From NCBI GenBank assembly GCA_016870115.1, contig VGCH01000006.1:62001-126000 (forward strand): a stretch of DNA of 64,000 bases. The letters are read 5' to 3'. Position numbers and translations under genes: made by a program. Below the pieces are notes generated by a model. That model saw nothing but the letters and a program-made list of their open reading frames with translations. It did not search any database and was not told where the DNA came from. How positions within the stretch are numbered: the first letter of the stretch is position 1; every line of letters starts with the position of its first letter. Positions 1-64,000 of this stretch are shown here, in pieces. Source of the stretch: Alphaproteobacteria bacterium (lineage in GTDB: Bacteria > Pseudomonadota > Alphaproteobacteria > Reyranellales > Reyranellaceae).

Positions 1-881
1 CGGCCATCGCCACCGCGATCGCCGACCGCCGAGCCAACCCCGTCTACCTGCCGGGCCTATCGCTCGAGGCCGATATTGTTGCCGCGCGCTCGACCGCTGA
101 TCTGGCGAGTTGCGACGCGTTGCTGCTGGCTGTGCCGGCCCAGGCCGTTCGATCGGTGGTACCGTCGTTGCCCGCAGGCGTGGCGGTCGCGATCTGCGCC
201 AAGGGCATCGAGGCCGAGAGCGGGCTGCTGATGCCCGAGCTCCTGGCGGCCCTGCGGCCCGATCTGCCGCTCGCCATGCTGTCAGGTCCAAGCTTTGCCG
301 AAGAGGCGGCGCGCGGTCTGCCAACCGCCGTGAGCATCGCGACCTCTGATATGACCGTCGGAGAAGCGCTGGCCGCTTCACTCGCCGGACCGGCCTTCCG
401 ACCCTACTGGACCGACGATGTCGCGGGGGTCGCACTTGGTGGCGCGGTGAAGAATGTGCTCGCCATCGCGGCCGGCATTGCCGATGGGCGCGGCCTCGGC
501 ACCAACGCCGCCGCAGCCTTACTGACGAGGGGCTTCGCCGAGATGGCGCGGCTCGGTCAGGCGATGGGTGCGCGGCTGGAAACCCTGTCGGGGCTGAGCG
601 GGCTGGGTGACTTGGTGCTGACCTGCAACGGCCCGCTGTCGCGCAATCGTGCGCTCGGCCGCGCGATCGGCGCCGGTGAAACGTTGGGGGCCCATCTGGC
701 GGGTCGCCGGCAGGTGGTGGAGGGCGCGGCGACCGCGCCGGCTGTGCTGGCCCGCGCGGCTCGGCATGGCGTGGAGATGCCCATTTGCGCCGCAGTCGAT
801 GCTATCCTGTACCGCGGCGCGGCGCCCGATCAGGCGATCCGCGCCCTGATCGGCCGGCCGCTGCGCCGGGAAGGTGAGTGA
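1..881 (+). CDS. gpsA: NAD(P)H-dependent glycerol-3-phosphate dehydrogenase (5' end cut)
   Basis: Reduces dihydroxyacetone phosphate to sn-glycerol 3-phosphate for phospholipid synthesis in the cytosol. The reading frame is open from base 3, so the N-terminal part with the GxGxxG nucleotide-binding loop lies before the window; about 292 residues remain. Visible family signatures are LLLAVPAQA (end of the Rossmann fold), the catalytic-lysine segment GGAVKNVLAIAAGI, and SGLSGLGDLVLTC in the C-terminal substrate domain. The gene ends 9 bases before the EVE-domain gene on the same strand, which suggests cotranscription. Assignment is secure; only the start is missing. Confidence 0.95.
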   Translation, partial: AIATAIADRRANPVYLPGLSLEADIVAARSTADLASCDALLLAVPAQAVRSVVPSLPAGVAVAICAKGIEAESGLLMPELLAALRPDLPLAMLSGPSFAEEAARGLPTAVSIATSDMTVGEALAASLAGPAFRPYWTDDVAGVALGGAVKNVLAIAAGIADGRGLGTNAAAALLTRGFAEMARLGQAMGARLETLSGLSGLGDLVLTCNGPLSRNRALGRAIGAGETLGAHLAGRRQVVEGAATAPAVLARAARHGVEMPICAAVDAILYRGAAPDQAIRALIGRPLRREGE

Positions 882-890
882 GGCGACGGT

Positions 891-1301
891 ATGGCGTATT
901 GGCTCCTGAAGTCCGAGCCCTTCAAGTATTCATGGGCCCAGCTCGTGAAGGACAAGCGCACGCACTGGGACGGCGTGCGCAACCATCAGGCGGCCGCCAA
1001 CTTGCGCGCCATGCGCCGGGGCGAGGAGTGCTTCTTCTACCACTCCAACGAGGGCCTTGAGATTGTCGGCGTCTGTGAGGTTGCGCGGGAGGCCTATCCG
1101 GATCCGTCCGACGAGACCGGCAAGTTCGTGTTGGTCGACATCAAGCCCAAGCGCGTGGTCGCCCGGCCGGTCTCGCTCGCCGCCATCAAGCAGGACAAGC
1201 GGCTCGCCGAGTTCGCACTGGTGCGCCAGTCGCGGCTTTCGGTGGTACCGGTGCGCGACGCGGAGTGGCGCATCCTTGAAGCCATGGGAGCCGCCGCATG
1301 A
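891..1301 (+). CDS. EVE domain-containing protein
   Basis: A 136-residue single-domain protein of the EVE (PUA-like) family, related to eukaryotic thymocyte nuclear protein 1. The family opening MAYWLLKSEP and the segment W(D)GVRNHQAAANLRAM followed by FFYHSN are all present. EVE domains are thought to bind modified bases in nucleic acids; the ligand here is unknown. The stop overlaps the start of the next gene by four bases (ATGA), so the two are probably translationally coupled. Placement right after gpsA is common in alphaproteobacteria. The fold assignment is confident, the cellular role is not. Confidence 0.9.
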   Translation: MAYWLLKSEPFKYSWAQLVKDKRTHWDGVRNHQAAANLRAMRRGEECFFYHSNEGLEIVGVCEVAREAYPDPSDETGKFVLVDIKPKRVVARPVSLAAIKQDKRLAEFALVRQSRLSVVPVRDAEWRILEAMGAAA

Positions 1302-2872
1302 GCGATACGCCTGCTGCCGCCCGACCCGCGCCCGCCCCGCCGCCGCCGGTCGAGATCGACCTGCCGGTCGGCACCGAGAAGCGTCGCTTTACCTTGCAGC
1401 GCCTACCCGATGGCGACTGGCTCCTGCCCTCGGCCACGACGCTGCCGGATGGCCGGCCGCGCTTCCACATGCCGCTGCCGCCGCGCGCCATGGGGACCGA
1501 TCAGGCGATCTCGTATCTGGCGAGGCACGAACTCCTGAACGACGGTTACGAGCGGGGCACGCGCGAAGTGATCGATGCCCATCTCCGGCCGGGCGATCTC
1601 TTTCTCGACATTGGCGCGCACTGGGGCACCATGGCCTTCGCGGCGGCGACGCGCTGGCCCCACAATGTGCGGGTGATGGCGTTCGAGGCGCACCCGGAGA
1701 ACGCCGCGCGCTTGTTCAAGGGCGTGGCCGTGAACAAGCTCCAGCAGCAGATCGAGGTCTTTGCCTGCGCGGTCGGCGCACGCACGGCCTTGGCGCCGAT
1801 CGCGTTCAACACCACGATGGGGCACGGACTGTTGCCAACGCTGGGTCGGTCGCGCGCCGCCGGCATCCTGCAAGTGCCGGTGATGGCGATCGACGAGATC
1901 CTCTCGAAGCGCAGCGATCTCGACCAGCGGCCGGTGGTCGTGAAGATCGATGTCGAGGGGTTGGAACCCGAAGTCATCGCCGGCATGGCAAAGCTGATTG
2001 CGAGCGGTCGCGTGAAGCTGATCATCTGGGAGAAGGGGCGCGACTTCTTCATCGCCGAGAGTCGCAAGGCCTATGACGGCATGGTCGCCGAGCTGACGCG
2101 AGCCGGCTATTCGCATTTTTCATTTCCGTGGCAGGACTGGGCGGGCGTGCTGACACCGGATCTGCCCGACACGGGCACCTACAACGTCTACAGCTTCTCC
2201 AAGACCGAAGTGCGGCTGCCGCACTATCAGCTGCGCTTCGCGACGCTCCCTAGCTACAATCCGGGGATGCACACGCGCCGCGACCCGGCGCGCGATCGCC
2301 TGCTCACCCGTCAGGCCCTGCGCCAGCGCGCCAGCGACGGTGCACGCTGGGCGGACCCGGCGCGCATCGGCGAAGGAGCCGAGACACGGGCAGAGATCGC
2401 CGCGCCGCACATCGGCGCGGGTCAGATGGTGCTCGATCTCGGCTGTGGCGTGCAGGCCCTGCGCCGTCGATTGCCGGAGGGGGTACGTTACACGCCGGCC
2501 GACCTCGTCCCGCGATCAGCCGATTGCTACATCACCGACCTCAATCAGCACTTCTACTATGTCGATGAGCTATTCCCGGCGGCCCCGACCTACGAGGGCC
2601 GCTACGACTGGATCGCCGCGCTCGAGCTGTGCGAGTTCCTGCACGAACTGCCGCGGCTCTTCGAGCGCGCGCGCAAGAGCTCGGCCGGCTTCATCGTGAC
2701 CTATCGTGCCGCGCCCGAGGGCATCGACGATGCCGGTCGCGAGGCGCGCCGTGCCCAAGGCTGGTTCAGCGATCACACCGCCGCCGAGTTCGAGGCAATG
2801 CTGGTCAAGGCGGGCTGGAGCGTGAAGGAGCGCAAGCGGGGCGCCGACACCGATTGGTGGATCTGCGCGTGA
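1298..2872 (+). CDS. FkbM-type methyltransferase with a second SAM-methyltransferase domain
   Basis: A 524-residue protein with two SAM-binding modules. Residues about 85-300 form an FkbM domain with motif I LDIGAHWG (103-110), an acidic ribose-binding residue in VMAFEAHPENA and the post-I motif KIDVEGLEPEVI. Residues about 370-524 hold a second motif I, VLDLGCGVQALRRRL (near 377), resembling a class I methyltransferase. A proline-rich N-terminus (residues 8-18) precedes the first domain. FkbM enzymes normally O-methylate sugars or lipids; the substrate here cannot be inferred. The start overlaps the EVE gene and the stop overlaps the following transporter. The tandem arrangement is unusual and is discussed under findings. 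Confidence 0.8.
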   Translation: MSDTPAAARPAPAPPPPVEIDLPVGTEKRRFTLQRLPDGDWLLPSATTLPDGRPRFHMPLPPRAMGTDQAISYLARHELLNDGYERGTREVIDAHLRPGDLFLDIGAHWGTMAFAAATRWPHNVRVMAFEAHPENAARLFKGVAVNKLQQQIEVFACAVGARTALAPIAFNTTMGHGLLPTLGRSRAAGILQVPVMAIDEILSKRSDLDQRPVVVKIDVEGLEPEVIAGMAKLIASGRVKLIIWEKGRDFFIAESRKAYDGMVAELTRAGYSHFSFPWQDWAGVLTPDLPDTGTYNVYSFSKTEVRLPHYQLRFATLPSYNPGMHTRRDPARDRLLTRQALRQRASDGARWADPARIGEGAETRAEIAAPHIGAGQMVLDLGCGVQALRRRLPEGVRYTPADLVPRSADCYITDLNQHFYYVDELFPAAPTYEGRYDWIAALELCEFLHELPRLFERARKSSAGFIVTYRAAPEGIDDAGREARRAQGWFSDHTAAEFEAMLVKAGWSVKERKRGADTDWWICA

Positions 2873-3735
2873 ACGGCAATCTCCGCGGCATCTTGGCGAT
2901 GACCGCGGCGACCTCGGTATTCATCGTCAACGACATGCTGATGAAGCTGGTCGCCGAGACGGCACAGCCGGTGCAGGCGATCGGCGTGCGCGGCGTGTTC
3001 GCGACGCTATGGGTGGGGCTTGCGCTCGCCTGGTCCGGCGCCTGGCGGCAGCTCGGCGGGCTGAGTGATGGTCGCATCGTGTTGCGGACCGGAATCGAAG
3101 TGGTGGGCACCTTCGCCTATCTCCTGGCGCTCTTTCACATTCCGATCGGCGTCGCGACCGCGATCAATCTCGCGGTGCCGCTCGCGCTGACCGCGCTCGC
3201 GGTGATCTTTCTGAAAGAGGATGTGCGCTGGCGGCGCTGGGCGGCCGTGATCGCCGGGTTCGTGGGTGTCTTGCTCGTAATCCGGCCACTGCCCGGCGAG
3301 TTCAATCTCTGGTCCTGGCTGGTGCTGGGGGCCACGTTCCTCCATGCCGCTCGCGATCTCCTCACCCGACTGGTGCCCCAACGCATCCCCTCGCTCATCA
3401 TCACCTTCGCAACGGCGGCCGCGGTCGCGATCGCCGGCTGTGGTTGGGCGGCGGTGCAGGGCTGGCAGCCCATGTCATCGCGCGAGATCGGTCTGATCGC
3501 CCTGGCGTCGGTGCTGGTCGCGGCGGGCTACCAGCTGGTGATTGTGGCGATGCGGGTGGGCGAGGTTTCGGTCGTCGGCTCGTTTCGCTACTCCTCGATC
3601 GTGTGGGCCCTGTTGATCGGGTGGATCGTCTGGGGCGAAGTTCCCGACCTCTGGGGTGCCGTCGGCATCGCGATCATCGTCGGTTCGGGTCTCTATATCC
3701 TGCATCGCGAAAGCGTGCGGGCAGAGCGCGCGTGA
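2869..3735 (+). CDS. DMT-superfamily (EamA) transporter
   Basis: An inner-membrane protein of 288 residues with about ten hydrophobic segments in two EamA repeats, typical of drug/metabolite exporters and RhaT/YdcZ-like permeases. The first repeat starts at LRGILAMTAATSVFIVND, the second after the basic loop near HAARDLLTRLVPQRI. I chose the GTG at 2869 because it overlaps the upstream stop (GTGA) and begins directly before the first membrane segment; the open frame extends further upstream but would be inside the methyltransferase gene. Substrate unknown; possibly it exports the product of the preceding methyltransferase, which is only a guess from the overlap. Confidence 0.85.
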   Translation: MNGNLRGILAMTAATSVFIVNDMLMKLVAETAQPVQAIGVRGVFATLWVGLALAWSGAWRQLGGLSDGRIVLRTGIEVVGTFAYLLALFHIPIGVATAINLAVPLALTALAVIFLKEDVRWRRWAAVIAGFVGVLLVIRPLPGEFNLWSWLVLGATFLHAARDLLTRLVPQRIPSLIITFATAAAVAIAGCGWAAVQGWQPMSSREIGLIALASVLVAAGYQLVIVAMRVGEVSVVGSFRYSSIVWALLIGWIVWGEVPDLWGAVGIAIIVGSGLYILHRESVRAERA

Positions 3736-3760
3736 CCCGGGAGTTGGAAAGGGGACTCGC

Positions 3761-4222
3761 ATGACAGGTTCGGAGTCAGCGACCGGCGGATCGGAGAAAG
3801 CCGCCGATCCCGCGACGCTGGTGCGCCGCTTCTATGGCGAGGTCTGGAACCGCGCCGACGAGACCGTCGCGCGGGCCATTCTCGACCCTGACTTCCGGTT
3901 TCGAGCCTCGCTCGGTCCGGAGCGGCGCGGTCCCGACGGCTTCATCGACTATATGCGCGCGGTTCATGCCGCGTTGGGTGGCTACACCTGCGTTATTGAC
4001 GATCTGGTGGCGACCCACGACCGCGCCGCGGCCCGAATGACCTTTCGCGGTGTTCATCGCGCACCGTTTTTCGGTGTGCCGGCCACTGGACGCGAGATCG
4101 TCTGGGCGGGTGGCGCGTTTTTCCGCTGCGCTCGGGGGCGCATCGTCGAGCTTTGGGTTCTGGGCGATATCGACGCCGTGAAGACCCAACTGGGCGCCGC
4201 GGGTACGTCGCGGTTCGGCTGA
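3761..4222 (+). CDS. SnoaL-like / NTF2-fold ester cyclase-family protein
   Basis: A cytosolic protein of 153 residues with the SnoaL-like polyketide-cyclase pattern: LVRRFYGEVWNRADE near the N-terminus, a central strand region with HRAPFFGVPATGREI and a final GRIVELWVLGDIDA. NTF2-fold proteins of this type are small isomerases or ligand binders; no specific substrate can be named. The ATG at 3761 is preceded by a purine-rich ribosome site (GGAAAGGGGA), and the longer frame upstream lacks one. It lies 25 bases after the transporter and could share its transcript. Confidence 0.75.
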   Translation: MTGSESATGGSEKAADPATLVRRFYGEVWNRADETVARAILDPDFRFRASLGPERRGPDGFIDYMRAVHAALGGYTCVIDDLVATHDRAAARMTFRGVHRAPFFGVPATGREIVWAGGAFFRCARGRIVELWVLGDIDAVKTQLGAAGTSRFG

Positions 4223-4276
4223 ACCGCGCTCGACACAGCGCGATGCCCGGGCGAACATCACGCAAGGGAGAAACTC

Positions 4277-6193
4277 ATGAACCGAGATCACCAAGATCAG
4301 GCGCTCGACGCTGGCGAGAACCTCGGCAGCAACTCTAGCCGAGAGACCTCGATTGGCGAGCTGATCCGCCGCCGCCTCGGTCGCCGTGAGGCGCTGTACG
4401 GCGCGGGCGCGATGATCGCGGCCGGCACGACACGTCCGGCGATGGCGCAGGGTGGCAATCCATCGAGCTTCAGCTTCCCCGAGGTCGCGCATCGCAGCGA
4501 TGCGACGCACCACGTTCCGGAGGGCTACGAGGCGCAGGTTCTGATTCGCTGGGGCGATCCGGTGGTGGCGGGGGCGCCATCCTTCGATCCACTGAAGCTG
4601 GACGCGGCAGCTCAGGAAAAGCAGTTCGGCTACAACTGCGACTATCTCGGGCTCTATCCGCTGCCTCTTGGCGGTCCGGCGCAGGACCGTTTCCTGATGG
4701 TGGTGAATCACGAGTATACCAACACCGGGCTGATGTTTTCGGGACTGGGACCGGGCCGCGAAGCGATGGCACGGGCGGACAAATCCCAGGTCGCGGTCGA
4801 GCTGGCAGCGCATGGCGGGTCGGTGATCGAGATTCGGCGCGAGCGCGGCCGTTGGTCGGTGGTGCCGGACTCGCGCTACGCGCGTCGCATCTCGTTGAAC
4901 ACGCCGATGCGCTTCTCCGGCCCGGCGGCCGGCCACGACAAACTGAAGACGTCGAGCGATCCAACCGGTCGGGCGCCGGTCGGCATGCTGAACCAGTGCG
5001 CTGGCGGTGGAACGCCGTGGGGCACCTGGCTCACGACGGAGGAGAACTTCAATCTCTATTTCTCCGGCGACCTCGCCAACGCGCCGGATCGAAAGCGCTA
5101 CGAGCGCTACGGGGTCGCTCGCACGACCGTGTTCCACTGGGGCAAGCATGTCGATCGCTTCGATATCGGCAAGGAGCCGAACGAGCCGAACCGGTTCGGC
5201 TGGATCGTCGAGATCGACCCGTATGATCCGACGTGGACGCCCGTGAAGCGAACGGCGCTGGGTCGCGCCAAACACGAGGGCTGCACCTACGCGCTCTGTC
5301 GCGACGGGCGTGTCGCCTTCTACATGGGCGACGACGAGCGCTTTGAGTACATCTACAAGTTCGTGACGGCGCGGCCGTGGAGTCCGACGGATCGCGCCGC
5401 CAATCGCGATCTTCTGGATGACGGCACGCTTTTCGTGGCGCGCTTCGACGAGGGCGGCAAGATGGAGTGGCTGCCGATGGTGCACGGGCAGGGACCGCTG
5501 ACGGCGACGAACGGATTCGCAAGCCAGGGTGACGTCGTCATCGAGAAGCGCCGCGCGGCGGATCTTCTCAAGCCGACACCCATGGATCGCCCCGAGGATA
5601 TCGAGACGAATCCCGTCAACGGACGCGTCTACGCGATCTTGACCAACAACGATCGGCGGACCGCCGAGCGCGTCGATGCCGCCAATACGCGCGGCCCGAA
5701 CAAGCACGGCCACATCGTGGAGATGACGCCCGATGGCGGCGACCACGCTGCCAGCGTTGGCACCTGGGCCATCTTCATGGCGTTCGGCAAGCCGGGAACC
5801 GACCCCGGAACGGTCTATCACCCGGGCATCTCGGCGAACGGCTGGCTGTCGAGCCCCGACAATTGCGCTTTCGACAGCCGCGGCAGGATGTGGATCGCGA
5901 CCGACGCACCTGCCACCGAGATGGCGGACGGCGTCTGGACGACCGACCTTGAGGGCGCGGGCCGAGGACTCACCCGCTGCTTCTACCAGGCCCCGTCGGG
6001 TGCGGAGGTGTGCGGCCCGATCCTGAGCCCCGACGACCGCACGCTGTTCCTCGCGATCCAGCATCCCGGCCAGGATCCCGGCTCGACCTTCGACAAGCCA
6101 TCGACTCGTTGGCCTGATTTCAAGGAAGGAATGCCGCCGCGCCCATCGGTGATCGCTATCGTGAAGAAGGACGGCGGCGTTGTCGGCTCTTGA
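4277..6193 (+). CDS. PhoX-family (DUF839) exported phosphatase-like protein
   Basis: A 638-residue protein of the PhoX/DUF839 family, whose best-known members are Ca/Fe-dependent periplasmic alkaline phosphatases. Residues 31-57 look like a Tat signal (RRRLGRREAL, then a hydrophobic stretch ending MAQ). Typical segments include FGYNCDYLG, VVNHEYTN, NQCAGGGTPWGTWLTTEENFN and DNCAFDSRGRMWIATD, consistent with a beta-propeller. A strong ribosome site (AAGGGAGAAACTC) precedes the ATG. It converges on ychF with a 15-base gap. Whether this member is a true phosphatase or a related lactonase-like propeller is not decided by sequence alone. Confidence 0.88.
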   Translation: MNRDHQDQALDAGENLGSNSSRETSIGELIRRRLGRREALYGAGAMIAAGTTRPAMAQGGNPSSFSFPEVAHRSDATHHVPEGYEAQVLIRWGDPVVAGAPSFDPLKLDAAAQEKQFGYNCDYLGLYPLPLGGPAQDRFLMVVNHEYTNTGLMFSGLGPGREAMARADKSQVAVELAAHGGSVIEIRRERGRWSVVPDSRYARRISLNTPMRFSGPAAGHDKLKTSSDPTGRAPVGMLNQCAGGGTPWGTWLTTEENFNLYFSGDLANAPDRKRYERYGVARTTVFHWGKHVDRFDIGKEPNEPNRFGWIVEIDPYDPTWTPVKRTALGRAKHEGCTYALCRDGRVAFYMGDDERFEYIYKFVTARPWSPTDRAANRDLLDDGTLFVARFDEGGKMEWLPMVHGQGPLTATNGFASQGDVVIEKRRAADLLKPTPMDRPEDIETNPVNGRVYAILTNNDRRTAERVDAANTRGPNKHGHIVEMTPDGGDHAASVGTWAIFMAFGKPGTDPGTVYHPGISANGWLSSPDNCAFDSRGRMWIATDAPATEMADGVWTTDLEGAGRGLTRCFYQAPSGAEVCGPILSPDDRTLFLAIQHPGQDPGSTFDKPSTRWPDFKEGMPPRPSVIAIVKKDGGVVGS

Positions 6194-6208
6194 GCGCGGG
6201 GACCCGCG

Positions 6209-7306
6209 TCACACGTTGAAGCGGAAGTGGAAGACGTCGCCGTCGCGCACGACGTAATCCTTGCCCTCCAGCCGGAGCTTGCCGGCATCGCGGGCGCCGG
6301 CCTCGCCGTTCAACGACACATAGTCGTCGTAGGCGATGGTTTCGGCGCGGATGAAGCCCTTCTCGAAGTCGGTGTGGATGACGCCGGCGGCTTCGGGCGC
6401 GCGCGCCTCGCGGCGCACTGTCCAGGCCTTGGCCTCCTTCGGGCCGACGGTGAAGAAGGTGACAAGATCGAGCAGCGAATAGCCAGCGCGCACCACGCGG
6501 GCGAGGCCGGTTTCGGCAAGCCCCAGCGAGGACAGGAACTCGGTCTGTTCGTCGCTCGGCAGCTGCGCCACCTCGGCCTCGATCGCGGCGGAAATCACGA
6601 CGGATGGCGCGAGCTTCTCCGAGGCCCAACGCGCGACGCGATCGGAGTGGGCATTGCCGGTTGCCGCCGACGCCTCCTCGACATTCAGCACGTACATCAT
6701 CGGCTTCGCGGTGATCAGCTGCAGACGCAGGAAGATCGGCCGCTCGTCCGCGGTAAGCTCGGCCGCCCGCGCCGGCTTGCCGTCGCGCAACGCCGCCAAC
6801 GCCTTGGCCGCCACGGGCAGTTCCGCCGCCGCTTCCTTGTCGCCGCCCTTGGCGCGCTTCTCCAGTGCCGGCACCCGCTTCTCAAGACTGTCCAGGTCGG
6901 CCAGCATCAGCTCGGTCTCGACGATCTCGGCGTCGCGGATCGGGTCGATCGTGCCCGACACGTGTGTGATGTCGGAATCCTCGAAGCAGCGCAGCACATG
7001 GGCGATGGCGTCGACCTCGCGGATCGTGCCGAGGAACTGATTGCCCAGCCCTTCGCCCTTGGAGGCACCCTTCACCAGGCCCGCGATATCGACGAATTCA
7101 AGCTGGGTCGCCACGATCTTGGCCGAGCTCGCGATTGCGGCGAGTCTGTCGAGCCTCGGATCGGGAACCGCGACGCGGCCGACATTGGGTTCGATGGTGC
7201 AGAACGGGTAGTTCGCCGCCTGCGCCGCCTGCGTCGCCGTCAGCGCGTTGAAGAGCGTCGACTTGCCGACGTTGGGCAGGCCGACGATGCCGCAATTAAA
7301 TCCCAT
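6209..7306 (-). CDS. ychF: redox-regulated ATPase YchF (Obg family)
   Basis: A translation-associated P-loop NTPase of 365 residues, the usual length. The G1 loop is GLPNVGKSTLFN (9-20), switch I carries NYPFCTIEPNVG, G3 is DIAGLVKGAS (73-82), and the specificity motif is NVEE (the NxxE of YchF that favours ATP over GTP). A TGS domain closes the protein, ending in ETIAYDDYVSLNG. It starts four bases after the pth stop, so rplY, pth and ychF form one operon, an order common in proteobacteria. Confidence 0.97.
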   Translation of the reverse strand: MGFNCGIVGLPNVGKSTLFNALTATQAAQAANYPFCTIEPNVGRVAVPDPRLDRLAAIASSAKIVATQLEFVDIAGLVKGASKGEGLGNQFLGTIREVDAIAHVLRCFEDSDITHVSGTIDPIRDAEIVETELMLADLDSLEKRVPALEKRAKGGDKEAAAELPVAAKALAALRDGKPARAAELTADERPIFLRLQLITAKPMMYVLNVEEASAATGNAHSDRVARWASEKLAPSVVISAAIEAEVAQLPSDEQTEFLSSLGLAETGLARVVRAGYSLLDLVTFFTVGPKEAKAWTVRREARAPEAAGVIHTDFEKGFIRAETIAYDDYVSLNGEAGARDAGKLRLEGKDYVVRDGDVFHFRFNV

Positions 7307-7310
7307 GGTC

Positions 7311-7943
7311 CTAGTCCGGAGCCTTTCCCGCCGGTCCGCCGCGCACCGCCTGTCGCCCCGCGGGCGGCGGCGCCAGATGCGCGATCCGGCTCATGAATCG
7401 TTCCTCATCCACCAGCGCGCCTGAGGCGAGCCGCGGCGCCTCCTCGGCGATGGCGTCCAGCGCCTTGGGCAGCCAGCCCTCGCGCTCGTCGCGGTCGAAA
7501 TCGCGCAACACCCAGCCCAGCACAAGGTCCTTGTGGCCGGGGTGGCCGATGCCGATCCGCACCCGGCGGTACTCCTTACCGACATGGGCATCGATGTCGC
7601 GCAGCCCGTTGTGGCCACCCGCGCCGCCGCCCGTCTTCACCCGCACCCGGCCGGGTGCAAGATCTAGTTCGTCGTGCATCACCACCACGCGGTCGAGCGC
7701 CAGCTTCAGAAACCGCACCGCGGGGCCCACCGCGCGGCTCGACTCGTTCATGTAGGTGCCGGGCTTCAGCGCGAGCGCGGGCTCGCCGTCCAGCCGGCCC
7801 TCCGCGACTTCGCCCTCGAAGCGCGCGCGCCAGCCGCCGAAGCCATGGCGGCGGACGATCGCGTCCACCGCCATGAATCCGACATTGTGCCTGTGCCCGG
7901 CGTAGCGCGGGCCCGGATTTCCGAGGCCCACGAGCAGGAGCAT
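7311..7943 (-). CDS. pth: peptidyl-tRNA hydrolase
   Basis: Cleaves the ester bond of peptidyl-tRNA released from stalled ribosomes. The 210-residue protein begins [16 protein letters not shown] and has Asn9 and His19 where E. coli has Asn10 and His20, plus the MHDELDL segment carrying the catalytic-network aspartate and [15 protein letters not shown]. The ATG at 7943 was taken over a longer open frame that runs back into rplY, because the family starts exactly here. The last 25 residues are a variable tail rich in Pro, Gly and Ala. Middle gene of the rplY-pth-ychF operon. Confidence 0.97.
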
Positions 7944-7960
7944 CGGGCCGCGACCGAGCG

Positions 7961-8686
7961 CTACTTCTTGGCCGGAGCCGGGGCCTTGCCGCCGGCCGCC
8001 GGAGCCGCGGCGCCTGCCGCCGGAGCGGCTGCACCCGCGGCCGGAGCCGCCGCCGCCGCGCCCGCGGCCGGGGCCGCCGCAGCGTCGCCCGCTGCCGGTG
8101 TGGCGACCGCCTCCCGCACCACGGTGGGCGGCGCGACGGTGGCGACGGTCGGATCCTTGTCGCGGCTCACCACGCGCACGCCCTCGGGGACAGCCAGCGC
8201 CGAGAGATGGACGGAGTGGCCGATGTCGAGACCCGTCAGGTCCACCTCGAAATGCTCGGGGATGGAGTCGGCGCGTGTGCGCACGGTGATCTCGTGCATG
8301 ACGATGTTCAGCACGCCGCCGCGCTTGATGCCGGGCGCCGCCGCTTCGTTGCGGAAGTGCACCGGGACCTGCACGGTGATGATCGACGAGGGGCTGATCC
8401 GCAGGAAATCGAGATGCAGCGTCTTGTCCGTCACGGGATCGTTCTGGACGTCGCGCGGCAGCACGTCGAAGGCGGTGCCGTCGACGTCGATGCGGAGCTT
8501 GTGGTTGAAGAAACCCTCGCGATGGATGACGTCCTCGATCGATTTGGGCTCGACCGCGATCATCAGCGGGGGTTGCTTGTCGCCGTAGATCACGGCGGGG
8601 ATCAGTCCATCGCGACGGCTGGCCCGGGCGCCCCCTTTGCCGGCCCGGTCCCGCTTCTTCGCGACGACGCTCGTCGTCTGTGCCAT
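7961..8686 (-). CDS. rplY: 50S ribosomal protein L25/general stress protein Ctc
   Basis: Binds 5S rRNA in the large subunit. This is the long (TL5/Ctc) form of 241 residues: an N-terminal L25 domain ([19 protein letters not shown], then LIPAVIYG) and the C-terminal beta domain ending around [15 protein letters not shown]. After about residue 190 there is a low-complexity tail of repeated Ala-Ala-Pro-Ala-Ala-Gly units that ends in KAPAPAKK. Such Ala/Pro tails are frequent in alphaproteobacterial L25. First gene of the operon with pth and ychF; the upstream 85-base gap to prs should hold its promoter. Confidence 0.96.
7970..8096 (-). repeat. imperfect tandem repeat coding for the Ala/Pro/Gly tail of L25
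   Basis: The 3' part of rplY consists of degenerate 15-21 base units encoding variants of AAAPAAG. The units keep the reading frame, so this is a coding low-complexity repeat and not an independent element. Confidence 0.75.
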
Positions 8687-8771
8687 TTGCCTTCTCCTTG
8701 ACCCTACTTGTTGCTCTCTCTGCCATCGCGGCGCGGCCTCCAGGGGTGCCGGTCGCCGGATCTCGTTGAAT

Positions 8772-9704
8772 TCAGTCGAACAGGCTCGATACCGAGGTCT
8801 CCTCGGCGATGCGCCGCATCGCCTCGGCCATCAGCGTGGCGATCGACAGCGGCCGCACGTTGGGCGACACGCGGACCGCTTCGGTCGGCTGGATCGAGTC
8901 GGTGATCACCAGCTTCTCAATCGGCGCGGCGGCGACGCGGGCAACGGCGCCGCCCGACAGCACGCCGTGGGTGACGTAGGCCGATACCGACCGCGCGCCC
9001 TGTTCCTTCAGCGCCACGGCGGCATTGCACAGCGTGCCGGCCGAATCGACGATGTCGTCGACCAGGATGCAGTCGCGATCGCGCACGTCGCCGATCACGT
9101 TCATCACCTCGCTGACGCCGGCCGCCTCGCGGCGCTTGTCGATGATCGCGAGATCGGCATTGACGCGCTTGGCGATCGCGCGAGCGCGCACCACGCCGCC
9201 CACGTCGGGCGACACGACCGTGAGGTCCGAACTCTTGAACGTCGCCTTGATGTCGCGGCTGAAGTCCGGGCCGGCATAGAGATTGTCGAGCGGGATATCG
9301 AAGAAGCCCTGGATCTGCCCGGCATGCAGGTCGAGCGTGAGCACCCGATTGGCGCCCGCCTGGGTGATCAGGTTGGCGACCAGCTTGGCCGAGATCGGTG
9401 TGCGCGAGCCGGTCTTTCGGTCCTGCCGGGCGTAGCCGTAGTAGGGGATCACCGCGGTGATCCGCTGTGCCGAACTGCGTCGCAGCGCATCGATGGTGAT
9501 GAGAAGTTCCATCAGATGGTCGTTGGCCGGGAAGCTCGTGCTTTGGATCACGAACACGTCCTCGCCGCGCACATTCTCCAGGATCTCGACGAAGATCTCG
9601 TTGTCGGAGAAGCGGCGAATCTGGGCCTTCACGAGCGGCGTCGACAGGCGCGCCGAGATCGCTTCCGCCAGCGGTCGATTGCTGTTGCCGGTCAGAATCT
9701 TCAC
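8772..9704 (-). CDS. prs: ribose-phosphate pyrophosphokinase
   Basis: Makes PRPP from ribose 5-phosphate and ATP for nucleotide, histidine and tryptophan synthesis. The 310-residue protein has [16 protein letters not shown] at the start, the flexible-loop region [18 protein letters not shown] and the PRPP-binding loop [14 protein letters not shown]. The start codon is GTG at 9704. It stands alone between a rho-independent terminator upstream and the rplY promoter region downstream. Confidence 0.97.
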
Positions 9705-9753
9705 GTCAGGGCTCCCCGGGGCGCCGCGGATCTCCGCTAAGTCGTTGATCTAA

Positions 9754-9779
9754 AACGACAAAACGGCCTTTCCCGGCCG
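9754..9779 (-). terminator. rho-independent terminator after the M81 peptidase gene
   Basis: On the minus strand CGGCC-GGGAAA-GGCCG is followed by TTTTGTCGTTTTA. It sits between the end of the peptide-transport/M81 operon and prs. Confidence 0.7.
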
Positions 9780-9829
9780 CGACGCGGCGGACCATACCAA
9801 TGCCGGCCCGCGCTGTAAACCGGGGCCGA

Positions 9830-11302
9830 TCAGCCGTGCGGGTTGGCGACGAACGGCCACTGCCGCCGGTCGACCTTGGTGTAGGGCATGTTGAGGAAAT
9901 CGGGCGCCACCGCGCCCGGCACGGCGACATAGAGAATCTCCGACGCGACCGGGGCGTACTCGGCGTGGAAGTGCTGCATGGACTTCACGACGACGACTTT
10001 CCGTGCCGAGGGGTCGATACCGATGTTGGTGAATGCATCGACGCTCTTGCACTGGGCGCGCAGCGAGTTGCAGACGATGGCGACGCCGTTCACCTCGAAG
10101 GCGGCGCAGTCGCCGACGGGTACGGTGCTGCCCGAGAAGCCGTGGGTGGTCATGTCGCGCCGGAGCCCGATCACCTTCACGCGCAGATCGAGCGGATCGC
10201 CGGACATCGGACCGTTCTTGCCGCCCAACCGGACATCCAGCTCGGCACCCTCGCCAACCTCGAAAGCAAGCCTGACCGCCATGGGATCCCAGAACATGCC
10301 GATGGCGGCGTCCTTGATGCCGCGGTCGAGCATGGCCTTCAGGATGAAGGTCGAGTCCGACGCGGCCCCGCCGCCGGCATTGTCGGAGCAGTCGGCCAAC
10401 ACCAGCGGCCGCGGCTGATTGTGGGTGGCACAGCGCGCCATTGCCTGGTCGAGCGTCATGTAGGCCGGCTGGGTCTCCTGACGCATGGCGAAGAACTCGC
10501 GACCGAGCTTCTCGGCCAGCGCCATCGCCTTGGCGCGATCGCCGTCCGCGACCACCAGCATCTTGGAGCCCATGTCGGCCACATCGGCCCAAGGAAAGCC
10601 GTGGATCGCCGACACCGACAGAATGCCGTCCTTGCCCTCGAGCGCGGTGAAGCGATCGACGAAGCCGCGCATCGGCGGACGGGTCGTATGGAAGACGCCC
10701 ACCATGCGGCAGTCGAACCACCCCATCACCGGTTTCGCGCCGCGGTCGAACACCGCCTCCAAGACGTTGAACACGTCGTGGGCACGCTCGGCGACGTCGA
10801 TGTGCGGGTACTCCTTGAACAGAACGATGAAGCTCGCGTTCTCGAGCTTGTCGGCGCCGACATTGCCGTGCAGGTCGAGCTCGACCCCGATGGGCACGTT
10901 GGGCCCGACAACTTCCCGCACCCGCTTGATGAGGTCGCCCTCGGCGTCGTCATAGCCCTCCGCCACCATGGCGCCGTGCAGCGACAGCAAAACGGCGTCC
11001 ACGGGTTGTGCCGCGCGCAGATCGGCGAGAATCTCGTCGCGGAAATCCTCGTAGACTTTCTTTACGGTCTTGCCGGCGGGCTGGGCAAAGGCGCAGAGGC
11101 TCTCGATCACGGTCCAGCCGCGCTTCTCCGCCCGCTCGCGCCAGACGATCAGCGGCATGCCGAACATCGGCTTGCGATCGCCGTAGCTGGCCTTGCGGAA
11201 GAGGCAGGTCTCCTCGAACAAGCGCAGGCCGGTGGGCAGCGGCGCGAAGGTGTTGGTCTCGGTGCCGAGCGTGGCAGTGAAAATCTTCTTCATCGGGCGC
11301 AA
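9830..11302 (-). CDS. M81 family metallopeptidase (MlrC/microcystinase C-like)
   Basis: A 490-residue member of the M81/DUF1485 family, named after MlrC, which degrades linearised microcystin. Family features are the opening TLGTETNTFAPLPTG, SLHGAMVAEGYDD, DLHGNVG (likely metal-ligand His) and LADCSDNAGGGAASDS. Last gene of an operon with two peptide-type binding proteins and their permease/ATPase genes, 20 bases downstream of the ATPase. The linkage suggests that it cleaves a small peptide or amide imported by that transporter; the substrate is unknown, and microcystin is not implied. Confidence 0.9.
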   Translation of the reverse strand: MRPMKKIFTATLGTETNTFAPLPTGLRLFEETCLFRKASYGDRKPMFGMPLIVWRERAEKRGWTVIESLCAFAQPAGKTVKKVYEDFRDEILADLRAAQPVDAVLLSLHGAMVAEGYDDAEGDLIKRVREVVGPNVPIGVELDLHGNVGADKLENASFIVLFKEYPHIDVAERAHDVFNVLEAVFDRGAKPVMGWFDCRMVGVFHTTRPPMRGFVDRFTALEGKDGILSVSAIHGFPWADVADMGSKMLVVADGDRAKAMALAEKLGREFFAMRQETQPAYMTLDQAMARCATHNQPRPLVLADCSDNAGGGAASDSTFILKAMLDRGIKDAAIGMFWDPMAVRLAFEVGEGAELDVRLGGKNGPMSGDPLDLRVKVIGLRRDMTTHGFSGSTVPVGDCAAFEVNGVAIVCNSLRAQCKSVDAFTNIGIDPSARKVVVVKSMQHFHAEYAPVASEILYVAVPGAVAPDFLNMPYTKVDRRQWPFVANPHG

Positions 11303-11322
11303 TTCCGGAACAAGCGAGCTGG

Positions 11323-12954
11323 TCAGGCGGCGAAACTGCCGAACTCCCAGTGACGGCCGGGCGCGGCGGCAAACAGAGCCTTGGTATAGTCGTCCTGCGG
11401 GTTCTCGAAGACCTGGGTGGCCGGGCCGTACTCCACGACACGGCCCTTGCTCATCACCGCCACGAAGTCGCAGATCTGGGCGGCCACGCGCAGATCGTGG
11501 GTGATGAAGAGGACTGCGAGGTTGAGGCGCTGGCGGATCTCATCGAGCAGCTCAAGCACCTGCTTCTGCACCGACACGTCGAGCGCCGAGACCGCCTCGT
11601 CGGCGATCAGCAGGTCAGGCTCCATCGCGAGCGCTCGCGCGATGCAAATGCGCTGGCGCTGACCGCCCGAGAACTGGTGCGGATAGCGGTCGAGCGAATT
11701 GGGGTCGAGCCGCACCGTTTCCATCAGGATGCGGGCGCGCTTCAACGCCTCCTCGCGGCCGAGGCCGAAATTCATCGGACCCTCGATGATGGTGTCGCCC
11801 ACCGTCATGCGCGGGTTCATCGACCGGTAGGGGTCCTGGAACACGATCTGCACCCGCCGTCGGTGCGGGCGCAGCTGGCGCGGTGGCATGGCGGCGATCT
11901 CGGTGTCGCCGAGATAGATCTTGCCCTCTGTCGGGTCGATCAGCCGCGCGATACAGCGCGCCACGGTCGACTTGCCGGAGCCGGACTCGCCCACGATTCC
12001 CAGCGTTTCGCCGGCACGGATGTCGATATCGACATCGACGGCGGCCTTCACGACGCGGGTCGCCTGGAAGAAGGCGCTGGAGGAGTAGGTCTTGCCGAGC
12101 TTCGAGGTGCGCAACACCGTCTTGCCCTCGCGCCGCTCCTCGCGGTGACGCGGATGGATCGAGGGCACCGAGGAGATCAGCATCTTGGTGTAGCCCTCTT
12201 GAGGGCGCGACAGGATCTGCTCGGTCGTGCCGAACTCGACCAGTTGGCCCCAGCGCAAGACGGCCACACGGTGCGCGATCTCGGCCACCACCCCGAAATC
12301 GTGGGTGATGAAGAGCACGCCGGTGCCCTGTGTGCCCTGCAGCTCGGCGATCAGTTTCAGGATTTCGGCCTGAGTCGTCACGTCGAGCGCGGTCGTCGGC
12401 TCGTCGGCGATCAGCAGAACCGGATCGAGCACCAGCGCCATCGCGATCATGATGCGCTGCCGCTGTCCGCCCGAGAGCTGATGCGGGTAGGAGGCATAGA
12501 TGCGCTCCGGTTCCGGCAGCTTCACACGCTCCAGGATGGCCAGGATCTTGGCCCGGCGGGCCGAGGCGTCGAGCTGGGTATGGGTCGCCAGCACCTCGTC
12601 AATCTGCTCGCCGCAGGTCATGACCGGATTCAGTGCGGTCATCGGCTCCTGGAAGATCATCGACATGCGCGTGCAGCGCAACTCGCGCAGGCGCGCCTCG
12701 GATGCCTGCAGCACATCCTCGCCCTGCAGCAGGATCTGCCCGGCGGTCGGCTTGAGCGCCTTCGCAAGCAGTCCCATGACCGTGAACGCGATCACCGACT
12801 TGCCCGAGCCCGACTCGCCCACCAGGCAGACGATCTCTCCGGGATTGACGGTGAAGCTCACCTTTTCGACGGCGTGTGGCCGATCCGCGCCAGAGGGCAG
12901 GTCGACCGTGAGATCGCGAACCTCCAGCACAGGCTTCTGGGCATCGCCACTCAT
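11323..12954 (-). CDS. dipeptide/oligopeptide ABC transporter, fused double ATP-binding protein
   Basis: A 543-residue fusion of DppD-like and DppF-like ATPases. Each half has a Walker A (GESGSGKS twice), a signature (LSGGQRQRI and FSGGQRQRI) and a Walker B followed by DEPTTALD or DEAVSALD. The oligopeptide-transporter C-terminal extension follows each half. I prefer the ATG at 12954 (MSGDAQKP) with GGAG eight bases upstream over an in-frame TTG at 12969. Energises the two permeases encoded just upstream. Such fused ATPases are common in alphaproteobacterial peptide/glutathione-type importers. Confidence 0.94.
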
Positions 12955-13012
12955 CGCGCTACTCCGCAAACTGTCGAACCCATGAACCCGCCCTCTCTCC
13001 GGACGATCGCGC

Positions 13013-13948
13013 TCAGACCTTCTTGCTCATCTTCGGATCCAGCGTGTCGCGCAGCCCGTCGCCCATGATGTTGATGGCGAGCACGGTGAGCGCGAGGAAG
13101 ATGCCCGGATAGAGAATGTTGTGCGGGAACACGCGGAAAAGCGTGCGCCCTTCGGCCATGATGTTGCCCCAGCTCGGCGTCTCCGGCGGAATGCCGATGC
13201 CGAGGAAGGAGAGGGCCGCCTCGACCAGGATCGCGGCGGCGGCGAGGAACGTTCCCTGCACGATCAGCGGCGCGACGGTATTGGGCAGGATGTGACGGAA
13301 CATCAGTATCCAGGTGGGCGTCCCGACCGAGATCGCCCCTTCGACATAGGGCTCTTCGCGGACCGTGAGCACGATCGACCGCACCAAGCGGACCACGCGC
13401 GGCACATCGGGGACGACGATGGCAAAGATGACGGTCACCAGACCGGCCCGCCAGATCGAGACGAGGGCGATCGCGAGCAATATGCCCGGTATCGCCATTA
13501 GCCCGTCCATGATGCGCATAATGATCCCGTCGAGCCACCGCACATAGCCGGAGATCAATCCAACCACGGTACCGACCGCGACGGAGATCAGCGCGACCGC
13601 CACGCCGACGAGGAGCGACACCCGGGTGCCGTAGATCACTCGGCTATAGACGTCGCGACCGAGGCTGTCGGTGCCGAAATGGGCGATGCGCTTCTGCGTC
13701 GTGCCGTCATCCATGCGCATCGTGATCTCGGTGCCGGGCTTCTTGTTGCGCGAGGCCGGGTCGATGCGCGTGGGATCGATGGTGCCGAGCAAGGGTGCCA
13801 GCGCCGCGATCGTGATCATGATGAGCAGGATCACCCCGCCCACGATCACGTTGGGGTTGCGCAACGCCACCTGCCACAGCGGGCGGCGCCGGGTCGAGGC
13901 CGCCGCGATGGAGGCGGAGTCGACGACTTCTTCAGTGACGACGCTCAA
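13013..13948 (-). CDS. dipeptide/oligopeptide ABC transporter permease (DppC type)
   Basis: A 311-residue inner-membrane permease: a cytoplasmic N-terminus, a first membrane helix (VIVGGVILLIMITIAALAPL) and the BPD_transp_1 core with the EAA loop EGAISVGTPTWILMFRHILP. It starts with TTG at 13948, overlapping the stop of the partner permease (TTGA), with GAGG about ten bases upstream. It pairs with the DppB-type permease and the fused ATPase. Confidence 0.94.
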   Translation of the reverse strand: MSVVTEEVVDSASIAAASTRRRPLWQVALRNPNVIVGGVILLIMITIAALAPLLGTIDPTRIDPASRNKKPGTEITMRMDDGTTQKRIAHFGTDSLGRDVYSRVIYGTRVSLLVGVAVALISVAVGTVVGLISGYVRWLDGIIMRIMDGLMAIPGILLAIALVSIWRAGLVTVIFAIVVPDVPRVVRLVRSIVLTVREEPYVEGAISVGTPTWILMFRHILPNTVAPLIVQGTFLAAAAILVEAALSFLGIGIPPETPSWGNIMAEGRTLFRVFPHNILYPGIFLALTVLAINIMGDGLRDTLDPKMSKKV

Positions 13949-14886
13949 TAGCGGATCCTCGGGTCGAAGATGGTGTAGCTGATGTCGATGATCAGATTGA
14001 TCACGACATAGACCACCGAGAACATCAGGATGACGGTCTGGATGGTCGGGAAATCGCGGCTGAGCACCGCCTCGACGGTGAGACGTCCGAGACCCGGCAG
14101 GCCGAAGACGCTCTCGGTCACCACCGCGCCGCCCATCAGCACGGCGATGCCGATGCCAATCACGGTCAGGATGGGGACCGCCGCGTTGCGCAGCGCGTGC
14201 TTCATCAGCACCACGCGGTTGGACAGGCCTTTCGCGCGGGCGGTGCGGATATAGTCCTCGTTCAAGACCTCCAGCACCGAGGCGCGGGTGATGCGCGAGA
14301 TCAGCGCGACGAAGCCCACCGACAGCGTGAGCGACGGCAGCACCATGCGCTCAAGGAACTTCCAGAAATCGACGCCGATGCGGGTGTAGCCCTGCACCGG
14401 CAGCCAGCCGAGCTCGATCGCAAAGACATAGATCAGGCAGTAGCCGATGACGAAGCCCGGCACCGAGAACCCGAGAACCGCGAAGGCCATGACCGCGCGG
14501 TCGAACATCGAGCCCTGCTTGTAGGCGGCAAGAACGCCGATCGGGACCGAGACGCAGACGGCGAAGATCAGCGTGCAGGTGGCGAGCGCAAGTGTCGGTT
14601 CGATGCGCTGGGCGATCAGCTCGGCCACGGTCTTCTTGAAGAAGAAGCTCTCGCCGAACTTGCCCTGCAGGATGTCGGTGATCCAGATCGCGAACTGCGT
14701 CCAGATCGGTTCATCAAGTCCGAGCTTGCGGCGGATGTCGTCGATCTGGTCGGAGGTCGCATTGTCGCCGGCGATGACCGCCGCCGGGTCGCCCGGCGTC
14801 AGTCGCAGCATCAGGAAGATGAACACCGCCACCACCGTCAATACGGGGACGATGGCGATCACACGGCGGATGATGAAATCGAGCAT
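13945..14886 (-). CDS. dipeptide/oligopeptide ABC transporter permease (DppB type)
   Basis: A 313-residue inner-membrane permease with the DppB opening MLDFIIRRVIAIVPVLTVVA, the LTPGDPAAVIAGDNAT periplasmic loop and the coupling EAA loop YIRTARAKGLSNRVVLMKHA. It follows the first binding-protein gene by 37 bases and overlaps the DppC-type gene by four. Part of the same importer. Confidence 0.94.
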   Translation of the reverse strand: MLDFIIRRVIAIVPVLTVVAVFIFLMLRLTPGDPAAVIAGDNATSDQIDDIRRKLGLDEPIWTQFAIWITDILQGKFGESFFFKKTVAELIAQRIEPTLALATCTLIFAVCVSVPIGVLAAYKQGSMFDRAVMAFAVLGFSVPGFVIGYCLIYVFAIELGWLPVQGYTRIGVDFWKFLERMVLPSLTLSVGFVALISRITRASVLEVLNEDYIRTARAKGLSNRVVLMKHALRNAAVPILTVIGIGIAVLMGGAVVTESVFGLPGLGRLTVEAVLSRDFPTIQTVILMFSVVYVVINLIIDISYTIFDPRIRY

Positions 14887-14923
14887 GGAACTCCGGTTCG
14901 GACGCTGGGGTCGCGAGCTTGCG

Positions 14924-16504
14924 TCAGTTCTTTTCGATGTTCCAGAACACCGGCACCGGTGCCTTCAACCAGCCGGTGATGTTCGAGCGGCGCGCACCCG
15001 GTCCGTACCACTGGCCGATCCAGCCGAACTGGCCGGTTTCCAGCGCGCGCATCTGCACCTGTTCGGCGAGCGCCTTGGCCTTGGCCGGATCGGTCTCCTT
15101 GGCATAGGTGTCGCGAAGCTTCTCCATTTCAGGATCGTTCGGCCAGCCGAACCAGCTCTTGTCACCGGCCGCCACGAAGTAGGCGTTGGAGATCGGATTC
15201 AATGCGTCGGCCGACACCGAGAAGGTATGGAAAATGTTCCAGCCGCCCGCCTGCGGCGCTTCACGACGCGTCCGCCGGCTCACGAGTGTCTGCCAATCCA
15301 TCGCCTGCATATCGACCTTGAAGCCACCGCGTTCCAGCAGCGCCTTGGTGACCGGCGCGGTGTTGGTGAGCACCGGCAGCGTGGTCGACTGCATGAGCAC
15401 GACCGGCGTGCCGTCATAGCCCGCCTCTTTCAGGAGCTCGCGCGACTTCTCGAAGTTGGACTTGAGAAGAATGTCCGAGCCGTTCTCGGTCCCGTTGGGC
15501 GTGCCGCAGATGAACGCGGCGCCGCACACCTTGTAGTAGGCAGGATCGCCGATCGTGGCCTTAAGGTAGTCCTCCTGGTTAATGGCGTGCAGTGCCGCCA
15601 GACGCACCCGCGGATCATCGAACGGCTTCACCGTGTGATTGAAGCGGATGATGAAGACGTGGCCGAGCGGATTCCAGTCCTCGAGCGCGATCGCACGCTC
15701 TTTCTTCAGCATCGGCAGCAGGTCGTGCGGCGGCGCCTCGACGATATCGAGTTCGCCCGCGATCAGCGCATTGGCCTGTTGCAGCGTGTCGGGCATTTCC
15801 ACGATCTCGACGCGGTCGACCTTGACGACCTTGCCGCCCGCCAGGCCCGACGCCGGCTCGCCGCGCGGCTTGTACTTTGGGTTCTTGAGATAGACGTGAC
15901 GCTCGCCCGGCTTGGACTGGGCGTTCTGGTAGATGAACGGGCCCGACCCGATCTGGCTGTCGATCTGCTTGAAGGCATCCGTCTCGGCGACGCGCTTGGG
16001 CATCATGAACGGCACGTTGGACGACGGCTTGCCGAGCGAGTCCAGCACCAGGCCATAGGGCTCCTTCAGCACCAGCTGGAACGTCTTGGCGTTCACCGCC
16101 TTCATCTCGGCGACGAACTCCATCAGCTTCTGGCCCATCGCGTCGCGCTTGCCCCAGCGCGCGAGGGAGGCGATGCAGTCCTCAGATGTGACGGGCTGGC
16201 CGTCATGCCACTCCAGCCCGTCGCGCAGCGTGAAGGTCCAGAGTTTCTTGTCCGCAGAGACCTCGTACTTGTCGACCATCTGCGGCTGGATGGCGTAGTT
16301 GGCATCGGACGCGAACAGCGTGTCGTAGATCAGGTAGCCGTGGTTGCGGGTGACGTAGGCCGTCGTCCAGATCGGATCGAGGATCGTCAGATTGCCGTTC
16401 TGCACAACGCGGAGCGTCTTGCCTTGCGCAAGAACGGGCGCGGAGGCGGCTGTCATGATCGCGCCGGCGGCCAGCGCCGCCAGAGTCCGTCGCATCGCTT
16501 TCAT
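14924..16504 (-). CDS. ABC transporter substrate-binding protein (peptide family 5), copy 1
   Basis: A periplasmic SBP_bac_5 protein of 526 residues with a Sec signal (MKAMRRTLAALAAGAIMTAA, cleavage near VLAQ). The mature part has the family pattern LRVVQNGNLTILDPIWTTAY and TFTLRDGLEWHDGQPVT. It is clearly paralogous to the next gene upstream over the full length (shared blocks include EPYGLVL.SLGKPSSNVPFMMPKRVAETD and PPHDLLP). It lies directly before the permeases, so it is the binding protein most tightly tied to this importer. Ligand unknown; peptides, peptide-like compounds or glutathione are possible. Confidence 0.92.
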   Translation of the reverse strand: MKAMRRTLAALAAGAIMTAASAPVLAQGKTLRVVQNGNLTILDPIWTTAYVTRNHGYLIYDTLFASDANYAIQPQMVDKYEVSADKKLWTFTLRDGLEWHDGQPVTSEDCIASLARWGKRDAMGQKLMEFVAEMKAVNAKTFQLVLKEPYGLVLDSLGKPSSNVPFMMPKRVAETDAFKQIDSQIGSGPFIYQNAQSKPGERHVYLKNPKYKPRGEPASGLAGGKVVKVDRVEIVEMPDTLQQANALIAGELDIVEAPPHDLLPMLKKERAIALEDWNPLGHVFIIRFNHTVKPFDDPRVRLAALHAINQEDYLKATIGDPAYYKVCGAAFICGTPNGTENGSDILLKSNFEKSRELLKEAGYDGTPVVLMQSTTLPVLTNTAPVTKALLERGGFKVDMQAMDWQTLVSRRTRREAPQAGGWNIFHTFSVSADALNPISNAYFVAAGDKSWFGWPNDPEMEKLRDTYAKETDPAKAKALAEQVQMRALETGQFGWIGQWYGPGARRSNITGWLKAPVPVFWNIEKN

Positions 16505-16604
16505 CGCAAGTCCCCCGTGTGAGATCCCATCGAGCAGGGCGGATCCCCCGATCCGCCCTCGTCGATGGGAGCGGGCGGCGTCGCCGCCGCCCGCCCCGTC
16601 TCGA

Positions 16605-18200
16605 TTACTTCTTCACGACATTCCAGAACACCGTCACCGGCGCCGTGACGGCCCCGTCGACGTTGTTGCGCAGCGCGAAGGGCTGGTACCACTGGCCGAG
16701 ATGGACGTGCGTCGGGTACTCCGACGCGCGGACCTGGACCTGCTCGACAATCGCCTTCTGCTTCGCCGGATCCGTCTCGCGCGCATAGGCGTCGCGCAGA
16801 TCCTGGATCTGCTTGTCGCAGGGCCACCCGAACATGGCGCGATCGCAGCCGGCGTTGAAGAAGCCGGCCATCACGGGGTTCAGGATGTCGGCGGCCACCC
16901 AGGCGGTGAGGAAGGCATGCCAGCCGCCGGCTGTCGGGGCGTCCTTGCGGGCGCGACGCGACACCAGCGTCTGCCAATCCATCGACTGCATGTCGACCTT
17001 GAAGCCGCCCTTCTCGAGCAGGTTCTTGGCGACCGGCGCGAGGTTGGTCAGCACGGCGAGGTCGGTCGACTGCATCAGCACGATCGGCGTGCCGTCATAG
17101 CCCGCTTCGCGCAGCAACGCCTTCGACTTGTCGAAGTTGGAGGTGAGCTTGTCTTCCCAGCCCTTGGTCGTCTCCAGCGGCGTGCCGCAGACGAACATGG
17201 CCTTGCACTCCTTGTACCACTTCGGGTCGCCGATCACGGCGTCGAGGAAGTCCTTCTGGTTCAGGGCGTACAGCACAGCCTGGCGAACCTTGTCGTTGTC
17301 GAACGGCTTGTGCAGCACGTTGAAGCGGAAGGTGTATTGCAGGCCGAGCGGGTTGGCGCTGAACAGCTTGATGTTGCGGTCCCGGGACAGCACCGGCAGC
17401 AGGTCGTGCGGCGGCGATTCGATCATGTCGATCTCGTTCGCCAGAAGCGCGTTCACCGTCGTCTGGTGGTCGCCCAGGACGCGCCACTCGACGCGGTCCA
17501 GATTGACCTTCTTGCCGCCCGCCATGCCCGAAACGGGCTCGTTGCGCGGCACGTACTTGGCGTTCCTGACATAGACCGTCTTCTCGCCCGGCTTCCATTC
17601 ATCGCGCTTGAAGATGAACGGACCGGAGCCGATCACGTCTTCCGGCTTGATCTGGGTGTTGGGGTCGGTCTCGGCCACCCGCTTGGGCATCATGAAGGGC
17701 ACGTTCGAGGACGGCTTGCCGAGCGACTGCAGCACGAGGCCGTACGGTTCCTTCAACTGCATCGTGAAGGTCTTGGCGTCGACCGCCTTCATATCGGCGA
17801 TGCGGGCCATCAGCGACTGGCCCATGGAGTCCCTGGCGCCCCAGCGGCGGATGGAGGCGATGCAGTCCTCGGCGGTGACGGGCGTGCCGTCGTGCCACTC
17901 GAGCTTGTCACGGAGCGTGAAGGTGAAGGTGAGATTGTCCGGCGAGACGGTCCATTTGTCGACCATCTGCGGCTTGACCTCGAGCTTTTCGTCCATCGCG
18001 AAAAGCGTGTCCCACACCATGTAGCCGTGATTGCGAACGATGTAAGCGGTGGTCCAAATCGGATCGAGGATCTTCAGATCCGAATGCATCACCACGCGCA
18101 GCGTATTGGCCTGCGCCTCGGCCGGACGGATATCGGCCGCGAGCGTCGATAGCCCCGCCAACGCCGCGACAGCCGCGAGCGACTTGTTCCAGAAAGTCAT
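16605..18200 (-). CDS. ABC transporter substrate-binding protein (peptide family 5), copy 2
   Basis: A 531-residue periplasmic binding protein and paralogue of copy 1, 100 bases upstream of it. The ATG at 18200 gives a clean Sec signal (MTFWNKSLAAVAALAGLSTL, cleavage near AEAQA) with GGGAGC before it; the longer open frame upstream is not protein-like. Mature motifs: LRVVMHSDLKILDPIWTTAY, TFTLRDKLEWHDGTPVT and the C-terminal TVFWNVVKK. First gene of the transporter operon. Two tandem binding proteins sharing one permease suggest broadened ligand range. Confidence 0.92.
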   Translation of the reverse strand: MTFWNKSLAAVAALAGLSTLAADIRPAEAQANTLRVVMHSDLKILDPIWTTAYIVRNHGYMVWDTLFAMDEKLEVKPQMVDKWTVSPDNLTFTFTLRDKLEWHDGTPVTAEDCIASIRRWGARDSMGQSLMARIADMKAVDAKTFTMQLKEPYGLVLQSLGKPSSNVPFMMPKRVAETDPNTQIKPEDVIGSGPFIFKRDEWKPGEKTVYVRNAKYVPRNEPVSGMAGGKKVNLDRVEWRVLGDHQTTVNALLANEIDMIESPPHDLLPVLSRDRNIKLFSANPLGLQYTFRFNVLHKPFDNDKVRQAVLYALNQKDFLDAVIGDPKWYKECKAMFVCGTPLETTKGWEDKLTSNFDKSKALLREAGYDGTPIVLMQSTDLAVLTNLAPVAKNLLEKGGFKVDMQSMDWQTLVSRRARKDAPTAGGWHAFLTAWVAADILNPVMAGFFNAGCDRAMFGWPCDKQIQDLRDAYARETDPAKQKAIVEQVQVRASEYPTHVHLGQWYQPFALRNNVDGAVTAPVTVFWNVVKK

Positions 18201-18304
18201 GTGTGGAGCTCCCTTTAGATCGCGTGGTCTGTCATGCACAAAACGGGCCACGCCTTCGGTGACACTAGCAGTGCCTGCCCCCCCTCTGACAAGGCGATTC
18301 GGCC

Positions 18305-19321
18305 TCAGCGTGGTCGCGATGCCGCCTGACGCAGCAATTCCAGAATGCCTTCGGCCGCCGCGGCGGTGACGATCTCCGCGAAACCCGTCCAGGAACCCTG
18401 CGTCGCCGCCGTCGGGACAGGATTGGATTGTTCGAGGTCGCCGACCTGTTTGCCGGAGGGATCCTGCAGCACCCATTTAATGGTGAGTCGGGTGCGCCGG
18501 TCGTCCATATGTTGAAGCGACACCGTCCCGAGCACGGTGAAGACGTCCGGCCCCGCCGCGTCACTCAACACCACGCGGTTGGTGCCCAGCGCCTTGCGCA
18601 TGCCCGACTGGAGTTGGCGATTTCCATCAGACGGGGCGCCGGTGACGGGCGCCACGCGTGCTTTGGGCGGTGCTGGTCCGGGGGGTGGGCTGGGCGGCGG
18701 TGCTGCCGCCGCTTGCGGCACGGCGCCTGAAGCTGCGGCAGCCGGAGCCGCGGCGGCAGGCAACCGCGCCGGGTCGCCCGATGGCGGTGGCGCGATCGCG
18801 GGCATGGCCTCCGGCAGCATGACGCCGGCCGCGATCTGCCCGGGCGCCCGCGGCTGGAAGTTGGGCGGCCGCCCCATCAGCGTGGCGATCCGAGGCGCGG
18901 CCTGTTGCGCGATGCGCGAGATCAGACGCTCCTGCCCCTGGGCATACTCTTCCGCGCGCGCGCGCGTGACGCTGATCGCTGGGCCGTCGGGCAATTGGCC
19001 ACCACTGTCCAAGTACCAGCTGAGTTCGATCTCCACGCCGGTCTCGGTCGGGCGGATCGCGGTCACCGCGCCCAGTTTTCGCGGGGCCGTGGTGGGCTGC
19101 ACCGCCGCCAGCACACCATAGCTCTGGAGCTCGACCGCCACTGCCGAGGCGACCCGCCAGGCCGTCTCGATCGGCATGTTGGCGGGCGGCGCGACGGCAA
19201 GCTCGATGTCGGGCGAGGTCGCGCGATAGACCACGCTGCCCCGCTCTGGCTCGAACGGCTTGGGCGTCGGTCCGCACGCGGCGAGGAATGCCGCTGCAAG
19301 CGCGATCAGAGCAACGCGCAT
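18305..19321 (-). CDS. putative lipoprotein of unknown function
   Basis: A 338-residue protein with a lipoprotein signal: a hydrophobic stretch ending LAAAFLAAC, where Cys16 would be acylated. The mature part has an alpha/beta region (about 40-150) that includes AWRVASAVAVELQSYGVLAAV, a proline/alanine-rich linker (about 165-235), and a second domain with RKALGTNRVVLSDAAGPDVFTVLGTV, GD(L)EQSNPVP and a C-terminal helix. This resembles uncharacterised alphaproteobacterial outer-membrane lipoproteins; no function is assignable. It precedes the transporter operon on the same strand by 105 bases. The lipid would be added by Lgt, encoded 2 kb upstream. Confidence 0.75.
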   Translation of the reverse strand: MRVALIALAAAFLAACGPTPKPFEPERGSVVYRATSPDIELAVAPPANMPIETAWRVASAVAVELQSYGVLAAVQPTTAPRKLGAVTAIRPTETGVEIELSWYLDSGGQLPDGPAISVTRARAEEYAQGQERLISRIAQQAAPRIATLMGRPPNFQPRAPGQIAAGVMLPEAMPAIAPPPSGDPARLPAAAAPAAAASGAVPQAAAAPPPSPPPGPAPPKARVAPVTGAPSDGNRQLQSGMRKALGTNRVVLSDAAGPDVFTVLGTVSLQHMDDRRTRLTIKWVLQDPSGKQVGDLEQSNPVPTAATQGSWTGFAEIVTAAAAEGILELLRQAASRPR

Positions 19322-19374
19322 GTCGCCATCAGCCCGATCAGGCTGAAGAATACCAGCAGAATGAGGTAGGGCAC
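19306..19374 (-). CDS. possible 22-residue membrane peptide
   Basis: A short frame starting GTG at 19374, five bases beyond the pgeF stop, encoding PYLILLVFFSLIGLMATCALL after the start residue. That is one strongly hydrophobic helix. GAGGG lies about nine bases before the GTG. It overlaps the lipoprotein start by 16 bases, so it could be a coupling peptide or a small membrane protein. It may also be chance; length and overlap argue for caution. Confidence 0.25.
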   Translation of the reverse strand: MPYLILLVFFSLIGLMATCALL

Positions 19375-19376
19375 CG

Positions 19377-20144
19377 CTAGCCCTCGAGCGCGATCGCAGA
19401 CAGGCCGCGCCCGTAGTCGCGGATGCCTCGCAGCGTGTTGCGGCGATAGCTGAAGAAACGCCCGCTTTCGTCCAGCGTGTCGTGGCCGGTGGCGCTCGCC
19501 GCGACGCCAGCGCGCGCCAGGCGTTGCAGGAGATAGCCCGCGAGATCGAAATGGAAGTGGCCAGAGCGGGGCGCTGTCTTGAAGAATCGCGCGTGATCGG
19601 GGTCTTGCGCGACGAACGGCGCGGGGAACTCCGGCCCGACCTCGTAGGTGTCGCGGCCGATGCAAGGGCCTACGCAGGCAACGAGATCCGCGCGCGCCAC
19701 GCCCAGCCGCTCCAGCGCTGCGATGGTCGCGTCGGTGACGCCCTCCAGCGCGCCGCGCCAGCCGGCGTGGGCGGCGCCGACCGCGCGGCCGCGACGGTCC
19801 GCGAACAACACCGGCGCGCAGTCGGCCGACAACACGCCCAGCACAACGCCGGGGCGATCCGTCACCAGCGCATCGGACTTGGGAGCGCCTGGCGATTGCC
19901 ACCGCTCGACACCCGCGACGCGCACGTCCGTCGAGTGGATCTGGTGCAGGGTCTGGAGATCGGGCTCGTCGAGCTCGAACTGCGCGGCCGCCCGTCGTCG
20001 GTTCTCGCGCACATTCTCCGGCAAGTCGGCCGAGCCATAGCCGCAATTGAGCGATGTGAAGAGGCCTTCGCTCACGCCGCCTTCGCGCGTGAAGAAGCGG
20101 TGGCGGATGCCGGGGAGGGCGCTGAGAGAAGGGGACTGGATCAT
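19377..20144 (-). CDS. pgeF: peptidoglycan editing factor PgeF / polyphenol oxidase (YfiH family)
   Basis: A 255-residue cytosolic multicopper-oxidase-like fold protein (Cu-oxidase_4). Metal-site signatures are HQIHSTDV, LSADCAPVLFAD and AAHAGWRGALEGV, followed by GPCIGRDTYEVG. PgeF removes wrongly incorporated L-Ser-containing precursors in peptidoglycan; older annotations call it laccase. The start at 20144 overlaps the upstream methyltransferase stop (ATGA), so lgt, midA-like and pgeF form one tightly coupled operon, an order common in alphaproteobacteria. Confidence 0.95.
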   Translation of the reverse strand: MIQSPSLSALPGIRHRFFTREGGVSEGLFTSLNCGYGSADLPENVRENRRRAAAQFELDEPDLQTLHQIHSTDVRVAGVERWQSPGAPKSDALVTDRPGVVLGVLSADCAPVLFADRRGRAVGAAHAGWRGALEGVTDATIAALERLGVARADLVACVGPCIGRDTYEVGPEFPAPFVAQDPDHARFFKTAPRSGHFHFDLAGYLLQRLARAGVAASATGHDTLDESGRFFSYRRNTLRGIRDYGRGLSAIALEG

Positions 20145-21241
20145 GCGGCGGCTCCGGCGCCCGCGGCGAAGCCCGGCGGAGAGCCGCCGGCCGCGCCCGC
20201 GAGCGCCAGTACGCGGAACAAGGTGCCCATCGCCTCGGGCGCGATCAAGCGCCGGAAGGCCGCGTCGATCCCGCTTGCCTGCGCCGGCGAGGCGGCGCGC
20301 TTGAGCATTGCCGCGCGTTCGCCCATCCCGATCGCGCAGAGAAAGGCGCCCTGGCCCACCGGGCCGAAGCTGCGGGCGCCGGCCGCGCGGGCCGCGCGCG
20401 CCAGCGCGCCGAAGTCGACGTGAGCGCTGAGGTCTGTTTCGCCCGGGCGATCGAGTACGGAAGCCCCGCGATGCGCGCGCACGGCCTGCAACGACGGTCC
20501 CGGCCGATCGCCGTCGTGGCCATAGTCCAGGATCAGCGCCCAACCGCCCTGATCAGCCAGACGCGCGCCGATGCGCTGGGCGAGGCCGGTCACGGCCGGC
20601 GAAAATTCGGCGATCGCACCGAGGTTGCCACCGCGGGGCAGCGCGACAGCGAAGGGGGAGGGGCCGGGCGCGAGTGCCAGGTGAAGCGCCGTGCCGTCCG
20701 GGGTGAGGCCCACCATGCGCTCCGCCCAGCCTGCCGGCGTGCGCTGGAACTGGCGCACCGGCAGGGCATCGAAGAACTCGTTGGCGAGCAGGAGGAGGGG
20801 GCCCGCTGGAATGTCGTCGAAGCGCTCGTGCCACTCGGGCGCATGTGGCGCGAGGCGGGCGGCGTTGTCGGCGGGCAGCCGCTCGCGCGCGAGATCGACG
20901 AAATGCAGTCGGAGCGCTGCATGAAAGCCCGGCACGCCGCGCGTGGCGCGCAGCGCATCCACCATGGCCGTGCCGCGGCCCGGGCCCAGCTCGACAAGCC
21001 GAACCGGCTCAGGGCGACCCATCGCGATCCATCGGTCCGCGAGCCAGGCTCCGAGCAGCTCGCCGAACATCTGGGAGATCTCGGGCGCGGTGATGAAGTC
21101 GCCGCCGGCGCCGATCGGGGCCGGTTTGCGGTAGTAGCCGAGCGTGGGATGGCCCAACGCCTCGACCATGAAGTCGGCAAGGCTGATCGGGCCGCCCATG
21201 GCGATACGCCGGCGCAATAGCTGGCCGAGCGGTGTCGTCAC
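20141..21241 (-). CDS. class I SAM-dependent methyltransferase (MidA/NDUFAF7 family)
   Basis: A 366-residue member of the COG1565/DUF185 family, homologous to mitochondrial NDUFAF7, an arginine methyltransferase needed for complex I assembly. Visible motifs: PISLADFMVEALGHPTLGYY at the start, GAGGDFITAPEISQMFGELLG, SAM motif I VELGPGRGTAM, and LLLANEFFDALPVRQF. The GTG at 21241 overlaps the lgt stop (GTGA); an ATG 15 codons later would cut into the conserved start. A role in respiratory complex I assembly is possible by homology, unproven here. Confidence 0.92.
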   Translation of the reverse strand: MTTPLGQLLRRRIAMGGPISLADFMVEALGHPTLGYYRKPAPIGAGGDFITAPEISQMFGELLGAWLADRWIAMGRPEPVRLVELGPGRGTAMVDALRATRGVPGFHAALRLHFVDLARERLPADNAARLAPHAPEWHERFDDIPAGPLLLLANEFFDALPVRQFQRTPAGWAERMVGLTPDGTALHLALAPGPSPFAVALPRGGNLGAIAEFSPAVTGLAQRIGARLADQGGWALILDYGHDGDRPGPSLQAVRAHRGASVLDRPGETDLSAHVDFGALARAARAAGARSFGPVGQGAFLCAIGMGERAAMLKRAASPAQASGIDAAFRRLIAPEAMGTLFRVLALAGAAGGSPPGFAAGAGAAA

Positions 21242-22050
21242 GCCACGGGCACCTTCGGCCGCGTAAGCGCGCGACCGATCAGCCAGGCGCCGCAGGCGAC
21301 GAGCGGCAGCGACAGCAGCATGCCCATGGTGAGCGGCCCCCACAGGTAGCCGAGATGCGCGTCCGGCTCGCGAAAGAATTCGCCGACGATGCGCGCCGTT
21401 CCGTACCCGGCGCCGAAGACTCCCGTTAGCAGCCCGGGACGTCGACGCCCATCGGCCAAGCGCCAGACCGCGACCAGGACGGCGAGCAGCAGAGCGCCCT
21501 CGAGAAACGCCTGATAGAGCTGGCTCGGGTGACGCGGATCGGGGCCACCCCGCGGAAAGATCATCGCCCAGGCGACATCGGTCGTCCGACCCCACAGCTC
21601 GCCATTGATGAAGTTGGCGATGCGGCCGAGGCACAGCCCCACCGGCGCGACGAGGCACACGAGGTCGGACAGGTGCAGGAACGGAGTCGCGTTGCGGCGG
21701 GCAAACAGGAACATGGCCACCACGACCCCCAGCAGCCCGCCGTGGAAAGACATGCCGCCCTCCCACACCGCGAGCGCGGAGAGCGGGTTCGCGACAAAGT
21801 GCGCTGGTTTGTAGAACAGCGCGTAGCCAACGCGACCCCCCAGGATGACGCCGACCGCGGCCCACAGCAGAAAATCATCGATCTTGTCGCCGCCCAGTGT
21901 CTTGGGCGACTGCTCGCAGAGGCGTCGCATCACCTGCCAGCCGATCACCAGCCCGGCGATGTACGCGAGCGCGTACCAGCGAATCGCAAGCGGACCGATC
22001 TGGATCAGGATCGGGTCGATATCGGGGAAGGGCAGAACCAGCGGAACCAT
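21238..22050 (-). CDS. lgt: prolipoprotein diacylglyceryl transferase
   Basis: An inner-membrane enzyme of 270 residues that transfers diacylglycerol from phosphatidylglycerol to the lipobox cysteine. Signatures: MSFHGGLLGVVVA (catalytic-region His and Gly), GRIANFINGELWGR (the Lgt signature) and HPSQLYQAFLEG. Seven membrane segments can be traced. First gene of the lgt/midA-like/pgeF operon; it would process the lipoprotein encoded downstream. Confidence 0.97.
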   Translation of the reverse strand: MVPLVLPFPDIDPILIQIGPLAIRWYALAYIAGLVIGWQVMRRLCEQSPKTLGGDKIDDFLLWAAVGVILGGRVGYALFYKPAHFVANPLSALAVWEGGMSFHGGLLGVVVAMFLFARRNATPFLHLSDLVCLVAPVGLCLGRIANFINGELWGRTTDVAWAMIFPRGGPDPRHPSQLYQAFLEGALLLAVLVAVWRLADGRRRPGLLTGVFGAGYGTARIVGEFFREPDAHLGYLWGPLTMGMLLSLPLVACGAWLIGRALTRPKVPVA

Positions 22051-22095
22051 GGGCCGTCCGGGTTATAGCGGTGCGATCATGCCCCCCGAAAGGCT

Positions 22096-22125
22096 GCGGC
22101 GCCGGCTTGGGGAAGCCGGCGCCGC
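22096..22125 (-). terminator. perfect 13-bp hairpin between the YbjN gene and lgt
   Basis: GCGGCGCCGGCTT, loop GGGG, then the exact complement. On the minus strand it is followed only by a short CTTTC, so it could be a weak terminator for the YbjN gene or a structured lgt leader. It ends 46 bases before the lgt start. Confidence 0.5.
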
Positions 22126-22191
22126 TCAGGACGTCCGAACGAGTTGTTGTCTTTATTGGAGAGGGGGCGTCGGACGGTCCCTTCGTATGGT

Positions 22192-22701
22192 TCAGGCCTC
22201 GCCTACGGTCTCGAGGATGGCGGCCGTGAGCGCGTCTTGCGGTGTCTTGCCCGCCCACACCACGTACTGGAAGGCGGGGTAGAAGCGCTCGCTCTCGCTG
22301 ATCGCGATCTCGACCAGATCGTGAAGCTGCGCCGGGATCAGACCGGTGGTGCCCCGGAGCGGAATCGCGTGCCGGAACATCGGCAGCCCTTCTTCGGTCC
22401 AGAGATCGAAGTGGCCCAGCCACATCTTTTCGTTGATCAGCGCCAGCAGCCCATGGATGTCGCGATGCCGCTCCGACGGGATTCGCACATCGTAGGCGCA
22501 GGTGAAGTGCAGTGCCTCCACATCCTCGCGCCAGCTGAAGAACATTCGGTAGTCGCACCAGCGACCGGCGACTTCGACCGCGATCTCGCGGTCCGATGTC
22601 CGGTCGAAGGGCCAGTCGTTGGCGGAGACGACCCGCTCGATCATCTCCAGCGGATTCAGGTCTGCTTTCGGCCTGGTCCGCTCCTGCCGCGATAACGCCA
22701 T
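22192..22701 (-). CDS. YbjN domain-containing protein
   Basis: A cytosolic protein of 169 residues. YbjN proteins share a fold related to type III secretion chaperones and are common next to lgt or proC in alphaproteobacteria; their role is poorly known. Seen here: NPLEMIERVVSANDWPFDR, WCDYRMFFSWREDVEALHF, and a C-terminal FQYVVWAGKTPQDALTAAI. The ATG at 22701 has GGGGAG seven bases upstream; a longer frame to 22812 lacks a site and has odd composition. Divergent from the cyanate operon. Confidence 0.85.
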   Translation of the reverse strand: MALSRQERTRPKADLNPLEMIERVVSANDWPFDRTSDREIAVEVAGRWCDYRMFFSWREDVEALHFTCAYDVRIPSERHRDIHGLLALINEKMWLGHFDLWTEEGLPMFRHAIPLRGTTGLIPAQLHDLVEIAISESERFYPAFQYVVWAGKTPQDALTAAILETVGEA

Positions 22702-22751
22702 CGACCCACTCCCCAAACCATTCCGCCCTGCGACCCTGGAACGTCGTCTTT

Positions 22752-22785
22752 GTGGCGGGTGGCCGACATATCGTGGTGGGTGGCC
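22752..22785. repeat. 13-bp direct repeats with a 21-bp period
   Basis: GTGG(C/T)GGGTGGCC occurs at 22752-22764 and 22773-22785 with one mismatch, an offset of two helical turns. The second copy also forms a small inverted repeat (GTGGGTG-6-CACCCAC, 22776-22795), and TTTGTGG (22749-22755) is mirrored at 22792-22798. It lies in the divergent region between the YbjN gene and the cyanate operon, where an activator or repressor site would be expected. Confidence 0.5.
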
Positions 22786-23006
22786 AGTCACCCACAAATT
22801 GTAGCCTGCCATAAGGGTCGCTCTGCCTGCAACAAGAATTGGCGGGCGAAATCGTTGAAAGAGTCAGTGATTCCAGAAATTTAATCCCCAGCGCTCAGAT
22901 TCGAGTCGCAAAATTTCGCAGACCGAATCGCCCAGAATCGCCCGAAAATTAGGCAGACGGAGGAGGGGCATATGGTCTGGCGCCAATTTGAGCAGTTATC
23001 TCGGAT

Positions 23007-23023
23007 TTGGCACGCGGCTTGCT
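23007..23023 (+). promoter_or_regulatory. sigma-54 (RpoN) promoter of the cyanate operon
   Basis: TTGGCACG-CGGC-TTGCT matches the sigma-54 consensus TGGCACG-N4-TTGCW at every conserved base, including the -24 GG and -12 GC. Transcription would begin near 23034, 25 bases before the ATG at 23059, whose ribosome site GGGAG is at 23048-23052. Sigma-54 control is expected for a nitrogen-scavenging operon (NtrC type). No clear NtrC box was seen upstream. Confidence 0.8.
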
Positions 23024-23058
23024 CTTTCGGGCGCACGCCGTCTTCGCGGGAGCGCCTG

Positions 23059-24426
23059 ATGACCATGTTTACCGACCCCTTCGACGCCAAGACCTTGCTG
23101 TCCCGGCGGTGTGCGTGCGGCGGTAATCACACGCCCGAGCAGCATCTGGAGGCCACCCGTGTCGCGGCGTCGACGGAGGAGAGTTGGTGGACGCGGGTCG
23201 TCGACGCCGCAGTGCTTCGGGCGGTCTTCCCCCATGATGCCCAGCGTCGGCTGTTCCTCAGGACCGTCGGCGCCTCCACCGCAATGGCGGCCATCTCGAC
23301 CGTCTTTCCGCTGGCGATCGCGCGCGAGGCCTTCGCGCAGGGCGGTGCGCCGGAGAAGAGGGACCTCAAGGTTGGATTCATTCCGATCACCTGCGCCACG
23401 CCGATCATCATGGCGCACCCCATGGGCTTCTACTCGAAGCACGGACTCAACGTCGAAGTGGTGAAGACCGCGGGTTGGGCGGTGATCCGCGATAAGGCGC
23501 TCAACAAGGAGTACGACGCCGCGCACATGCTGGCGCCCATGCCCATCGCGATCTCCATCGGCGCCGGCTCGAATCCAATTCCTTTCGCCATGCCCGCGAT
23601 CGAGAACATCAACGGTCAGGCCATCACGTTGGCGTCGAAGCACAAGGACAAGCGCAGTCCGAAGGATTGGAAGGGCTTCCGGTTCGCCGTTCCTTTCGAC
23701 TACTCGATGCACAACTACCTGCTGCGCTACTACGTGGCCGAGCACGGGCTCGATCCGGACAAGGACATCCAGATCCGCAGCGTTCCGCCGCCCGAGATGG
23801 TCGCGAACCTGCGCGCCGACAACATCGACGGCTTCCTGGGCCCGGACCCGTTCAATCAGCGCGCCGTCTTCGACGGCGTCGGCTTCATCCACCTGCTGAC
23901 CAAGGAGCTGTGGGATGGCCACCCCTGCTGCGCATTCGCGGTCAGCAAGGAGTTCATCGCCCAGAATCCGAACACCTATCGGGCGCTCCTGAAAGCGATC
24001 ATCGAGGCGACCGCATTCGCCTCCAAGGCCGACAATCGCAAGGAGATCGCCAAGGCGATCGCGCCTCAGAACTACCTGAACCAGCCGGAGATCGTGCTGG
24101 AGCAGATCCTGACGGGCACCTACGCCGACGGGCTGGGCGCGGTGAAACGCGATCCCAAGCGGATTGATTTCGACCCGTTCCCCTGGCCGCAATTCGCGAT
24201 CTGGATCCTGACGCAGATGAAGCGTTGGGGGCAAATCAAGGGCGATGTCGACTATGCCAAGATCGCCGCGGACGTCTATCTCGCGACCGACACCGTTCAG
24301 CTCATGAAGGAGGCGGGGTTCACGCCGCCCGACCCGACGCGGAAGACCATCGTCATCATGGGCAAGCCCTTCGACGCCAGCAAGCCCGAGGCCTATCTGC
24401 AGAGCTTCGCGATCCGCCGGTCCTGA
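23059..24426 (+). CDS. NrtA/CmpA-family ABC transporter substrate-binding protein, probably cyanate
   Basis: A 455-residue exported binding protein of the nitrate/bicarbonate/cyanate family. A Tat-type signal (QRRLFLRTVGAS, Arg63-64, hydrophobic region to about residue 93) follows an unusually long N-terminal segment with Cys18, Cys20 and His24. The mature part starts KVGFIPITCATPIIMAHPMG and contains EYDAAHMLAPMPIAISIG. The ATG at 23059 is chosen because it has its own ribosome site and lies just after the sigma-54 promoter; the in-frame ATG at 22972 is upstream of that promoter. The linked cyanase makes cyanate the likeliest ligand (CynA); nitrate and bicarbonate are alternatives. Confidence 0.9.
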   Translation: MTMFTDPFDAKTLLSRRCACGGNHTPEQHLEATRVAASTEESWWTRVVDAAVLRAVFPHDAQRRLFLRTVGASTAMAAISTVFPLAIAREAFAQGGAPEKRDLKVGFIPITCATPIIMAHPMGFYSKHGLNVEVVKTAGWAVIRDKALNKEYDAAHMLAPMPIAISIGAGSNPIPFAMPAIENINGQAITLASKHKDKRSPKDWKGFRFAVPFDYSMHNYLLRYYVAEHGLDPDKDIQIRSVPPPEMVANLRADNIDGFLGPDPFNQRAVFDGVGFIHLLTKELWDGHPCCAFAVSKEFIAQNPNTYRALLKAIIEATAFASKADNRKEIAKAIAPQNYLNQPEIVLEQILTGTYADGLGAVKRDPKRIDFDPFPWPQFAIWILTQMKRWGQIKGDVDYAKIAADVYLATDTVQLMKEAGFTPPDPTRKTIVIMGKPFDASKPEAYLQSFAIRRS

Positions 24427-24427
24427 C

Positions 24428-25282
24428 GTGGCCACGCTGAAAGAGTCGCTGGCGCTCAAGTCGGCGCTGCTCTCGGTCCTGCTGCTGGCGGTCTTCCTCG
24501 GCCTCTGGCAGCTCGCGGCCCAGCCTGCGGCGAGCGGCGGCACGATTGTCGATCCGGAGTATGCGAAGCTCGTGGGCCAGGCCGCCGCGACGGGCAGCAA
24601 GACGCCAATGCCGACACCGGCCGATATCGGCGTGGCGCTCTGGAAGCATCTCTCCGATCCGTTCTATGTGCGCGGCACCAACGACAAGGGCATCGGCATA
24701 CAGCTCGCCTGGTCGATCGGTCGCGTCCTGGCCGGCTATCTGCTTGCGGCCGCGGTCGCCATCCCGCTCGGGTTCCTGATCGGCATGTCGCCGCTCGTCT
24801 ATCGCGCGCTCGATCCGTTCATCCAGGTGCTGAAGCCGGTTTCGCCGCTCGCCTGGATGCCGCTCGCGCTCTACACCATCAAGGACAGCCAGATCTCGTC
24901 GATCTTCGTGATCTTCATCTGCTCGATCTGGCCGATGCTGATCAACACTGCCTTCGGGGTGGCAAGCGTGCGGCGCGAGTGGCTGAACGTGGCGCGCACG
25001 CTCGAGGTCGGGCCCTTCCGCAAGGCCTTCCGAGTGATCCTGCCCGCGGCCGCGCCCACCATCATGACCGGCATGCGCATCTCGATCGGCATCGCCTGGC
25101 TGGTGATCGTGGCGGCCGAGATGCTCGTGGGCGGCACCGGCATCGGCTACTTCGTCTGGAACGAGTGGAACAACCTCTCGATCGCCAACATCGTGAGCGC
25201 GATCCTGCTGATCGGGCTGGTGGGTCTGGTGCTTGACCAGATGCTGGCGCGCATCGCCCGCCTCGTGACCTATCCGGAGTGA
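24428..25282 (+). CDS. NrtB-type ABC transporter permease, probably cyanate
   Basis: A 284-residue inner-membrane permease of the nitrate/taurine/cyanate group. It starts with GTG one base after the binding-protein stop. Residues 15-35 form the first membrane helix; the BPD_transp_1 core follows, with the EAA loop EWLNVARTLEVGPFRKAFRV and GMRISIGIAWLVIVAAEMLV. The segment KPVSPLAWMPLALYTI is typical of NrtB/CynB. It would pair with itself as a homodimer and with the ATPase encoded next. Confidence 0.92.
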   Translation: MATLKESLALKSALLSVLLLAVFLGLWQLAAQPAASGGTIVDPEYAKLVGQAAATGSKTPMPTPADIGVALWKHLSDPFYVRGTNDKGIGIQLAWSIGRVLAGYLLAAAVAIPLGFLIGMSPLVYRALDPFIQVLKPVSPLAWMPLALYTIKDSQISSIFVIFICSIWPMLINTAFGVASVRREWLNVARTLEVGPFRKAFRVILPAAAPTIMTGMRISIGIAWLVIVAAEMLVGGTGIGYFVWNEWNNLSIANIVSAILLIGLVGLVLDQMLARIARLVTYPE

Positions 25283-25289
25283 GGCGCCC

Positions 25290-26186
25290 ATGGAACGCGC
25301 GATGATCAGCGTCGAGGGTCTCGCCCGGCGCTTCGGCGACCACGGCCAGCCCGCGGTGTTCGAGGATGTCTGGTTCGGGGTCGAGAAGGGTGAGTTCGTC
25401 TGCCTGATTGGCCACTCGGGCTGCGGCAAGACCACCATTTTGAATGTGCTGGCTGGCCTCGATCGCCCGAGCGGTGGCACGGTGATCGTCGACAATCGAG
25501 AGATCGATGGACCGAGCCTTGATCGCGCCGTGATCTTCCAGAGCCATGCCCTGCTGCCTTGGCTCTCGGTGCTGGGCAACATCGCCTTCGCCGTCAGTTC
25601 GCGCTGGCCGCGCTGGCCGCGCGCCAAGGTGCGCGAGCACGCCCTGCGCTTCATCGAGCTGGTCGGGCTCAAGGGTGCGGCCGACAAGCGACCGGCCGAG
25701 CTGTCGGGCGGAATGAAGCAGCGCGTCGGCATCGCCCGCGCGCTCTCGATCGAACCCAAGATGCTTCTGATGGACGAGCCGTTCAGCGCGCTCGATGCGC
25801 TGACACGCGGCATGTTGCAGGACGAGGTGCTGCGGATCTGCGCGGAGACCCAACAGACCGTGTTCATGATTACCCACGACGTCGACGAGGCGATCCTGCT
25901 CGCCGACCGGATCGTTCTGATGACCAACGGCCCCGGTGCGTGCATCGCGGAGTTCGTGGTGAACACCATGCCGCGCGCCGAGCGGCAGCGGAACGGCCTG
26001 CACCGGCATCCGCAGTACTACGCCATCCGCAATCACCTAGTGGAGTTCCTGGTCAATCGCAGCCGGGCCTTCGACCGAGAGATCGCCGAACACGGTTACG
26101 ACTCCCGCCGGCCGCGAACGGTCCGCCCCGGACTGGCCGCGATCAACCCGGCCGCCGAAGTCGTGCCGCTGCGGCACGCGAACTAA
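25290..26186 (+). CDS. NrtD-type ABC transporter ATP-binding protein, probably cyanate
   Basis: A 298-residue ATPase with Walker A GHSGCGKTT, Q-loop FQSHALLPWLSV, signature LSGGMKQRVGIARAL, Walker B MLLMDEPFSALDALTR and the switch histidine in ITHDVDEA. It lacks the fused binding-protein domain of NrtC, so it is the NrtD/CynD form. It begins seven bases after the permease gene and is followed by cynS after 22 bases. Confidence 0.93.
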   Translation: MERAMISVEGLARRFGDHGQPAVFEDVWFGVEKGEFVCLIGHSGCGKTTILNVLAGLDRPSGGTVIVDNREIDGPSLDRAVIFQSHALLPWLSVLGNIAFAVSSRWPRWPRAKVREHALRFIELVGLKGAADKRPAELSGGMKQRVGIARALSIEPKMLLMDEPFSALDALTRGMLQDEVLRICAETQQTVFMITHDVDEAILLADRIVLMTNGPGACIAEFVVNTMPRAERQRNGLHRHPQYYAIRNHLVEFLVNRSRAFDREIAEHGYDSRRPRTVRPGLAAINPAAEVVPLRHAN

Positions 26187-26208
26187 CGCCCATGGAAGGA
26201 GAGGGACA

Positions 26209-26655
26209 ATGAAACGCGCCGACGTCACCGAAAAGATCCTGAGCGCCAAGCGATTGAAGGAGCTCACCTGGGAGGAGATCGCCAAGAAGATTGGCGGCGC
26301 CTCCAAGATCATCGTCACCGCCGCCTGCATGGGCCAGATGCGCATGACCAAGGATCAGGCGACCAAGGCCGGTAAGCTGTTCGGGCTGGGCAAGGAAGAG
26401 GTGATCCTGCTGCAGGAGGTGCCGTATCGCGGTTCGCTCCCGCAGGTCCCGCCGACCGACCCGCTGATCTACCGCTTCTACGAACTCGTGCAGGTCTACG
26501 GCACGACTTGGAAGGAGCTGATCCAGGAGGAGTTCGGCGACGGCATCATGAGCGCCATCGATTTCGACATGACGATGGAACGGCAACCCGACCAGAAGGG
26601 CGACCGGGTGAAGATCGCCATGTCGGGCAAGTTCCTGAGCTACAAGACCTACTGA
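26209..26655 (+). CDS. cynS: cyanate hydratase (cyanase)
   Basis: Converts cyanate and bicarbonate to ammonia and two CO2, giving nitrogen and removing a toxic anion. The 148-residue protein has the full decamer-forming domain. The three catalytic residues align exactly with E. coli Arg96, Glu99 and Ser122 as Arg89 (IYRFYE), Glu92 and Ser115 (GIMSAIDFDM), a constant shift of seven. The N-terminal helix bundle includes LTWEEIAKKIGGASK. Last gene of the operon, with its own ribosome site (GGAAGGAGAGG) and a terminator 9 bases after the stop. Confidence 0.97.
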   Translation: MKRADVTEKILSAKRLKELTWEEIAKKIGGASKIIVTAACMGQMRMTKDQATKAGKLFGLGKEEVILLQEVPYRGSLPQVPPTDPLIYRFYELVQVYGTTWKELIQEEFGDGIMSAIDFDMTMERQPDQKGDRVKIAMSGKFLSYKTY

Positions 26656-26663
26656 GTCTGCGA

Positions 26664-26700
26664 CCCCGCCGTCATCGTCTTGCACGGCGGGGCCTTTGTG
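26664..26700 (+). terminator. terminator of the cyanate operon
   Basis: CCCCGCCGT, an 11-base loop, then ACGGCGGGG and CCTTTGTG, starting eight bases after the cynS stop. Confidence 0.65.
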
Positions 26701-26706
26701 CTCAGA

Positions 26707-26718
26707 ATTGTCGACAAT
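26707..26718. promoter_or_regulatory. palindromic operator candidate ahead of the GntR gene
   Basis: ATTGTCGACAAT is a perfect 12-base palindrome ending five bases before the regulator ATG. TTGTCGACAA fits the TNGTNNNACNA pattern of FadR-subfamily GntR sites, so autoregulation of the amino acid transport operon is likely. Inference from pattern and position. Confidence 0.6.
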
Positions 26719-26723
26719 CGACG

Positions 26724-27416
26724 ATGTCTGTAGTCACGATCTTCGAACCCGTCCCCAAGAGCACGTTGCGCGCCCAGGTGGCCGAGCGGCTGCGGGGGGC
26801 GATTCTGGCGGGCGACATTCCGCCGGGCGCACCGCTCGTCGAGACGGCGCTGTCTGAACGCTTCGCGATCAGCCGAGGGCCCTTGCGTGAGGCGCTGCGG
26901 CAATTGGTGGAGGAGGGCTTGGTCGTGACCGTGCCCTACACCGGCACTCACGTGGCGTCGCTTTCTGTTGAGGACGTCCAGGAGATCTACTCGCTCCGCA
27001 CGGCACTGGAGATCTTCGCCTTCGAGCAGATCTGGCTGCGCCGCGACGAGCGCTTCCGTGCGGAGCTGTCGCGGCGGAACGCGACCTTGCAAGCGTCGAT
27101 CGACGCCGGTGACGATAGCGCTGCCATCTCCGCTGAGTTGGAGTTCCACGGTTTGGTCTACGAGACGGCCGGACACCGCCTGTTGCAGAGTGCTTGGCGG
27201 GGGCTACGGGGTCGCCTGCAGCTCTACTGGGCTGCCCATCACCGTGCTCATGGCCGGCGCGGTCCGCGGCGCGACAGTCACGACAGCTACATCGCGGCGG
27301 CCCTCGGCGATAGCCTTGACGCTCTTCGAGCCGAGATCGCCGATCACATGCGCCGCGGCGCTGCACTCACCGAGAAGTTTGTTTCCGAAACCCAACGCAA
27401 CGGAGAGGTCAAATGA
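26724..27416 (+). CDS. GntR-family transcriptional regulator (FadR/FCD subfamily)
   Basis: A 230-residue DNA-binding protein. Residues about 13-75 form the winged helix (AERLRGAILAGDIPPGAPL, then ISRGPLREALRQLVEEGLV) and residues about 90-215 the all-helical FCD ligand domain with EIYSLRTALEIFAFEQ and SAELEFHGLVYE, the latter supplying metal- or carboxylate-binding residues. The ATG at 26724 follows directly on the palindrome. It overlaps the next gene by four bases, so it is the first gene of the amino acid transport operon and probably senses an organic acid or amino acid that the system handles. Confidence 0.93.
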   Translation: MSVVTIFEPVPKSTLRAQVAERLRGAILAGDIPPGAPLVETALSERFAISRGPLREALRQLVEEGLVVTVPYTGTHVASLSVEDVQEIYSLRTALEIFAFEQIWLRRDERFRAELSRRNATLQASIDAGDDSAAISAELEFHGLVYETAGHRLLQSAWRGLRGRLQLYWAAHHRAHGRRGPRRDSHDSYIAAALGDSLDALRAEIADHMRRGAALTEKFVSETQRNGEVK

Positions 27417-28243
27417 CTGCAATCAAGCGTCGCGCGGCAATGATCGCGCTGGCGGCCGCGCCGGCACTGGCGTGGGCCGTTCCAGCTCGCGCCGGGACCC
27501 TCGACGCGACAAAGAAGCGGGGAACCCTCCGGATCGGTGTCACCCAGGCCCCACCCTGGTTCACCAAGAACCCGGCGAATGGAGAATGGTCGTCCGGCCT
27601 CGGCATTTCGATGGGCAAGGCGATGGCCGAGAAGCTTGGCGTCAAGATGGAAACGGTTGAGGTGAGCTGGGGGACAGCGATCGCGGCGCTGCAAGCCGAC
27701 AAGATCGACCTGATGTTCATGCTCGACGCGACGGAAGAGCGACAGAAGGCTGTCGACTTTCCGACATCGCCGCTCCTGTTTTACTCCCTCGCCGTGCTTG
27801 CCAAGGACGACTTGGCGGTCAAGGCGTGGGCCGATCTCGACAAGCCCGCCGTCAAGATCGCGGTCCCGCAGGCCTCTTCGATGGACAAGTTCCTGAGCGA
27901 AAACACGAAGACCGCCGATATCCAGCGCTTCCCTGACAACGCGGCGGCGATCGCGGCGTTCCAGTCGGGCCGCGTCGACGCCGTGTGCCTCTTCCATCCC
28001 CCCTTGCTGGCGGCACGCCAAAGGTTGGGACGCGGCAAGATCGTCGTGCCGACGCCGGTGCGCTCGCAGGCATCGAGCGTGGCGATGCGCAAGGGCGACA
28101 CCGAGTTCGTCGCCTGGGTCGACAAGTTCATCGATGAGTCCTACCGCAGCGGCCAAACGCAGAAGCACTACGAAACCGCGCTGCGCGAGTTCGGGCTCGA
28201 TCCGTCGATGGCGCCCCCTGTCATGAAGGAGCGGCTGGGATAG
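27413..28243 (+). CDS. amino acid ABC transporter substrate-binding protein (family 3)
   Basis: A 276-residue periplasmic binding protein of the SBP_bac_3 family. The Sec signal (KRRAAMIALAAAPALAWAV, cleavage near ARAG) is followed by RGTLRIGVTQAPPWF, the family's strand-1 motif, then VEVSWGTAIAALQADKIDLM and a C-terminal helix. It overlaps the regulator gene (ATGA). Belongs with the two permeases and ATPase downstream in a polar amino acid importer. Confidence 0.93.
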   Translation: MTAIKRRAAMIALAAAPALAWAVPARAGTLDATKKRGTLRIGVTQAPPWFTKNPANGEWSSGLGISMGKAMAEKLGVKMETVEVSWGTAIAALQADKIDLMFMLDATEERQKAVDFPTSPLLFYSLAVLAKDDLAVKAWADLDKPAVKIAVPQASSMDKFLSENTKTADIQRFPDNAAAIAAFQSGRVDAVCLFHPPLLAARQRLGRGKIVVPTPVRSQASSVAMRKGDTEFVAWVDKFIDESYRSGQTQKHYETALREFGLDPSMAPPVMKERLG

Positions 28244-28254
28244 GACTTCGGCCC

Positions 28255-28932
28255 GTGTATCAGTGGGACTTCGCGCCGGTCGCGGCCAACTGGCCGCTGC
28301 TGGCGCAAGGCCTGCTGAACACGCTCAAGGTTACGGGCGTCGCCCTTGTGGTCGGTCTGGCGCTCGGCCTGCTGTTCGCCTTGATGCGGCTGTCGCGGCA
28401 TCGTGGTCTCTCATGGCCGGCCGGCTTCGTGATCGAAGTGTTCCGGACCACGCCACCGCTGGTGCAGCTCTTCTGGTTCTTCTTCGCGCTGCCCTTGATC
28501 GCGGGCATCGCGATGACGCCCTACATCGCGGCGTGCGTGACTTTCTCCATCCAGTCCGCTGCGTTCTTTGCCGAGGTCTTTCGGGGCGGCATCCAGTCGA
28601 TCGAGCGCGGCCAATGGGAGGCGGCGCGAGCGATCGGGATGACTGAGGCGCAGGCGATGAAGCGGATCGTTCTGCCCCAGGCGGTGAAGCGCATGATCCC
28701 GGCCTTCATGGAGCGTGCGATCGAGCTCATGAAAACGACGACCCTGGTCGCCACCATCTCCTATGCCGACCTCTTGTTCGCCGCGAACGAGATCTCCCAG
28801 AAGACCTTCCGGCCGCTCGAGACCTTTACGGTCGCCGCACTGATGTACTTCGTCGTCATCACGGCCTTCAGCCTGCTGGCGCGCCGTTTCGAGCGGCGAC
28901 TGGCGATCAGCGGCGAGGCGACGGTGCATTGA
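28255..28932 (+). CDS. amino acid ABC transporter permease 1
   Basis: A 225-residue HisM/GlnP-type permease that starts with GTG. The typical opening YQWDFAPVAANWPLLAQGL leads into five membrane helices; the family signature is GGIQSIERGQWEAARAIGMT and the coupling loop RIVLPQAVKRMIPAFMERA. It is paralogous to the next gene, and the two are expected to form the heterodimeric channel. Confidence 0.94.
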   Translation: MYQWDFAPVAANWPLLAQGLLNTLKVTGVALVVGLALGLLFALMRLSRHRGLSWPAGFVIEVFRTTPPLVQLFWFFFALPLIAGIAMTPYIAACVTFSIQSAAFFAEVFRGGIQSIERGQWEAARAIGMTEAQAMKRIVLPQAVKRMIPAFMERAIELMKTTTLVATISYADLLFAANEISQKTFRPLETFTVAALMYFVVITAFSLLARRFERRLAISGEATVH

Positions 28933-29594
28933 TGCATCAATGGGACTTCGCATCGGTTCTCGCCAACCGCGAGGCACTGCTGGTCGGTGCGATCGGCACG
29001 CTGCGCATTTTTGCAATCTGCTTGGTGGCTGGGCTCAGTCTCGGGTTCATCGTCGGTTTGGGGCGCTATTCACGGAACCGCCTGTTCTACTGGCCCGCCA
29101 CCGCCTTCACAGAGTTCTTCCGCAACACGCCTGTGCTGGTTCAAATCCTCTGGTTCTACTTCGCGCTGCCGATCCTCGTGCCCTTCTCGATCGGCCCGCT
29201 CGCCGCCGCTGCGATGGGAATATCGCTCAACTCGGCGGCGTTCTCGGCCGAGATCTTCCGCGGCGGCATCCAGTCGATCGACCGAGGCCAGTGGGACGGC
29301 GCGCGGGCCATCGGCATGACAGCCGGTCAGGCGATGCGCCGCATCGTGCTGCCCCAGGCGCTGCGGCGGATGACGCCGGCGCTCACCAATCGTGCGATCG
29401 AAATCTTCAAGATGTCGACACTCGCCTCCGCGGTGGCCTACGTCGAGCTGCTGCAGCAAGGCAAACTGATCGCGTCGCTCAACTTCAACCCCATCGAGGC
29501 CTACACCGCGGTCGCCGTCATCTTCTTTGTCTGCCTCTGGCCGCTGGTGCAGTTGACCTACGTGCTCGAACGTCGGTTGGGGAGGAGTGAATGA
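28932..29594 (+). CDS. amino acid ABC transporter permease 2
   Basis: A 220-residue HisQ/GlnP-type permease sharing HQWDFASVLANREALLVGA, GGIQSIDRGQWDGARAIGMT and RIVLPQALRRMTPALTNRA with permease 1. The ATG at 28932 overlaps the last base of the preceding stop (TGATG). Its stop overlaps the ATPase start by four bases. Confidence 0.94.
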   Translation: MHQWDFASVLANREALLVGAIGTLRIFAICLVAGLSLGFIVGLGRYSRNRLFYWPATAFTEFFRNTPVLVQILWFYFALPILVPFSIGPLAAAAMGISLNSAAFSAEIFRGGIQSIDRGQWDGARAIGMTAGQAMRRIVLPQALRRMTPALTNRAIEIFKMSTLASAVAYVELLQQGKLIASLNFNPIEAYTAVAVIFFVCLWPLVQLTYVLERRLGRSE

Positions 29595-30331
29595 CGCTGC
29601 TGTCCCTTCGCGGCATCACAAAGCGCTTCGATGGCAAGCCGGTGCTCGCCGGTATCGATCTCGACGTGGCCAGGGGCGAGCGCATCGCGATACTGGGGGC
29701 ATCGGGGTCCGGCAAGTCGACGCTGCTTCGTTGCGTCAACTTCCTGGAGCTGCCGGACGAGGGCAGCGTCGCGTTGGATGGTGAGACGGTCGGCCGCCGC
29801 GAGCGCGAACTCACGCGCGTGCGTCAGCGCATCGGCATGGTGTTCCAGCAGTTCAATCTCTTTCCCCATATGACGGCGCTCGACAACGTCATGGAAGGGT
29901 TGGTGACGGTGCGCCGAGTTGCCAAGGCGGCAGCACGCGAACGGGCGGAACGCGAGCTCGCGCGCGTGGGTCTCGCCGACAAGGCCGCTGCCTACCCCGC
30001 GCATCTGTCGGGTGGCCAGAAGCAGCGCGTCGCGATCGCTCGGGCCGTCGCGATGGATCCCGAGCTTCTTCTGTTCGACGAACCCACGTCGGCGCTCGAT
30101 CCGGAGCTGGTGGGTGAGGTGCTGGGCGTGATCCGCGCGCTTGCCGATGAAGGGCGCACCATGCTGCTGGTAACCCACGAGCTGGGCTTCGCCTACCACG
30201 TGGCCACCCGCGTCATCTTCCTCGCGGAGGGACGCATTCACGAAAGTGGTGCACCCGACGAAGTGCTGAAGGCGCCGCGTCGGGAGCGAACGCAAGCCTT
30301 CCTGCGACGCCACAAGGAATTCAGCCTCTAG
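29591..30331 (+). CDS. amino acid ABC transporter ATP-binding protein
   Basis: A 246-residue GlnQ/HisP-type ATPase: Walker A GASGSGKSTLLRC, Q-loop VFQQFNLFPHMTALDN, signature LSGGQKQRVAIARA, Walker B LLLFDEPTSALDPELVGEVL and switch VTHELGFA. It completes the importer and is followed eight bases later by the aminotransferase-like gene, the last gene of the operon. Confidence 0.95.
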   Translation: MTLLSLRGITKRFDGKPVLAGIDLDVARGERIAILGASGSGKSTLLRCVNFLELPDEGSVALDGETVGRRERELTRVRQRIGMVFQQFNLFPHMTALDNVMEGLVTVRRVAKAAARERAERELARVGLADKAAAYPAHLSGGQKQRVAIARAVAMDPELLLFDEPTSALDPELVGEVLGVIRALADEGRTMLLVTHELGFAYHVATRVIFLAEGRIHESGAPDEVLKAPRRERTQAFLRRHKEFSL

Positions 30332-30339
30332 GAGCCGGC

Positions 30340-31260
30340 ATGGGTAAGGATGACGAACGCGCGAGCGCGCAAGCCTACCTCCCCGACGCGCGCAATGACG
30401 GGGTGCTTCTGTACGTCAATGGCGCGTTCGTGCCGCGGGACCGCGCGGTGGTATCGGTGTTCGACTCCGGCTTCGTGCTGGGCGACGGCGTCTGGGAGGG
30501 GCTGAGGCTCGTGAAGGGCAAGCTGATCAGCCTCGAAGCGCATCTCGACCGTCTGTTTGAAGGCGCGCGCTCGATCGATCTCGATATCGGCTTCGATCGA
30601 GCCGGCGTTACGAAGATCGTGACCGACACCCTCGCGCGCAACGGAATGGTCGACGGCGCCCATATCCGCCTGATGGTGACTCGCGGATTGAAGAAGACAC
30701 CCAACCAGGACCCGAGATTCGTGGTCGGCAAGGCGACGATCGTCTGTGTCGCCGAGTACAAGACGCCGATTCCGGAAGCCAAGGCAAAGGGCTACGCGCT
30801 GTTCACGTCCACATTCCGCACCACCGGTCCCGACCAGTTCGACCTGCGTCTCAACTCGCACTCGCGCCTGAACCTCATCCAGGCGCTCATCCAGGCGATC
30901 AAGGCGGGAGCGGACGAGGCGCTGATGCTGGACCCGCGCGGCTTCGTCGCCTCCTGCAATTCCACGAACTTCTTCATCGTGCGCGGCCGCGAGCTCTGGA
31001 CCTCCACCAGTCTCTACAGCTTCAAGGGCATTACTCAGCAGAACGTGATCGACGCCTGGCGCAAGGCGGGCAACGTCGCGCGCGAATGCGACTTCACCCT
31101 CGCGCAGGTCTACTCGGCCGATGAGGCGTTCGTCACCGGGACGCTGGGAGGAGTGACGCCGGTGACGCGGGTCGATGGCCGTCCGATCGCCGACGGCAAG
31201 GCAGGGAGCGTTACCCGAGAGGCGAGCGACTTCTATCTGCGCGCCGTGGGCGCGTTGTAA
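30340..31260 (+). CDS. class IV aminotransferase-like protein
   Basis: A 306-residue member of the BCAT/D-amino acid aminotransferase fold. Family blocks: VNGAFVPRDRAVVSVFDSGF, LGDGVWEGLR, ADEALMLDPRGFVASCNSTN (PLP phosphate and ring contacts) and FKGITQQNVID. The place where the Schiff-base lysine is expected (before the LN of LNSHSRLNLIQ) carries Ser175-Arg176; I find no lysine between 150 and 188. Either the alignment shifts, or the protein is a non-canonical member. Last gene of the amino acid transport operon; it converges on the hydantoinase genes with adjoining stops. Confidence 0.82.
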   Translation: MGKDDERASAQAYLPDARNDGVLLYVNGAFVPRDRAVVSVFDSGFVLGDGVWEGLRLVKGKLISLEAHLDRLFEGARSIDLDIGFDRAGVTKIVTDTLARNGMVDGAHIRLMVTRGLKKTPNQDPRFVVGKATIVCVAEYKTPIPEAKAKGYALFTSTFRTTGPDQFDLRLNSHSRLNLIQALIQAIKAGADEALMLDPRGFVASCNSTNFFIVRGRELWTSTSLYSFKGITQQNVIDAWRKAGNVARECDFTLAQVYSADEAFVTGTLGGVTPVTRVDGRPIADGKAGSVTREASDFYLRAVGAL

Positions 31261-32928
31261 CTACTCAGCCGCGATCTTGCGTGCCGCGCGCGGATCGCGC
31301 GTGAGGAGTCCGTCGGCGAGATCGCGGTCGATTAGGGCATCCGGGCGTTCGGAGATACGGCCGAACCCCGCGCCGCCGCCCACGAACATCTCGATGATAT
31401 CGCCCTTGCCGAGGTCGATCGCGGCCTTGCTGGGCAGCTGCTCGACGCGTCCGTCGGCACGATAGACGGTGCAGCGGCCGCGCTCGCCGGGTTCGCCGCC
31501 CAACAGCCCTTGCGGCGCAAACCGGAAGCGGTCGGAATAGATCGCAAGCTGGACGTCGTCCTTCAGGACTTCGCAGCGTCTCGTGAAGCCAGCGCCGCCG
31601 CGGCGCGCGCCGAGGCCAAATGAATCCGGCGCCAGTTCATAGCCGACGATCCGAAAGAAATCGTAGTCGATGTCGAGCGACTCGACCGGTGCGTTGGAGC
31701 AGTTGCTGAGCGGAGAATCGACGGCGTCGCAGCCGTCGGCGTCCTTCGAGGCGCCGTAGCCGCCGCCGAAGATCTCAAGATAGACGCTGTAGCCGCGCTC
31801 GCCGAGATGACTCAGGCAAAATGCGGTGGTGCAGTCGAAGCCGGTGGCGATCACCTTGTCGGGCAGCGCCTGCGCCATCGCCTTCATGACTGCATTGAAC
31901 ACGCGGTAGGCCGGGATCATGCGCGCACGCACCGGTGCCGGCGGCCGCGGGTTGAGCAGAGACCCGTACGGCACCTTGATCTTGATCGGACGCGCCATGC
32001 CCTCGTTGTAGGGAATGTCCGGGCTTGTCAGGACGGACTTCACGCAGGAGAGCGCCGCCGACAGTGTGCTGGAGTAGGGGCAGTTGAGGTTGCGCTTCAC
32101 CTGCGGGCAGGTGCCCTCGAAGTCGATCTCGACCTGGTCGTCCGAGATCGTGACCTTGGCCTTCACGACCAGCGGATCGTCGGTGAGACCGTCATCGTCG
32201 ACCGCGTCCTCGCCGTAGAAGGTTCCCTTGGGCGCCTGCGCGATGGCCGCACGCACGCGGCGTTCGGAATAGTCCTGCATCTCCTGCATCGCGGCTTCGA
32301 CCTTGTCGGTGCCGTAGCGTTCGCAGAGCTGCTTGACCCGCAACACGCCGATCGCGTTGGCGGCGAACTGCGCATTGAAGTCGCCGATGGTGAGGTCGGG
32401 TACGCGCACGTTGGCGGTGACCAGGCGCTCAAAGCTGCCGCCGTTCCAGTCGTGCTCGAAGCTGTACCTGGAGGGCGGGAAGCGCAGGCCCTCCTGGTAG
32501 ACGTCGGAGGCGTGGATGTTGAGGCCCGGCGCGCCGCCGCCGAGATCGAGATGGTGCGCCACCGAGGCGCCGAAGCCCACGACACGTCCCTGGACGAAGA
32601 TCGGCGTGAAGATGAAGACGTCGGGAATGTGCTGGCCGCCCTCGAACGGGTCGTTGTTGATCAGGAAGTCGCCCTCTTTCAGCGTCTCGATCGGGTGGCG
32701 CTTCAGGCAGGCGCGCAAGGTCTCGCCGATGGGCCCGAGCTGCATGGGGATCAGCTCGGCCTGCGCCACCGTGTTGCCGTGGCGATCCATGAGACCGGCC
32801 GAGCCGTCGCGCGCTTCGCGCAGGATGGTCGAGTAGGCCGAACGGATCAGCTTCACGCCCATCTCGCGGGCGCCGGCGATCAGTGCCTGGCTGATGACGG
32901 CATAGTCGATCGGACCGAGTTGGGTCAT
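31261..32928 (-). CDS. hydantoinase B/oxoprolinase family protein
   Basis: The B subunit (555 residues) of an ATP-dependent hydantoinase/5-oxoprolinase/acetone-carboxylase family enzyme. Typical blocks: LGPIDYAVISQALIAGAREMG, AELIPMQLGPIGETLRA, GDFLINNDPFEGGQHIPDVF and HHLDLGGGAPG. The C-terminus has the glycine-rich MFVGGGAGFG. It overlaps the A subunit gene by four bases. ATP-dependent ring opening of hydantoins or 5-oxoproline is the family reaction; the exact substrate is open. Confidence 0.93.
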   Translation of the reverse strand: MTQLGPIDYAVISQALIAGAREMGVKLIRSAYSTILREARDGSAGLMDRHGNTVAQAELIPMQLGPIGETLRACLKRHPIETLKEGDFLINNDPFEGGQHIPDVFIFTPIFVQGRVVGFGASVAHHLDLGGGAPGLNIHASDVYQEGLRFPPSRYSFEHDWNGGSFERLVTANVRVPDLTIGDFNAQFAANAIGVLRVKQLCERYGTDKVEAAMQEMQDYSERRVRAAIAQAPKGTFYGEDAVDDDGLTDDPLVVKAKVTISDDQVEIDFEGTCPQVKRNLNCPYSSTLSAALSCVKSVLTSPDIPYNEGMARPIKIKVPYGSLLNPRPPAPVRARMIPAYRVFNAVMKAMAQALPDKVIATGFDCTTAFCLSHLGERGYSVYLEIFGGGYGASKDADGCDAVDSPLSNCSNAPVESLDIDYDFFRIVGYELAPDSFGLGARRGGAGFTRRCEVLKDDVQLAIYSDRFRFAPQGLLGGEPGERGRCTVYRADGRVEQLPSKAAIDLGKGDIIEMFVGGGAGFGRISERPDALIDRDLADGLLTRDPRAARKIAAE

Positions 32929-34940
32929 GACGATCTCCGGAGGATCAGATTGTCGAACGGATCGAGCTCAGCCGTCCAGCCCGGCGCCACCCAGGTGGTG
33001 GCGGTGTGGCCTTCGACCACGGCGGGACTGACGATCTTCTGCTGGGGCTCCAGCGCCTCGGCGGTGTAGCGCGGGCAGTCGAGCCAGGTCTCGCCGTGGA
33101 AGATCTTGGCCTGCTCGGGTGCCTTGGCGGCGAGGCTCTCGCGGTCGAGCTTCGGCGCGCCGCCGATCGGCAGGGTGGCGCCGACGCGCAGGGTCACGAT
33201 CTCCACGGGGCGGTCGAGCGTGGCGCCGTGCATGAAGGTGCGGTGGTGGGCGTCGGCGAACAGCTCGGAGAGATAGGCGGCATCAAGCGAGGCGAGGCGC
33301 GCGGCCGGCACCTCGACGCCGACCTCGAAGGCCTGGCCGACGAAGCGCATGTCGAGCGTGTGGGTGTAGACGAGGTCACCCGGCAACTTCATGTCGGCGA
33401 ACTGCGCGGCGAGCCGGTCGCGCATCTCGGCGAAGATGCGGCCGGCTTCGTGCGCCGCCGTCTCGTCGAGTTTCATCTTGCGCGTGACGGCGTCGAACTT
33501 GGTGTAGTCCGAGGCGACCAGCCCGTAGGCCGAGATCACGCCGGCGTTGGGCGGAACGACGATGGTCGAGATGCCGAGTTCCTCGGCGATGCGCGCGGCA
33601 TGGAGCGGACCCGCGCCGCCGAACGGCACCAGCGCATAGTCGCGCGGGTCGCGGCCACGTTCGGTCGAGACGAGCTGAATTGCGCGCACGATGTTGGCAT
33701 CTGCGAGCTGAAGTGCGGAGGAGGCGGCCTGCTCGACCGACAGTCTGAAACGCTGGGCCAATGGTTCGAACGCACGGTGCGCGGCATCAGCGTCGAGCTT
33801 CATCCGGCCGCCCAAAAAGGCGCCGGGCCGGATGGTGCCGATCACGATGTGCGCGTCGGTGGTCGCGGGCTCGGTGCCGCCCTTGCCGTAGCAGGCGGGC
33901 CCGGGATCGGCGCCGGCGCTCTGCGGGCCGACGCGCAGCATGCCGCCGTCGTCGACCCAGGCGATCGAGCCACCGCCGGCACCGACCGAGACGATGTCGA
34001 GGACGGGCGTGCGGATCGGCAGGCCGTCGATCTCGCTTTCGGCGGCGAGCGAAGGCCGTCCGTCCTGCACCAGGCAGACGTCGGTCGAGGTGCCGCCCAT
34101 GTCGAAGGTGATGAGATCGTTGAAGCCCGACCGCGCGGCCTGGCGCGTCGCGCCGACAACGCCGGCGGCTGGGCCGGAATAGAGCGCGGTGATGGCGCTC
34201 TGGCGCATTGCCTCAGCCGGCAGGCGCCCGCCGTTGCTCTGCATCACCGTGAAGCGCCCCTTGAAGCCCGACTCGGAGAGCTTGCTCTCGAAGCGATGCA
34301 GATAGCCGTCGATCACCGGCTGGACGTAGGCGGAGAGCAGCGTCGTCGAGGCGCGCTCGAACTCGCGGAACTCGCGGGCGACCTGGTGGCTGCAGGTGAC
34401 CAACACGCCGGGCAGCGCCTGGGCAAACAGCGCGGCGAGCTGCTTCTCGTGCGCGGGATTGGCGTAAGCATTCAGCAGGCAGATCGCGACGGCGCGATAA
34501 CCACCGCCCCTCAATGCGGGGATCAGCTCGGCCTTGACCTTCGCCTCGTCGAGCGGCGCCTCGACCGAGCCGTCGGCGCGCAGCCGCTCCGGTGCCTCGA
34601 AGCAATCCTTGCGACGCACCGGCGGCGCTGGCTTGGCATAGAAGAGGTCGTAGATGTTGCGCCGGTCGTGGCGCTGCATGAACAGCAGGTCGCGGAAGCC
34701 CGCGGTGGCGACGAATGCCACGTTGGCGCCCTTGCGCTCGAGCACCGCATTGGTGGCGACGGTCGAGCCGTGGCCGAGATCCTCGATGGAGGCGAGATCG
34801 ATGCCCGAGGCGGTGAGCGCCGCGAACGCGCCGACGTCCGGCGACTTCGGCGTGCTCGGCACCTTGGTGACGACGACCTTGCCGCCTTCGACGGCGACGA
34901 GGTCGGTGAAGGTGCCGCCAACCTCGACTCCGACGCGCAT
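32925..34940 (-). CDS. hydantoinase A/oxoprolinase family protein
   Basis: The A subunit (671 residues) that binds ATP in an actin-like fold: RVGVEVGGTFTDLVAVEG (phosphate loop 1), HGSTVATNAVLERKGA, the second loop TFDMGGTSTDVCLV and GAGGGSIAWVD. The C-terminal domain ends in WVAPGWTAELDPFDN. Works with the B subunit encoded downstream. Together with the neighbouring amino acid importer this suggests uptake and hydrolysis of cyclic amino acid derivatives, but the two units are convergent and need not be coregulated. Confidence 0.94.
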   Translation of the reverse strand: MRVGVEVGGTFTDLVAVEGGKVVVTKVPSTPKSPDVGAFAALTASGIDLASIEDLGHGSTVATNAVLERKGANVAFVATAGFRDLLFMQRHDRRNIYDLFYAKPAPPVRRKDCFEAPERLRADGSVEAPLDEAKVKAELIPALRGGGYRAVAICLLNAYANPAHEKQLAALFAQALPGVLVTCSHQVAREFREFERASTTLLSAYVQPVIDGYLHRFESKLSESGFKGRFTVMQSNGGRLPAEAMRQSAITALYSGPAAGVVGATRQAARSGFNDLITFDMGGTSTDVCLVQDGRPSLAAESEIDGLPIRTPVLDIVSVGAGGGSIAWVDDGGMLRVGPQSAGADPGPACYGKGGTEPATTDAHIVIGTIRPGAFLGGRMKLDADAAHRAFEPLAQRFRLSVEQAASSALQLADANIVRAIQLVSTERGRDPRDYALVPFGGAGPLHAARIAEELGISTIVVPPNAGVISAYGLVASDYTKFDAVTRKMKLDETAAHEAGRIFAEMRDRLAAQFADMKLPGDLVYTHTLDMRFVGQAFEVGVEVPAARLASLDAAYLSELFADAHHRTFMHGATLDRPVEIVTLRVGATLPIGGAPKLDRESLAAKAPEQAKIFHGETWLDCPRYTAEALEPQQKIVSPAVVEGHTATTWVAPGWTAELDPFDNLILRRSS

Positions 34941-34944
34941 CGGC

Positions 34945-35196
34945 CTAGCGTCCTTCCAGCTTCGACTGGAGCTCGGCGATCTGCTTCTTCAGCTCCTCAT
35001 TCTCCTCGCGCGCGCGGGCAGCCATCGCCTTCACGGCGTCGAACTCCTCGCGCCGCGGAATATCCATACTGTCCAGGGTGGCGGCGATCCTGTCGCGCAA
35101 CCTGGCCTCGACCTCGTCCTTGACGCCGCTCAGGGCACCCATGGCGCCGCTGGCCACCTTGGCGAGATCATCGATCAGCGGATTGCGCGTCTGCAT
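34945..35196 (-). CDS. ubiK: accessory factor UbiK family protein (BMFP domain)
   Basis: An 83-residue membrane fusogenic (BMFP/DUF526) protein. The N-terminal amphipathic helix LIDDLAKVASGAMGALSG and a C-terminal coiled coil (EENEELKKQIAELQSKLE) are the family's two parts. UbiK helps the ubiquinone-synthesis UbiJ complex in E. coli; a trimeric coiled coil is expected. The ATG at 35196 opens the conserved domain. It lies upstream of hyuA on the same strand but faces the divergent hldD promoter. Confidence 0.9.
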   Translation of the reverse strand: MQTRNPLIDDLAKVASGAMGALSGVKDEVEARLRDRIAATLDSMDIPRREEFDAVKAMAARAREENEELKKQIAELQSKLEGR

Positions 35197-35283
35197 GTCG
35201 GGCCTCCGGGAAACCAGGAATATGGGGGCGCCCGCCGGCGCCCGCAATTGCCGCGGCGCCCCGCCGGGCCCTATAAGCGCGCG

Positions 35284-36273
35284 ATGCTGTTGGTCACGGG
35301 CGGAACCGGATTCATCGGCTCGGTCCTGATCGCCGAGCTGGAGCGCGGCGGTGCGCCCAAGGTCGCGCTCTGCGATCGCATCGACGACCCCCACAAGGGT
35401 CGCAACATCGCCAAACGCGGCAATCTCGGACCGCTGGTGCCGCCGGAGCGCCTCGGCTCCTTTCTGGAGAGCGATCGTCGCCATATCGAGGCGATCCTGC
35501 ACATGGGTGCGATTTCCAGCACGACCTTCACCGACGCCGACGTCCTGGAACGAACCAATGTCGCGCTGCCGACGCTGCTGTGGGACTTCGCCGCCGAGCG
35601 CGGCATTCCGTTCATCTACGCGTCTTCGGCGGCGACTTACGGCGATGGCACGGCGGGATTCGACGACGAATTCACAGGCCAGGCGCTGGGGCGTCTGAAT
35701 CCGCTTAACCCCTACGGCGCAAGCAAGCATCGCTTCGATCTGGAGGTGCTGCGGCGTGTGAATGCCGGTGCCGACGCACCGCCCTTCTGGGCGGGGCTGA
35801 AGTTCTTCAACGTCTACGGACCGAACGAGTATCACAAGACCGGCCAGCACAGCGTCGTGCTCTCGCTGTTTGAGCAGATCCGCGACACCGGCCGCGCGCG
35901 GCTCTTCGCCTCCGCGCGCGAGGGTCGCCCGGACGGCTCCGAAGAGCGCGACTTCATTTGGGTCGGCGATTGCGCGCAGGCGGTCCTCTGGCTGTGGCGC
36001 AGCGGGACGCAAAGCGGTTTGTTCAACATCGGCAGCGGTCGGGCGCGCAGCTTCCTCGATCTCGCCCGCGCGACCTTCGCGGCAATGGGGCGGCCCGAGG
36101 CCATCGACTTCGTGGAGATGCCGGCGGCGCTGCGAGGTCGATATCAGTATTTCACGGAAGCCAGGATGGAACGGCTGCGGGCGGCGGGATACACGCAGCC
36201 CTTCACGTCGCTGGAGGACGGGGTCGGCGCCTATGTCCGCGATTTCCTGGCCACCGGCGATCCGTACTGGTGA
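35284..36273 (+). CDS. hldD: ADP-L-glycero-D-manno-heptose 6-epimerase
   Basis: Makes the heptose of the lipopolysaccharide inner core, using bound NADP. The 329-residue SDR enzyme begins MLLVTGGTGFIGS (GxxGxxG), has HMGAISSTTFTDAD, the YASSAATYGDG strand, the catalytic YGASK motif, and the family signature FKFFNVYGPNEYHKGxM-like run LKFFNVYGPNEYHKTGQ. The start at 35284 is the first ATG and matches the family N-terminus. Divergent from ubiK. Confidence 0.95.
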   Translation: MLLVTGGTGFIGSVLIAELERGGAPKVALCDRIDDPHKGRNIAKRGNLGPLVPPERLGSFLESDRRHIEAILHMGAISSTTFTDADVLERTNVALPTLLWDFAAERGIPFIYASSAATYGDGTAGFDDEFTGQALGRLNPLNPYGASKHRFDLEVLRRVNAGADAPPFWAGLKFFNVYGPNEYHKTGQHSVVLSLFEQIRDTGRARLFASAREGRPDGSEERDFIWVGDCAQAVLWLWRSGTQSGLFNIGSGRARSFLDLARATFAAMGRPEAIDFVEMPAALRGRYQYFTEARMERLRAAGYTQPFTSLEDGVGAYVRDFLATGDPYW

Positions 36274-36319
36274 GAAGCGCACGGGCGGCGGTAGCATCGG
36301 GGCTGCATCGGGAGGGAAC

Positions 36320-37054
36320 ATGAGTCTGGTCAAGGTCGAGTCGAGTGAAGGCATCTGCACCATCACCATGAATCGCGCCGACAAGCGCAATGCGCTCAGT
36401 CAGCAGCTGTGCGACGAACTGATGGCAGCCTACCAGGCCTTTGAGGCGGGTCCCGATCAGGTGGCGATCCTGCAGGCCGAGGGGCCGCATTTCAGCGTCG
36501 GCGCCGATCTCAAGGATCCGCCGGGGGCGATGTGGAAGGCCGTGCCGCATGTCAGCCACAAGCTCAGCAAGCCGGTGATCGGCGCGACCCGCGGCTGGGT
36601 GATCGGGGGCGCGATCGTGATGATCATGACCTGCGATATGCTGGTCGCGGCCGACACCACCAAGCTCATGTACCCGGAGGCGCGTGTCGGCGCGTTCGGC
36701 GGGCTGGCGCCGGGCGTGGTCGCGCGCATGCCGCATAAGGTGGCCATGGAGCTCATACTTCTAGGCGAGGAGCTGCCGTTGGAGCGCGCCTGGCAAGTCG
36801 GCTTCGTGAACAAGATTGTCCCCGAGGGCCAGGAGCGCGCCGAGGCACGGCGAATGGCCCGGATCATCGCGGACAGCGCGCCACTGGTGATCCGGACGCT
36901 GCGAGACTTCGCGCTGCAGACGCTGCCCAAGAGCCCGGCCGAGTTCATTGTGCCGGAGCGCTACAAGCTGGAACAGATCGCGGGCAGCCAGGATCGCATC
37001 GAGGGCGGCGCGGCGTTTCGCGACAAGCGCAAGCCAGCCTTCAAGGGGCGCTGA
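36320..37054 (+). CDS. enoyl-CoA hydratase/isomerase family protein
   Basis: A 244-residue crotonase-fold protein. The oxyanion-hole segments are FSVGADLKD and GWVIGGAIVMIMTCDMLVA, the latter in place of the more usual GGG(F/L)ELA(L/M). The second catalytic glutamate region YPEARVGAFGGLAPGVVARM is present in part. GGAGGG precedes the ATG at 36320. The substrate cannot be told; crotonases do hydration, isomerisation, dehalogenation or hydrolysis of acyl-CoAs. Confidence 0.88.
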   Translation: MSLVKVESSEGICTITMNRADKRNALSQQLCDELMAAYQAFEAGPDQVAILQAEGPHFSVGADLKDPPGAMWKAVPHVSHKLSKPVIGATRGWVIGGAIVMIMTCDMLVAADTTKLMYPEARVGAFGGLAPGVVARMPHKVAMELILLGEELPLERAWQVGFVNKIVPEGQERAEARRMARIIADSAPLVIRTLRDFALQTLPKSPAEFIVPERYKLEQIAGSQDRIEGGAAFRDKRKPAFKGR

Positions 37055-37069
37055 GCGGCGCCGGGGAGA

Positions 37070-37879
37070 ATGACGATGGCCAAGCTGTTGCTGATCGGCT
37101 GCGGCAAGATGGGCGGCGCCATGCTGGAGGGTTGGTTGGCGCGCGGGATGGCGCCCGCCGATATCGTGGTGGTCGAGCCATCGGCGGCCAGTCGGCCTGC
37201 CGTCGCGGGGTTGACCGCCGTTGAGACAGCCGCCGAAGTGCCGGCCACGTTGAGACCCGAGATTGTCGTTCTGGCGGTGAAGCCGCAGTCCATGGACGAG
37301 GTCTTGCCCGGGCTGCGGCGTTTCGGAGCGGACGGGGCGGTGTTCCTCTCGATCGCGGCCGGCAAGACGCTTCGCTATTTCGCCGACCGTCTGGGTGCGG
37401 ACGCCCGGCTGGTGCGGGCGATGCCCAATACGCCGGCGGCGGTACGGCGTGGCATCACGGTCGCCGTGCCGGGTTCAGGCGTGAGCGACATCGCGCAGAG
37501 GCGTTGTGAGGAACTGTTGGGCGCGGTCGGCGACGTGGTCTGGGTCGCCGATGAGGCGTTGATGGATCCCGTAACGGCGTTGAGCGGCAGCGGCCCGGCC
37601 TACGTGTTCCTGCTCGCGGAGGCCATGGCAGCGGCTGGCGCCAAGCTCGGGCTCGCACCGGAGATGGCGATGCGGCTCGCGCGGGTGACAGTGGCGGGCA
37701 GCGGGGAGTTGCTGCACCGCTCCAGCGACAGTGCCGCGCAGTTGCGTGTCAATGTGACGAGCCCTGGCGGGACCACGGCGGCCGCGCTCGGCGTGCTGAT
37801 GGCCGATGATGGTCTCCAGCCGGTATTCGATCGGGCGCTGGCAGCCGCGTCGCGCCGATCGCGCGAACTCGCGGGATGA
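37070..37879 (+). CDS. proC: pyrroline-5-carboxylate reductase
   Basis: Last step of proline synthesis (NADPH-dependent reduction). The 269-residue protein starts MAKLLLIGCGKMGGAMLEGW (Rossmann GxGxMG), continues with VVVVEP-like VEPSAASRPA and ILAVKPQ-like VLAVKPQSMDEVLP, and has the C-terminal signature region DPVTALSGSGPAYVFLLAEA and VTSPGGTTAAAL. The start could be 37070 or the ATG two codons later. It overlaps the TetR gene by four bases. Confidence 0.96.
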   Translation: MTMAKLLLIGCGKMGGAMLEGWLARGMAPADIVVVEPSAASRPAVAGLTAVETAAEVPATLRPEIVVLAVKPQSMDEVLPGLRRFGADGAVFLSIAAGKTLRYFADRLGADARLVRAMPNTPAAVRRGITVAVPGSGVSDIAQRRCEELLGAVGDVVWVADEALMDPVTALSGSGPAYVFLLAEAMAAAGAKLGLAPEMAMRLARVTVAGSGELLHRSSDSAAQLRVNVTSPGGTTAAALGVLMADDGLQPVFDRALAAASRRSRELAG

Positions 37880-38457
37880 GCGCTCCGTCGTCCGATCGCG
37901 CCGTCGACGCGTTTCTGGCCGTGCTGGGCGAGCGCGGTTGGGCGGCCACGACGCTGGGTGACGTCGCCACGCGCGCCGAGCTTGGTTTCGCTGAGCTCTA
38001 CGCCACGTTCCCGGGAAAGATCGCGCTCTTGTCGGCCGCCATGGCGTGGATTGACCGGCAGGTCCTGGCCGGGGTCGCGCCCTCGCTCGATCCGGAAGAG
38101 ACGCCGCGCGACCGCCTCTTCGACACGCTGATGCGCCGCTACGATGCCCTCGCAGCGCATCGCGAGGCGGTGCGCGCCGCCTGCGCGGCCGTCCGGCGCG
38201 ATCCGCTGCTGGCGCTGCAGCTTGTCCCCGCAGTGCGTCGGTCGCAGGCCGCCATGCTGGCGGCGAGCGGGATCGACACGGATGGCGCCCGGGGGGCGGT
38301 CCGGATCGCCGGCTTGGCGGCGATCCACGCACGGACCCTGCGGGCATTCCTGGCCGACGGTTCCGCCGACCTGTCAGCCACCATGGCGATGCTCGACAGC
38401 CAGCTCCGGGCCGCGGAGTCGCGAATTCAAACCATTGAGAAATATATCAAATCCTGA
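37876..38457 (+). CDS. TetR-family transcriptional regulator
   Basis: A 193-residue protein with an N-terminal TetR helix-turn-helix: AVDAFLAVLGERGWAATTLG, then VATRAELGFAELYATFPGKI, where the recognition helix ends in the YATFPGK motif (usual YxHFxxK). The C-terminal ligand domain is helical and alanine-rich. It is translationally coupled to proC (ATGA) and sits 128 bases upstream of the phasin gene, whose promoter carries palindromes; regulation of the phasin is possible but not shown. Confidence 0.85.
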   Translation: MSAPSSDRAVDAFLAVLGERGWAATTLGDVATRAELGFAELYATFPGKIALLSAAMAWIDRQVLAGVAPSLDPEETPRDRLFDTLMRRYDALAAHREAVRAACAAVRRDPLLALQLVPAVRRSQAAMLAASGIDTDGARGAVRIAGLAAIHARTLRAFLADGSADLSATMAMLDSQLRAAESRIQTIEKYIKS

Positions 38458-38469
38458 CTTTTTCGATTT

Positions 38470-38486
38470 ATTGTGCGACGCACAAT
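38470..38486. promoter_or_regulatory. perfect 8+1+8 inverted repeat upstream of the phasin promoter
   Basis: ATTGTGCG-A-CGCACAAT, eight bases upstream of the -35 box. Variants of TTGTGCGGCG recur at 38531-38540 after the -10 box. It probably serves as an operator for the phasin gene. Confidence 0.6.
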
Positions 38487-38494
38487 TTTCTGGC

Positions 38495-38522
38495 TTGACT
38501 TGCTGCGCTGCACACATATATT
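38495..38522 (+). promoter_or_regulatory. sigma-70 promoter of the phasin gene with a TGC-rich spacer
   Basis: TTGACT (38495-38500), 16 bases, TATATT (38517-38522). The spacer TGCTGCGCTGCACACA is TGC-rich like sites bound by PhaR-type phasin repressors in Paracoccus and Rhodobacter, so a repressor bound there would block RNA polymerase. Confidence 0.7.
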
Positions 38523-38585
38523 CGATTGTGTTGTGCGGCGCGGCATAAGCGGCGCCCCGAGATCGAACCCTTTCAGGAGATAGCC

Positions 38586-39017
38586 ATGAACACCATTCCC
38601 GCCTTCAAGAACCCCTTCGGTGACTTCGACTTCGGCAAGTTCGCCGGCGAGTTCAAGTTTCCGATGCTGAACGTCGAGAGCCTGATGGAAGCCAACCGCA
38701 AGAATATCGCGGCCTTTCAGGCGGCGAACCAGGCGGCGGTGGAGTCGCTGAAGACCGTCACCGAGCGCCAGGTCGAGATGGTGCGCCAGGCGATGGAAGA
38801 GTTCTCCAAGGTCGGCTCGGACGTGATGTCGGCTGCGACCGTCGAGGAGAAGGCCGCCAAGCAGATCGACTTCGCTAAGAAGAGCTACGAGACCGCGCTG
38901 GCCAATGTGCGCGAGATCTCCGACCTGGTGGCCAAGGGCCATGCCGACGCAGTCCAGGTGTTGAGCCAGCGTGCCGGCGAGATCGGCGAGGAGCTGAAGG
39001 CTTCGATCAAGAAGTAA
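38586..39017 (+). CDS. phasin family protein
   Basis: A 143-residue helical protein that coats polyhydroxyalkanoate granules. The phasin domain spans about residues 25-135: FPMLNVESLMEANRKNIAAF, QAAVESLKTVTERQVEMVRQ, and a heptad-rich C-terminal helix ending EELKASIKK. It starts at 38586 after AGGAGATAG; a longer frame to 38526 overlaps the promoter and is rejected. It implies that the cell stores PHA. Ends in a strong terminator. Confidence 0.92.
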   Translation: MNTIPAFKNPFGDFDFGKFAGEFKFPMLNVESLMEANRKNIAAFQAANQAAVESLKTVTERQVEMVRQAMEEFSKVGSDVMSAATVEEKAAKQIDFAKKSYETALANVREISDLVAKGHADAVQVLSQRAGEIGEELKASIKK

Positions 39018-39038
39018 GCGCCCGGCAGCGAACGCTCG

Positions 39039-39067
39039 AGAGGGGCTCTGCGGGGCCCCTCTTTTTT
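39039..39067 (+). terminator. terminator of the phasin gene
   Basis: AGAGGGGC, 8-base loop, GCCCCTCT and a six-T run. Confidence 0.85.
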
Positions 39068-39097
39068 GTGGCCCGTTTGGTGTAGGAGACTGCGCGC

Positions 39098-39460
39098 ATG
39101 TCCGCTCCCGTCTCCGCACCGTCTCCGCAACTCGCCTGGGATGATTTCGCCCGTGTCGATATCCGTGTCGGTACTGTCTTGGAAGCAGCGCCACTCGAGG
39201 GCGCGCGCAAACCGGCGATCCGCCTTCTGATCGATTTCGGACCGGGGCTCGGGCACCGAAAGTCATCGGCGCAGATCACCACGCTCTACTCTCCAGAGGG
39301 CCTGGTCGGACGGCAGGTTGCGGCGGTGGTCAATTTTCCGCCGCGCCAGATCGGCAAATTCATGTCAGAGGTGTTGACGCTCGGGTTCCCGGACGGCGAC
39401 GGCGCCGTCGTCCTGTTCGCGCCCGATCGCGTCGTCCCGAACGGGGCGCGGCTCTTCTAG
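39098..39460 (+). CDS. tRNA-binding domain protein (CsaA-like)
   Basis: A 120-residue OB-fold protein similar to Bacillus CsaA and the C-terminal domain of some aminoacyl-tRNA synthetases: [40 protein letters not shown] and [20 protein letters not shown]. CsaA is considered a tRNA-binding protein with chaperone-like activity. Its TAG stop overlaps the stop of the histidine kinase gene on the other strand (shared CTAG). Confidence 0.9.
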
Positions 39461-40806
39461 AGCGGCAGCCGCACCGTCACCCGCAGGCCGCCCAGCGGCG
39501 AGTCGCCGAGAAACACATCGCCGCCATGGCTGCGCGCCAGGTCGCGCGCGATGGTCAAGCCGAGGCCCACGCCGCCGGTTTCCACATTGCGCGATTCGTC
39601 GAGCCGCACGAACGGTCTGAACACGTCCTCCCGCCGCTCCGGCGGGATGCCGGGCCCATCATCATCGATGATGATCTCGATCGCCTGTCGCGAACGTTGT
39701 CCATGCAGCTGCGCCCGCGTTCCGTGACGCAGCGCGTTGCCCAGCAGATTGGCAATGCAGCGCCGAAGCGCCACGGGCCGGGCCAGCATCTGCACATCTC
39801 CTTGCCAGCCCACCGCCACGTCGCCGCCACCGCGCCGCGCTGCGGAAGCCACCTCCTGCAGGAGATCGGCGACGTCGACCGGCTGGATCTCCTCGTCACC
39901 CTCGCCGCGCGCGAAGGCAAGGTAACCCTCGATCATCCGTTCCATATCGGCGACATCGTCCGCCAGCTCGCGGGTTTCGGATCCCTCCGGCAGGAGCGCC
40001 AGCGACAGCTTCATTCGGGTGAGCGGTGTTCGCAGGTCGTGGCTGACGCCGGCCAGCATCTCGGTGCGTTGCTGCACCTGGCGCCGCAAGCGATCTCGCA
40101 TGGTCCGGAAGGCAGCTGCCGTGTTGCGGACCTCCTGCGTGCCGCCCTCAAAGCCAAAATCAGGGATGTCACGACCCTTGCCAAGCGCGTTGGCGATGGC
40201 CCCCAACTGTTCGACCGGCACCAGCTCCCGGCGCATGAACCAGATCGCGAGCCCGAACAGCACCAACGCAAGCCCGCTTTGCGCCAGAACGTAGGCGATG
40301 CTGGAGCCCAGCGTCAGTCGCGTGACGTCGAGGCGGACCTCTAACACATCGCCATCGGCGAGTTGCACCTCGACCACGACCTCGCCGGCCCGACCGGTGT
40401 GGACGGCGTAGGGTCGACCGACGATCGCCTGCAACGCTCCGCGCATTTCGTGGGCCACGATGTCGAAGCGGCCGGGTTCGGGCGCGGGGCGGACGATGCC
40501 GGCACGAAAATGGACGATAAGCGCGAGGTCCTCTCGGGCGAACCGCGCCAGCCGTTCGCGGCCCTCTTCCCCCGGGTTGTCGGCGCGCAGCGACACCAGC
40601 AGCCGGATGTCGCGGGCCGCGGCCGTCGCCAGCCGGTTGGTCACATAGTCGCCGCGCTGGCTATAGAACCACCAGACCCCCACTGCCTGCAGGAGCAGCA
40701 TGGGCACAACAAGAATGATCAGCGCCCGAGCGAACAGAGTCTCAGGCGAGTGCCGATCGGCCCAACGCGCGATGCGTTCAAACCACTCGGGGCCCCGCCT
40801 TTCCAT
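39457..40806 (-). CDS. sensor histidine kinase (EnvZ type)
   Basis: A 449-residue inner-membrane kinase: helix 1 at about 27-48, a periplasmic domain of about 120 residues, helix 2 at about 169-190, a HAMP linker, and the dimerisation domain with the phosphoacceptor His256 in [17 protein letters not shown]. The ATPase domain has the N box [27 protein letters not shown] and [18 protein letters not shown]. It overlaps its response regulator by one base (TGATG). Together they form an EnvZ/OmpR-like pair; the signal is unknown. Confidence 0.94.
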
Positions 40807-41507
40807 CAGCCTGCCACCAGGCGGTAGCCCTGGCCGCGGACCGTGCGCAGGTAGCGGGGGAAGCCGGGGTCGGGTTCGATCTTGCGTCGCAGGCGCGTCA
40901 CCTGGACGTCGATCGCGCGCTCGTTCACCGCGTTGCCCATCGACTTGCAGAGCGTCTCGCGGTCGACCGCCTCGCCAAGCCGAAGCGCGAGCACGCGCAA
41001 CAGCGTGACCTCACTGTCGGTCAACGGGACGCGGCGCCCCTTCTGCTGCAATTCGCCCAGTTCGAGGTCGAACAGCATCGGTCCGAGCGCCACACGACGC
41101 GGCGTGTCGGGCGGCGCCTCAGCGGGCGACCGCCCGCGACGGAGCACGCTCTGGATTCGCAGCAACAGCTCGCGCGGCTCGAAGGGCTTGGCGAGGTAGT
41201 CGTCAACGCCAGCCTCCAGACCGGCGATGCGATCCTTGGCCTCGCCCATCGCGGTCAGCATGAGAATTGGGATGTCCCCTGTGCGTCGCAGTTCGGCCGC
41301 GAATTGCAGACCTGTCTCGCCCGGCATCATGACGTCCAACACCACGAGATCGAAATCCAGCGCCGCTTGCCGCTGCCGCGCTTCGGCCGCACTGGCCGCA
41401 GTCGTCACGCGAAAGCCGTTGCGCGCCAGGAACGACTTCAGGAGCTCGCGCAGGCGATTGTCATCGTCAACGACGAGGATGTGCGGTTTGTCCTCGGCCT
41501 CGCCCAT
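40806..41507 (-). CDS. OmpR-family response regulator
   Basis: A 233-residue regulator. Receiver domain 8-122 with acidic pocket VVDDD, phosphoacceptor Asp58 (DLVVLDVMMPGETG), Thr at MLTAMGEA and Lys107 (DDYLAKPFEPRELLLRI). The winged-helix domain follows, ending LRRKIEPDPGFPRYLRTVRG. The ATG at 41507 sets the family N-terminus. It lies seven bases after the MarR gene and is coupled to the kinase. Confidence 0.95.
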   Translation of the reverse strand: MGEAEDKPHILVVDDDNRLRELLKSFLARNGFRVTTAASAAEARQRQAALDFDLVVLDVMMPGETGLQFAAELRRTGDIPILMLTAMGEAKDRIAGLEAGVDDYLAKPFEPRELLLRIQSVLRRGRSPAEAPPDTPRRVALGPMLFDLELGELQQKGRRVPLTDSEVTLLRVLALRLGEAVDRETLCKSMGNAVNERAIDVQVTRLRRKIEPDPGFPRYLRTVRGQGYRLVAG

Positions 41508-41514
41508 AGCGCGT

Positions 41515-42078
41515 TCAGGCGCCGCCTGGGTCGCGTACGCGCTTGTCCACCGCCAGCCGCTCGACCGGCTCGAGCAGACCCAGCAAGACCTTGCCGAAGC
41601 CCTGAACAGCGTCGGCGCCGGCCTCGCGATAGGCGCGCGCAAATCGCTTGCACTGGCGCTCGGTCAGAGCCCGCTCCAAGGTCTGCCCCTTGTCGGTCAG
41701 CCACAGGCGGCGCTCGCGACGGTCGCGCGGCCCGCTCTTCTGATCGACATAACCCTGGTCGATCAGGTCCCGCATGATGCGCGAGATCGACTGCTTGGTG
41801 ACTTTCAGGATCGACAACAGGTGTCCGACGGTCTCGCCGGGATGGCGCCCGATGAAATAGAGCGCGCGATGATGCGCGCGTCCGAGACCGAACTCCTTCA
41901 GCTGCTGGTCCGACTCGAAGGTGAAGTCCCGATACGCATAGAACATCAGCTCGATGCCCTGGCGCAGTTCGCGCTCGCGCAGGAACAGCGGATTGGCGGG
42001 CGATCTGGTTTCCACGGGCTCGATCTTGGGGGTGACGATGCTGACGCCGACTATAGAGGGGTCGCGTTGCGTTGACAC
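41515..42078 (-). CDS. MarR-family transcriptional regulator
   Basis: A 187-residue winged-helix regulator: ELMFYAYRDFTFESDQQLKE, AHHRALYFIGRHPGETVGHL, recognition region LKVTKQSISRIMRDLIDQGY and wing SGPRDRRERRLWLTDKG. The GTG at 42078 is the first in-frame start; residues before about 30 are poorly conserved, so the true start may be later. It heads the MarR-OmpR-EnvZ operon and is divergent from ilvE (70 bases apart), which it may control. Confidence 0.88.
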   Translation of the reverse strand: MSTQRDPSIVGVSIVTPKIEPVETRSPANPLFLRERELRQGIELMFYAYRDFTFESDQQLKEFGLGRAHHRALYFIGRHPGETVGHLLSILKVTKQSISRIMRDLIDQGYVDQKSGPRDRRERRLWLTDKGQTLERALTERQCKRFARAYREAGADAVQGFGKVLLGLLEPVERLAVDKRVRDPGGA

Positions 42079-42148
42079 CCCACGGGTGCGATGTTACGGC
42101 CGCGCCGTTTCAGGCGACAGAATCTTACTTGAAGTGGAGCGACGACCC

Positions 42149-43048
42149 ATGGCAACGGCGGCCCCCAGCTTCGACGATCGGGACGGCACGATCTGGTACG
42201 ACGGCAAACTAGTGCCGTGGCGTGGCGCCAATGTGCACGTGCTGACCCACGGGCTTCACTACGCTTCGGCCGTGTTTGAGGGCGAGCGAGTCTATGGGGG
42301 CCAGGTCTTCAAGCTCACCGATCACAGCCAGCGGCTGATCGACTCGGGCAAGCTGATGGGCTTCGAGATTCCCTGGACGCTGGCCCAGATCGACGCCGCC
42401 ACGATGGAGACGGTACGCGCCAACAACATCGTCGACGGCTATGTGCGGCCGGTCGCCTGGCGCGGCAGCGAGATGATGGGTGTGTCGGCGCAGCAGAACC
42501 GTATTCACCTTGCCATCGCAGTGTGGGTCTGGCCGAGCTACTACACGCTCGGGGCCAAGATGAAGGGAATCCGCCTCGCCCTGAGCGACTGGCGCCGACC
42601 CGCGCCGAACACCGCGCCGGTCCATGCCAAGGCGGCCGGTCTCTACATGATCTGCACCCTCTCCAAGCATAAGGCCGAGCAGGCCGGGTACGACGATGCC
42701 CTGATGCTCGACTATCGTGGCCAGATCGCCGAGGCGACCGGGGCCAACGTGTTCTTCGTGATGGACGGCGAGATTCACACGCCCAAGCCCGATTGTTTCC
42801 TCGACGGCATCACGCGCCGCGCGGTCATCGATCTCGCGCGCAAGCGTCAGATGAAGGTGGTCGAGCGCGGCATCATGCCGGAGGAGATGGCGCGCGCCAG
42901 CGAGTGCTTCATCACCGGCACCGCCGCCGAGGTGACGCCGGTGAGCGAGATCGGCCCCTATCGCTTCACGCCCGGCGAGGTCTGCCGCACGCTCATCGCG
43001 GACTTCACGCGCGCCGTGCAGCCCGCCAGCCGCGCTGCCGCCGACTGA
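42149..43048 (+). CDS. ilvE: branched-chain amino acid aminotransferase
   Basis: Transfers the amino group in leucine, isoleucine and valine synthesis or breakdown. The 299-residue PLP enzyme shows VHVLTHGLHYASAVFEGERV, GYVRPVAWRGSEMMG, the Schiff-base Lys161 (HAKAAGLYMIC), IAEATGANVFFVMDGEIHTP and LDGITRRAVIDLARK. The ATG at 42149 follows GTGGAGCG. Its 3' end carries a strong terminator. A close paralogue follows immediately (43212-44123). Confidence 0.96.
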   Translation: MATAAPSFDDRDGTIWYDGKLVPWRGANVHVLTHGLHYASAVFEGERVYGGQVFKLTDHSQRLIDSGKLMGFEIPWTLAQIDAATMETVRANNIVDGYVRPVAWRGSEMMGVSAQQNRIHLAIAVWVWPSYYTLGAKMKGIRLALSDWRRPAPNTAPVHAKAAGLYMICTLSKHKAEQAGYDDALMLDYRGQIAEATGANVFFVMDGEIHTPKPDCFLDGITRRAVIDLARKRQMKVVERGIMPEEMARASECFITGTAAEVTPVSEIGPYRFTPGEVCRTLIADFTRAVQPASRAAAD

Positions 43049-43074
43049 TCCGCCGCCACCGCGGGCGATCCAGC

Positions 43075-43107
43075 AACGGGGCCTCGCGGCCCCGTTTCTT
43101 TTTGTGC
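43075..43107 (+). terminator. terminator of ilvE
   Basis: AACGGGGCC, loop TCGC, GGCCCCGTT and TCTTTTTG; 27 bases after the stop. Confidence 0.88.
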
Positions 43108-43115
43108 CAGTTATA

Positions 43116-43145
43116 TTGACAAGGTCAGTATTAATGACCTAATAA
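43116..43145 (+). promoter_or_regulatory. promoter of the second ilvE copy with operator-like inverted repeat
   Basis: TTGACA (43116-43121) and TAATAA (43140-43145), 18 bases apart. The spacer is filled by AGGTCA-GTATTAA-TGACCT (43122-43140), a perfect 6+7+6 inverted repeat that would put a repressor between the two boxes. The local sequence is markedly AT-rich compared with the window. Confidence 0.65.
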
Positions 43146-43211
43146 TTCAGAAAGTTGCGTTGAGTGGAGGCATTTCAAGCGTTTTCAAACTTCTCTGGCG
43201 GGAGAATCGCA

Positions 43212-44123
43212 ATGTCTACAACGATGTCGGATCGTGACGGGTTCATTTGGTTGGACGGGCAGTTGGTCGCGTGGCGCGACGCCCGTACCCACGTTCTGAC
43301 CCACGCGCTTCACTACGGGTCTGCGGTCTTCGAGGGCGAGCGCATCTACGAGGGTCGGGTGTTCCGCCTCGCCGCGCACAGCGCCCGCCTGGTCAACTCG
43401 GCCCGGCTGCTGGACTACGAAATCCCGTGGACCCGCGAGCAAATCGATCAAGCGACCCGCGACGTCGTGCGCGCGAACGGACTCTCGACCGGTTACGTGC
43501 GGCCGATCGCCTGGCGCGGCTCAGAGGTGCTGGGCGTGTCCGCCATCGGCACCACGGTTCATCTCGCCATCGCCCCCTGGGTGCCGGACCGTCGACTGTC
43601 GGTCGACGCAAGCGACGGCGGGATCCGCGTGACGATGGCGCGCTATCGCCGCCCGCCGCCGGAGAACGCGCCGGGGGCTGCGAAGGCGGCCGGCCTCTAC
43701 ATCATCTGAGGCATCGAGAAAGATCGCGCGCTCAAGGCCGGGTTCGACGACGCGCTGATGCTGGACTGGAAGGGGCAGCTGTCGGAATCGACGGGCGCCC
43801 ATGTGTTTCTCGCGATCGATGGCGCGTTGGTCACGCCGCGGATCGAGAACATCCTTGATGGCATCACGCGTCGTGAAGTCATCGGCATGGCACACCGCCG
43901 CGGCATCGCAGTGGAGGAGCGTGCTGTGATGCCGGACGAACTCGCGCGCGCAAGCGAACTGTTCTTCTGCGGCAGCGCCGCCGAGATCGTGCCTGTAGCC
44001 TCGGTCGACTCCCTTAACTTCCAGGTCGGACCGATCACCCGCGCGATGCTCGACGACTTCCCCCGGCTGGTGCGCACTTCCGACTGCGAAGGCTTCGGCG
44101 AGTCGGGCCACTGGGCGGCGTGA
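43212..44123 (+). pseudogene. second branched-chain aminotransferase copy with an in-frame TGA
   Basis: A full-length ilvE paralogue of 303 codons in one frame, interrupted by TGA at 43707-43709 (codon 166). Before it lie VLTHALHYGSAVFEGERI, GYVRPIAWRGSEVLG and the PLP Lys158 (AAKAAGLYII); after it, in the same frame, FDDALMLDWKGQLSESTGAH, LDGITRREVIGMAHR and the normal C-terminus. In ilvE the equivalent codon is TGC (Cys169), so one base change explains the stop. All other signatures are intact, so the event is recent, a sequencing error, or recoding. GGGAG precedes the ATG, and it has its own promoter. Confidence 0.85.
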
Positions 44124-44139
44124 CCACGTTGCTTCTACT

Positions 44140-44619
44140 CTAGGCCTTTCCCGGCTTGTCCCAGCGGGCGGCGGCTTCTTCGTCGCCCGCGTGGCTTTCG
44201 ACCCAGCGTTCGCCCTCGGGGGTTTCCTCGAGCTTCCAGAACGGCGCCTTGGTCTTGAGCCAGTCGACCAGGAAGCCGCACGCCTCGAAAGCGGCCTCGC
44301 GGTGCGGCGAGCCCACCGCCACCAGAACGATGCGCTCGCCTGCCACAAGCCGTCCGTGGCGATGCACGATCAGCGTGGCGTCGAGAGGCCAACGTCGCCG
44401 CGCCTCGGCCTCGATTTCGGCCAGCGCCTCTTCGGTACGGCCCGGCCAGTGTTCCAGGGTCAGCGCCTCGATGCGATCTTGGTGGTAGCCATCGCGGACG
44501 TGGCGTTCGCGCACGAGGCCGACGAAGACCGCCAATCCGCCGATCCTGGCATTGCCGTCCGTGAGGCGCGCGAGCTCCGCGCCGACATCGAAGTCTTCCG
44601 CCTGGACGCGCACCGCCAC
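44140..44619 (-). CDS. moaE: molybdopterin synthase catalytic subunit
   Basis: Puts the dithiolene sulfurs into precursor Z with MoaD as sulfur donor. The 159-residue protein starts with GTG and has GGLAVFVGLVR, LEHWPGRTEEAL, VHRHGRL, VAVGSPHREAAFEACGFLVD and the two catalytic lysines in LKTKAPFWKLE. It lies four bases after moaD. A longer charged tail (HAGDEEAAARWDKPGKA) is seen after the fold. Confidence 0.96.
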   Translation of the reverse strand: MAVRVQAEDFDVGAELARLTDGNARIGGLAVFVGLVRERHVRDGYHQDRIEALTLEHWPGRTEEALAEIEAEARRRWPLDATLIVHRHGRLVAGERIVLVAVGSPHREAAFEACGFLVDWLKTKAPFWKLEETPEGERWVESHAGDEEAAARWDKPGKA

Positions 44620-44623
44620 GGCG

Positions 44624-44875
44624 TCACCCTCCCGTGAAGGGCGGGAAAAACGCAGCCTCGCGTGCCTCGCCGAGCGGCGTATCGAACGTCGCCGTGCGGC
44701 GATCCAGTGCCGCGCCGAACGCTCCGCCCTCGGCCAACGCCTCGGCGTGGGCCGGGCTGCGCGTCCGCAACCAGACCACCAGATCGCCGACGCTCCGGAC
44801 CTCCGGCGGTGGTGTCACATCTTCCTCAGCGACACCTACGCGGCGCTTGAGCCAGGCGAAATAGCGGATCTTCAC
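44624..44875 (-). CDS. moaD: molybdopterin synthase sulfur carrier subunit
   Basis: An 83-residue ubiquitin-fold protein that carries the thiocarboxylate on its C-terminal Gly-Gly; the protein ends FPPFTGG as required. It starts MKIRYFAWLKRRVGV from a GTG at 44875 overlapping the pgsA stop (GTGA). The much longer open frame upstream is inside pgsA and is not used. Partner of MoaE. Confidence 0.95.
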   Translation of the reverse strand: MKIRYFAWLKRRVGVAEEDVTPPPEVRSVGDLVVWLRTRSPAHAEALAEGGAFGAALDRRTATFDTPLGEAREAAFFPPFTGG

Positions 44876-45453
44876 GACCCCCCCGGTCCGCGTGCCGGTT
44901 CGTCGGCCATGTGGCGCAATCCGGTGCACAGATAGTCGTAGCCGGTAACCAACGTCAGGGCCGCCGCGATCCAGATCAGCACCAGCCCGATCAGCACCGC
45001 CGGAATCCCGGCCGGCGCGGCATCGCCGACAAGGAGAAAGCCGATCGCCACCATCTGCGCGCCGGTCTTCCACTTCGCGAGTTGGCTCACGGGAACGCCG
45101 ACGCGCAGGTCGGCCAGGAACTCGCGCAATCCGGAGACCAGAATCTCACGGGCCAGGATCACCAACGCCGCCAGCAGATGCACCCCGCGCAAAGGCCCGT
45201 TGTGGACCAGCATCAGGAGTGCCGCCGCCACCAGCAGCTTGTCGGCGATGGGGTCCAGGAAGCGGCCCAGGCGGGAAATCTGGTGATAGCGCCGGGCGAA
45301 ATAGCCATCGAACCAGTCGGTGATGCACGCGATGGCGAAGATCACCATCGAAGCCCACTGCGACCAGCCGCGATCCAGCCACAGACAGGCGACTACCAGC
45401 GGGATGGCGGCGATGCGCGAAAGTGTGAGGAGGTTGGGTAAACTGAAGGGCAT
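44872..45453 (-). CDS. pgsA: CDP-diacylglycerol-glycerol-3-phosphate 3-phosphatidyltransferase
   Basis: Committed step of phosphatidylglycerol synthesis in the inner membrane. The 193-residue protein carries the CDP-alcohol phosphatidyltransferase motif D-x2-DG-x2-AR-x8-G-x3-D-x3-D (DWFDGYFARR, then GRFLDPIADK). The opening SLPNLLTLSRIAAIPLVVAC is typical. It lies 56 bases after uvrC, followed directly by moaD; the uvrC-pgsA-moaD-moaE order is a common alphaproteobacterial arrangement. Confidence 0.96.
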   Translation of the reverse strand: MPFSLPNLLTLSRIAAIPLVVACLWLDRGWSQWASMVIFAIACITDWFDGYFARRYHQISRLGRFLDPIADKLLVAAALLMLVHNGPLRGVHLLAALVILAREILVSGLREFLADLRVGVPVSQLAKWKTGAQMVAIGFLLVGDAAPAGIPAVLIGLVLIWIAAALTLVTGYDYLCTGLRHMADEPARGPGGS

Positions 45454-45509
45454 CGGGACGTGCGGCGCACTCTAGGGCGGAAGGCCGGGCGTGGGAACCG
45501 TGCGGAACG

Positions 45510-47408
45510 TCACGTCCCGCCGCGGAAGTGTTCGTGGATTTTCTCCGCCAGCCTCCGCGAAACCCCCTCGACCGAGGCAATGTCGTCGATCGACGCGGCG
45601 GCGACCGCGCGCGCCGATCCAAAATGGTGCAACAGCGCCTTCTTTCGTCGCGCGCCGATCCCGGCCACCTCATCCAGCGCCGAGCGGGTCAGATCGGCGC
45701 CGCGCCGCGCGCGGTGCGTGCCGATCGCGAATCGATGCGCCTCGTCGCGCAGGCGCTGGAGGAAGTAGAGCACCGGATCGCGCGGCTCTAGCGCGAATGG
45801 GGGCCGGCCGGGGACGAAGAACCGCTCGCGGCCGGCGTCGCGATCCGGCCCCTTGGCGATGCCGACAACGGCGATATCGTCGAGACCGAGATCGGCCATC
45901 ACCGCGCGGGCGGCGTCGAGTTGTCCCTGGCCGCCATCGATCAGGACAAGATCGGGCCAACCGGACTCATCGCGTTCGGGGTTCTCGCGGAGCGCCCGGC
46001 CGAAGCGCCGCTCCAGCACCTCGCGCATCATTGCAAAATCGTCACCCGCCGCGGTCTCGCTCTTGATGTTGAACTTGCGATAGGCGGTGCGTTGGAAGCC
46101 GTCGGGTCCGGCCACGATCATGGCGCCGACCGGCGCACTGCCCTGGATGTGGCTGTTGTCGTAGACCTCGATGCGTTCGGGTGGCGCCTCCAGCGCGAAG
46201 GCGCGCGCGATGCCTTCCAGCAGTCGGCGCTGGGTGCCGCGCTCGGCGACCCGCCGCGCCAGCGCCTCGCGGGCGTTGGCGATCGCGTGCTCTACAGCAT
46301 CGCGTGCCTCGCCGCGCCGCGGCGCCTGGATCTCCACCCGGCTGCCGCCGCGCAAGCCCAGCGCCTCGGCGATCACAGCACTCTCGGTTGGCTCGTGGCT
46401 CGCGAGGATGAGCGGCGGCGCGGTTCGCGCCTCGTAGAATTGGCCGATGAACGCCGACAGCACCTCCGCCTCACCCAGCTCGCGGCCGTGACTGGGGAAG
46501 TACGCGCGATTGCCAAGATTCTGGCCCGCTCGCACGAAGAAGACCTGCACGCAGACCTGACCGCCCTCGGCATGGGCTGCGAAGATGTCGGCGTCCGTGA
46601 TGGAGGCGAGGCTGATGGTCTGTGTCGCCTGGATTTGCGCCAGTGCCCGCAGCCGGTCGCGCAGCACCGCCGCCTGTTCGAACTGCAGGGTCTCGGCCGC
46701 CCGTTCCATCCGGATCGACAGCGCCTGCTGGATCTCGCGATTGCGGCCACCCAGAAAGCCACGCACGTCTTCCACGATCGCCGCGTAGTCCGGCGCCTCG
46801 ATGCGGCCCACACACGGCGCGGTGCAGCGCTTGATCTGAAACTGGAGGCAGGGCCTTGTGCGCGCCACGAACACGCCATCGGAACAGGAGCGCAGCGGGA
46901 ATGCCCGCTGCAGGGCGTAGAGCGTGCGGTTGACGGCCGTGGCCGAGGCAAACGGCCCGAAATACTCGTTGTCGGCTTCGCGCGCGCCGCGGTGCTTGGC
47001 GAGCTGTGGCCACGGCGTGTCGCGGCGGATGGTGATATACGGGAAAGACTTGTCGTCGCGCAGCAGCACGTTGAAGCGTGGCTTGAAGCGCTTGATCAGG
47101 TTGTTCTCAAGCAGGAGCGCTTCGGCCTCGCTCGCGGTGACGGCGAACTCCATCGACCGCGTGGCAGCCACCATCCGCAACAGGCGCGTCGAGAGCCGGC
47201 CGGCCTGGGTGTACGAACCGACGCGGCTACGTAGCGAGCGCGCCTTGCCGACATAGAGCACCTCGCCATCGGCTGCGATCATGCGATAGACGCCCGGCTT
47301 GCGGGGCAGCGTTCGTACGTACTCGGCGATGGCTCCGGCGCCCGTCGCGATGGCGTCGGGCTCGGCGTCGGTCTCGCTGGCGTCGGGCAGGGTGTCGGGA
47401 TCGTTCAC
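45510..47408 (-). CDS. uvrC: excinuclease ABC subunit C
   Basis: Makes both incisions in nucleotide excision repair. The 632-residue protein has an extra acidic N-terminus (about 30 residues), a GIY-YIG nuclease domain (LPRKPGVYRMI, LYVGKARSLRSRV), a cysteine-containing linker, a UVR motif, the C-terminal RNase H-like domain (IEVYDNSHIQGS, LVLIDGGQGQLDAA) and helix-hairpin-helix repeats at the end. It starts with GTG at 47408. A GTTC-N7-GTTC element 240 bases upstream suggests SOS control. Confidence 0.97.
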   Translation of the reverse strand: MNDPDTLPDASETDAEPDAIATGAGAIAEYVRTLPRKPGVYRMIAADGEVLYVGKARSLRSRVGSYTQAGRLSTRLLRMVAATRSMEFAVTASEAEALLLENNLIKRFKPRFNVLLRDDKSFPYITIRRDTPWPQLAKHRGAREADNEYFGPFASATAVNRTLYALQRAFPLRSCSDGVFVARTRPCLQFQIKRCTAPCVGRIEAPDYAAIVEDVRGFLGGRNREIQQALSIRMERAAETLQFEQAAVLRDRLRALAQIQATQTISLASITDADIFAAHAEGGQVCVQVFFVRAGQNLGNRAYFPSHGRELGEAEVLSAFIGQFYEARTAPPLILASHEPTESAVIAEALGLRGGSRVEIQAPRRGEARDAVEHAIANAREALARRVAERGTQRRLLEGIARAFALEAPPERIEVYDNSHIQGSAPVGAMIVAGPDGFQRTAYRKFNIKSETAAGDDFAMMREVLERRFGRALRENPERDESGWPDLVLIDGGQGQLDAARAVMADLGLDDIAVVGIAKGPDRDAGRERFFVPGRPPFALEPRDPVLYFLQRLRDEAHRFAIGTHRARRGADLTRSALDEVAGIGARRKKALLHHFGSARAVAAASIDDIASVEGVSRRLAEKIHEHFRGGT

Positions 47409-47614
47409 GGTCGCTTCCAGAGCTCATTCTCGCCGACTGGCGAGGCGCGGCAACGGCGTCTCTTTGCGCGCAGAGTCGGTGGAGAACCTTGTGCAAAACT
47501 GTCTCCCCACCGGCGGATTGGGGTTTTGTCACTCTATTGACTTGCGGTCTTGCCTCGTGCAGCCCGCCGGGACTGCTGGGTCTAAGCTATTGAAAAGGCG
47601 CCATAATCCGCCAC

Positions 47615-47644
47615 GCTCGCCGTCCCAATCCGGGGACGGCGAGC
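47615..47644. other. 12-bp perfect hairpin downstream of the PhoH gene
   Basis: GCTCGCCGTCCC, loop AATCCG, GGGACGGCGAGC. No T run follows on either strand, so it could be a rho-assisted terminator of the PhoH transcript or part of a uvrC leader. Confidence 0.45.
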
Positions 47645-47650
47645 ACGGAT

Positions 47651-47665
47651 GTTCTATATATGTTC
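47651..47665. promoter_or_regulatory. candidate LexA (SOS) box upstream of uvrC
   Basis: GTTC-TATATAT-GTTC matches the alphaproteobacterial LexA site GTTC-N7-GTTC exactly, with an AT-rich centre; another GTTC follows at 47671. uvrC is the only gene reading away from it without a gene in between. Chance matches to an eight-base motif are expected once or twice in 64 kb, so position and repair function carry the argument. Confidence 0.5.
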
Positions 47666-47701
47666 TCTATGTTCGGGGTGCACCGATCTGTGGGTGAAAC
47701 T

Positions 47702-48427
47702 CTAGAGGACTGACAACATGCGACCGACGAGCGGGTGCCGAACCACGTCCTGATCAGTGAGCTGAACGACGGCAACGTCATCCAGTCCGCGCAGGCGCTC
47801 GGCGATCGATTTCAGGCCCGACAATTCAGGCAGCAAATCGGTCTGGTCGGGGTCGCCGGTCATGACCATCGTCGAGTGCCAGCCCAAGCGGGTGAGCAGC
47901 ATTTTGAGTTGCCCGTACGTGCAGTTCTGCGCCTCGTCGATCAGCACGAAGCTGTTGTTGAGCGTTCGACCGCGCATGAAGGCCACGGGCGCAATCTCGA
48001 TTGTGCCGTCCTCAAGGTGCTGGCCGAGCCGTTTGGGGCCAAGGCGGTCATTGAGCGCGTCATAGAGCGGTCGAAGGTAAGGATCGAGCTTCTCGCGCAT
48101 GTCGCCCGGCAGGAAGCCGAGGTTCTCACCAGCCTCCACCGCCGGCCTCGACAGCAGGATGCGTGAGATGCCGCCGTTTTCTAGGGCCTCCACCGCTGCG
48201 GAGATGGCCAGATAGGTCTTGCCTGTACCTGCCGGTCCCAGCGCCACGGTGAGGGGGTTGGTCTCGATTGCCTGCATCAGCAGGCGCTGGTTGTCGCTGC
48301 GCGGTCGTACCTTGCGGATGTAGCTCTGGTCGCGGTCGTTGGCCGGGGCGGGATCGAAGACGAGACTGTGGACGCGGGAAGATTCAACGGCTTGCAGGCG
48401 GGCACGACGGGCGGCGCGTTTGGCCAT
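47702..48427 (-). CDS. PhoH family ATPase
   Basis: A 241-residue P-loop protein: Walker A LGPAGTGKTYLAISAAVEAL, Walker B FVLIDEAQNCTYGQLKMLL, and VMTGDPDQTDL, all typical of PhoH/YbeZ-type RNA-linked ATPases. It lacks the KH or PIN domain of longer forms and is not next to ybeY, so it is the stand-alone kind. GGAG lies seven bases before the ATG. A terminator-like hairpin precedes the gene in its leader. Confidence 0.9.
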   Translation of the reverse strand: MAKRAARRARLQAVESSRVHSLVFDPAPANDRDQSYIRKVRPRSDNQRLLMQAIETNPLTVALGPAGTGKTYLAISAAVEALENGGISRILLSRPAVEAGENLGFLPGDMREKLDPYLRPLYDALNDRLGPKRLGQHLEDGTIEIAPVAFMRGRTLNNSFVLIDEAQNCTYGQLKMLLTRLGWHSTMVMTGDPDQTDLLPELSGLKSIAERLRGLDDVAVVQLTDQDVVRHPLVGRMLSVL

Positions 48428-48471
48428 TGCGTACTCCAGAGGTCAGGGACGACGCGGAACCGGTCGCGCGA

Positions 48472-48500
48472 AACGAAAAACGCCCCCGCAAGCGGAGGCG
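48472..48500 (-). terminator. rho-independent terminator in the leader of the PhoH gene
   Basis: On the minus strand CGCCTCCGC-TT-GCGGGGGCG (one G-U pair) is followed by TTTTTCGTTT. It lies 45 bases before the PhoH start and 187 bases after the end of the thioredoxin-like pseudogene, so it either ends that transcript or attenuates PhoH expression. Confidence 0.7.
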
Positions 48501-48686
48501 TCGTCGACCGGAGGATGCAGATGAGGTGACGGACCGTGTGCCACGGGCAGGATCGCCGGTGGATCGGAACTCAACAGGGCGCAACGTCCTTAGACGGATG
48601 GCGACCTCCTCACCTGCCCCAAACCGTAGCGCGATCCCGGGGCGCTGGCCACCACATTTATGTATCCGATGGATGAAGATCCGGCT

Positions 48687-49114
48687 TCACTGGTGGGTAC
48701 CGGAGTGACGGGGCCATTCGCCACTCAGGACCCCGGGGATATGCGGCAGTACACGGTTGCGCCAGCCGCCCAGACCCGCCGCGATGATCACGATTTCATT
48801 GCCGCGGGCCAGAATGAATGTCGGCAGCAATGGTGCCTTCACCTGCGCAAGCAGCCCTGCGTGTTGCTTGGCCAATTGCGTTGCTGGAATGCGTTGGCCG
48901 ACTTTTGAGACTTGATGCGGATAAGTGGAACGGAGAGAGAGGCGGCTGAATTGATATAGGCCGGCATATCCTGCGCTTCCCACGTCTTGCAGGGGGGGCA
49001 GTCGTCGGCGCCAACGTACACGACACGCATCCCGGCGGCCTGCGCGCGTGCCGCTGAACCGCCCAAGGCCGCGAGGGCGGCAACACTGAAGAAGAGTGCC
49101 CGGCGTGAAGCCAT
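48687..49114 (-). pseudogene. thioredoxin-like exported protein, frameshifted
   Basis: The frame from 49114 encodes a signal peptide (SRRALFFSVAALAALGGSAA) and VVYVGADDCPPCKTWEAQDM with a thioredoxin-type CPPC, then runs into a stop after NWPSNTQGCLRR. The -1 frame continues the protein as LLAQVKAPLLPTFILARGNE and GLGGWRNRVLPHI. Adding one G in the GGG run at 48855-48857 joins them into 142 residues, exactly the length of the intact paralogue at 57844-58272, which shares ADDCxPCK.W, NWP, and the W(R)xxVLP end. A true single-base deletion or an assembly error. Confidence 0.8.
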
Positions 49115-49184
49115 CTCGCGCATTATCCGCGCGGACCGTGACGATTGAAAGTGCCGTCGCGGCGCAATTTTTGGTAGGCGGGGT

Positions 49185-49376
49185 TCAGTTCTTGGGCGGC
49201 GGCTTGTCGGCCTCGCCGGTGGGCCGCTCCAGCACACCTTTGCAGCAATCGGCATCGCCCGCGCCCTTAGTTTCGGGCTTGGTGTCGGTGGTCTGGGCGA
49301 GTTGGACGGGCGCCGGGGCCAAAGCCGCCCCGGCAATGCCGGCCCACAACAGAAGCACGCTACCCCGCAGATTCAT
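49185..49376 (-). CDS. small exported protein of unknown function
   Basis: A 63-residue frame with a convincing signal peptide (RGSVLLLWAGIAGAALAPAP, cleavage near QLAQ) and a mature part of about 35 residues containing a Cys-Cys pair (DADCCKGVLERP) and a Lys/Pro-rich end. It lies 70 bases upstream of the thioredoxin-like pseudogene on the same strand; adjacent cysteines beside a redox-type protein suggest a possible relation. No family recognised. Confidence 0.55.
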   Translation of the reverse strand: MNLRGSVLLLWAGIAGAALAPAPVQLAQTTDTKPETKGAGDADCCKGVLERPTGEADKPPPKN

Positions 49377-49451
49377 GACTGCCGTCCGGGTGTCGAATCC
49401 CGCAACTGTGCCTCAATCGCGCCCTCCTGGCGAGGGGCGCGTACGGCGGTT

Positions 49452-50624
49452 TCAGGTCCCTACGCGCAGGGTCGCGGTGACAATGCGGCCGATCGACCGC
49501 CGCCCGGCGTGATAGTTCCGGACGAGCAGACTTCCAATATCCGCGGACGCTCCTCGCAATGTGACGCGCTGCCGCCAGGGCCGCGCCGCGGCAACTGCGG
49601 CACCGCCCGTGCGATTCATCGCAGCTCGATCGCTTAGGCAGAGCACAAACGCCCCCCAATCAACTTCGACTTCGAGGTCCAAGGCGAGCTCGCGACCGCT
49701 GGCCAGCGGCGCAAGTTCAGCAATTGCGCCAGCAAGATCGAGGGTCGCACCGCGTGCCCACAGCTCGGCCTGTGTCCGCAAACGGCCGCCGGCGAAGGGC
49801 AGCCGTTGCGCGCTCGGGTCGATCTGCACCCGGTCGGCCAGTCCGGTGACGACTCGCTCAAGCGGCTTCTGAGCCCGCGCCGGGTCGAACGCGTGCGGTT
49901 CGGCATAGCGCAGGTCTACCCACCGGAACTCGCTGGCACCGAACTCGAAATCGAGCAGGACCTCAAAGCGCGCTGGCGCAAGGCGCGCCCGGATCTTCTC
50001 GGCATCAAACCACTCAACCCAGGGCGTCCGATCGCCGTCGGTGCTGCGACCCCAGCTCGAGAAGGGCTGCTCGCCTTCGAGTAGCCACCGCTCACGGGGA
50101 TACACAAGTTCGAGCCACCGCCCGCCGGGCACGAGGTGAGGCATTACGTTCATCGCCTCGCGATGTTGAATCTCGAACGGGACATGGTGAATGGAGCCCG
50201 AGACCCAGATCGCGTCGAACTCGCCCAGAGCGTCGAAGGACAGGTCGTCGCCGATGTAGTGGAAAGCAGTTTGCGCGCCGAAGCCCCGTGCCCCGGCAAC
50301 TCGCCTGATGACTTCGAGATTGTCCGGAACGATATCCGCGAAGGTCCAGTGCGCGCCGGCGCTCTCGACGAAGTGCAGGCCATCGTAGCCCAGGCCTGAA
50401 CCGAGCTCGAGCACGCGCTTTCCCCGCAAAACGTCGAGGTACAGCCGATTGCGCCAAGCCAAGTCGCCGGCGGCCCGTCGCCTCGCCTGCTCCTCCCAAT
50501 GCGCAAGCATGTCGGCGCTCGGCAATGCCAGCAGATCGGTCGAGAAGAGGCGTTCGTTCTCGCTGCTGCCACCGGGAACTTCGCGCCACTTCTCCCGATA
50601 GGCGCCAAGGGTTTCGCTGGTCAT
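49452..50624 (-). CDS. class I SAM-dependent methyltransferase
   Basis: A 390-residue protein. Residues about 65-180 form a SAM-binding domain: motif I VLELGSGLGYDGLHFVE, FADIVPDNLEVIRR and IWVSGSIHHVPFEIQHREAM, followed by HLVPGGRWLELVYPRERWLL. Residues about 240-390 make a beta-rich C-terminal domain of unknown role. It resembles methyltransferases in surface-polysaccharide or natural-product loci, but the neighbours give no substrate. It stands alone next to a long non-coding stretch. Confidence 0.8.
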   Translation of the reverse strand: MTSETLGAYREKWREVPGGSSENERLFSTDLLALPSADMLAHWEEQARRRAAGDLAWRNRLYLDVLRGKRVLELGSGLGYDGLHFVESAGAHWTFADIVPDNLEVIRRVAGARGFGAQTAFHYIGDDLSFDALGEFDAIWVSGSIHHVPFEIQHREAMNVMPHLVPGGRWLELVYPRERWLLEGEQPFSSWGRSTDGDRTPWVEWFDAEKIRARLAPARFEVLLDFEFGASEFRWVDLRYAEPHAFDPARAQKPLERVVTGLADRVQIDPSAQRLPFAGGRLRTQAELWARGATLDLAGAIAELAPLASGRELALDLEVEVDWGAFVLCLSDRAAMNRTGGAAVAAARPWRQRVTLRGASADIGSLLVRNYHAGRRSIGRIVTATLRVGT

Positions 50625-51195
50625 TTGACTGGACTCCGGCCGGCAGGCTGGTTCGCGATGCGCACGGTCGTGCTGGAAAGGCCGCAGATCGCGCGGATCG
50701 GCGCCAATGGTATTGGAGGTTTACAGGACACCCGATCGATGCTCCAGCCGGACGCGCGGGCAGAGATCATTCGGAGTGATGCCACGATCAACCACTAGGT
50801 CAGCATTGCCCTCAAATCTTCCGCCATAGATTCGTACTTCGTCCTCCAGGGACTTTGAGGGTGCAGCCAAAGTTTCACCCAGACCGTCCTTGGACGGCGT
50901 GGTTGGAGGCGCGCAACGGCGGTCGAGCAGTACAGCCTTGCTCGACGAGGAACCTAGCGGCGCGAGACCATGGGGGATCCATCCGTGAGGCCCGCATGGC
51001 CGGCCGGTTCTTCAACGCCGCGTGACCCCGCGTGTGGCGAGCACACAGCCTCACCAGTGACTTGCCGCGGCTACCACGACGGAAGCTGGAAACAGGAGCC
51101 ACGTGCCTAGCGGTTGCTCTTGCGCCTCGAAGGCCAAGATCGCGTTTTCCAGCTCAGCAATTCCCCCTGCCTGCTCGACACTTGCCCGCCAGCAA
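50625..51195. other. 571-base stretch without a recognisable gene
   Basis: Between the methyltransferase start and the tRNA-Ala terminator there are only short open frames on both strands (for example 50875-51102 minus and 51032-51220 plus) with low-complexity, arginine-rich translations, no ribosome sites and no familiar motif. The stretch may hold decayed sequence. No tRNA 3'-end repeat that would mark an integrated element was found. Confidence 0.5.
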
Positions 51196-51227
51196 TAAGG
51201 GGCTAGCCGTTTCCAGCTAACCCCTTA
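51196..51227 (-). terminator. terminator of tRNA-Ala
   Basis: TAAGGGGTTAGC, 8-base loop, GCTAGCCCCTTA with one G-U pair, then TTG; begins eight bases after the tRNA 3' end. Confidence 0.7.
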
Positions 51228-51234
51228 ATTTTAT

Positions 51235-51310
<76 letters not shown>

Positions 51311-51330
51311 GGAATTCCGGAAACGGCGCG

Positions 51331-51359
51331 AGAATAGAAACCCGCCCCGCCGCTGGCAA
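51331..51359 (-). promoter_or_regulatory. promoter of tRNA-Ala
   Basis: On the minus strand TTGCCA, 17 bases, TATTCT. The tRNA 5' end lies 20 bases downstream, after a CCGGAATTCCGG palindrome (51309-51320). Confidence 0.6.
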
Positions 51360-51370
51360 CGACCTGCGAT

Positions 51371-51724
51371 TTAGCGGTCGGCCTCCTCCTTGTCGTCCGC
51401 GACCTCGATCTCGATGTCGGAGTTCTCGTCCTCGAGATCATCCGCCTCCACGAGATTGGGGTCGTCCGCCTCCACGTCGGGCACGTCGTCGCCGGCCAGC
51501 GCGTCCTGCGCCTTCTTGGCCTTGGCCGCAGCCGCCTTGGCGGCTGCCGCGGCGGCAGCTGCGGTCGCAGCCGCGCCACCGCGCGTGCGCCGGACCTTCA
51601 CGAAGTCTTCCGGCTCGTGCTCGCGCCCGCACTTGGGGCACTTCATCGGATTCTTGTTGAGGTCGTAAAAGCGCGCCCCGCAATTCTGGCAGGTACGCTT
51701 GATGCCCCAGGAGGCCTTGGCCAC
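51371..51724 (-). CDS. TIGR02300 (FYDLN acid) family protein
   Basis: A 117-residue protein of a family restricted to alphaproteobacteria. The N-terminal zinc ribbon-like part (CQNCGARFYDLNKNPMKCPK, residues 13-32) has two CxxC pairs and the FYDLN motif; then come a poly-alanine/lysine stretch (about 51-71) and a very acidic tail (DLEDENSDIEIEVADDKEE). It starts with GTG at 51724 and is divergent from aroA. Function unknown. Confidence 0.93.
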   Translation of the reverse strand: MAKASWGIKRTCQNCGARFYDLNKNPMKCPKCGREHEPEDFVKVRRTRGGAAATAAAAAAAAKAAAAKAKKAQDALAGDDVPDVEADDPNLVEADDLEDENSDIEIEVADDKEEADR

Positions 51725-51867
51725 TCGCGATCCCCTAAATCCTACGCCGCATAGCGGCTCCGCGCGGCCCGGCCGCGCGGCGCGGAGCGTATGTCACGCA
51801 CCCTCCACCCTGTCAAAACGAAATATCGCCGTGCTACAGCGGGGCGTCCCGTTCGCCGGAGAGTCGC

Positions 51868-53211
51868 CTGTCCCACGCCGCAGCCCTCAAGCTTGTCTCC
51901 CGCGCCGTACCGCGTCTCAATGGCCGCGTCCGCGCGCCCGGAGATAAGTCGATTTCCCACCGCGCCCTGATGTTCGGGGCTCTGGCGCTGGGCGAGACCC
52001 GGATCTCGGGCCTGCTCGAGGGAGAGGATGTGCTCAGCACCGCCGCGGCCATGCGGGCGCTGGGGGCAGGGGTCAGTCACGAGCGCGAAACCGGGCTTTG
52101 GCGCGTTATCGGTGTCGGGGCTGGAGGCTGCCGAGAACCGGACAACGTGCTCGACCTCGGCAATTCCGGAACCTCGGCGCGGCTGCTCTCCGGCATCCTG
52201 GCGAGCCACCGCTTCACCAGCGTCATGACCGGCGACGCTTCTTTGCGGCGTCGGCCGATGCAACGCGTCATCGGCCCGTTGCAGAGCATGGGCGCGCGCT
52301 TCGCCAGTCGCGACGGCGGCCGGTTGCCGCTTGCCATCACCGGGTCCGATGAGCTGGTACCCATCGAGTATCGCCTGCCCGTCGCGTCGGCCCAGGTGAA
52401 GAGCGCGATCCTCTTGGCCGGCCTGAACACCGCAGGCGAGACGACCGTGATCGAGCCCGAGGCCACGCGCGACCACACCGAGCGGATGTTGCGCCATTTC
52501 GGCGCGACAGTCCGCGTGGTCGACGGCGAGAGCGGCGCCAAGCGCATCACCGTGGTGGGCTGGCCCGAACTCAGGGCTTGCGAGATCGTGGTTCCAGGCG
52601 ATCCCTCGTCGGCCGCCTTTGCGGTGGTCGCCGCGGCGATCCGGCCGGGCAGCGACGTCACGGTCGAGGCGGTAGGCGTCAATCCCCTGCGGGCCGGCCT
52701 CTACCAGACTCTGCGCGAGATGGGCGTGGATCTCGCCTTCGAGAACCCGCGCGACGTCGGCGGCGAGCCGGTGGCGGATCTGCGCGTGAGAGGCGGCGTT
52801 CTGCGCGGCGTCGATGTTCCGCCTGAGCGCGCGCCGTCGATGATCGACGAGTATCCCATTCTTGCCATCGCGGCGGCGTGCGCGCAGGGCACCACGCGCA
52901 TGTTGGGGCTCGCGGAGCTGCGCGCCAAGGAGAGCGATCGGCTGGCCTCGGTTGCCGCGGGTCTCGCGGCCAACGGCGTGCGCCACGACATTGGCGCCGA
53001 CAGCCTCACGGTTCACGGCACGGGCACCGCGCCGCCCGGGGGCGGGCTGGTCGCGACCCACCTCGATCATCGCATCGCGATGGCATTCCTGGTGCTGGGC
53101 ACCGCCTCCGCCGAGCCGGTCGCAGTCGATGACGGCGGGCCCATCGACACCAGCTTTCCCGGTTTCGCCAGCCTTATGAACGGGCTGGGCGCGGCCATCG
53201 GCCCCGCATGA
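51868..53211 (+). CDS. aroA: 3-phosphoshikimate 1-carboxyvinyltransferase (EPSP synthase)
   Basis: Sixth step of the shikimate pathway. Conserved segments: [12 protein letters not shown] (Lys27, Ser28), [52 protein letters not shown] and [14 protein letters not shown]. The first ATG in frame (51970) would remove the [10 protein letters not shown] motif, so the gene starts earlier. I favour CTG at 51868, giving SHAAALKL as in relatives and preceded by GGAGAG with good spacing; GTG at 51832 is the alternative. The predicted 447 residues equal the usual length. Coupled to cmk (ATGA). Confidence 0.93.
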
Positions 53212-53840
53212 GCGAGCGGCTGGTCGTCGCGATCGACGGTCCGGCCGCATCGGGCAAGGGCACGCTCGCGCGCCGCCTCGCCAGCCACTTCGGGTTGCCT
53301 CATCTCGATACAGGCTCGCTCTATCGGGCTGTTGCGTTGCGGGCGTCGCGCGACGGGGTGGCGCCGGAGGTGGCCGCGGGTCGCCTTTCCGCGGCCGATC
53401 TCGCCGATCCGGCGCTGCGCGACGACGCCATCGGCCAGGCCGCGTCGCGCGTGGCAGCGAATCCGGAGGTGCGGGCCAAGCTGCTGGAATTTCAGCGAAA
53501 TTTTGCCAACCAGGCGGGCGGAGCGGTGCTGGACGGTCGCGACATCGGGACAGTCATTTGCCCCGCGGCACCCGTGAAATTCTACGTGACGGCGAGCCTT
53601 GAGGCGCGGACGGACCGGCGGGTCGGGGAGTTGCGCGCCCGTGGCGGCGATCCTATAAGGCCGCGCGTTCTTGCCGAGCTGGAAGAACGGGATCGCCGCG
53701 ACAGCGGCCGGGCGGACGCCCCCTTGCGGGCCGCACCCGATGCCTACCGGCTCGATACCACCGACATGGATGCCGAGCGGGCGCTTGCCGCCGCGCTGGC
53801 GTACATGGCGGGCAAGGGCTTCCGACGCGCCGGGTCTTAA
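53208..53840 (+). CDS. cmk: cytidylate kinase
   Basis: Phosphorylates CMP and dCMP. A 210-residue P-loop kinase with [32 protein letters not shown] and [20 protein letters not shown]. It overlaps aroA by four bases and precedes rpsA, the classic aroA-cmk-rpsA-ihfB order. Confidence 0.97.
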
Positions 53841-53994
53841 GTCGCCGCCGGCGGGCCGGCGACGTTCGAGCGGCGATTGCGCACCGGGCCCGTGGCCCGG
53901 ACGTGGGCGAAACAGGCACTGGATCCGCCGGACTTAACCGGCTGGCCGACGGGCAGCTTCCGCCGCCCGGGATCATGTTGTGAAAGGATACCCT

Positions 53995-55725
53995 ATGCCG
54001 AGAGGCAGCGCCGTCCGTCAGAATGCTACCGACGCCAACGCCGAATTCGCCGCCCTGCTAGAGGAATCGCTCGGTGGCTCGCAGAGTTTCGAAGGGTCCG
54101 TCGTCAAGGGACGCGTGATCCGCATCGCCAACGACTTCGTGGTGATCGATGTCGGCCTGAAGTCCGAAGGCCGCGTGCCGCTGCGCGAGTTCGGCATCGG
54201 CGGCGCCGCGCCCGAGGTCAAGGAAGGCGACTCGATCGACATTTTCGTCGACCGCATGGAGAACCGCGAGGGCGAGGCCGTCCTGTCGCGCGAGAAGGCG
54301 CGCCGCGAGGAGTCGTGGACCCAGCTTGAGAAGGCGTTCGGCGACAACGAGCGCGTCATGGGCACCATTTTCGGTCGCGTAAAGGGCGGCTTCACCGTGG
54401 ACCTCAACGGCGCCGTGGCGTTCCTGCCGGGCAGCCAGGTCGATGTCCGCCCGGTGCGCGATGTCGGTCCGCTGATGGGCCAGGAGCAGCAATTCGCGAT
54501 CCTCAAGATGGACCGCCGCCGGGGCAACATCGTGGTGTCGCGTCGCGCCGTCATGGAAGAGACCCGGGCCGAGGACCGCACCCGCTTGATGGGAGCGCTG
54601 ACCGAGGGTCAGATCCTGGACGGTGTCGTGAAGAACATCACCGACTACGGTGCTTTCGTGGATCTGGGCGGCGTCGACGGCCTCCTGCATGTCACCGACA
54701 TCGCCTGGAAGCGGATCAACCATCCGTCGGAGGCGCTCACGATCGGGCAGCAAGTGCGGGTGCAGGTCGTGCGCTTCAACCCGGAGACGCAGCGCATCTC
54801 GCTCGGCATGAAGCAGCTGATGAGCGATCCGTGGGACGACGCCGGCGCCAAGTACCCGGTCGGTCTCAAGCTCAAGGGCCGCGTCACCAACATCACCGAC
54901 TACGGCGCCTTCGTGGAGCTGGAGCCGGGCGTCGAGGGCCTGGTGCATGTCAGCGAGATGAGCTGGACCAAGAAGAACGTGCACCCCGGCAAGATCGTCT
55001 CGACCTCGCAGGAAGTCGAAGTGATGGTGCTGGACGTCGATATGTCCAAGCGCCGCATTTCGCTCGGCCTCAAGCAGTGCCTCGCCAACCCGTGGGAGAG
55101 CTTCGCCGAGAAGCACCCGAGCGGCACCGAGCTCGAAGGCGAGGTTCGCAACATCACCGAGTTCGGCCTCTTCGTGGGCCTTCCCGGCGACATCGACGGC
55201 ATGGTCCACCTCAGCGATCTCAGCTGGGAGAAGGCCGGCGACGAGGCCATCCGCGACTTCAAGAAGGGCGACCAGGTCAAGGTCAAGGTGCTCGACGTCG
55301 ACATCGACAAGGAGCGCATCTCGCTCGGCATCAAGCAGCTCTCCAACGATCCGTTCGAGAAGGTGGGCGGCGTTGCCAAGAAGGGCGATGTAGTGACCGT
55401 CGTGGTCGCGACCATCCAGGACAACGGCATCGACGTGACGCTGCAGGACGGCATCCCGGGCTTCATCCGCAAGTCGGAGCTGAGCCGCGATCGTTCCGAG
55501 CAGCGTCCGGAGCGCTACGCCGTGGGCGACAAGCTCGACGCCAAGATCACCAACATCGACAAGGCCTCGCGCCGCGTCATCCTGTCGGTGAAGGCGCGGG
55601 AGCTCGACGAGGAGAAGAAGGCGATGGCCGATTTCGGCTCGTCCGACTCGGGCGCAAGCCTGGGCGACATCCTGGGTGCCGCACTCAACCGCGCCCAGAA
55701 GAAGTCCGACGGCGACGGCCAATAG
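53995..55725 (+). CDS. rpsA: 30S ribosomal protein S1
   Basis: The mRNA-binding protein of the small subunit. 576 residues with six S1 (OB) repeats; repeated signatures include ITDYGAFVDLGGVDGLLHVT, ITDYGAFVELEPGVEGLVHV and ITEFGLFVGLPGDIDGMVHL. The ATG at 53995 has AAAGGAT six bases upstream; a GTG five codons earlier lies on top of that site. The 154-base leader contains a 7-bp GTCGCCG/CGGCGAC hairpin right after cmk. Ends in a strong terminator. Confidence 0.97.
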   Translation: MPRGSAVRQNATDANAEFAALLEESLGGSQSFEGSVVKGRVIRIANDFVVIDVGLKSEGRVPLREFGIGGAAPEVKEGDSIDIFVDRMENREGEAVLSREKARREESWTQLEKAFGDNERVMGTIFGRVKGGFTVDLNGAVAFLPGSQVDVRPVRDVGPLMGQEQQFAILKMDRRRGNIVVSRRAVMEETRAEDRTRLMGALTEGQILDGVVKNITDYGAFVDLGGVDGLLHVTDIAWKRINHPSEALTIGQQVRVQVVRFNPETQRISLGMKQLMSDPWDDAGAKYPVGLKLKGRVTNITDYGAFVELEPGVEGLVHVSEMSWTKKNVHPGKIVSTSQEVEVMVLDVDMSKRRISLGLKQCLANPWESFAEKHPSGTELEGEVRNITEFGLFVGLPGDIDGMVHLSDLSWEKAGDEAIRDFKKGDQVKVKVLDVDIDKERISLGIKQLSNDPFEKVGGVAKKGDVVTVVVATIQDNGIDVTLQDGIPGFIRKSELSRDRSEQRPERYAVGDKLDAKITNIDKASRRVILSVKARELDEEKKAMADFGSSDSGASLGDILGAALNRAQKKSDGDGQ

Positions 55726-55752
55726 GCGCTATTGCCCCGCACCTAGCGGAAC

Positions 55753-55790
55753 AAGGCCGGCCCGGATTTTCGGGCCGGCCTTTTTCTTTT
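55753..55790 (+). terminator. terminator of rpsA
   Basis: AAGGCCGGCCCG, loop GATTTT, CGGGCCGGCCTT, then TTTCTTTT; the strongest terminator in the window. Confidence 0.93.
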
Positions 55791-55809
55791 GAGTTTCAAG
55801 GACTTAGGC

Positions 55810-55839
55810 TTGACGGTGCGGGGATAGTTTCGGTATTAT
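55810..55839 (+). promoter_or_regulatory. promoter of ihfB
   Basis: TTGACG (55810-55815), 18 bases, TATTAT (55834-55839), just after the rpsA terminator and 51 bases before the ihfB ATG. Confidence 0.65.
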
Positions 55840-55890
55840 CCATAAATCTTTGATCCCAAGGGCGATGTTCGCCCCGTTCAGGGAAGCGCG

Positions 55891-56211
55891 ATGACCAAGT
55901 CCGAGCTGATCGCCCGCCTGGCGGCCCGGAACCCGCACCTCTACCAGCGGGATGTCGAGCGCATCGTCGGAACCGTATTCAACGAGATTTCCAAGGCTCT
56001 GGCGGCCGGCGATCGTGTTGAGTTGCGCGGTTTCGGCGCGTTCTCGGTCAAGACCCGCGAGCCCCGTACTGGTCGCAACCCGCGCACCGGCGCGCAAGTC
56101 GCCGTGGCCTCCAAACGCGTGCCTTACTTCAAAACCGGCAAGGACCTGCGCGACCGCCTCAATAAGGAAGCCCAGCGCGCCGCTCTGGCGGCCGCCGCCC
56201 AGCGCAAGTAG
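55891..56211 (+). CDS. ihfB: integration host factor subunit beta
   Basis: A 106-residue HU/IHF-fold DNA-bending protein. [52 protein letters not shown] (beta-arm) and [15 protein letters not shown] mark the beta subunit; the last residues are an alanine-rich extension. IHF bends DNA between activator and sigma-54 promoters, as possibly at the cyanate operon here. Confidence 0.96.
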
Positions 56212-56241
56212 GCCGCTCGCCTTTCCGAGCCTGCCCGTGCG

Positions 56242-56673
56242 ATGCTGGCGCCCGGCATGAAGATCGTTTCCCGCGTCCTGTTTCTCCTGTTCCTGCTCAT
56301 CTGCGTGTTGATGGCCATCAGCAACGCGCAGCCGGTTCAGGTCGGGCTCTGGCCCTTACCGCACGCGCTGGTCATGCCACTCTATCTCCTGGTCGTCGGA
56401 CTGCTGCTGGCTGGAGTGCTGGCGGGCGTGGCACTCGGCTGGTGGGCGGGGCGCCATCACCGCAAGCGCGCAAAGAGTGCGACGGCCGACGCGGCTCGCG
56501 GCGAGCGTGAGATCGCGCGGCTCAAGACCGAACTATCGGCCGCCCACGCTGCGCACCTCGCCGCTACCGGTGCGCCCGAACCACAACGCCGCGATTCCAA
56601 AGCGCTGGAGCGGCAAGGGGCCATCGTGCAGCCCGAACTGCTGCCGCCGACTTCCCGGGCGCCGGCAGCGTGA
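56242..56673 (+). CDS. LapA family membrane protein
   Basis: A 143-residue protein with two membrane helices (about 8-27 and 45-68: FLLFLLICVLMAISNAQPVQ and LLVVGLLLAGVLAGVALGWW) and a cytoplasmic coiled-coil tail. LapA-type (DUF1049) proteins follow ihfB in most alphaproteobacteria and act with LapB in control of LPS synthesis in E. coli. The start may be 56242 or the ATG at 56257. It overlaps the next gene by four bases. Confidence 0.9.
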   Translation: MLAPGMKIVSRVLFLLFLLICVLMAISNAQPVQVGLWPLPHALVMPLYLLVVGLLLAGVLAGVALGWWAGRHHRKRAKSATADAARGEREIARLKTELSAAHAAHLAATGAPEPQRRDSKALERQGAIVQPELLPPTSRAPAA

Positions 56674-57653
56674 GGATCCTCGACGCCGCCGCCGTCGACG
56701 CCGCGCTCGATGACATGGCCCTCATCGAGCGGCTGGACGCGGCGTTCCGGGCGGGCTGCGAGATGCCGGTGCGCCACCATCACCCGATTCCGGCCGCGCG
56801 CGGTCCGGGATCGGCCGACGCCATGCTGCTGCTGATGCCCGCGTGGACGCGGCCCGGCGGAGCTGCGCCGCCGCGCATTGGCGTGAAGCTGGTCACGGTC
56901 TTCCCCGACAACGCACAGGCGTCGTTGCCCTCGATCTTCGGGCAGTATCTCCTGCTCGACGGCACGACAGGCCAGCCGGTAGCCCTGCTGGACGGCACCA
57001 TGCTTACCAAGCGGCGCACGGCCTGCGCGTCGGGCCTCGCCGCGCGCTATCTCGCACGCGCCGATGCCCGGCGCCTCGTGATGATCGGCACGGGAGCACT
57101 GGCGCCGCATCTGGTGCGCGTCCATTGCAAGGTGAGACCGATCGAGGAGGTCGCGATCTGGGGCCGCACACCCGACCACGCCCGGGCGCTAGCCGCCGAG
57201 CTTGCGTCTTCGCTGCCCAGTGCGCTGGGACGGCCGGTCGCCGTGCGGGCCGCGCCGGATCGCGCCGCCGCAGTCGCCGCCGCCGATATCGTGTCCTGCG
57301 CCACGCTGTCGAAGGAGCCGCTGGTCGCGGGCGCGTGGCTCGCACCCGGCGCGCATCTCGATCTGGTCGGCGCCTATACGCCTGCGATGCGCGAGAGCGA
57401 CGATGAGGCCGCGCGTCGCGCCGAGGTCTTTGTCGATACCCGGGAGGGCGCCAGCCGCGAGGCCGGCGATATTGTGCAGCCGCTGAAATCGGGTGCTCTC
57501 CGGCCCGACCGGCTGCGCGCTGATCTCTATGAGCTCGCGCGCAAACAGCATCGGGGACGCGCTGCGTTACCGGCGGACAGCATCACGCTCTTCAAGTCGG
57601 TGGGTGCCGCCCTGGAGGATCTCGCCGCCGCGGAGCTCGCGATCGGCGCTTAG
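56670..57653 (+). CDS. ornithine cyclodeaminase/mu-crystallin family protein
   Basis: A 327-residue NAD(P)-dependent enzyme of the OCD/Mu-crystallin family: GVKLVTVFPDN, LLLDGTTGQPVALLDGTMLT, KRRTACASGLAARYLAR, the Rossmann loop MIGTGALAPHLV, and DLVGAYTPAMRE. Members interconvert amino and imino acids (ornithine cyclodeamination, ketimine or delta-1-pyrroline-2-carboxylate reduction). The GTG at 56670 overlaps the lapA-like stop (GTGA). Exact substrate open. Confidence 0.9.
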   Translation: MRILDAAAVDAALDDMALIERLDAAFRAGCEMPVRHHHPIPAARGPGSADAMLLLMPAWTRPGGAAPPRIGVKLVTVFPDNAQASLPSIFGQYLLLDGTTGQPVALLDGTMLTKRRTACASGLAARYLARADARRLVMIGTGALAPHLVRVHCKVRPIEEVAIWGRTPDHARALAAELASSLPSALGRPVAVRAAPDRAAAVAAADIVSCATLSKEPLVAGAWLAPGAHLDLVGAYTPAMRESDDEAARRAEVFVDTREGASREAGDIVQPLKSGALRPDRLRADLYELARKQHRGRAALPADSITLFKSVGAALEDLAAAELAIGA

Positions 57654-57843
57654 TTTCGCCATCGCCGAAACAAGCGGGGCGATCTTCATCCATCGCATGA
57701 GGACGGGTCTTGTCGCAGTCGCGGCGCACTTACCGCCGCCAAGGCAAGACTCGGCTAGCGTTGGTCCCGCAGCGCGCCTAGCGTGGCGGCGCCTTGAGCG
57801 GCTCTCGTGGGGAAGCGGGCGCCGCAGGGCAAGGAGTTTGCGT

Positions 57844-58272
57844 ATGGAGCTGACACGACGTCGGCTGGCCGCGGTGCTGGGGAGCACGGCGCTAGCCGGA
57901 GGCGCGGTGCCCGCGGGGGCGAGCACGCGACCGACCTTCATCTTTGTCGAGGCCGACGATTGCGAGCCGTGCAAGCGCTGGCACGCCAACGAGGCGCACT
58001 GGTGGCGCCAGGCGCCGGAGCATGCGCGCGTCCAGACGATCTTCTTGCGCGCGCCGCGCGCGCGCGAGGCCTACCGTGACGCCAACTGGCCGGAGGAGCT
58101 TCGCCGTTTCCGCGATCTGCCGGGCGCGCCGCGCGCGACGCCGGCATTCTTTGTCATTACCGGGGGGGCGCTGGTAACGATGACCTCGGGCTACTCGGCG
58201 TGGCGCCGCGATGTGCTGCCCACCGTGCGCCAGCTGGTGGCCGGCAGCGGGACACCGGCGCGTCGGGCCTAG
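57844..58272 (+). CDS. thioredoxin-like exported protein (intact paralogue)
   Basis: A 142-residue protein with a twin-arginine-like start (ELTRRRLAAVLGSTALAGGA, cleavage near AGAS) and a thioredoxin-fold domain: FIFVEADDCEPCKRWHANEA, where the redox motif is Cys-Glu-Pro-Cys, and then DANWPEELRRFRDLPGAPRA with cis-Pro-type ATPAFFVITGG. It is the intact counterpart of the frameshifted gene at 48687-49114. Probably a periplasmic redox protein; partners unknown. It stands alone, 190 bases after the cyclodeaminase gene. Confidence 0.8.
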   Translation: MELTRRRLAAVLGSTALAGGAVPAGASTRPTFIFVEADDCEPCKRWHANEAHWWRQAPEHARVQTIFLRAPRAREAYRDANWPEELRRFRDLPGAPRATPAFFVITGGALVTMTSGYSAWRRDVLPTVRQLVAGSGTPARRA

Positions 58273-58284
58273 GGTCAGTCCGCT

Positions 58285-59487
58285 CTAGCCGGGTTCGATC
58301 AGAGCACCCGACCGGGCCAGCGCCTCGATTTCTTCCGCCGGCACCCCGGCCTCGGCCAACACGGCGCGAGAGTCTTCGCCCAGCAGGCGCGCCTGCGTGC
58401 GGATTTCCGGCGGTGTGCGGCTCATGCGCATCGGCGGCTCGACCATCATCACCTCGCCCTCAGTGGGGTGCGGGTATCGACGAAACAGTTGTCGCCACAC
58501 GAGGTGCGGATCGTTGAACAGGTCCTCTGCCCTGTTGACCGGCGCGTTGGGAATCTGCGCGCGATCCAGGAGCGTCACCCATTCGGCGGTGGTACGTTCC
58601 AGCGCCAGTTTCTCGACCATGTCGTACATTTCCTCGATCCTGAGCGAGCGTGCGTTCAGCGTCGCGTAGCGCAGATCCTGCAGGACCTCCGGCCGGCCGA
58701 CGATCTCGAAGAAGTTTCGCCAATGCTTGTCGTTGTAGGGCAGGATCGCCATCCAGCCGTCGCGCGTGCGATATGGCTTGCGGGTGCGTGCGAGTAGCCG
58801 CGTGTAGCCGACCGCGCCGGCATCGCTGAAGGTCCGCTCCCACAGATGTTCGACCATCAGCCACGCGCTCATGGTCTCGAACATCGGCACTTCCACGAAC
58901 TGGCCCTCGCCGGTGCGCTGGCGGTGCATCAGCGCGGCGAGTGTCGAGAAGGCGAAGGTGAGCCCGACCGTCTTGTCGGCGAGGATGGTCGGGGGATAGC
59001 GCGGGGTGTCGTCCCGCGCTTGCCGGCCCATCAGGTCGGCGATGCCGAACCGGGCCTGGATGGCGTCGTCGTAGGCCGGCAGCCTGCCGTAGGGACCGTC
59101 GGCAGAGAAGCCATAGGCCCCGACATAGACGATATCCGGCTTCACTTTGGCGATGTCGGCATAGGACAGGCCCAGCGCCGCGATCGCCTGTGGCCGCAGC
59201 GCATGGACGAAGGCATCGGCGGTGGCGACCACCTTCAGAAGCGCCGCTCGCGCCGTCGGCTGTTTGAGATCGAGACAGACCGCGCGCTTGTTGCGGTTCA
59301 CGTAGAGATAGGTCGGTCCCATGCCCGGCGTGCGCCCCGGCCGGCCGATATGGCGCACGGCATCGCCCTCGGGGGCCTCGACCTTGATGACGTCGGCCCC
59401 CTGGTCGGCCAGCAACATGGTGCCATAGGGGCCAAGAATGATGTTGGTGAGGTCGACGATCCTCAATCCGTGCAGGGCGCCGGGCAT
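58285..59487 (-). CDS. CaiB/BaiF family (class III) CoA-transferase
   Basis: A 400-residue CoA-transferase of the formyl-CoA transferase fold. Blocks: LRIVDLTNIILGPYGTMLLA, DQGADVIKVEAPEGDAVR, DLKQPTARAALLKVVATADA and the later FVEVPMFETMSAWLM. The ATG at 59487 has GGAGAG eight bases before it; the longer frame to 59547 adds non-conserved residues. Moves CoA between carboxylic acids. Divergent from the acyl-CoA ligase, suggesting a shared carboxylic-acid catabolic route. Confidence 0.93.
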   Translation of the reverse strand: MPGALHGLRIVDLTNIILGPYGTMLLADQGADVIKVEAPEGDAVRHIGRPGRTPGMGPTYLYVNRNKRAVCLDLKQPTARAALLKVVATADAFVHALRPQAIAALGLSYADIAKVKPDIVYVGAYGFSADGPYGRLPAYDDAIQARFGIADLMGRQARDDTPRYPPTILADKTVGLTFAFSTLAALMHRQRTGEGQFVEVPMFETMSAWLMVEHLWERTFSDAGAVGYTRLLARTRKPYRTRDGWMAILPYNDKHWRNFFEIVGRPEVLQDLRYATLNARSLRIEEMYDMVEKLALERTTAEWVTLLDRAQIPNAPVNRAEDLFNDPHLVWRQLFRRYPHPTEGEVMMVEPPMRMSRTPPEIRTQARLLGEDSRAVLAEAGVPAEEIEALARSGALIEPG

Positions 59488-59615
59488 TGTCTCTCCGTTG
59501 AAGCGGGGCGCGCGAGACTGCGGCGCGACGGTTCGTCGGTCAATCACCCGGGTGTCTTGACTGTCGCGGCGCGAGCCCGAAACTCGCGACCCGAAATCGG
59601 CGAGGGAGAGCGGGC

Positions 59616-61157
59616 GTGGATGTGCGGACCCAGATGCGAAGCGCGGCGCACTACAACGCGAGTCGCGAGGCGGTCGTGGCGGGCGACCGGCGCCTCACGT
59701 TCTCTGAGGCCTGGACGCGGGGACTCCGGATGGCCAACGCCCTCCTGGCGCTCGGCCTGAAACCGCAGGATCGGGTCGGCGTGCTGGAGGACAACACGCT
59801 GGAATCGTCCGACTTTTTCCTGGGCGCCGCGATCGCCAACCTCGTGCGGGTGCCGCTCTACCCGCGCAACGCCCGCGAATCGCACGCCCACATGTTGGGC
59901 CACACCGGATGTCGCGCCGTGGTCGTGGCCGAGAAGTACCAGGCCGAGATCGAGGCGGTGCGGGGCGACTTGCCGGCGTTGGAGTACCTGCTGGTGCGTG
60001 ATGCCGGCTATGAGGCCTGGCTCGCCGGTCAACCCGACATCGATCCGGACGTGCCGATCGATCCCGAGGACAACTACATCATCCGCCATACCGGCGGGAC
60101 GACCGGCAAGTCCAAGGGGGTGGCCTATACCCATCGCGCCTGGCTCGCCGCCGGTCGCGACTGGTTCTACCTCTATCCGCCCGTCGAGCCCGGCGACTCC
60201 TGCCTGCACCTGGCGCCGATCAGCCACGGCTCGGGCTACCTCTTCACACCGATGTGGCTGGGGGGCGGCCGCAATGTCATGTGCGAACGGTTCGATCCGG
60301 CCAGCCTGCTCGACATCATGGCCAGCGAGCGGATCGGCTACATGTTCATGGTGCCGACCATCCTGAACGCCATCAACCGCATCCCCGGCATCGAGACCCG
60401 CAAGTTCCCCCACCTCAAATGCATGATGGTGTCGGCCGCCCCGATCTCGGATGAGACGGCGCTCAAGGCGCATCAGATTTTCGGCGCGGCGATGTTCCAG
60501 GGTTACGGACAGACCGAGGTGCTACCCGTGGCCATGATGGGGCCGCGGCAATGGTTCGCAAAGGATGTGCCCGGTTCCGAGCCCCTGCGCGCCTGCGGCA
60601 TGCCGCTGCCGTTCGCCCAACTGCAGATCTGGGACGAGGAGAATCGCCCGGTGCCACCCGGGGAGACGGGCGAGATCGTGGCGCGTACCGACGGCCAGAT
60701 GAAGGGCTTCTGGAACAACCCCGAGGCGACGGCGGAGCGAATCGTGAACGGCTGGGTGAAGACCGGCGACGTCGGCCGGCTCGATGCCAATGGCTATCTC
60801 TACATGCTCGACCGGGCCGACGACATGGTGATCTCGGGCGGCTACAACATCTATCCGGCAGAGCTGGAGAATGTCATCGCCGCCCATCCGGCGACGCTTG
60901 AGGTCGCGGTGTTCGGCATTCCCGATGCGCGTTGGGGCGAGACACCCTGCGCTGTGGTTTGCGTGAGACCGGATGTCGCGGTGAGCGAGAAGGAGCTGAT
61001 CGAGCTCTGCGCCGAGAAGCTCGGTGCCTACAAGCGGCCGGGGAAGGTCGTGTTGCGCGCCGAGCCATTGCCCAAGACGCCGGTCGGCAAGATTCGCCGC
61101 AAGGAACTGCGCGAACCCTTCTGGGTCGGTCACGCGCGTCGTGTCGCGGGCAACTGA
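59616..61157 (+). CDS. AMP-dependent acyl-CoA synthetase/ligase
   Basis: A 513-residue adenylate-forming enzyme: P-loop RHTGGTTGKSKGVAYTHR, A5-type GYGQTEVLPVAMMG, the hinge region MLDRADDMVISGGYNIYPAE, and the catalytic lysine in LPKTPVGKIRRKEL. It starts with GTG at 59616 after GAGGGAGAG. The acyl substrate is not predictable from sequence alone; fatty, aromatic or cyclic acids fit. Divergent from the CoA-transferase and followed by a MarR regulator. Confidence 0.93.
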   Translation: MDVRTQMRSAAHYNASREAVVAGDRRLTFSEAWTRGLRMANALLALGLKPQDRVGVLEDNTLESSDFFLGAAIANLVRVPLYPRNARESHAHMLGHTGCRAVVVAEKYQAEIEAVRGDLPALEYLLVRDAGYEAWLAGQPDIDPDVPIDPEDNYIIRHTGGTTGKSKGVAYTHRAWLAAGRDWFYLYPPVEPGDSCLHLAPISHGSGYLFTPMWLGGGRNVMCERFDPASLLDIMASERIGYMFMVPTILNAINRIPGIETRKFPHLKCMMVSAAPISDETALKAHQIFGAAMFQGYGQTEVLPVAMMGPRQWFAKDVPGSEPLRACGMPLPFAQLQIWDEENRPVPPGETGEIVARTDGQMKGFWNNPEATAERIVNGWVKTGDVGRLDANGYLYMLDRADDMVISGGYNIYPAELENVIAAHPATLEVAVFGIPDARWGETPCAVVCVRPDVAVSEKELIELCAEKLGAYKRPGKVVLRAEPLPKTPVGKIRRKELREPFWVGHARRVAGN

Positions 61158-61310
61158 CGCGCTGCAACGGCGGCGCGGCTCCGTCAAGCCTCGCGATTTT
61201 TTCGCGCGAACGAAACCGTTGTGCGCGCCGCATCGCGGGTGTAGCGAGAGACATCAGCACAGCGTTGCGCATCCATCCGGTGGACAGAAGAAACTTTCAG
61301 GGCGGGAGCC

Positions 61311-61784
61311 ATGGCCGGCAGTGTCGCGAGAAGGACTACGGAACAAAAGCCGGCACGCGCACCCGCCGTCCGGCCGTACAAGATCGAGGAACAGATCGGA
61401 TATCTGCTGCGACGCGCGCACCAGCGCGCGACTTCGATCTTCCAGACCGCGATCGGCGATCCGAACACCACGCCCACCCAGTATTCGAGCATGGTGAAGC
61501 TGAACGAGTACGGCGAGCTGTCGCAGAACTTGCTCGGTCGGCTCGTCGGCATGGACAAGGCCACGATGCAGGGTGTGATTCGGCGCCTCAAGGAACGTCG
61601 CCTCGTTGAGTCGCGCCCCGATCCCGGCGACGCGCGTCGCACGCTCCTGCGACTGACGACCGAAGGCCAGCGGCTGACCCATCGCCTGATGGTGAACGGG
61701 CCCGCCGTCTCGCGTGAAACGCTGAAGCCGCTCGCACCCGAAGACCAGCGGCGTCTGGTGGAGCTGCTCGCCCGTATTGTGTGA
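61311..61784 (+). CDS. MarR-family transcriptional regulator
   Basis: A 157-residue winged-helix protein: YLLRRAHQRATSIFQTAIGD, TPTQYSSMVKLNEYGELSQN, recognition helix LVGMDKATMQGVIRRLKERR, and wing RPDPGDARRTLLRLTTEGQR. It lies between the acyl-CoA ligase and the molybdenum hydroxylase genes on the same strand; MarR regulators of aromatic-acid catabolism often sit so. The 153-base gap upstream should hold its promoter. Confidence 0.92.
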   Translation: MAGSVARRTTEQKPARAPAVRPYKIEEQIGYLLRRAHQRATSIFQTAIGDPNTTPTQYSSMVKLNEYGELSQNLLGRLVGMDKATMQGVIRRLKERRLVESRPDPGDARRTLLRLTTEGQRLTHRLMVNGPAVSRETLKPLAPEDQRRLVELLARIV

Positions 61785-61874
61785 GCTGCGCGCCCAACCG
61801 CTCCGGTTGGACTCGCCCAGCCCCTGTGGCATCGTGCGTACACGAACGTTTCACCGGCCGCAGGGTGTCGTTGC

Positions 61875-62705
61875 GTGGGTGCGTATCTCCGTCCGTCCCG
61901 TCTCAATGAAGCGCTGGCAGCGCTCGCGCGGCCGCATCTTGTGCTGGCCGGCGGCACCGACATTTACCCGGGCTGGGTCGGCCGACCGATCGACGGCGAT
62001 GTCCTCGACATTGGCGCGATCGTCGGGCTCGGGGGCATCGACCGAGTGGCCGGTGGTTGGCGCATCGGCGCCGCCGTCACCTGGAGCCAACTTCTCGCCG
62101 CGGTCCTGCCGGCGGGCTTCGACGCGCTGAAGCAGGCGGCCCGCGAAGTCGGCGGCCGGCAGATCCAGAACGCCGCGACGTTGGTCGGCAACGTCTGCAA
62201 CGCCTCGCCGGCGGCCGATTCGCTGCCCTGTCTCCTGACCCTCGACGCCGAGATCGAGCTCAGCGACCGTGCCGGCACGCGGCGCCTGCCGGTGGCCGAG
62301 TTCGTGCGTGGCAATCGCCGCACGGCGCTCCAGCCGGGTGAGCTTGCGACGGCGCTCCTTGTGCCTGACGCCGCGGCGCAGTCCCGCAGCCGGTTCCTGA
62401 AACTGGGTGCCCGCCGCTACCTTGTGATCTCGATCGCGAGCGTGGCGGTTGCGCTGGATGTCGTGGAGGGTCGCGTAGCGGCGGCGCGCGTCGCGGTCGG
62501 TGCCTGCTCGGAGGTCCCCTGCCGGCTGCCTGCGTTGGAGGCGGCGTTGCGCGGCGCGCCCGCGGACGCCCGCCTCGTCGAGCGGGCCTCTGCGGCGCAT
62601 CTTGCAGCGCTGCGGCCGATCGACGACGTCCGCGCGAGTGGCGACTATCGACGCGACGCCGCACTTACGCTGGTCAAGCGCGCGCTGGCCGAGGTGGCGG
62701 CGTGA
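61875..62705 (+). CDS. xanthine dehydrogenase-family FAD-binding subunit
   Basis: A 276-residue FAD subunit of a molybdenum hydroxylase (CoxM/XdhB type). FAD-loop HLVLAGGTDIYPGW, the second GGRQIQNAATLVGNVCNASP and LPCLLTLDAEIEL, plus the C-terminal CO-dehydrogenase flavoprotein domain (RRYLVISIASVAVALDVVEG). It starts with GTG at 61875. It overlaps the Fe-S/molybdenum subunit gene (GTGA) and would pass electrons from it to NAD or another acceptor. Confidence 0.93.
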   Translation: MGAYLRPSRLNEALAALARPHLVLAGGTDIYPGWVGRPIDGDVLDIGAIVGLGGIDRVAGGWRIGAAVTWSQLLAAVLPAGFDALKQAAREVGGRQIQNAATLVGNVCNASPAADSLPCLLTLDAEIELSDRAGTRRLPVAEFVRGNRRTALQPGELATALLVPDAAAQSRSRFLKLGARRYLVISIASVAVALDVVEGRVAAARVAVGACSEVPCRLPALEAALRGAPADARLVERASAAHLAALRPIDDVRASGDYRRDAALTLVKRALAEVAA

Positions 62706-64000
62706 GCGTGCGCTTCACCGTCAACGACATAGGCCGGTCCTGGGACGGCGACGCGACGGCGCGGCTGAGCATGGTCCTGCGCGACAGTCTTGGCCTCACC
62801 GGCACCAAGGTCGGTTGTGATGCGGGTGATTGCGGGGCCTGTACGGTTCTCCTGGACGGGGCTCAGGTTTGCGCGTGCCTGACCGCTGTCGGCGGTCTCG
62901 AGGGGCGCGCGGTCGTCACGGTCGAGGGGCTGGCAGGTCCCGCCGGTCCGTCGGACCTGCAGCATGCGCTGGTCGCCGCCGGCGCGGCGCAGTGCGGCAT
63001 CTGTACTCCGGGCATGGCAATGGCCGCTCAGGAATTGCTGGCGGCCACGCCCCGGCCCTCGCGGCGGGAGGTCGAGGATGCGCTGGGCGGGGTACTCTGC
63101 CGCTGCACTGGCTACGCCAAGATCGTCGACGCCGTGCTCGCCGTCGCCGAGGGTCGACCCACGTCCATGGACCCGACCATCGGCGCCGCTGTCGGGTCGC
63201 GCTTCGCGCGCGTGGACGGGCTGGCCAAAGCGACCGGCTTTGAGAAGTTCGGCGCCGATGGGATTCCGATCGACGCGCTCTGGGTCCGGGTGGTGCGCTC
63301 GCCGCATGCCCGGGCGCGGTTTCGGCTGGGCGATCTGGAGGCCGTGCGACGCGCCCATCCGGGAATCGAGGCGATCCTCACAGCGGCCGACGTGCCGTTC
63401 AACGGCTTTGGCATCTATCCCGACATCAAGGATCAGCCGGTGCTGGCCGATGGCGAGGTAAGGTATCGCGGCGAGGCGGTGCTGGCGCTGGTCGGCACGC
63501 GGGCGGCCGTCGAGCGCTTGTCGGACGCGCTGCTGCCGATCGAATGGATTGCGGAGGCTCCGGTTCTCGGCCTCGACGCCGCCATCGCCGCCACGGCTCT
63601 GGTGCAGGCCGACAAGCCGGGCAACCTCCTTATCGCGGGGGGCGTCCGGTCGGGCGATGCGGCGGCCGCGCTCGCCGCCGCGCCGGTCGTTGTCGAGGGG
63701 CGGTTCGAGACCTCGTTCGTGGAGCATGCCTACATTGAGCCGGAGGCCGGCTGGGCGCGACGGGTGGGCGAGCGGATCGAGATCCACGCCACCACACAGA
63801 CGCCCTACATGGATCGCGACGAGGTCGCGAACGTGATGCGATTGCCGCGCGAGGCGGTGCGGATCGTGCCCACGGCCTGCGGTGGAGGCTTCGGCGGCAA
63901 GCTCGATCTCTCCGTCCAGCCTCTTGTCGCCGTCGCGGCGTGGCGGCTGGGGCGGCCTGTCGCCTGCGTCTACACAAGGCCCGAGAGCATGGCGGCTACG
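62702..64000 (+). CDS. xanthine dehydrogenase-family protein, fused [2Fe-2S] and molybdopterin subunits (3' end cut)
   Basis: Open to the window end (433 codons seen). Residues 1-155 are a [2Fe-2S] unit with both clusters: CDAGDCGACTVLLDG...C (first) and CGICTPG...CRCTG (second). After a short linker, residues about 160-433 are the start of the molybdopterin large subunit (GLAKATGFEKFGADGIP, VRVVRSPHARARF, VEHAYIEPEAG, and the GGGFGGK loop). The GTG at 62702 overlaps the FAD subunit gene. Usually the Fe-S part is separate or fused to FAD; here it is fused to the molybdenum domain. Substrate unknown (purine, aldehyde or N-heterocycle). Confidence 0.92.
   Translation, partial: MSVRFTVNDIGRSWDGDATARLSMVLRDSLGLTGTKVGCDAGDCGACTVLLDGAQVCACLTAVGGLEGRAVVTVEGLAGPAGPSDLQHALVAAGAAQCGICTPGMAMAAQELLAATPRPSRREVEDALGGVLCRCTGYAKIVDAVLAVAEGRPTSMDPTIGAAVGSRFARVDGLAKATGFEKFGADGIPIDALWVRVVRSPHARARFRLGDLEAVRRAHPGIEAILTAADVPFNGFGIYPDIKDQPVLADGEVRYRGEAVLALVGTRAAVERLSDALLPIEWIAEAPVLGLDAAIAATALVQADKPGNLLIAGGVRSGDAAAALAAAPVVVEGRFETSFVEHAYIEPEAGWARRVGERIEIHATTQTPYMDRDEVANVMRLPREAVRIVPTACGGGFGGKLDLSVQPLVAVAAWRLGRPVACVYTRPESMAAT

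Follow-up and report, generated by a model that had tools for sequence, protein, structure and literature searches.

A recent nonsense mutation probably explains the in-frame TGA at a conserved cysteine codon of a tandem ilvE paralogue in a selenocysteine-decoding Reyranellaceae genome

When an in-frame TGA occupies a conserved cysteine codon in an organism that decodes selenocysteine (Sec), does it encode Sec, or does it simply stop translation? This question is raised by ilvE2, a class IV branched-chain aminotransferase gene found in the window, i.e. the whole stretch of 64,000 nucleotides that was analysed, which belongs to contig C6 of a draft genome of 3.56 Mb in 59 contigs. The closest relatives of this genome among the genomes compared are Reyranella, Enhydrobacter aerosaccus, and Vineibacter, on which basis it is assigned here to Reyranellaceae. 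From the evidence presented below, we consider it very probable that ilvE2 is a young pseudogene, a redundant paralogue that a nonsense mutation has recently inactivated.

The ilvE2 frame comprises 303 codons and has the TGA at codon 166 as its sole internal stop, eight residues past the PLP lysine K158; translation agrees on this point with the earlier note, and a whole-genome search of ilvE2 returned the same single TGA. The read-through sequence matches Pfam Aminotran_4 (PF01063) over residues 39-265 (E 2e-48), scores above the cut-offs of PRK06606 (286.8 vs 279) and ilvE_I (TIGR01122; 266.5 vs 245.55), and falls slightly short of that of PRK07544 (387.9 vs 396). It had been proposed that the frame runs on with its motifs, and the read-through product indeed has the score of a complete IlvE, with K158 and the main motifs retained. 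The premature stop leaves 165 of the 303 codons and cuts into the Aminotran_4 domain. Directly 5' of ilvE2 lies the intact paralogue ilvE1, above its family cut-off, whose Cys169 (TGC) occupies the matching position, as had been noticed beforehand. A MarR-type gene (41515-42078, minus strand) adjoins ilvE1. The features of the locus, together with four further stopped genes of the same genome, are listed in Table 1.

Table 1 Features of the ilvE locus (positions in the window) and other stopped genes of the same genome (G000; contig and position)
Feature	Position	Strand	Basis or comment
ilvE1, intact paralogue, 53% identical to ilvE2	42149..43048	+	PRK07544 519.6 bits, cut-off 396
ilvE1 TGC (Cys169), aligned with ilvE2 codon 166	42653-42655	+	Sequence alignment
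Terminator-like hairpin followed by a T run, 3' of ilvE1	43075..43096	+	Matches the consensus only; chance expectation 1.0
Likely ilvE2 promoter (TTGACA 43116-43121, TAATAA region 43140-43145)	43116..43146	+	Sequence, by-eye comparison with 12 relatives
Inverted repeat GGTCAGTATTAATGACC, likely operator	43123..43139	.	Expected matches in the window: 0.01
ilvE2, class IV branched-chain aminotransferase gene with one in-frame TGA	43212..44123	+	Translation, Pfam Aminotran_4, NCBIfam ilvE_I, orthologues
In-frame TGA, codon 166 of ilvE2	43707..43709	+	Cys in 58/58 aligned Reyranellaceae homologues
Stretch 3' of the TGA, expected SECIS site, encoding the family consensus GIEKDRALKAGFDDALMLDW	43710..43772	+	SECIS scans, relatives' sequences
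Universal stress protein (Usp), in-frame TAG/Tyr	G000:C6 about 146294-147127 (stop about 147 kb)		Pfam-confirmed family
MFS transporter, TGA/Trp	G000:C4 86300-87493		Pfam-confirmed family
LysR regulator, TAG/Ala	G000:C4 55644-56576		Pfam-confirmed family
GNAT acetyltransferase, TAG/Tyr	G000:C4 3559-4059		Pfam-confirmed family

With regard to the region upstream of ilvE2, the likely promoter overlaps the inverted repeat, and both are still conserved with the relatives, although a stricter promoter scan did not list a promoter at this place. The promoter, the operator candidate, and the ribosome-binding region are all intact. Throughout Reyranellaceae, ilvE2 is preceded by a promoter of sigma70-like type whose two hexamers flank a conserved inverted repeat (GGTCAGTAWTAYTGACC type) (loci L056, L057, L059, L064, L073, L080, L097, L101, and L107-L110).

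Orthologues of ilvE2, with 64-78% identity, occur in nearly all Reyranellaceae genomes searched and are mostly the sole close IlvE there. A tandem ilvE1-ilvE2 pair is found in a few other genomes (G001, G009, and G012; loci L101, L107, and L109). The codon at the position of the TGA could be read 81 times over 80 loci, as TGC (74), TGT (6), or GCC (1); in none of these readings, nor among the 58 aligned homologues, does a Reyranellaceae relative carry TGA. The frameshift near codon 200 of the ilvE2-type gene of G003 leaves the Cys codon intact and is a different event. In that genome, the sole close IlvE seems frameshifted (L055:5340-5430, G003:C9), by real loss or by assembly error, and no ilvE1 is listed there. 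Two matches with internal stops, G063 (TAA) and G083 (TGA), come from other families and are 43-47% identical to ilvE2, and a search of viral contigs gave no relatives. In the solved Burkholderia-type IlvE 4whx (PDB), the aligned residue is a serine.

The search for selA, selB, selC, and selD, which the earlier note had called for, found all four: the genome has a tRNA-Sec with anticodon tca as well as SelA, SelB, and SelD. It also has a Sec formate dehydrogenase (FDH; G000:C19), whose in-frame TGA stands in the classical ARI-U-HGPTVASL context, in the same cluster as the tRNA-Sec gene, selB, and selA. As SelA is present in 64 of the 71 Reyranellaceae genomes, the Sec trait is general in this family. 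Since the machinery is present and the trait general, a Sec reading of ilvE2 has to be judged by the SECIS element and by conservation. Two side observations concern these genes. An integrase-like ORF (L054:87-1567, G000:C19) directly adjoins the tRNA-Sec gene, near selB, selA, and the FDH genes, which suggests an element inserted at selC. In addition, selD lies within a much longer open frame of 792 aa, possibly a fusion protein (G000:C34:3705-4631, L136).

The published model of the bacterial SECIS comprises a loop of 3-9 nt on an upper stem of 4-16 bp, with a G within the first two loop positions, at 16-37 nt from the UGA and with an energy of at most -7.5 kcal/mol; according to the same review, some bacterial elements fall outside this model (PMC13188914). 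No hairpin compatible with the model follows the ilvE2 TGA, where the best stem reaches -2.7 kcal/mol. Under the same model, the FDH of this genome reaches -9.0 kcal/mol, and 26 of the 28 FDH loci of Reyranellaceae pass, the remaining two being at -6.3 kcal/mol. These 28 loci have their TGA at one common position and share one hairpin, whose loop starts 19 nt after the TGA with GUC or GUU in every case. Random codons (4232) have a median of -4.9 kcal/mol, and with a pass rate of 28.6% among them the test is a lenient one, which ilvE2 fails all the same. In a looser scan, in which outer stems may be long and broken, ilvE2 reached -10.2 kcal/mol; as the innermost helix of this stem has only two pairs and a bulge, it does not satisfy the upper-stem requirement. 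In unconstrained folding, the sequence 3' of the ilvE2 TGA is less stable than its shuffles (z about +1), and the z-score of the FDH region is likewise unremarkable, so only the constrained model discriminates.

Sec decoding of the ilvE2 TGA by SelB and tRNA-Sec, which would yield a Sec-containing aminotransferase, has several points in its favour: the host decodes Sec, the in-frame TGA is aligned with a residue that is Cys in all aligned Reyranellaceae relatives, and the mutation of a family-invariant Cys codon in such an organism is the pattern that a new selenoprotein would also show. Nevertheless, we judge this reading extremely improbable and reject it, on account of the missing SECIS, the absence of the TGA from the relatives read, and the comparable nonsense mutations elsewhere in the genome. 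The ilvE2 stem is weaker than that of the median random codon, and the codons after the TGA follow the family consensus with no reshaping toward a hairpin. One study accepted a new selenoprotein only with a SECIS and a TGA in at least two different sequences (PMC1088965); the TGA of ilvE2 occurs in this genome only, even though most Reyranellaceae have SelA. The serine of 4whx suggests that a thiol is unneeded at this position for the chemistry of the IlvE fold. Aminotransferases are unmentioned in the 2026 review of prokaryotic selenoproteins (PMC13188914), and the literature, when searched, yielded no relevant work on Sec aminotransferases. That ilvE2 would encode the first Sec-containing branched-chain aminotransferase, decoded via an atypical SECIS which the current bacterial model misses, is scarcely credible. 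The ranking made from the sequence beforehand, with Sec the least likely among recent pseudogenisation, sequencing error, and recoding by readthrough or Sec, therefore holds, for reasons other than absent machinery; the test rests on the published SECIS model, a positive control from the same genome, the 28 FDH loci, and random-codon nulls.

In order to place the stop in its genomic background, we set 884 kb of this genome against 1.2 Mb of Reyranella massiliensis (G023), in which 235 conserved genes were surveyable. Seven stops passed the filter, two of which (A_75 and B_277) resemble antisense or alternative-frame ORFs. The five kept are the TGA/Cys of ilvE2 and the stops in the Usp, MFS, LysR, and GNAT genes of Table 1, a count that is approximate, as hits were sorted by inspection and antisense or over-extended reference ORFs were dropped. 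The four other genes have otherwise intact frames and are of dispensable-looking types. When G023 was surveyed in turn, eight stops appeared, all of them, by eye, in antisense or alternative-frame ORFs, and none looks real. Because the other four stops lie off Cys positions, recoding is not required to account for isolated stops within intact frames in this genome. Of the single-base changes that could create a stop in ilvE2, about 3-4% fall on Cys codons, so the position of its stop is only mildly unlikely and makes no compelling argument by itself; if there are dozens of nonsense alleles genome-wide, one or two would be expected to fall on Cys codons by chance. Possible frameshifts relative to Reyranella genes were also seen at G000:C4 31094-32880 and 18429-19408, one of which resembles a gene with SRPBCC and adenylate-cyclase parts.

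If ilvE2 is a pseudogene, it is probably a young one. In a codon model of 32 sequences, the omega of the ilvE2 branch is about 0.8 times the background and is not raised overall. When the branch was fitted in two phases, functional and then neutral, the maximum-likelihood neutral time was 0, with a drop in lnL of 1.5 at 0.05 and of 3.7 at 0.1 substitutions per codon; as the whole branch amounts to about 4.5 substitutions per codon and synonymous sites are near saturation, these figures are rough. According to the fit, ilvE2 appears to have been under purifying selection almost to the present, and any neutral phase since then probably amounts to no more than about 0.06 substitutions per codon. 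Old decay is rejected, longer neutral times being disfavoured. At columns conserved at 98% or more, ilvE2 has six private changes, all of them among the 63 such columns after the stop and none among the 82 that precede it (P about 0.006, a post hoc comparison). Relaxation starting 3' of the stop would fit this asymmetry, but weakly, and comparable asymmetry arises by chance in other leaves of the model. Likewise, the N/C difference in omega is larger on the ilvE2 branch (p 0.007), but values like it occur in a number of other leaves, so that it does not count as proof. The earlier claim that a single base separates ilvE2 from a working enzyme is plausible at most, given the six private changes that conserved columns show 3' of the stop. 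The highest omega of the 32 leaves, 2.6 times the background, belongs to the ilvE2 of a genome with the tandem pair (L101:4001-4909), which is perhaps relaxed by redundancy.

A sequencing or assembly error, with a true Cys codon and a normal gene, would agree with the lack of relaxation, the intact regulatory sequences, and an allele known from one assembly only, itself a draft, and further isolated stops occur in the genome. However, to put all five stops, found among 82,162 aligned codons, down to error, some 190 wrong substitutions in 246 kb would be needed, given that roughly 2.6% of random substitutions create a stop (72/2727 in ilvE2). Error is implausible for all five, since this rate, near 8e-4 per base, is too high for a normal consensus, and the dispensable types of the other four genes also speak against it; we regard error at ilvE2 as unlikely, a minor possibility. 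Low-level readthrough of the TGA by a near-cognate tRNA, giving a little full-length active enzyme on which selection continues, could draw on the same lack of detectable relaxation and on the kept promoter and operator, but the TGA lacks conservation, nothing special was seen in its context, other genes are stopped by TAG, and a very young nonsense allele accounts for the same data, so that we find it very doubtful. Reassignment of TGA is rejected, as TGA terminates 147 of the 201 genes scored and is the main genuine stop of this genome.

The young nonsense pseudogene thus has on its side the intact ilvE1, the use of TGA as the main stop, the lack of both sharing in relatives and a SECIS-like hairpin, similar nonsense mutations in the genome, the absence of long neutral drift, and, post hoc, the position of all six private changes at conserved columns 3' of the stop. 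As expected of a pseudogene, the stop removes an essential part of the domain and relatives have intact homologues. Against it stand the single assembly, the lack of anything that, apart from the stop and the post hoc asymmetry, would positively indicate decay, the intact promoter, operator, and ribosome-binding region, and the location of the stop on a family-invariant Cys in a Sec-decoding organism. A very recent nonsense mutation would have turned the Cys166 codon into TGA. Ribosomes would terminate there and release a 165-residue fragment ending just past the PLP lysine, which, deprived of the C-terminal part of the Aminotran_4 domain, would probably not form an active enzyme. The loss would be tolerated because the intact tandem ilvE1 presumably supplies the activity.

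The locus offers a worked caution, as a gene whose invariant Cys codon has become an in-frame TGA mimics a selenoprotein when its genome decodes Sec, while the SECIS, phylogenetic sharing, and the nonsense background of the genome point to an ordinary stop. It would also capture, at a very young stage, how a redundant tandem paralogue is lost. Among known systems, ilvE2 read through resembles the IlvE family (TIGR01122, PRK06606, PRK07544; PF01063) in its score, its lysine, and its motifs, and differs from it in being broken after the PLP lysine and in the private changes N197H, F214I, A222E, V250L, L252F, and L279M. With the Sec FDH of the same genome it shares an in-frame TGA in a conserved gene of a Sec-decoding host; in contrast, the FDH TGA is common to 28 Reyranellaceae loci, each with a conserved SECIS hairpin, and ilvE2 exhibits neither. 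The closest likeness is to a nonsense pseudogene of a tandem paralogue, with one stop in an otherwise intact frame, an intact neighbouring paralogue, little decay yet, and other nonsense-stopped genes in the genome, from the usual form of which ilvE2 differs by having its stop on an invariant Cys codon in an organism that decodes Sec.
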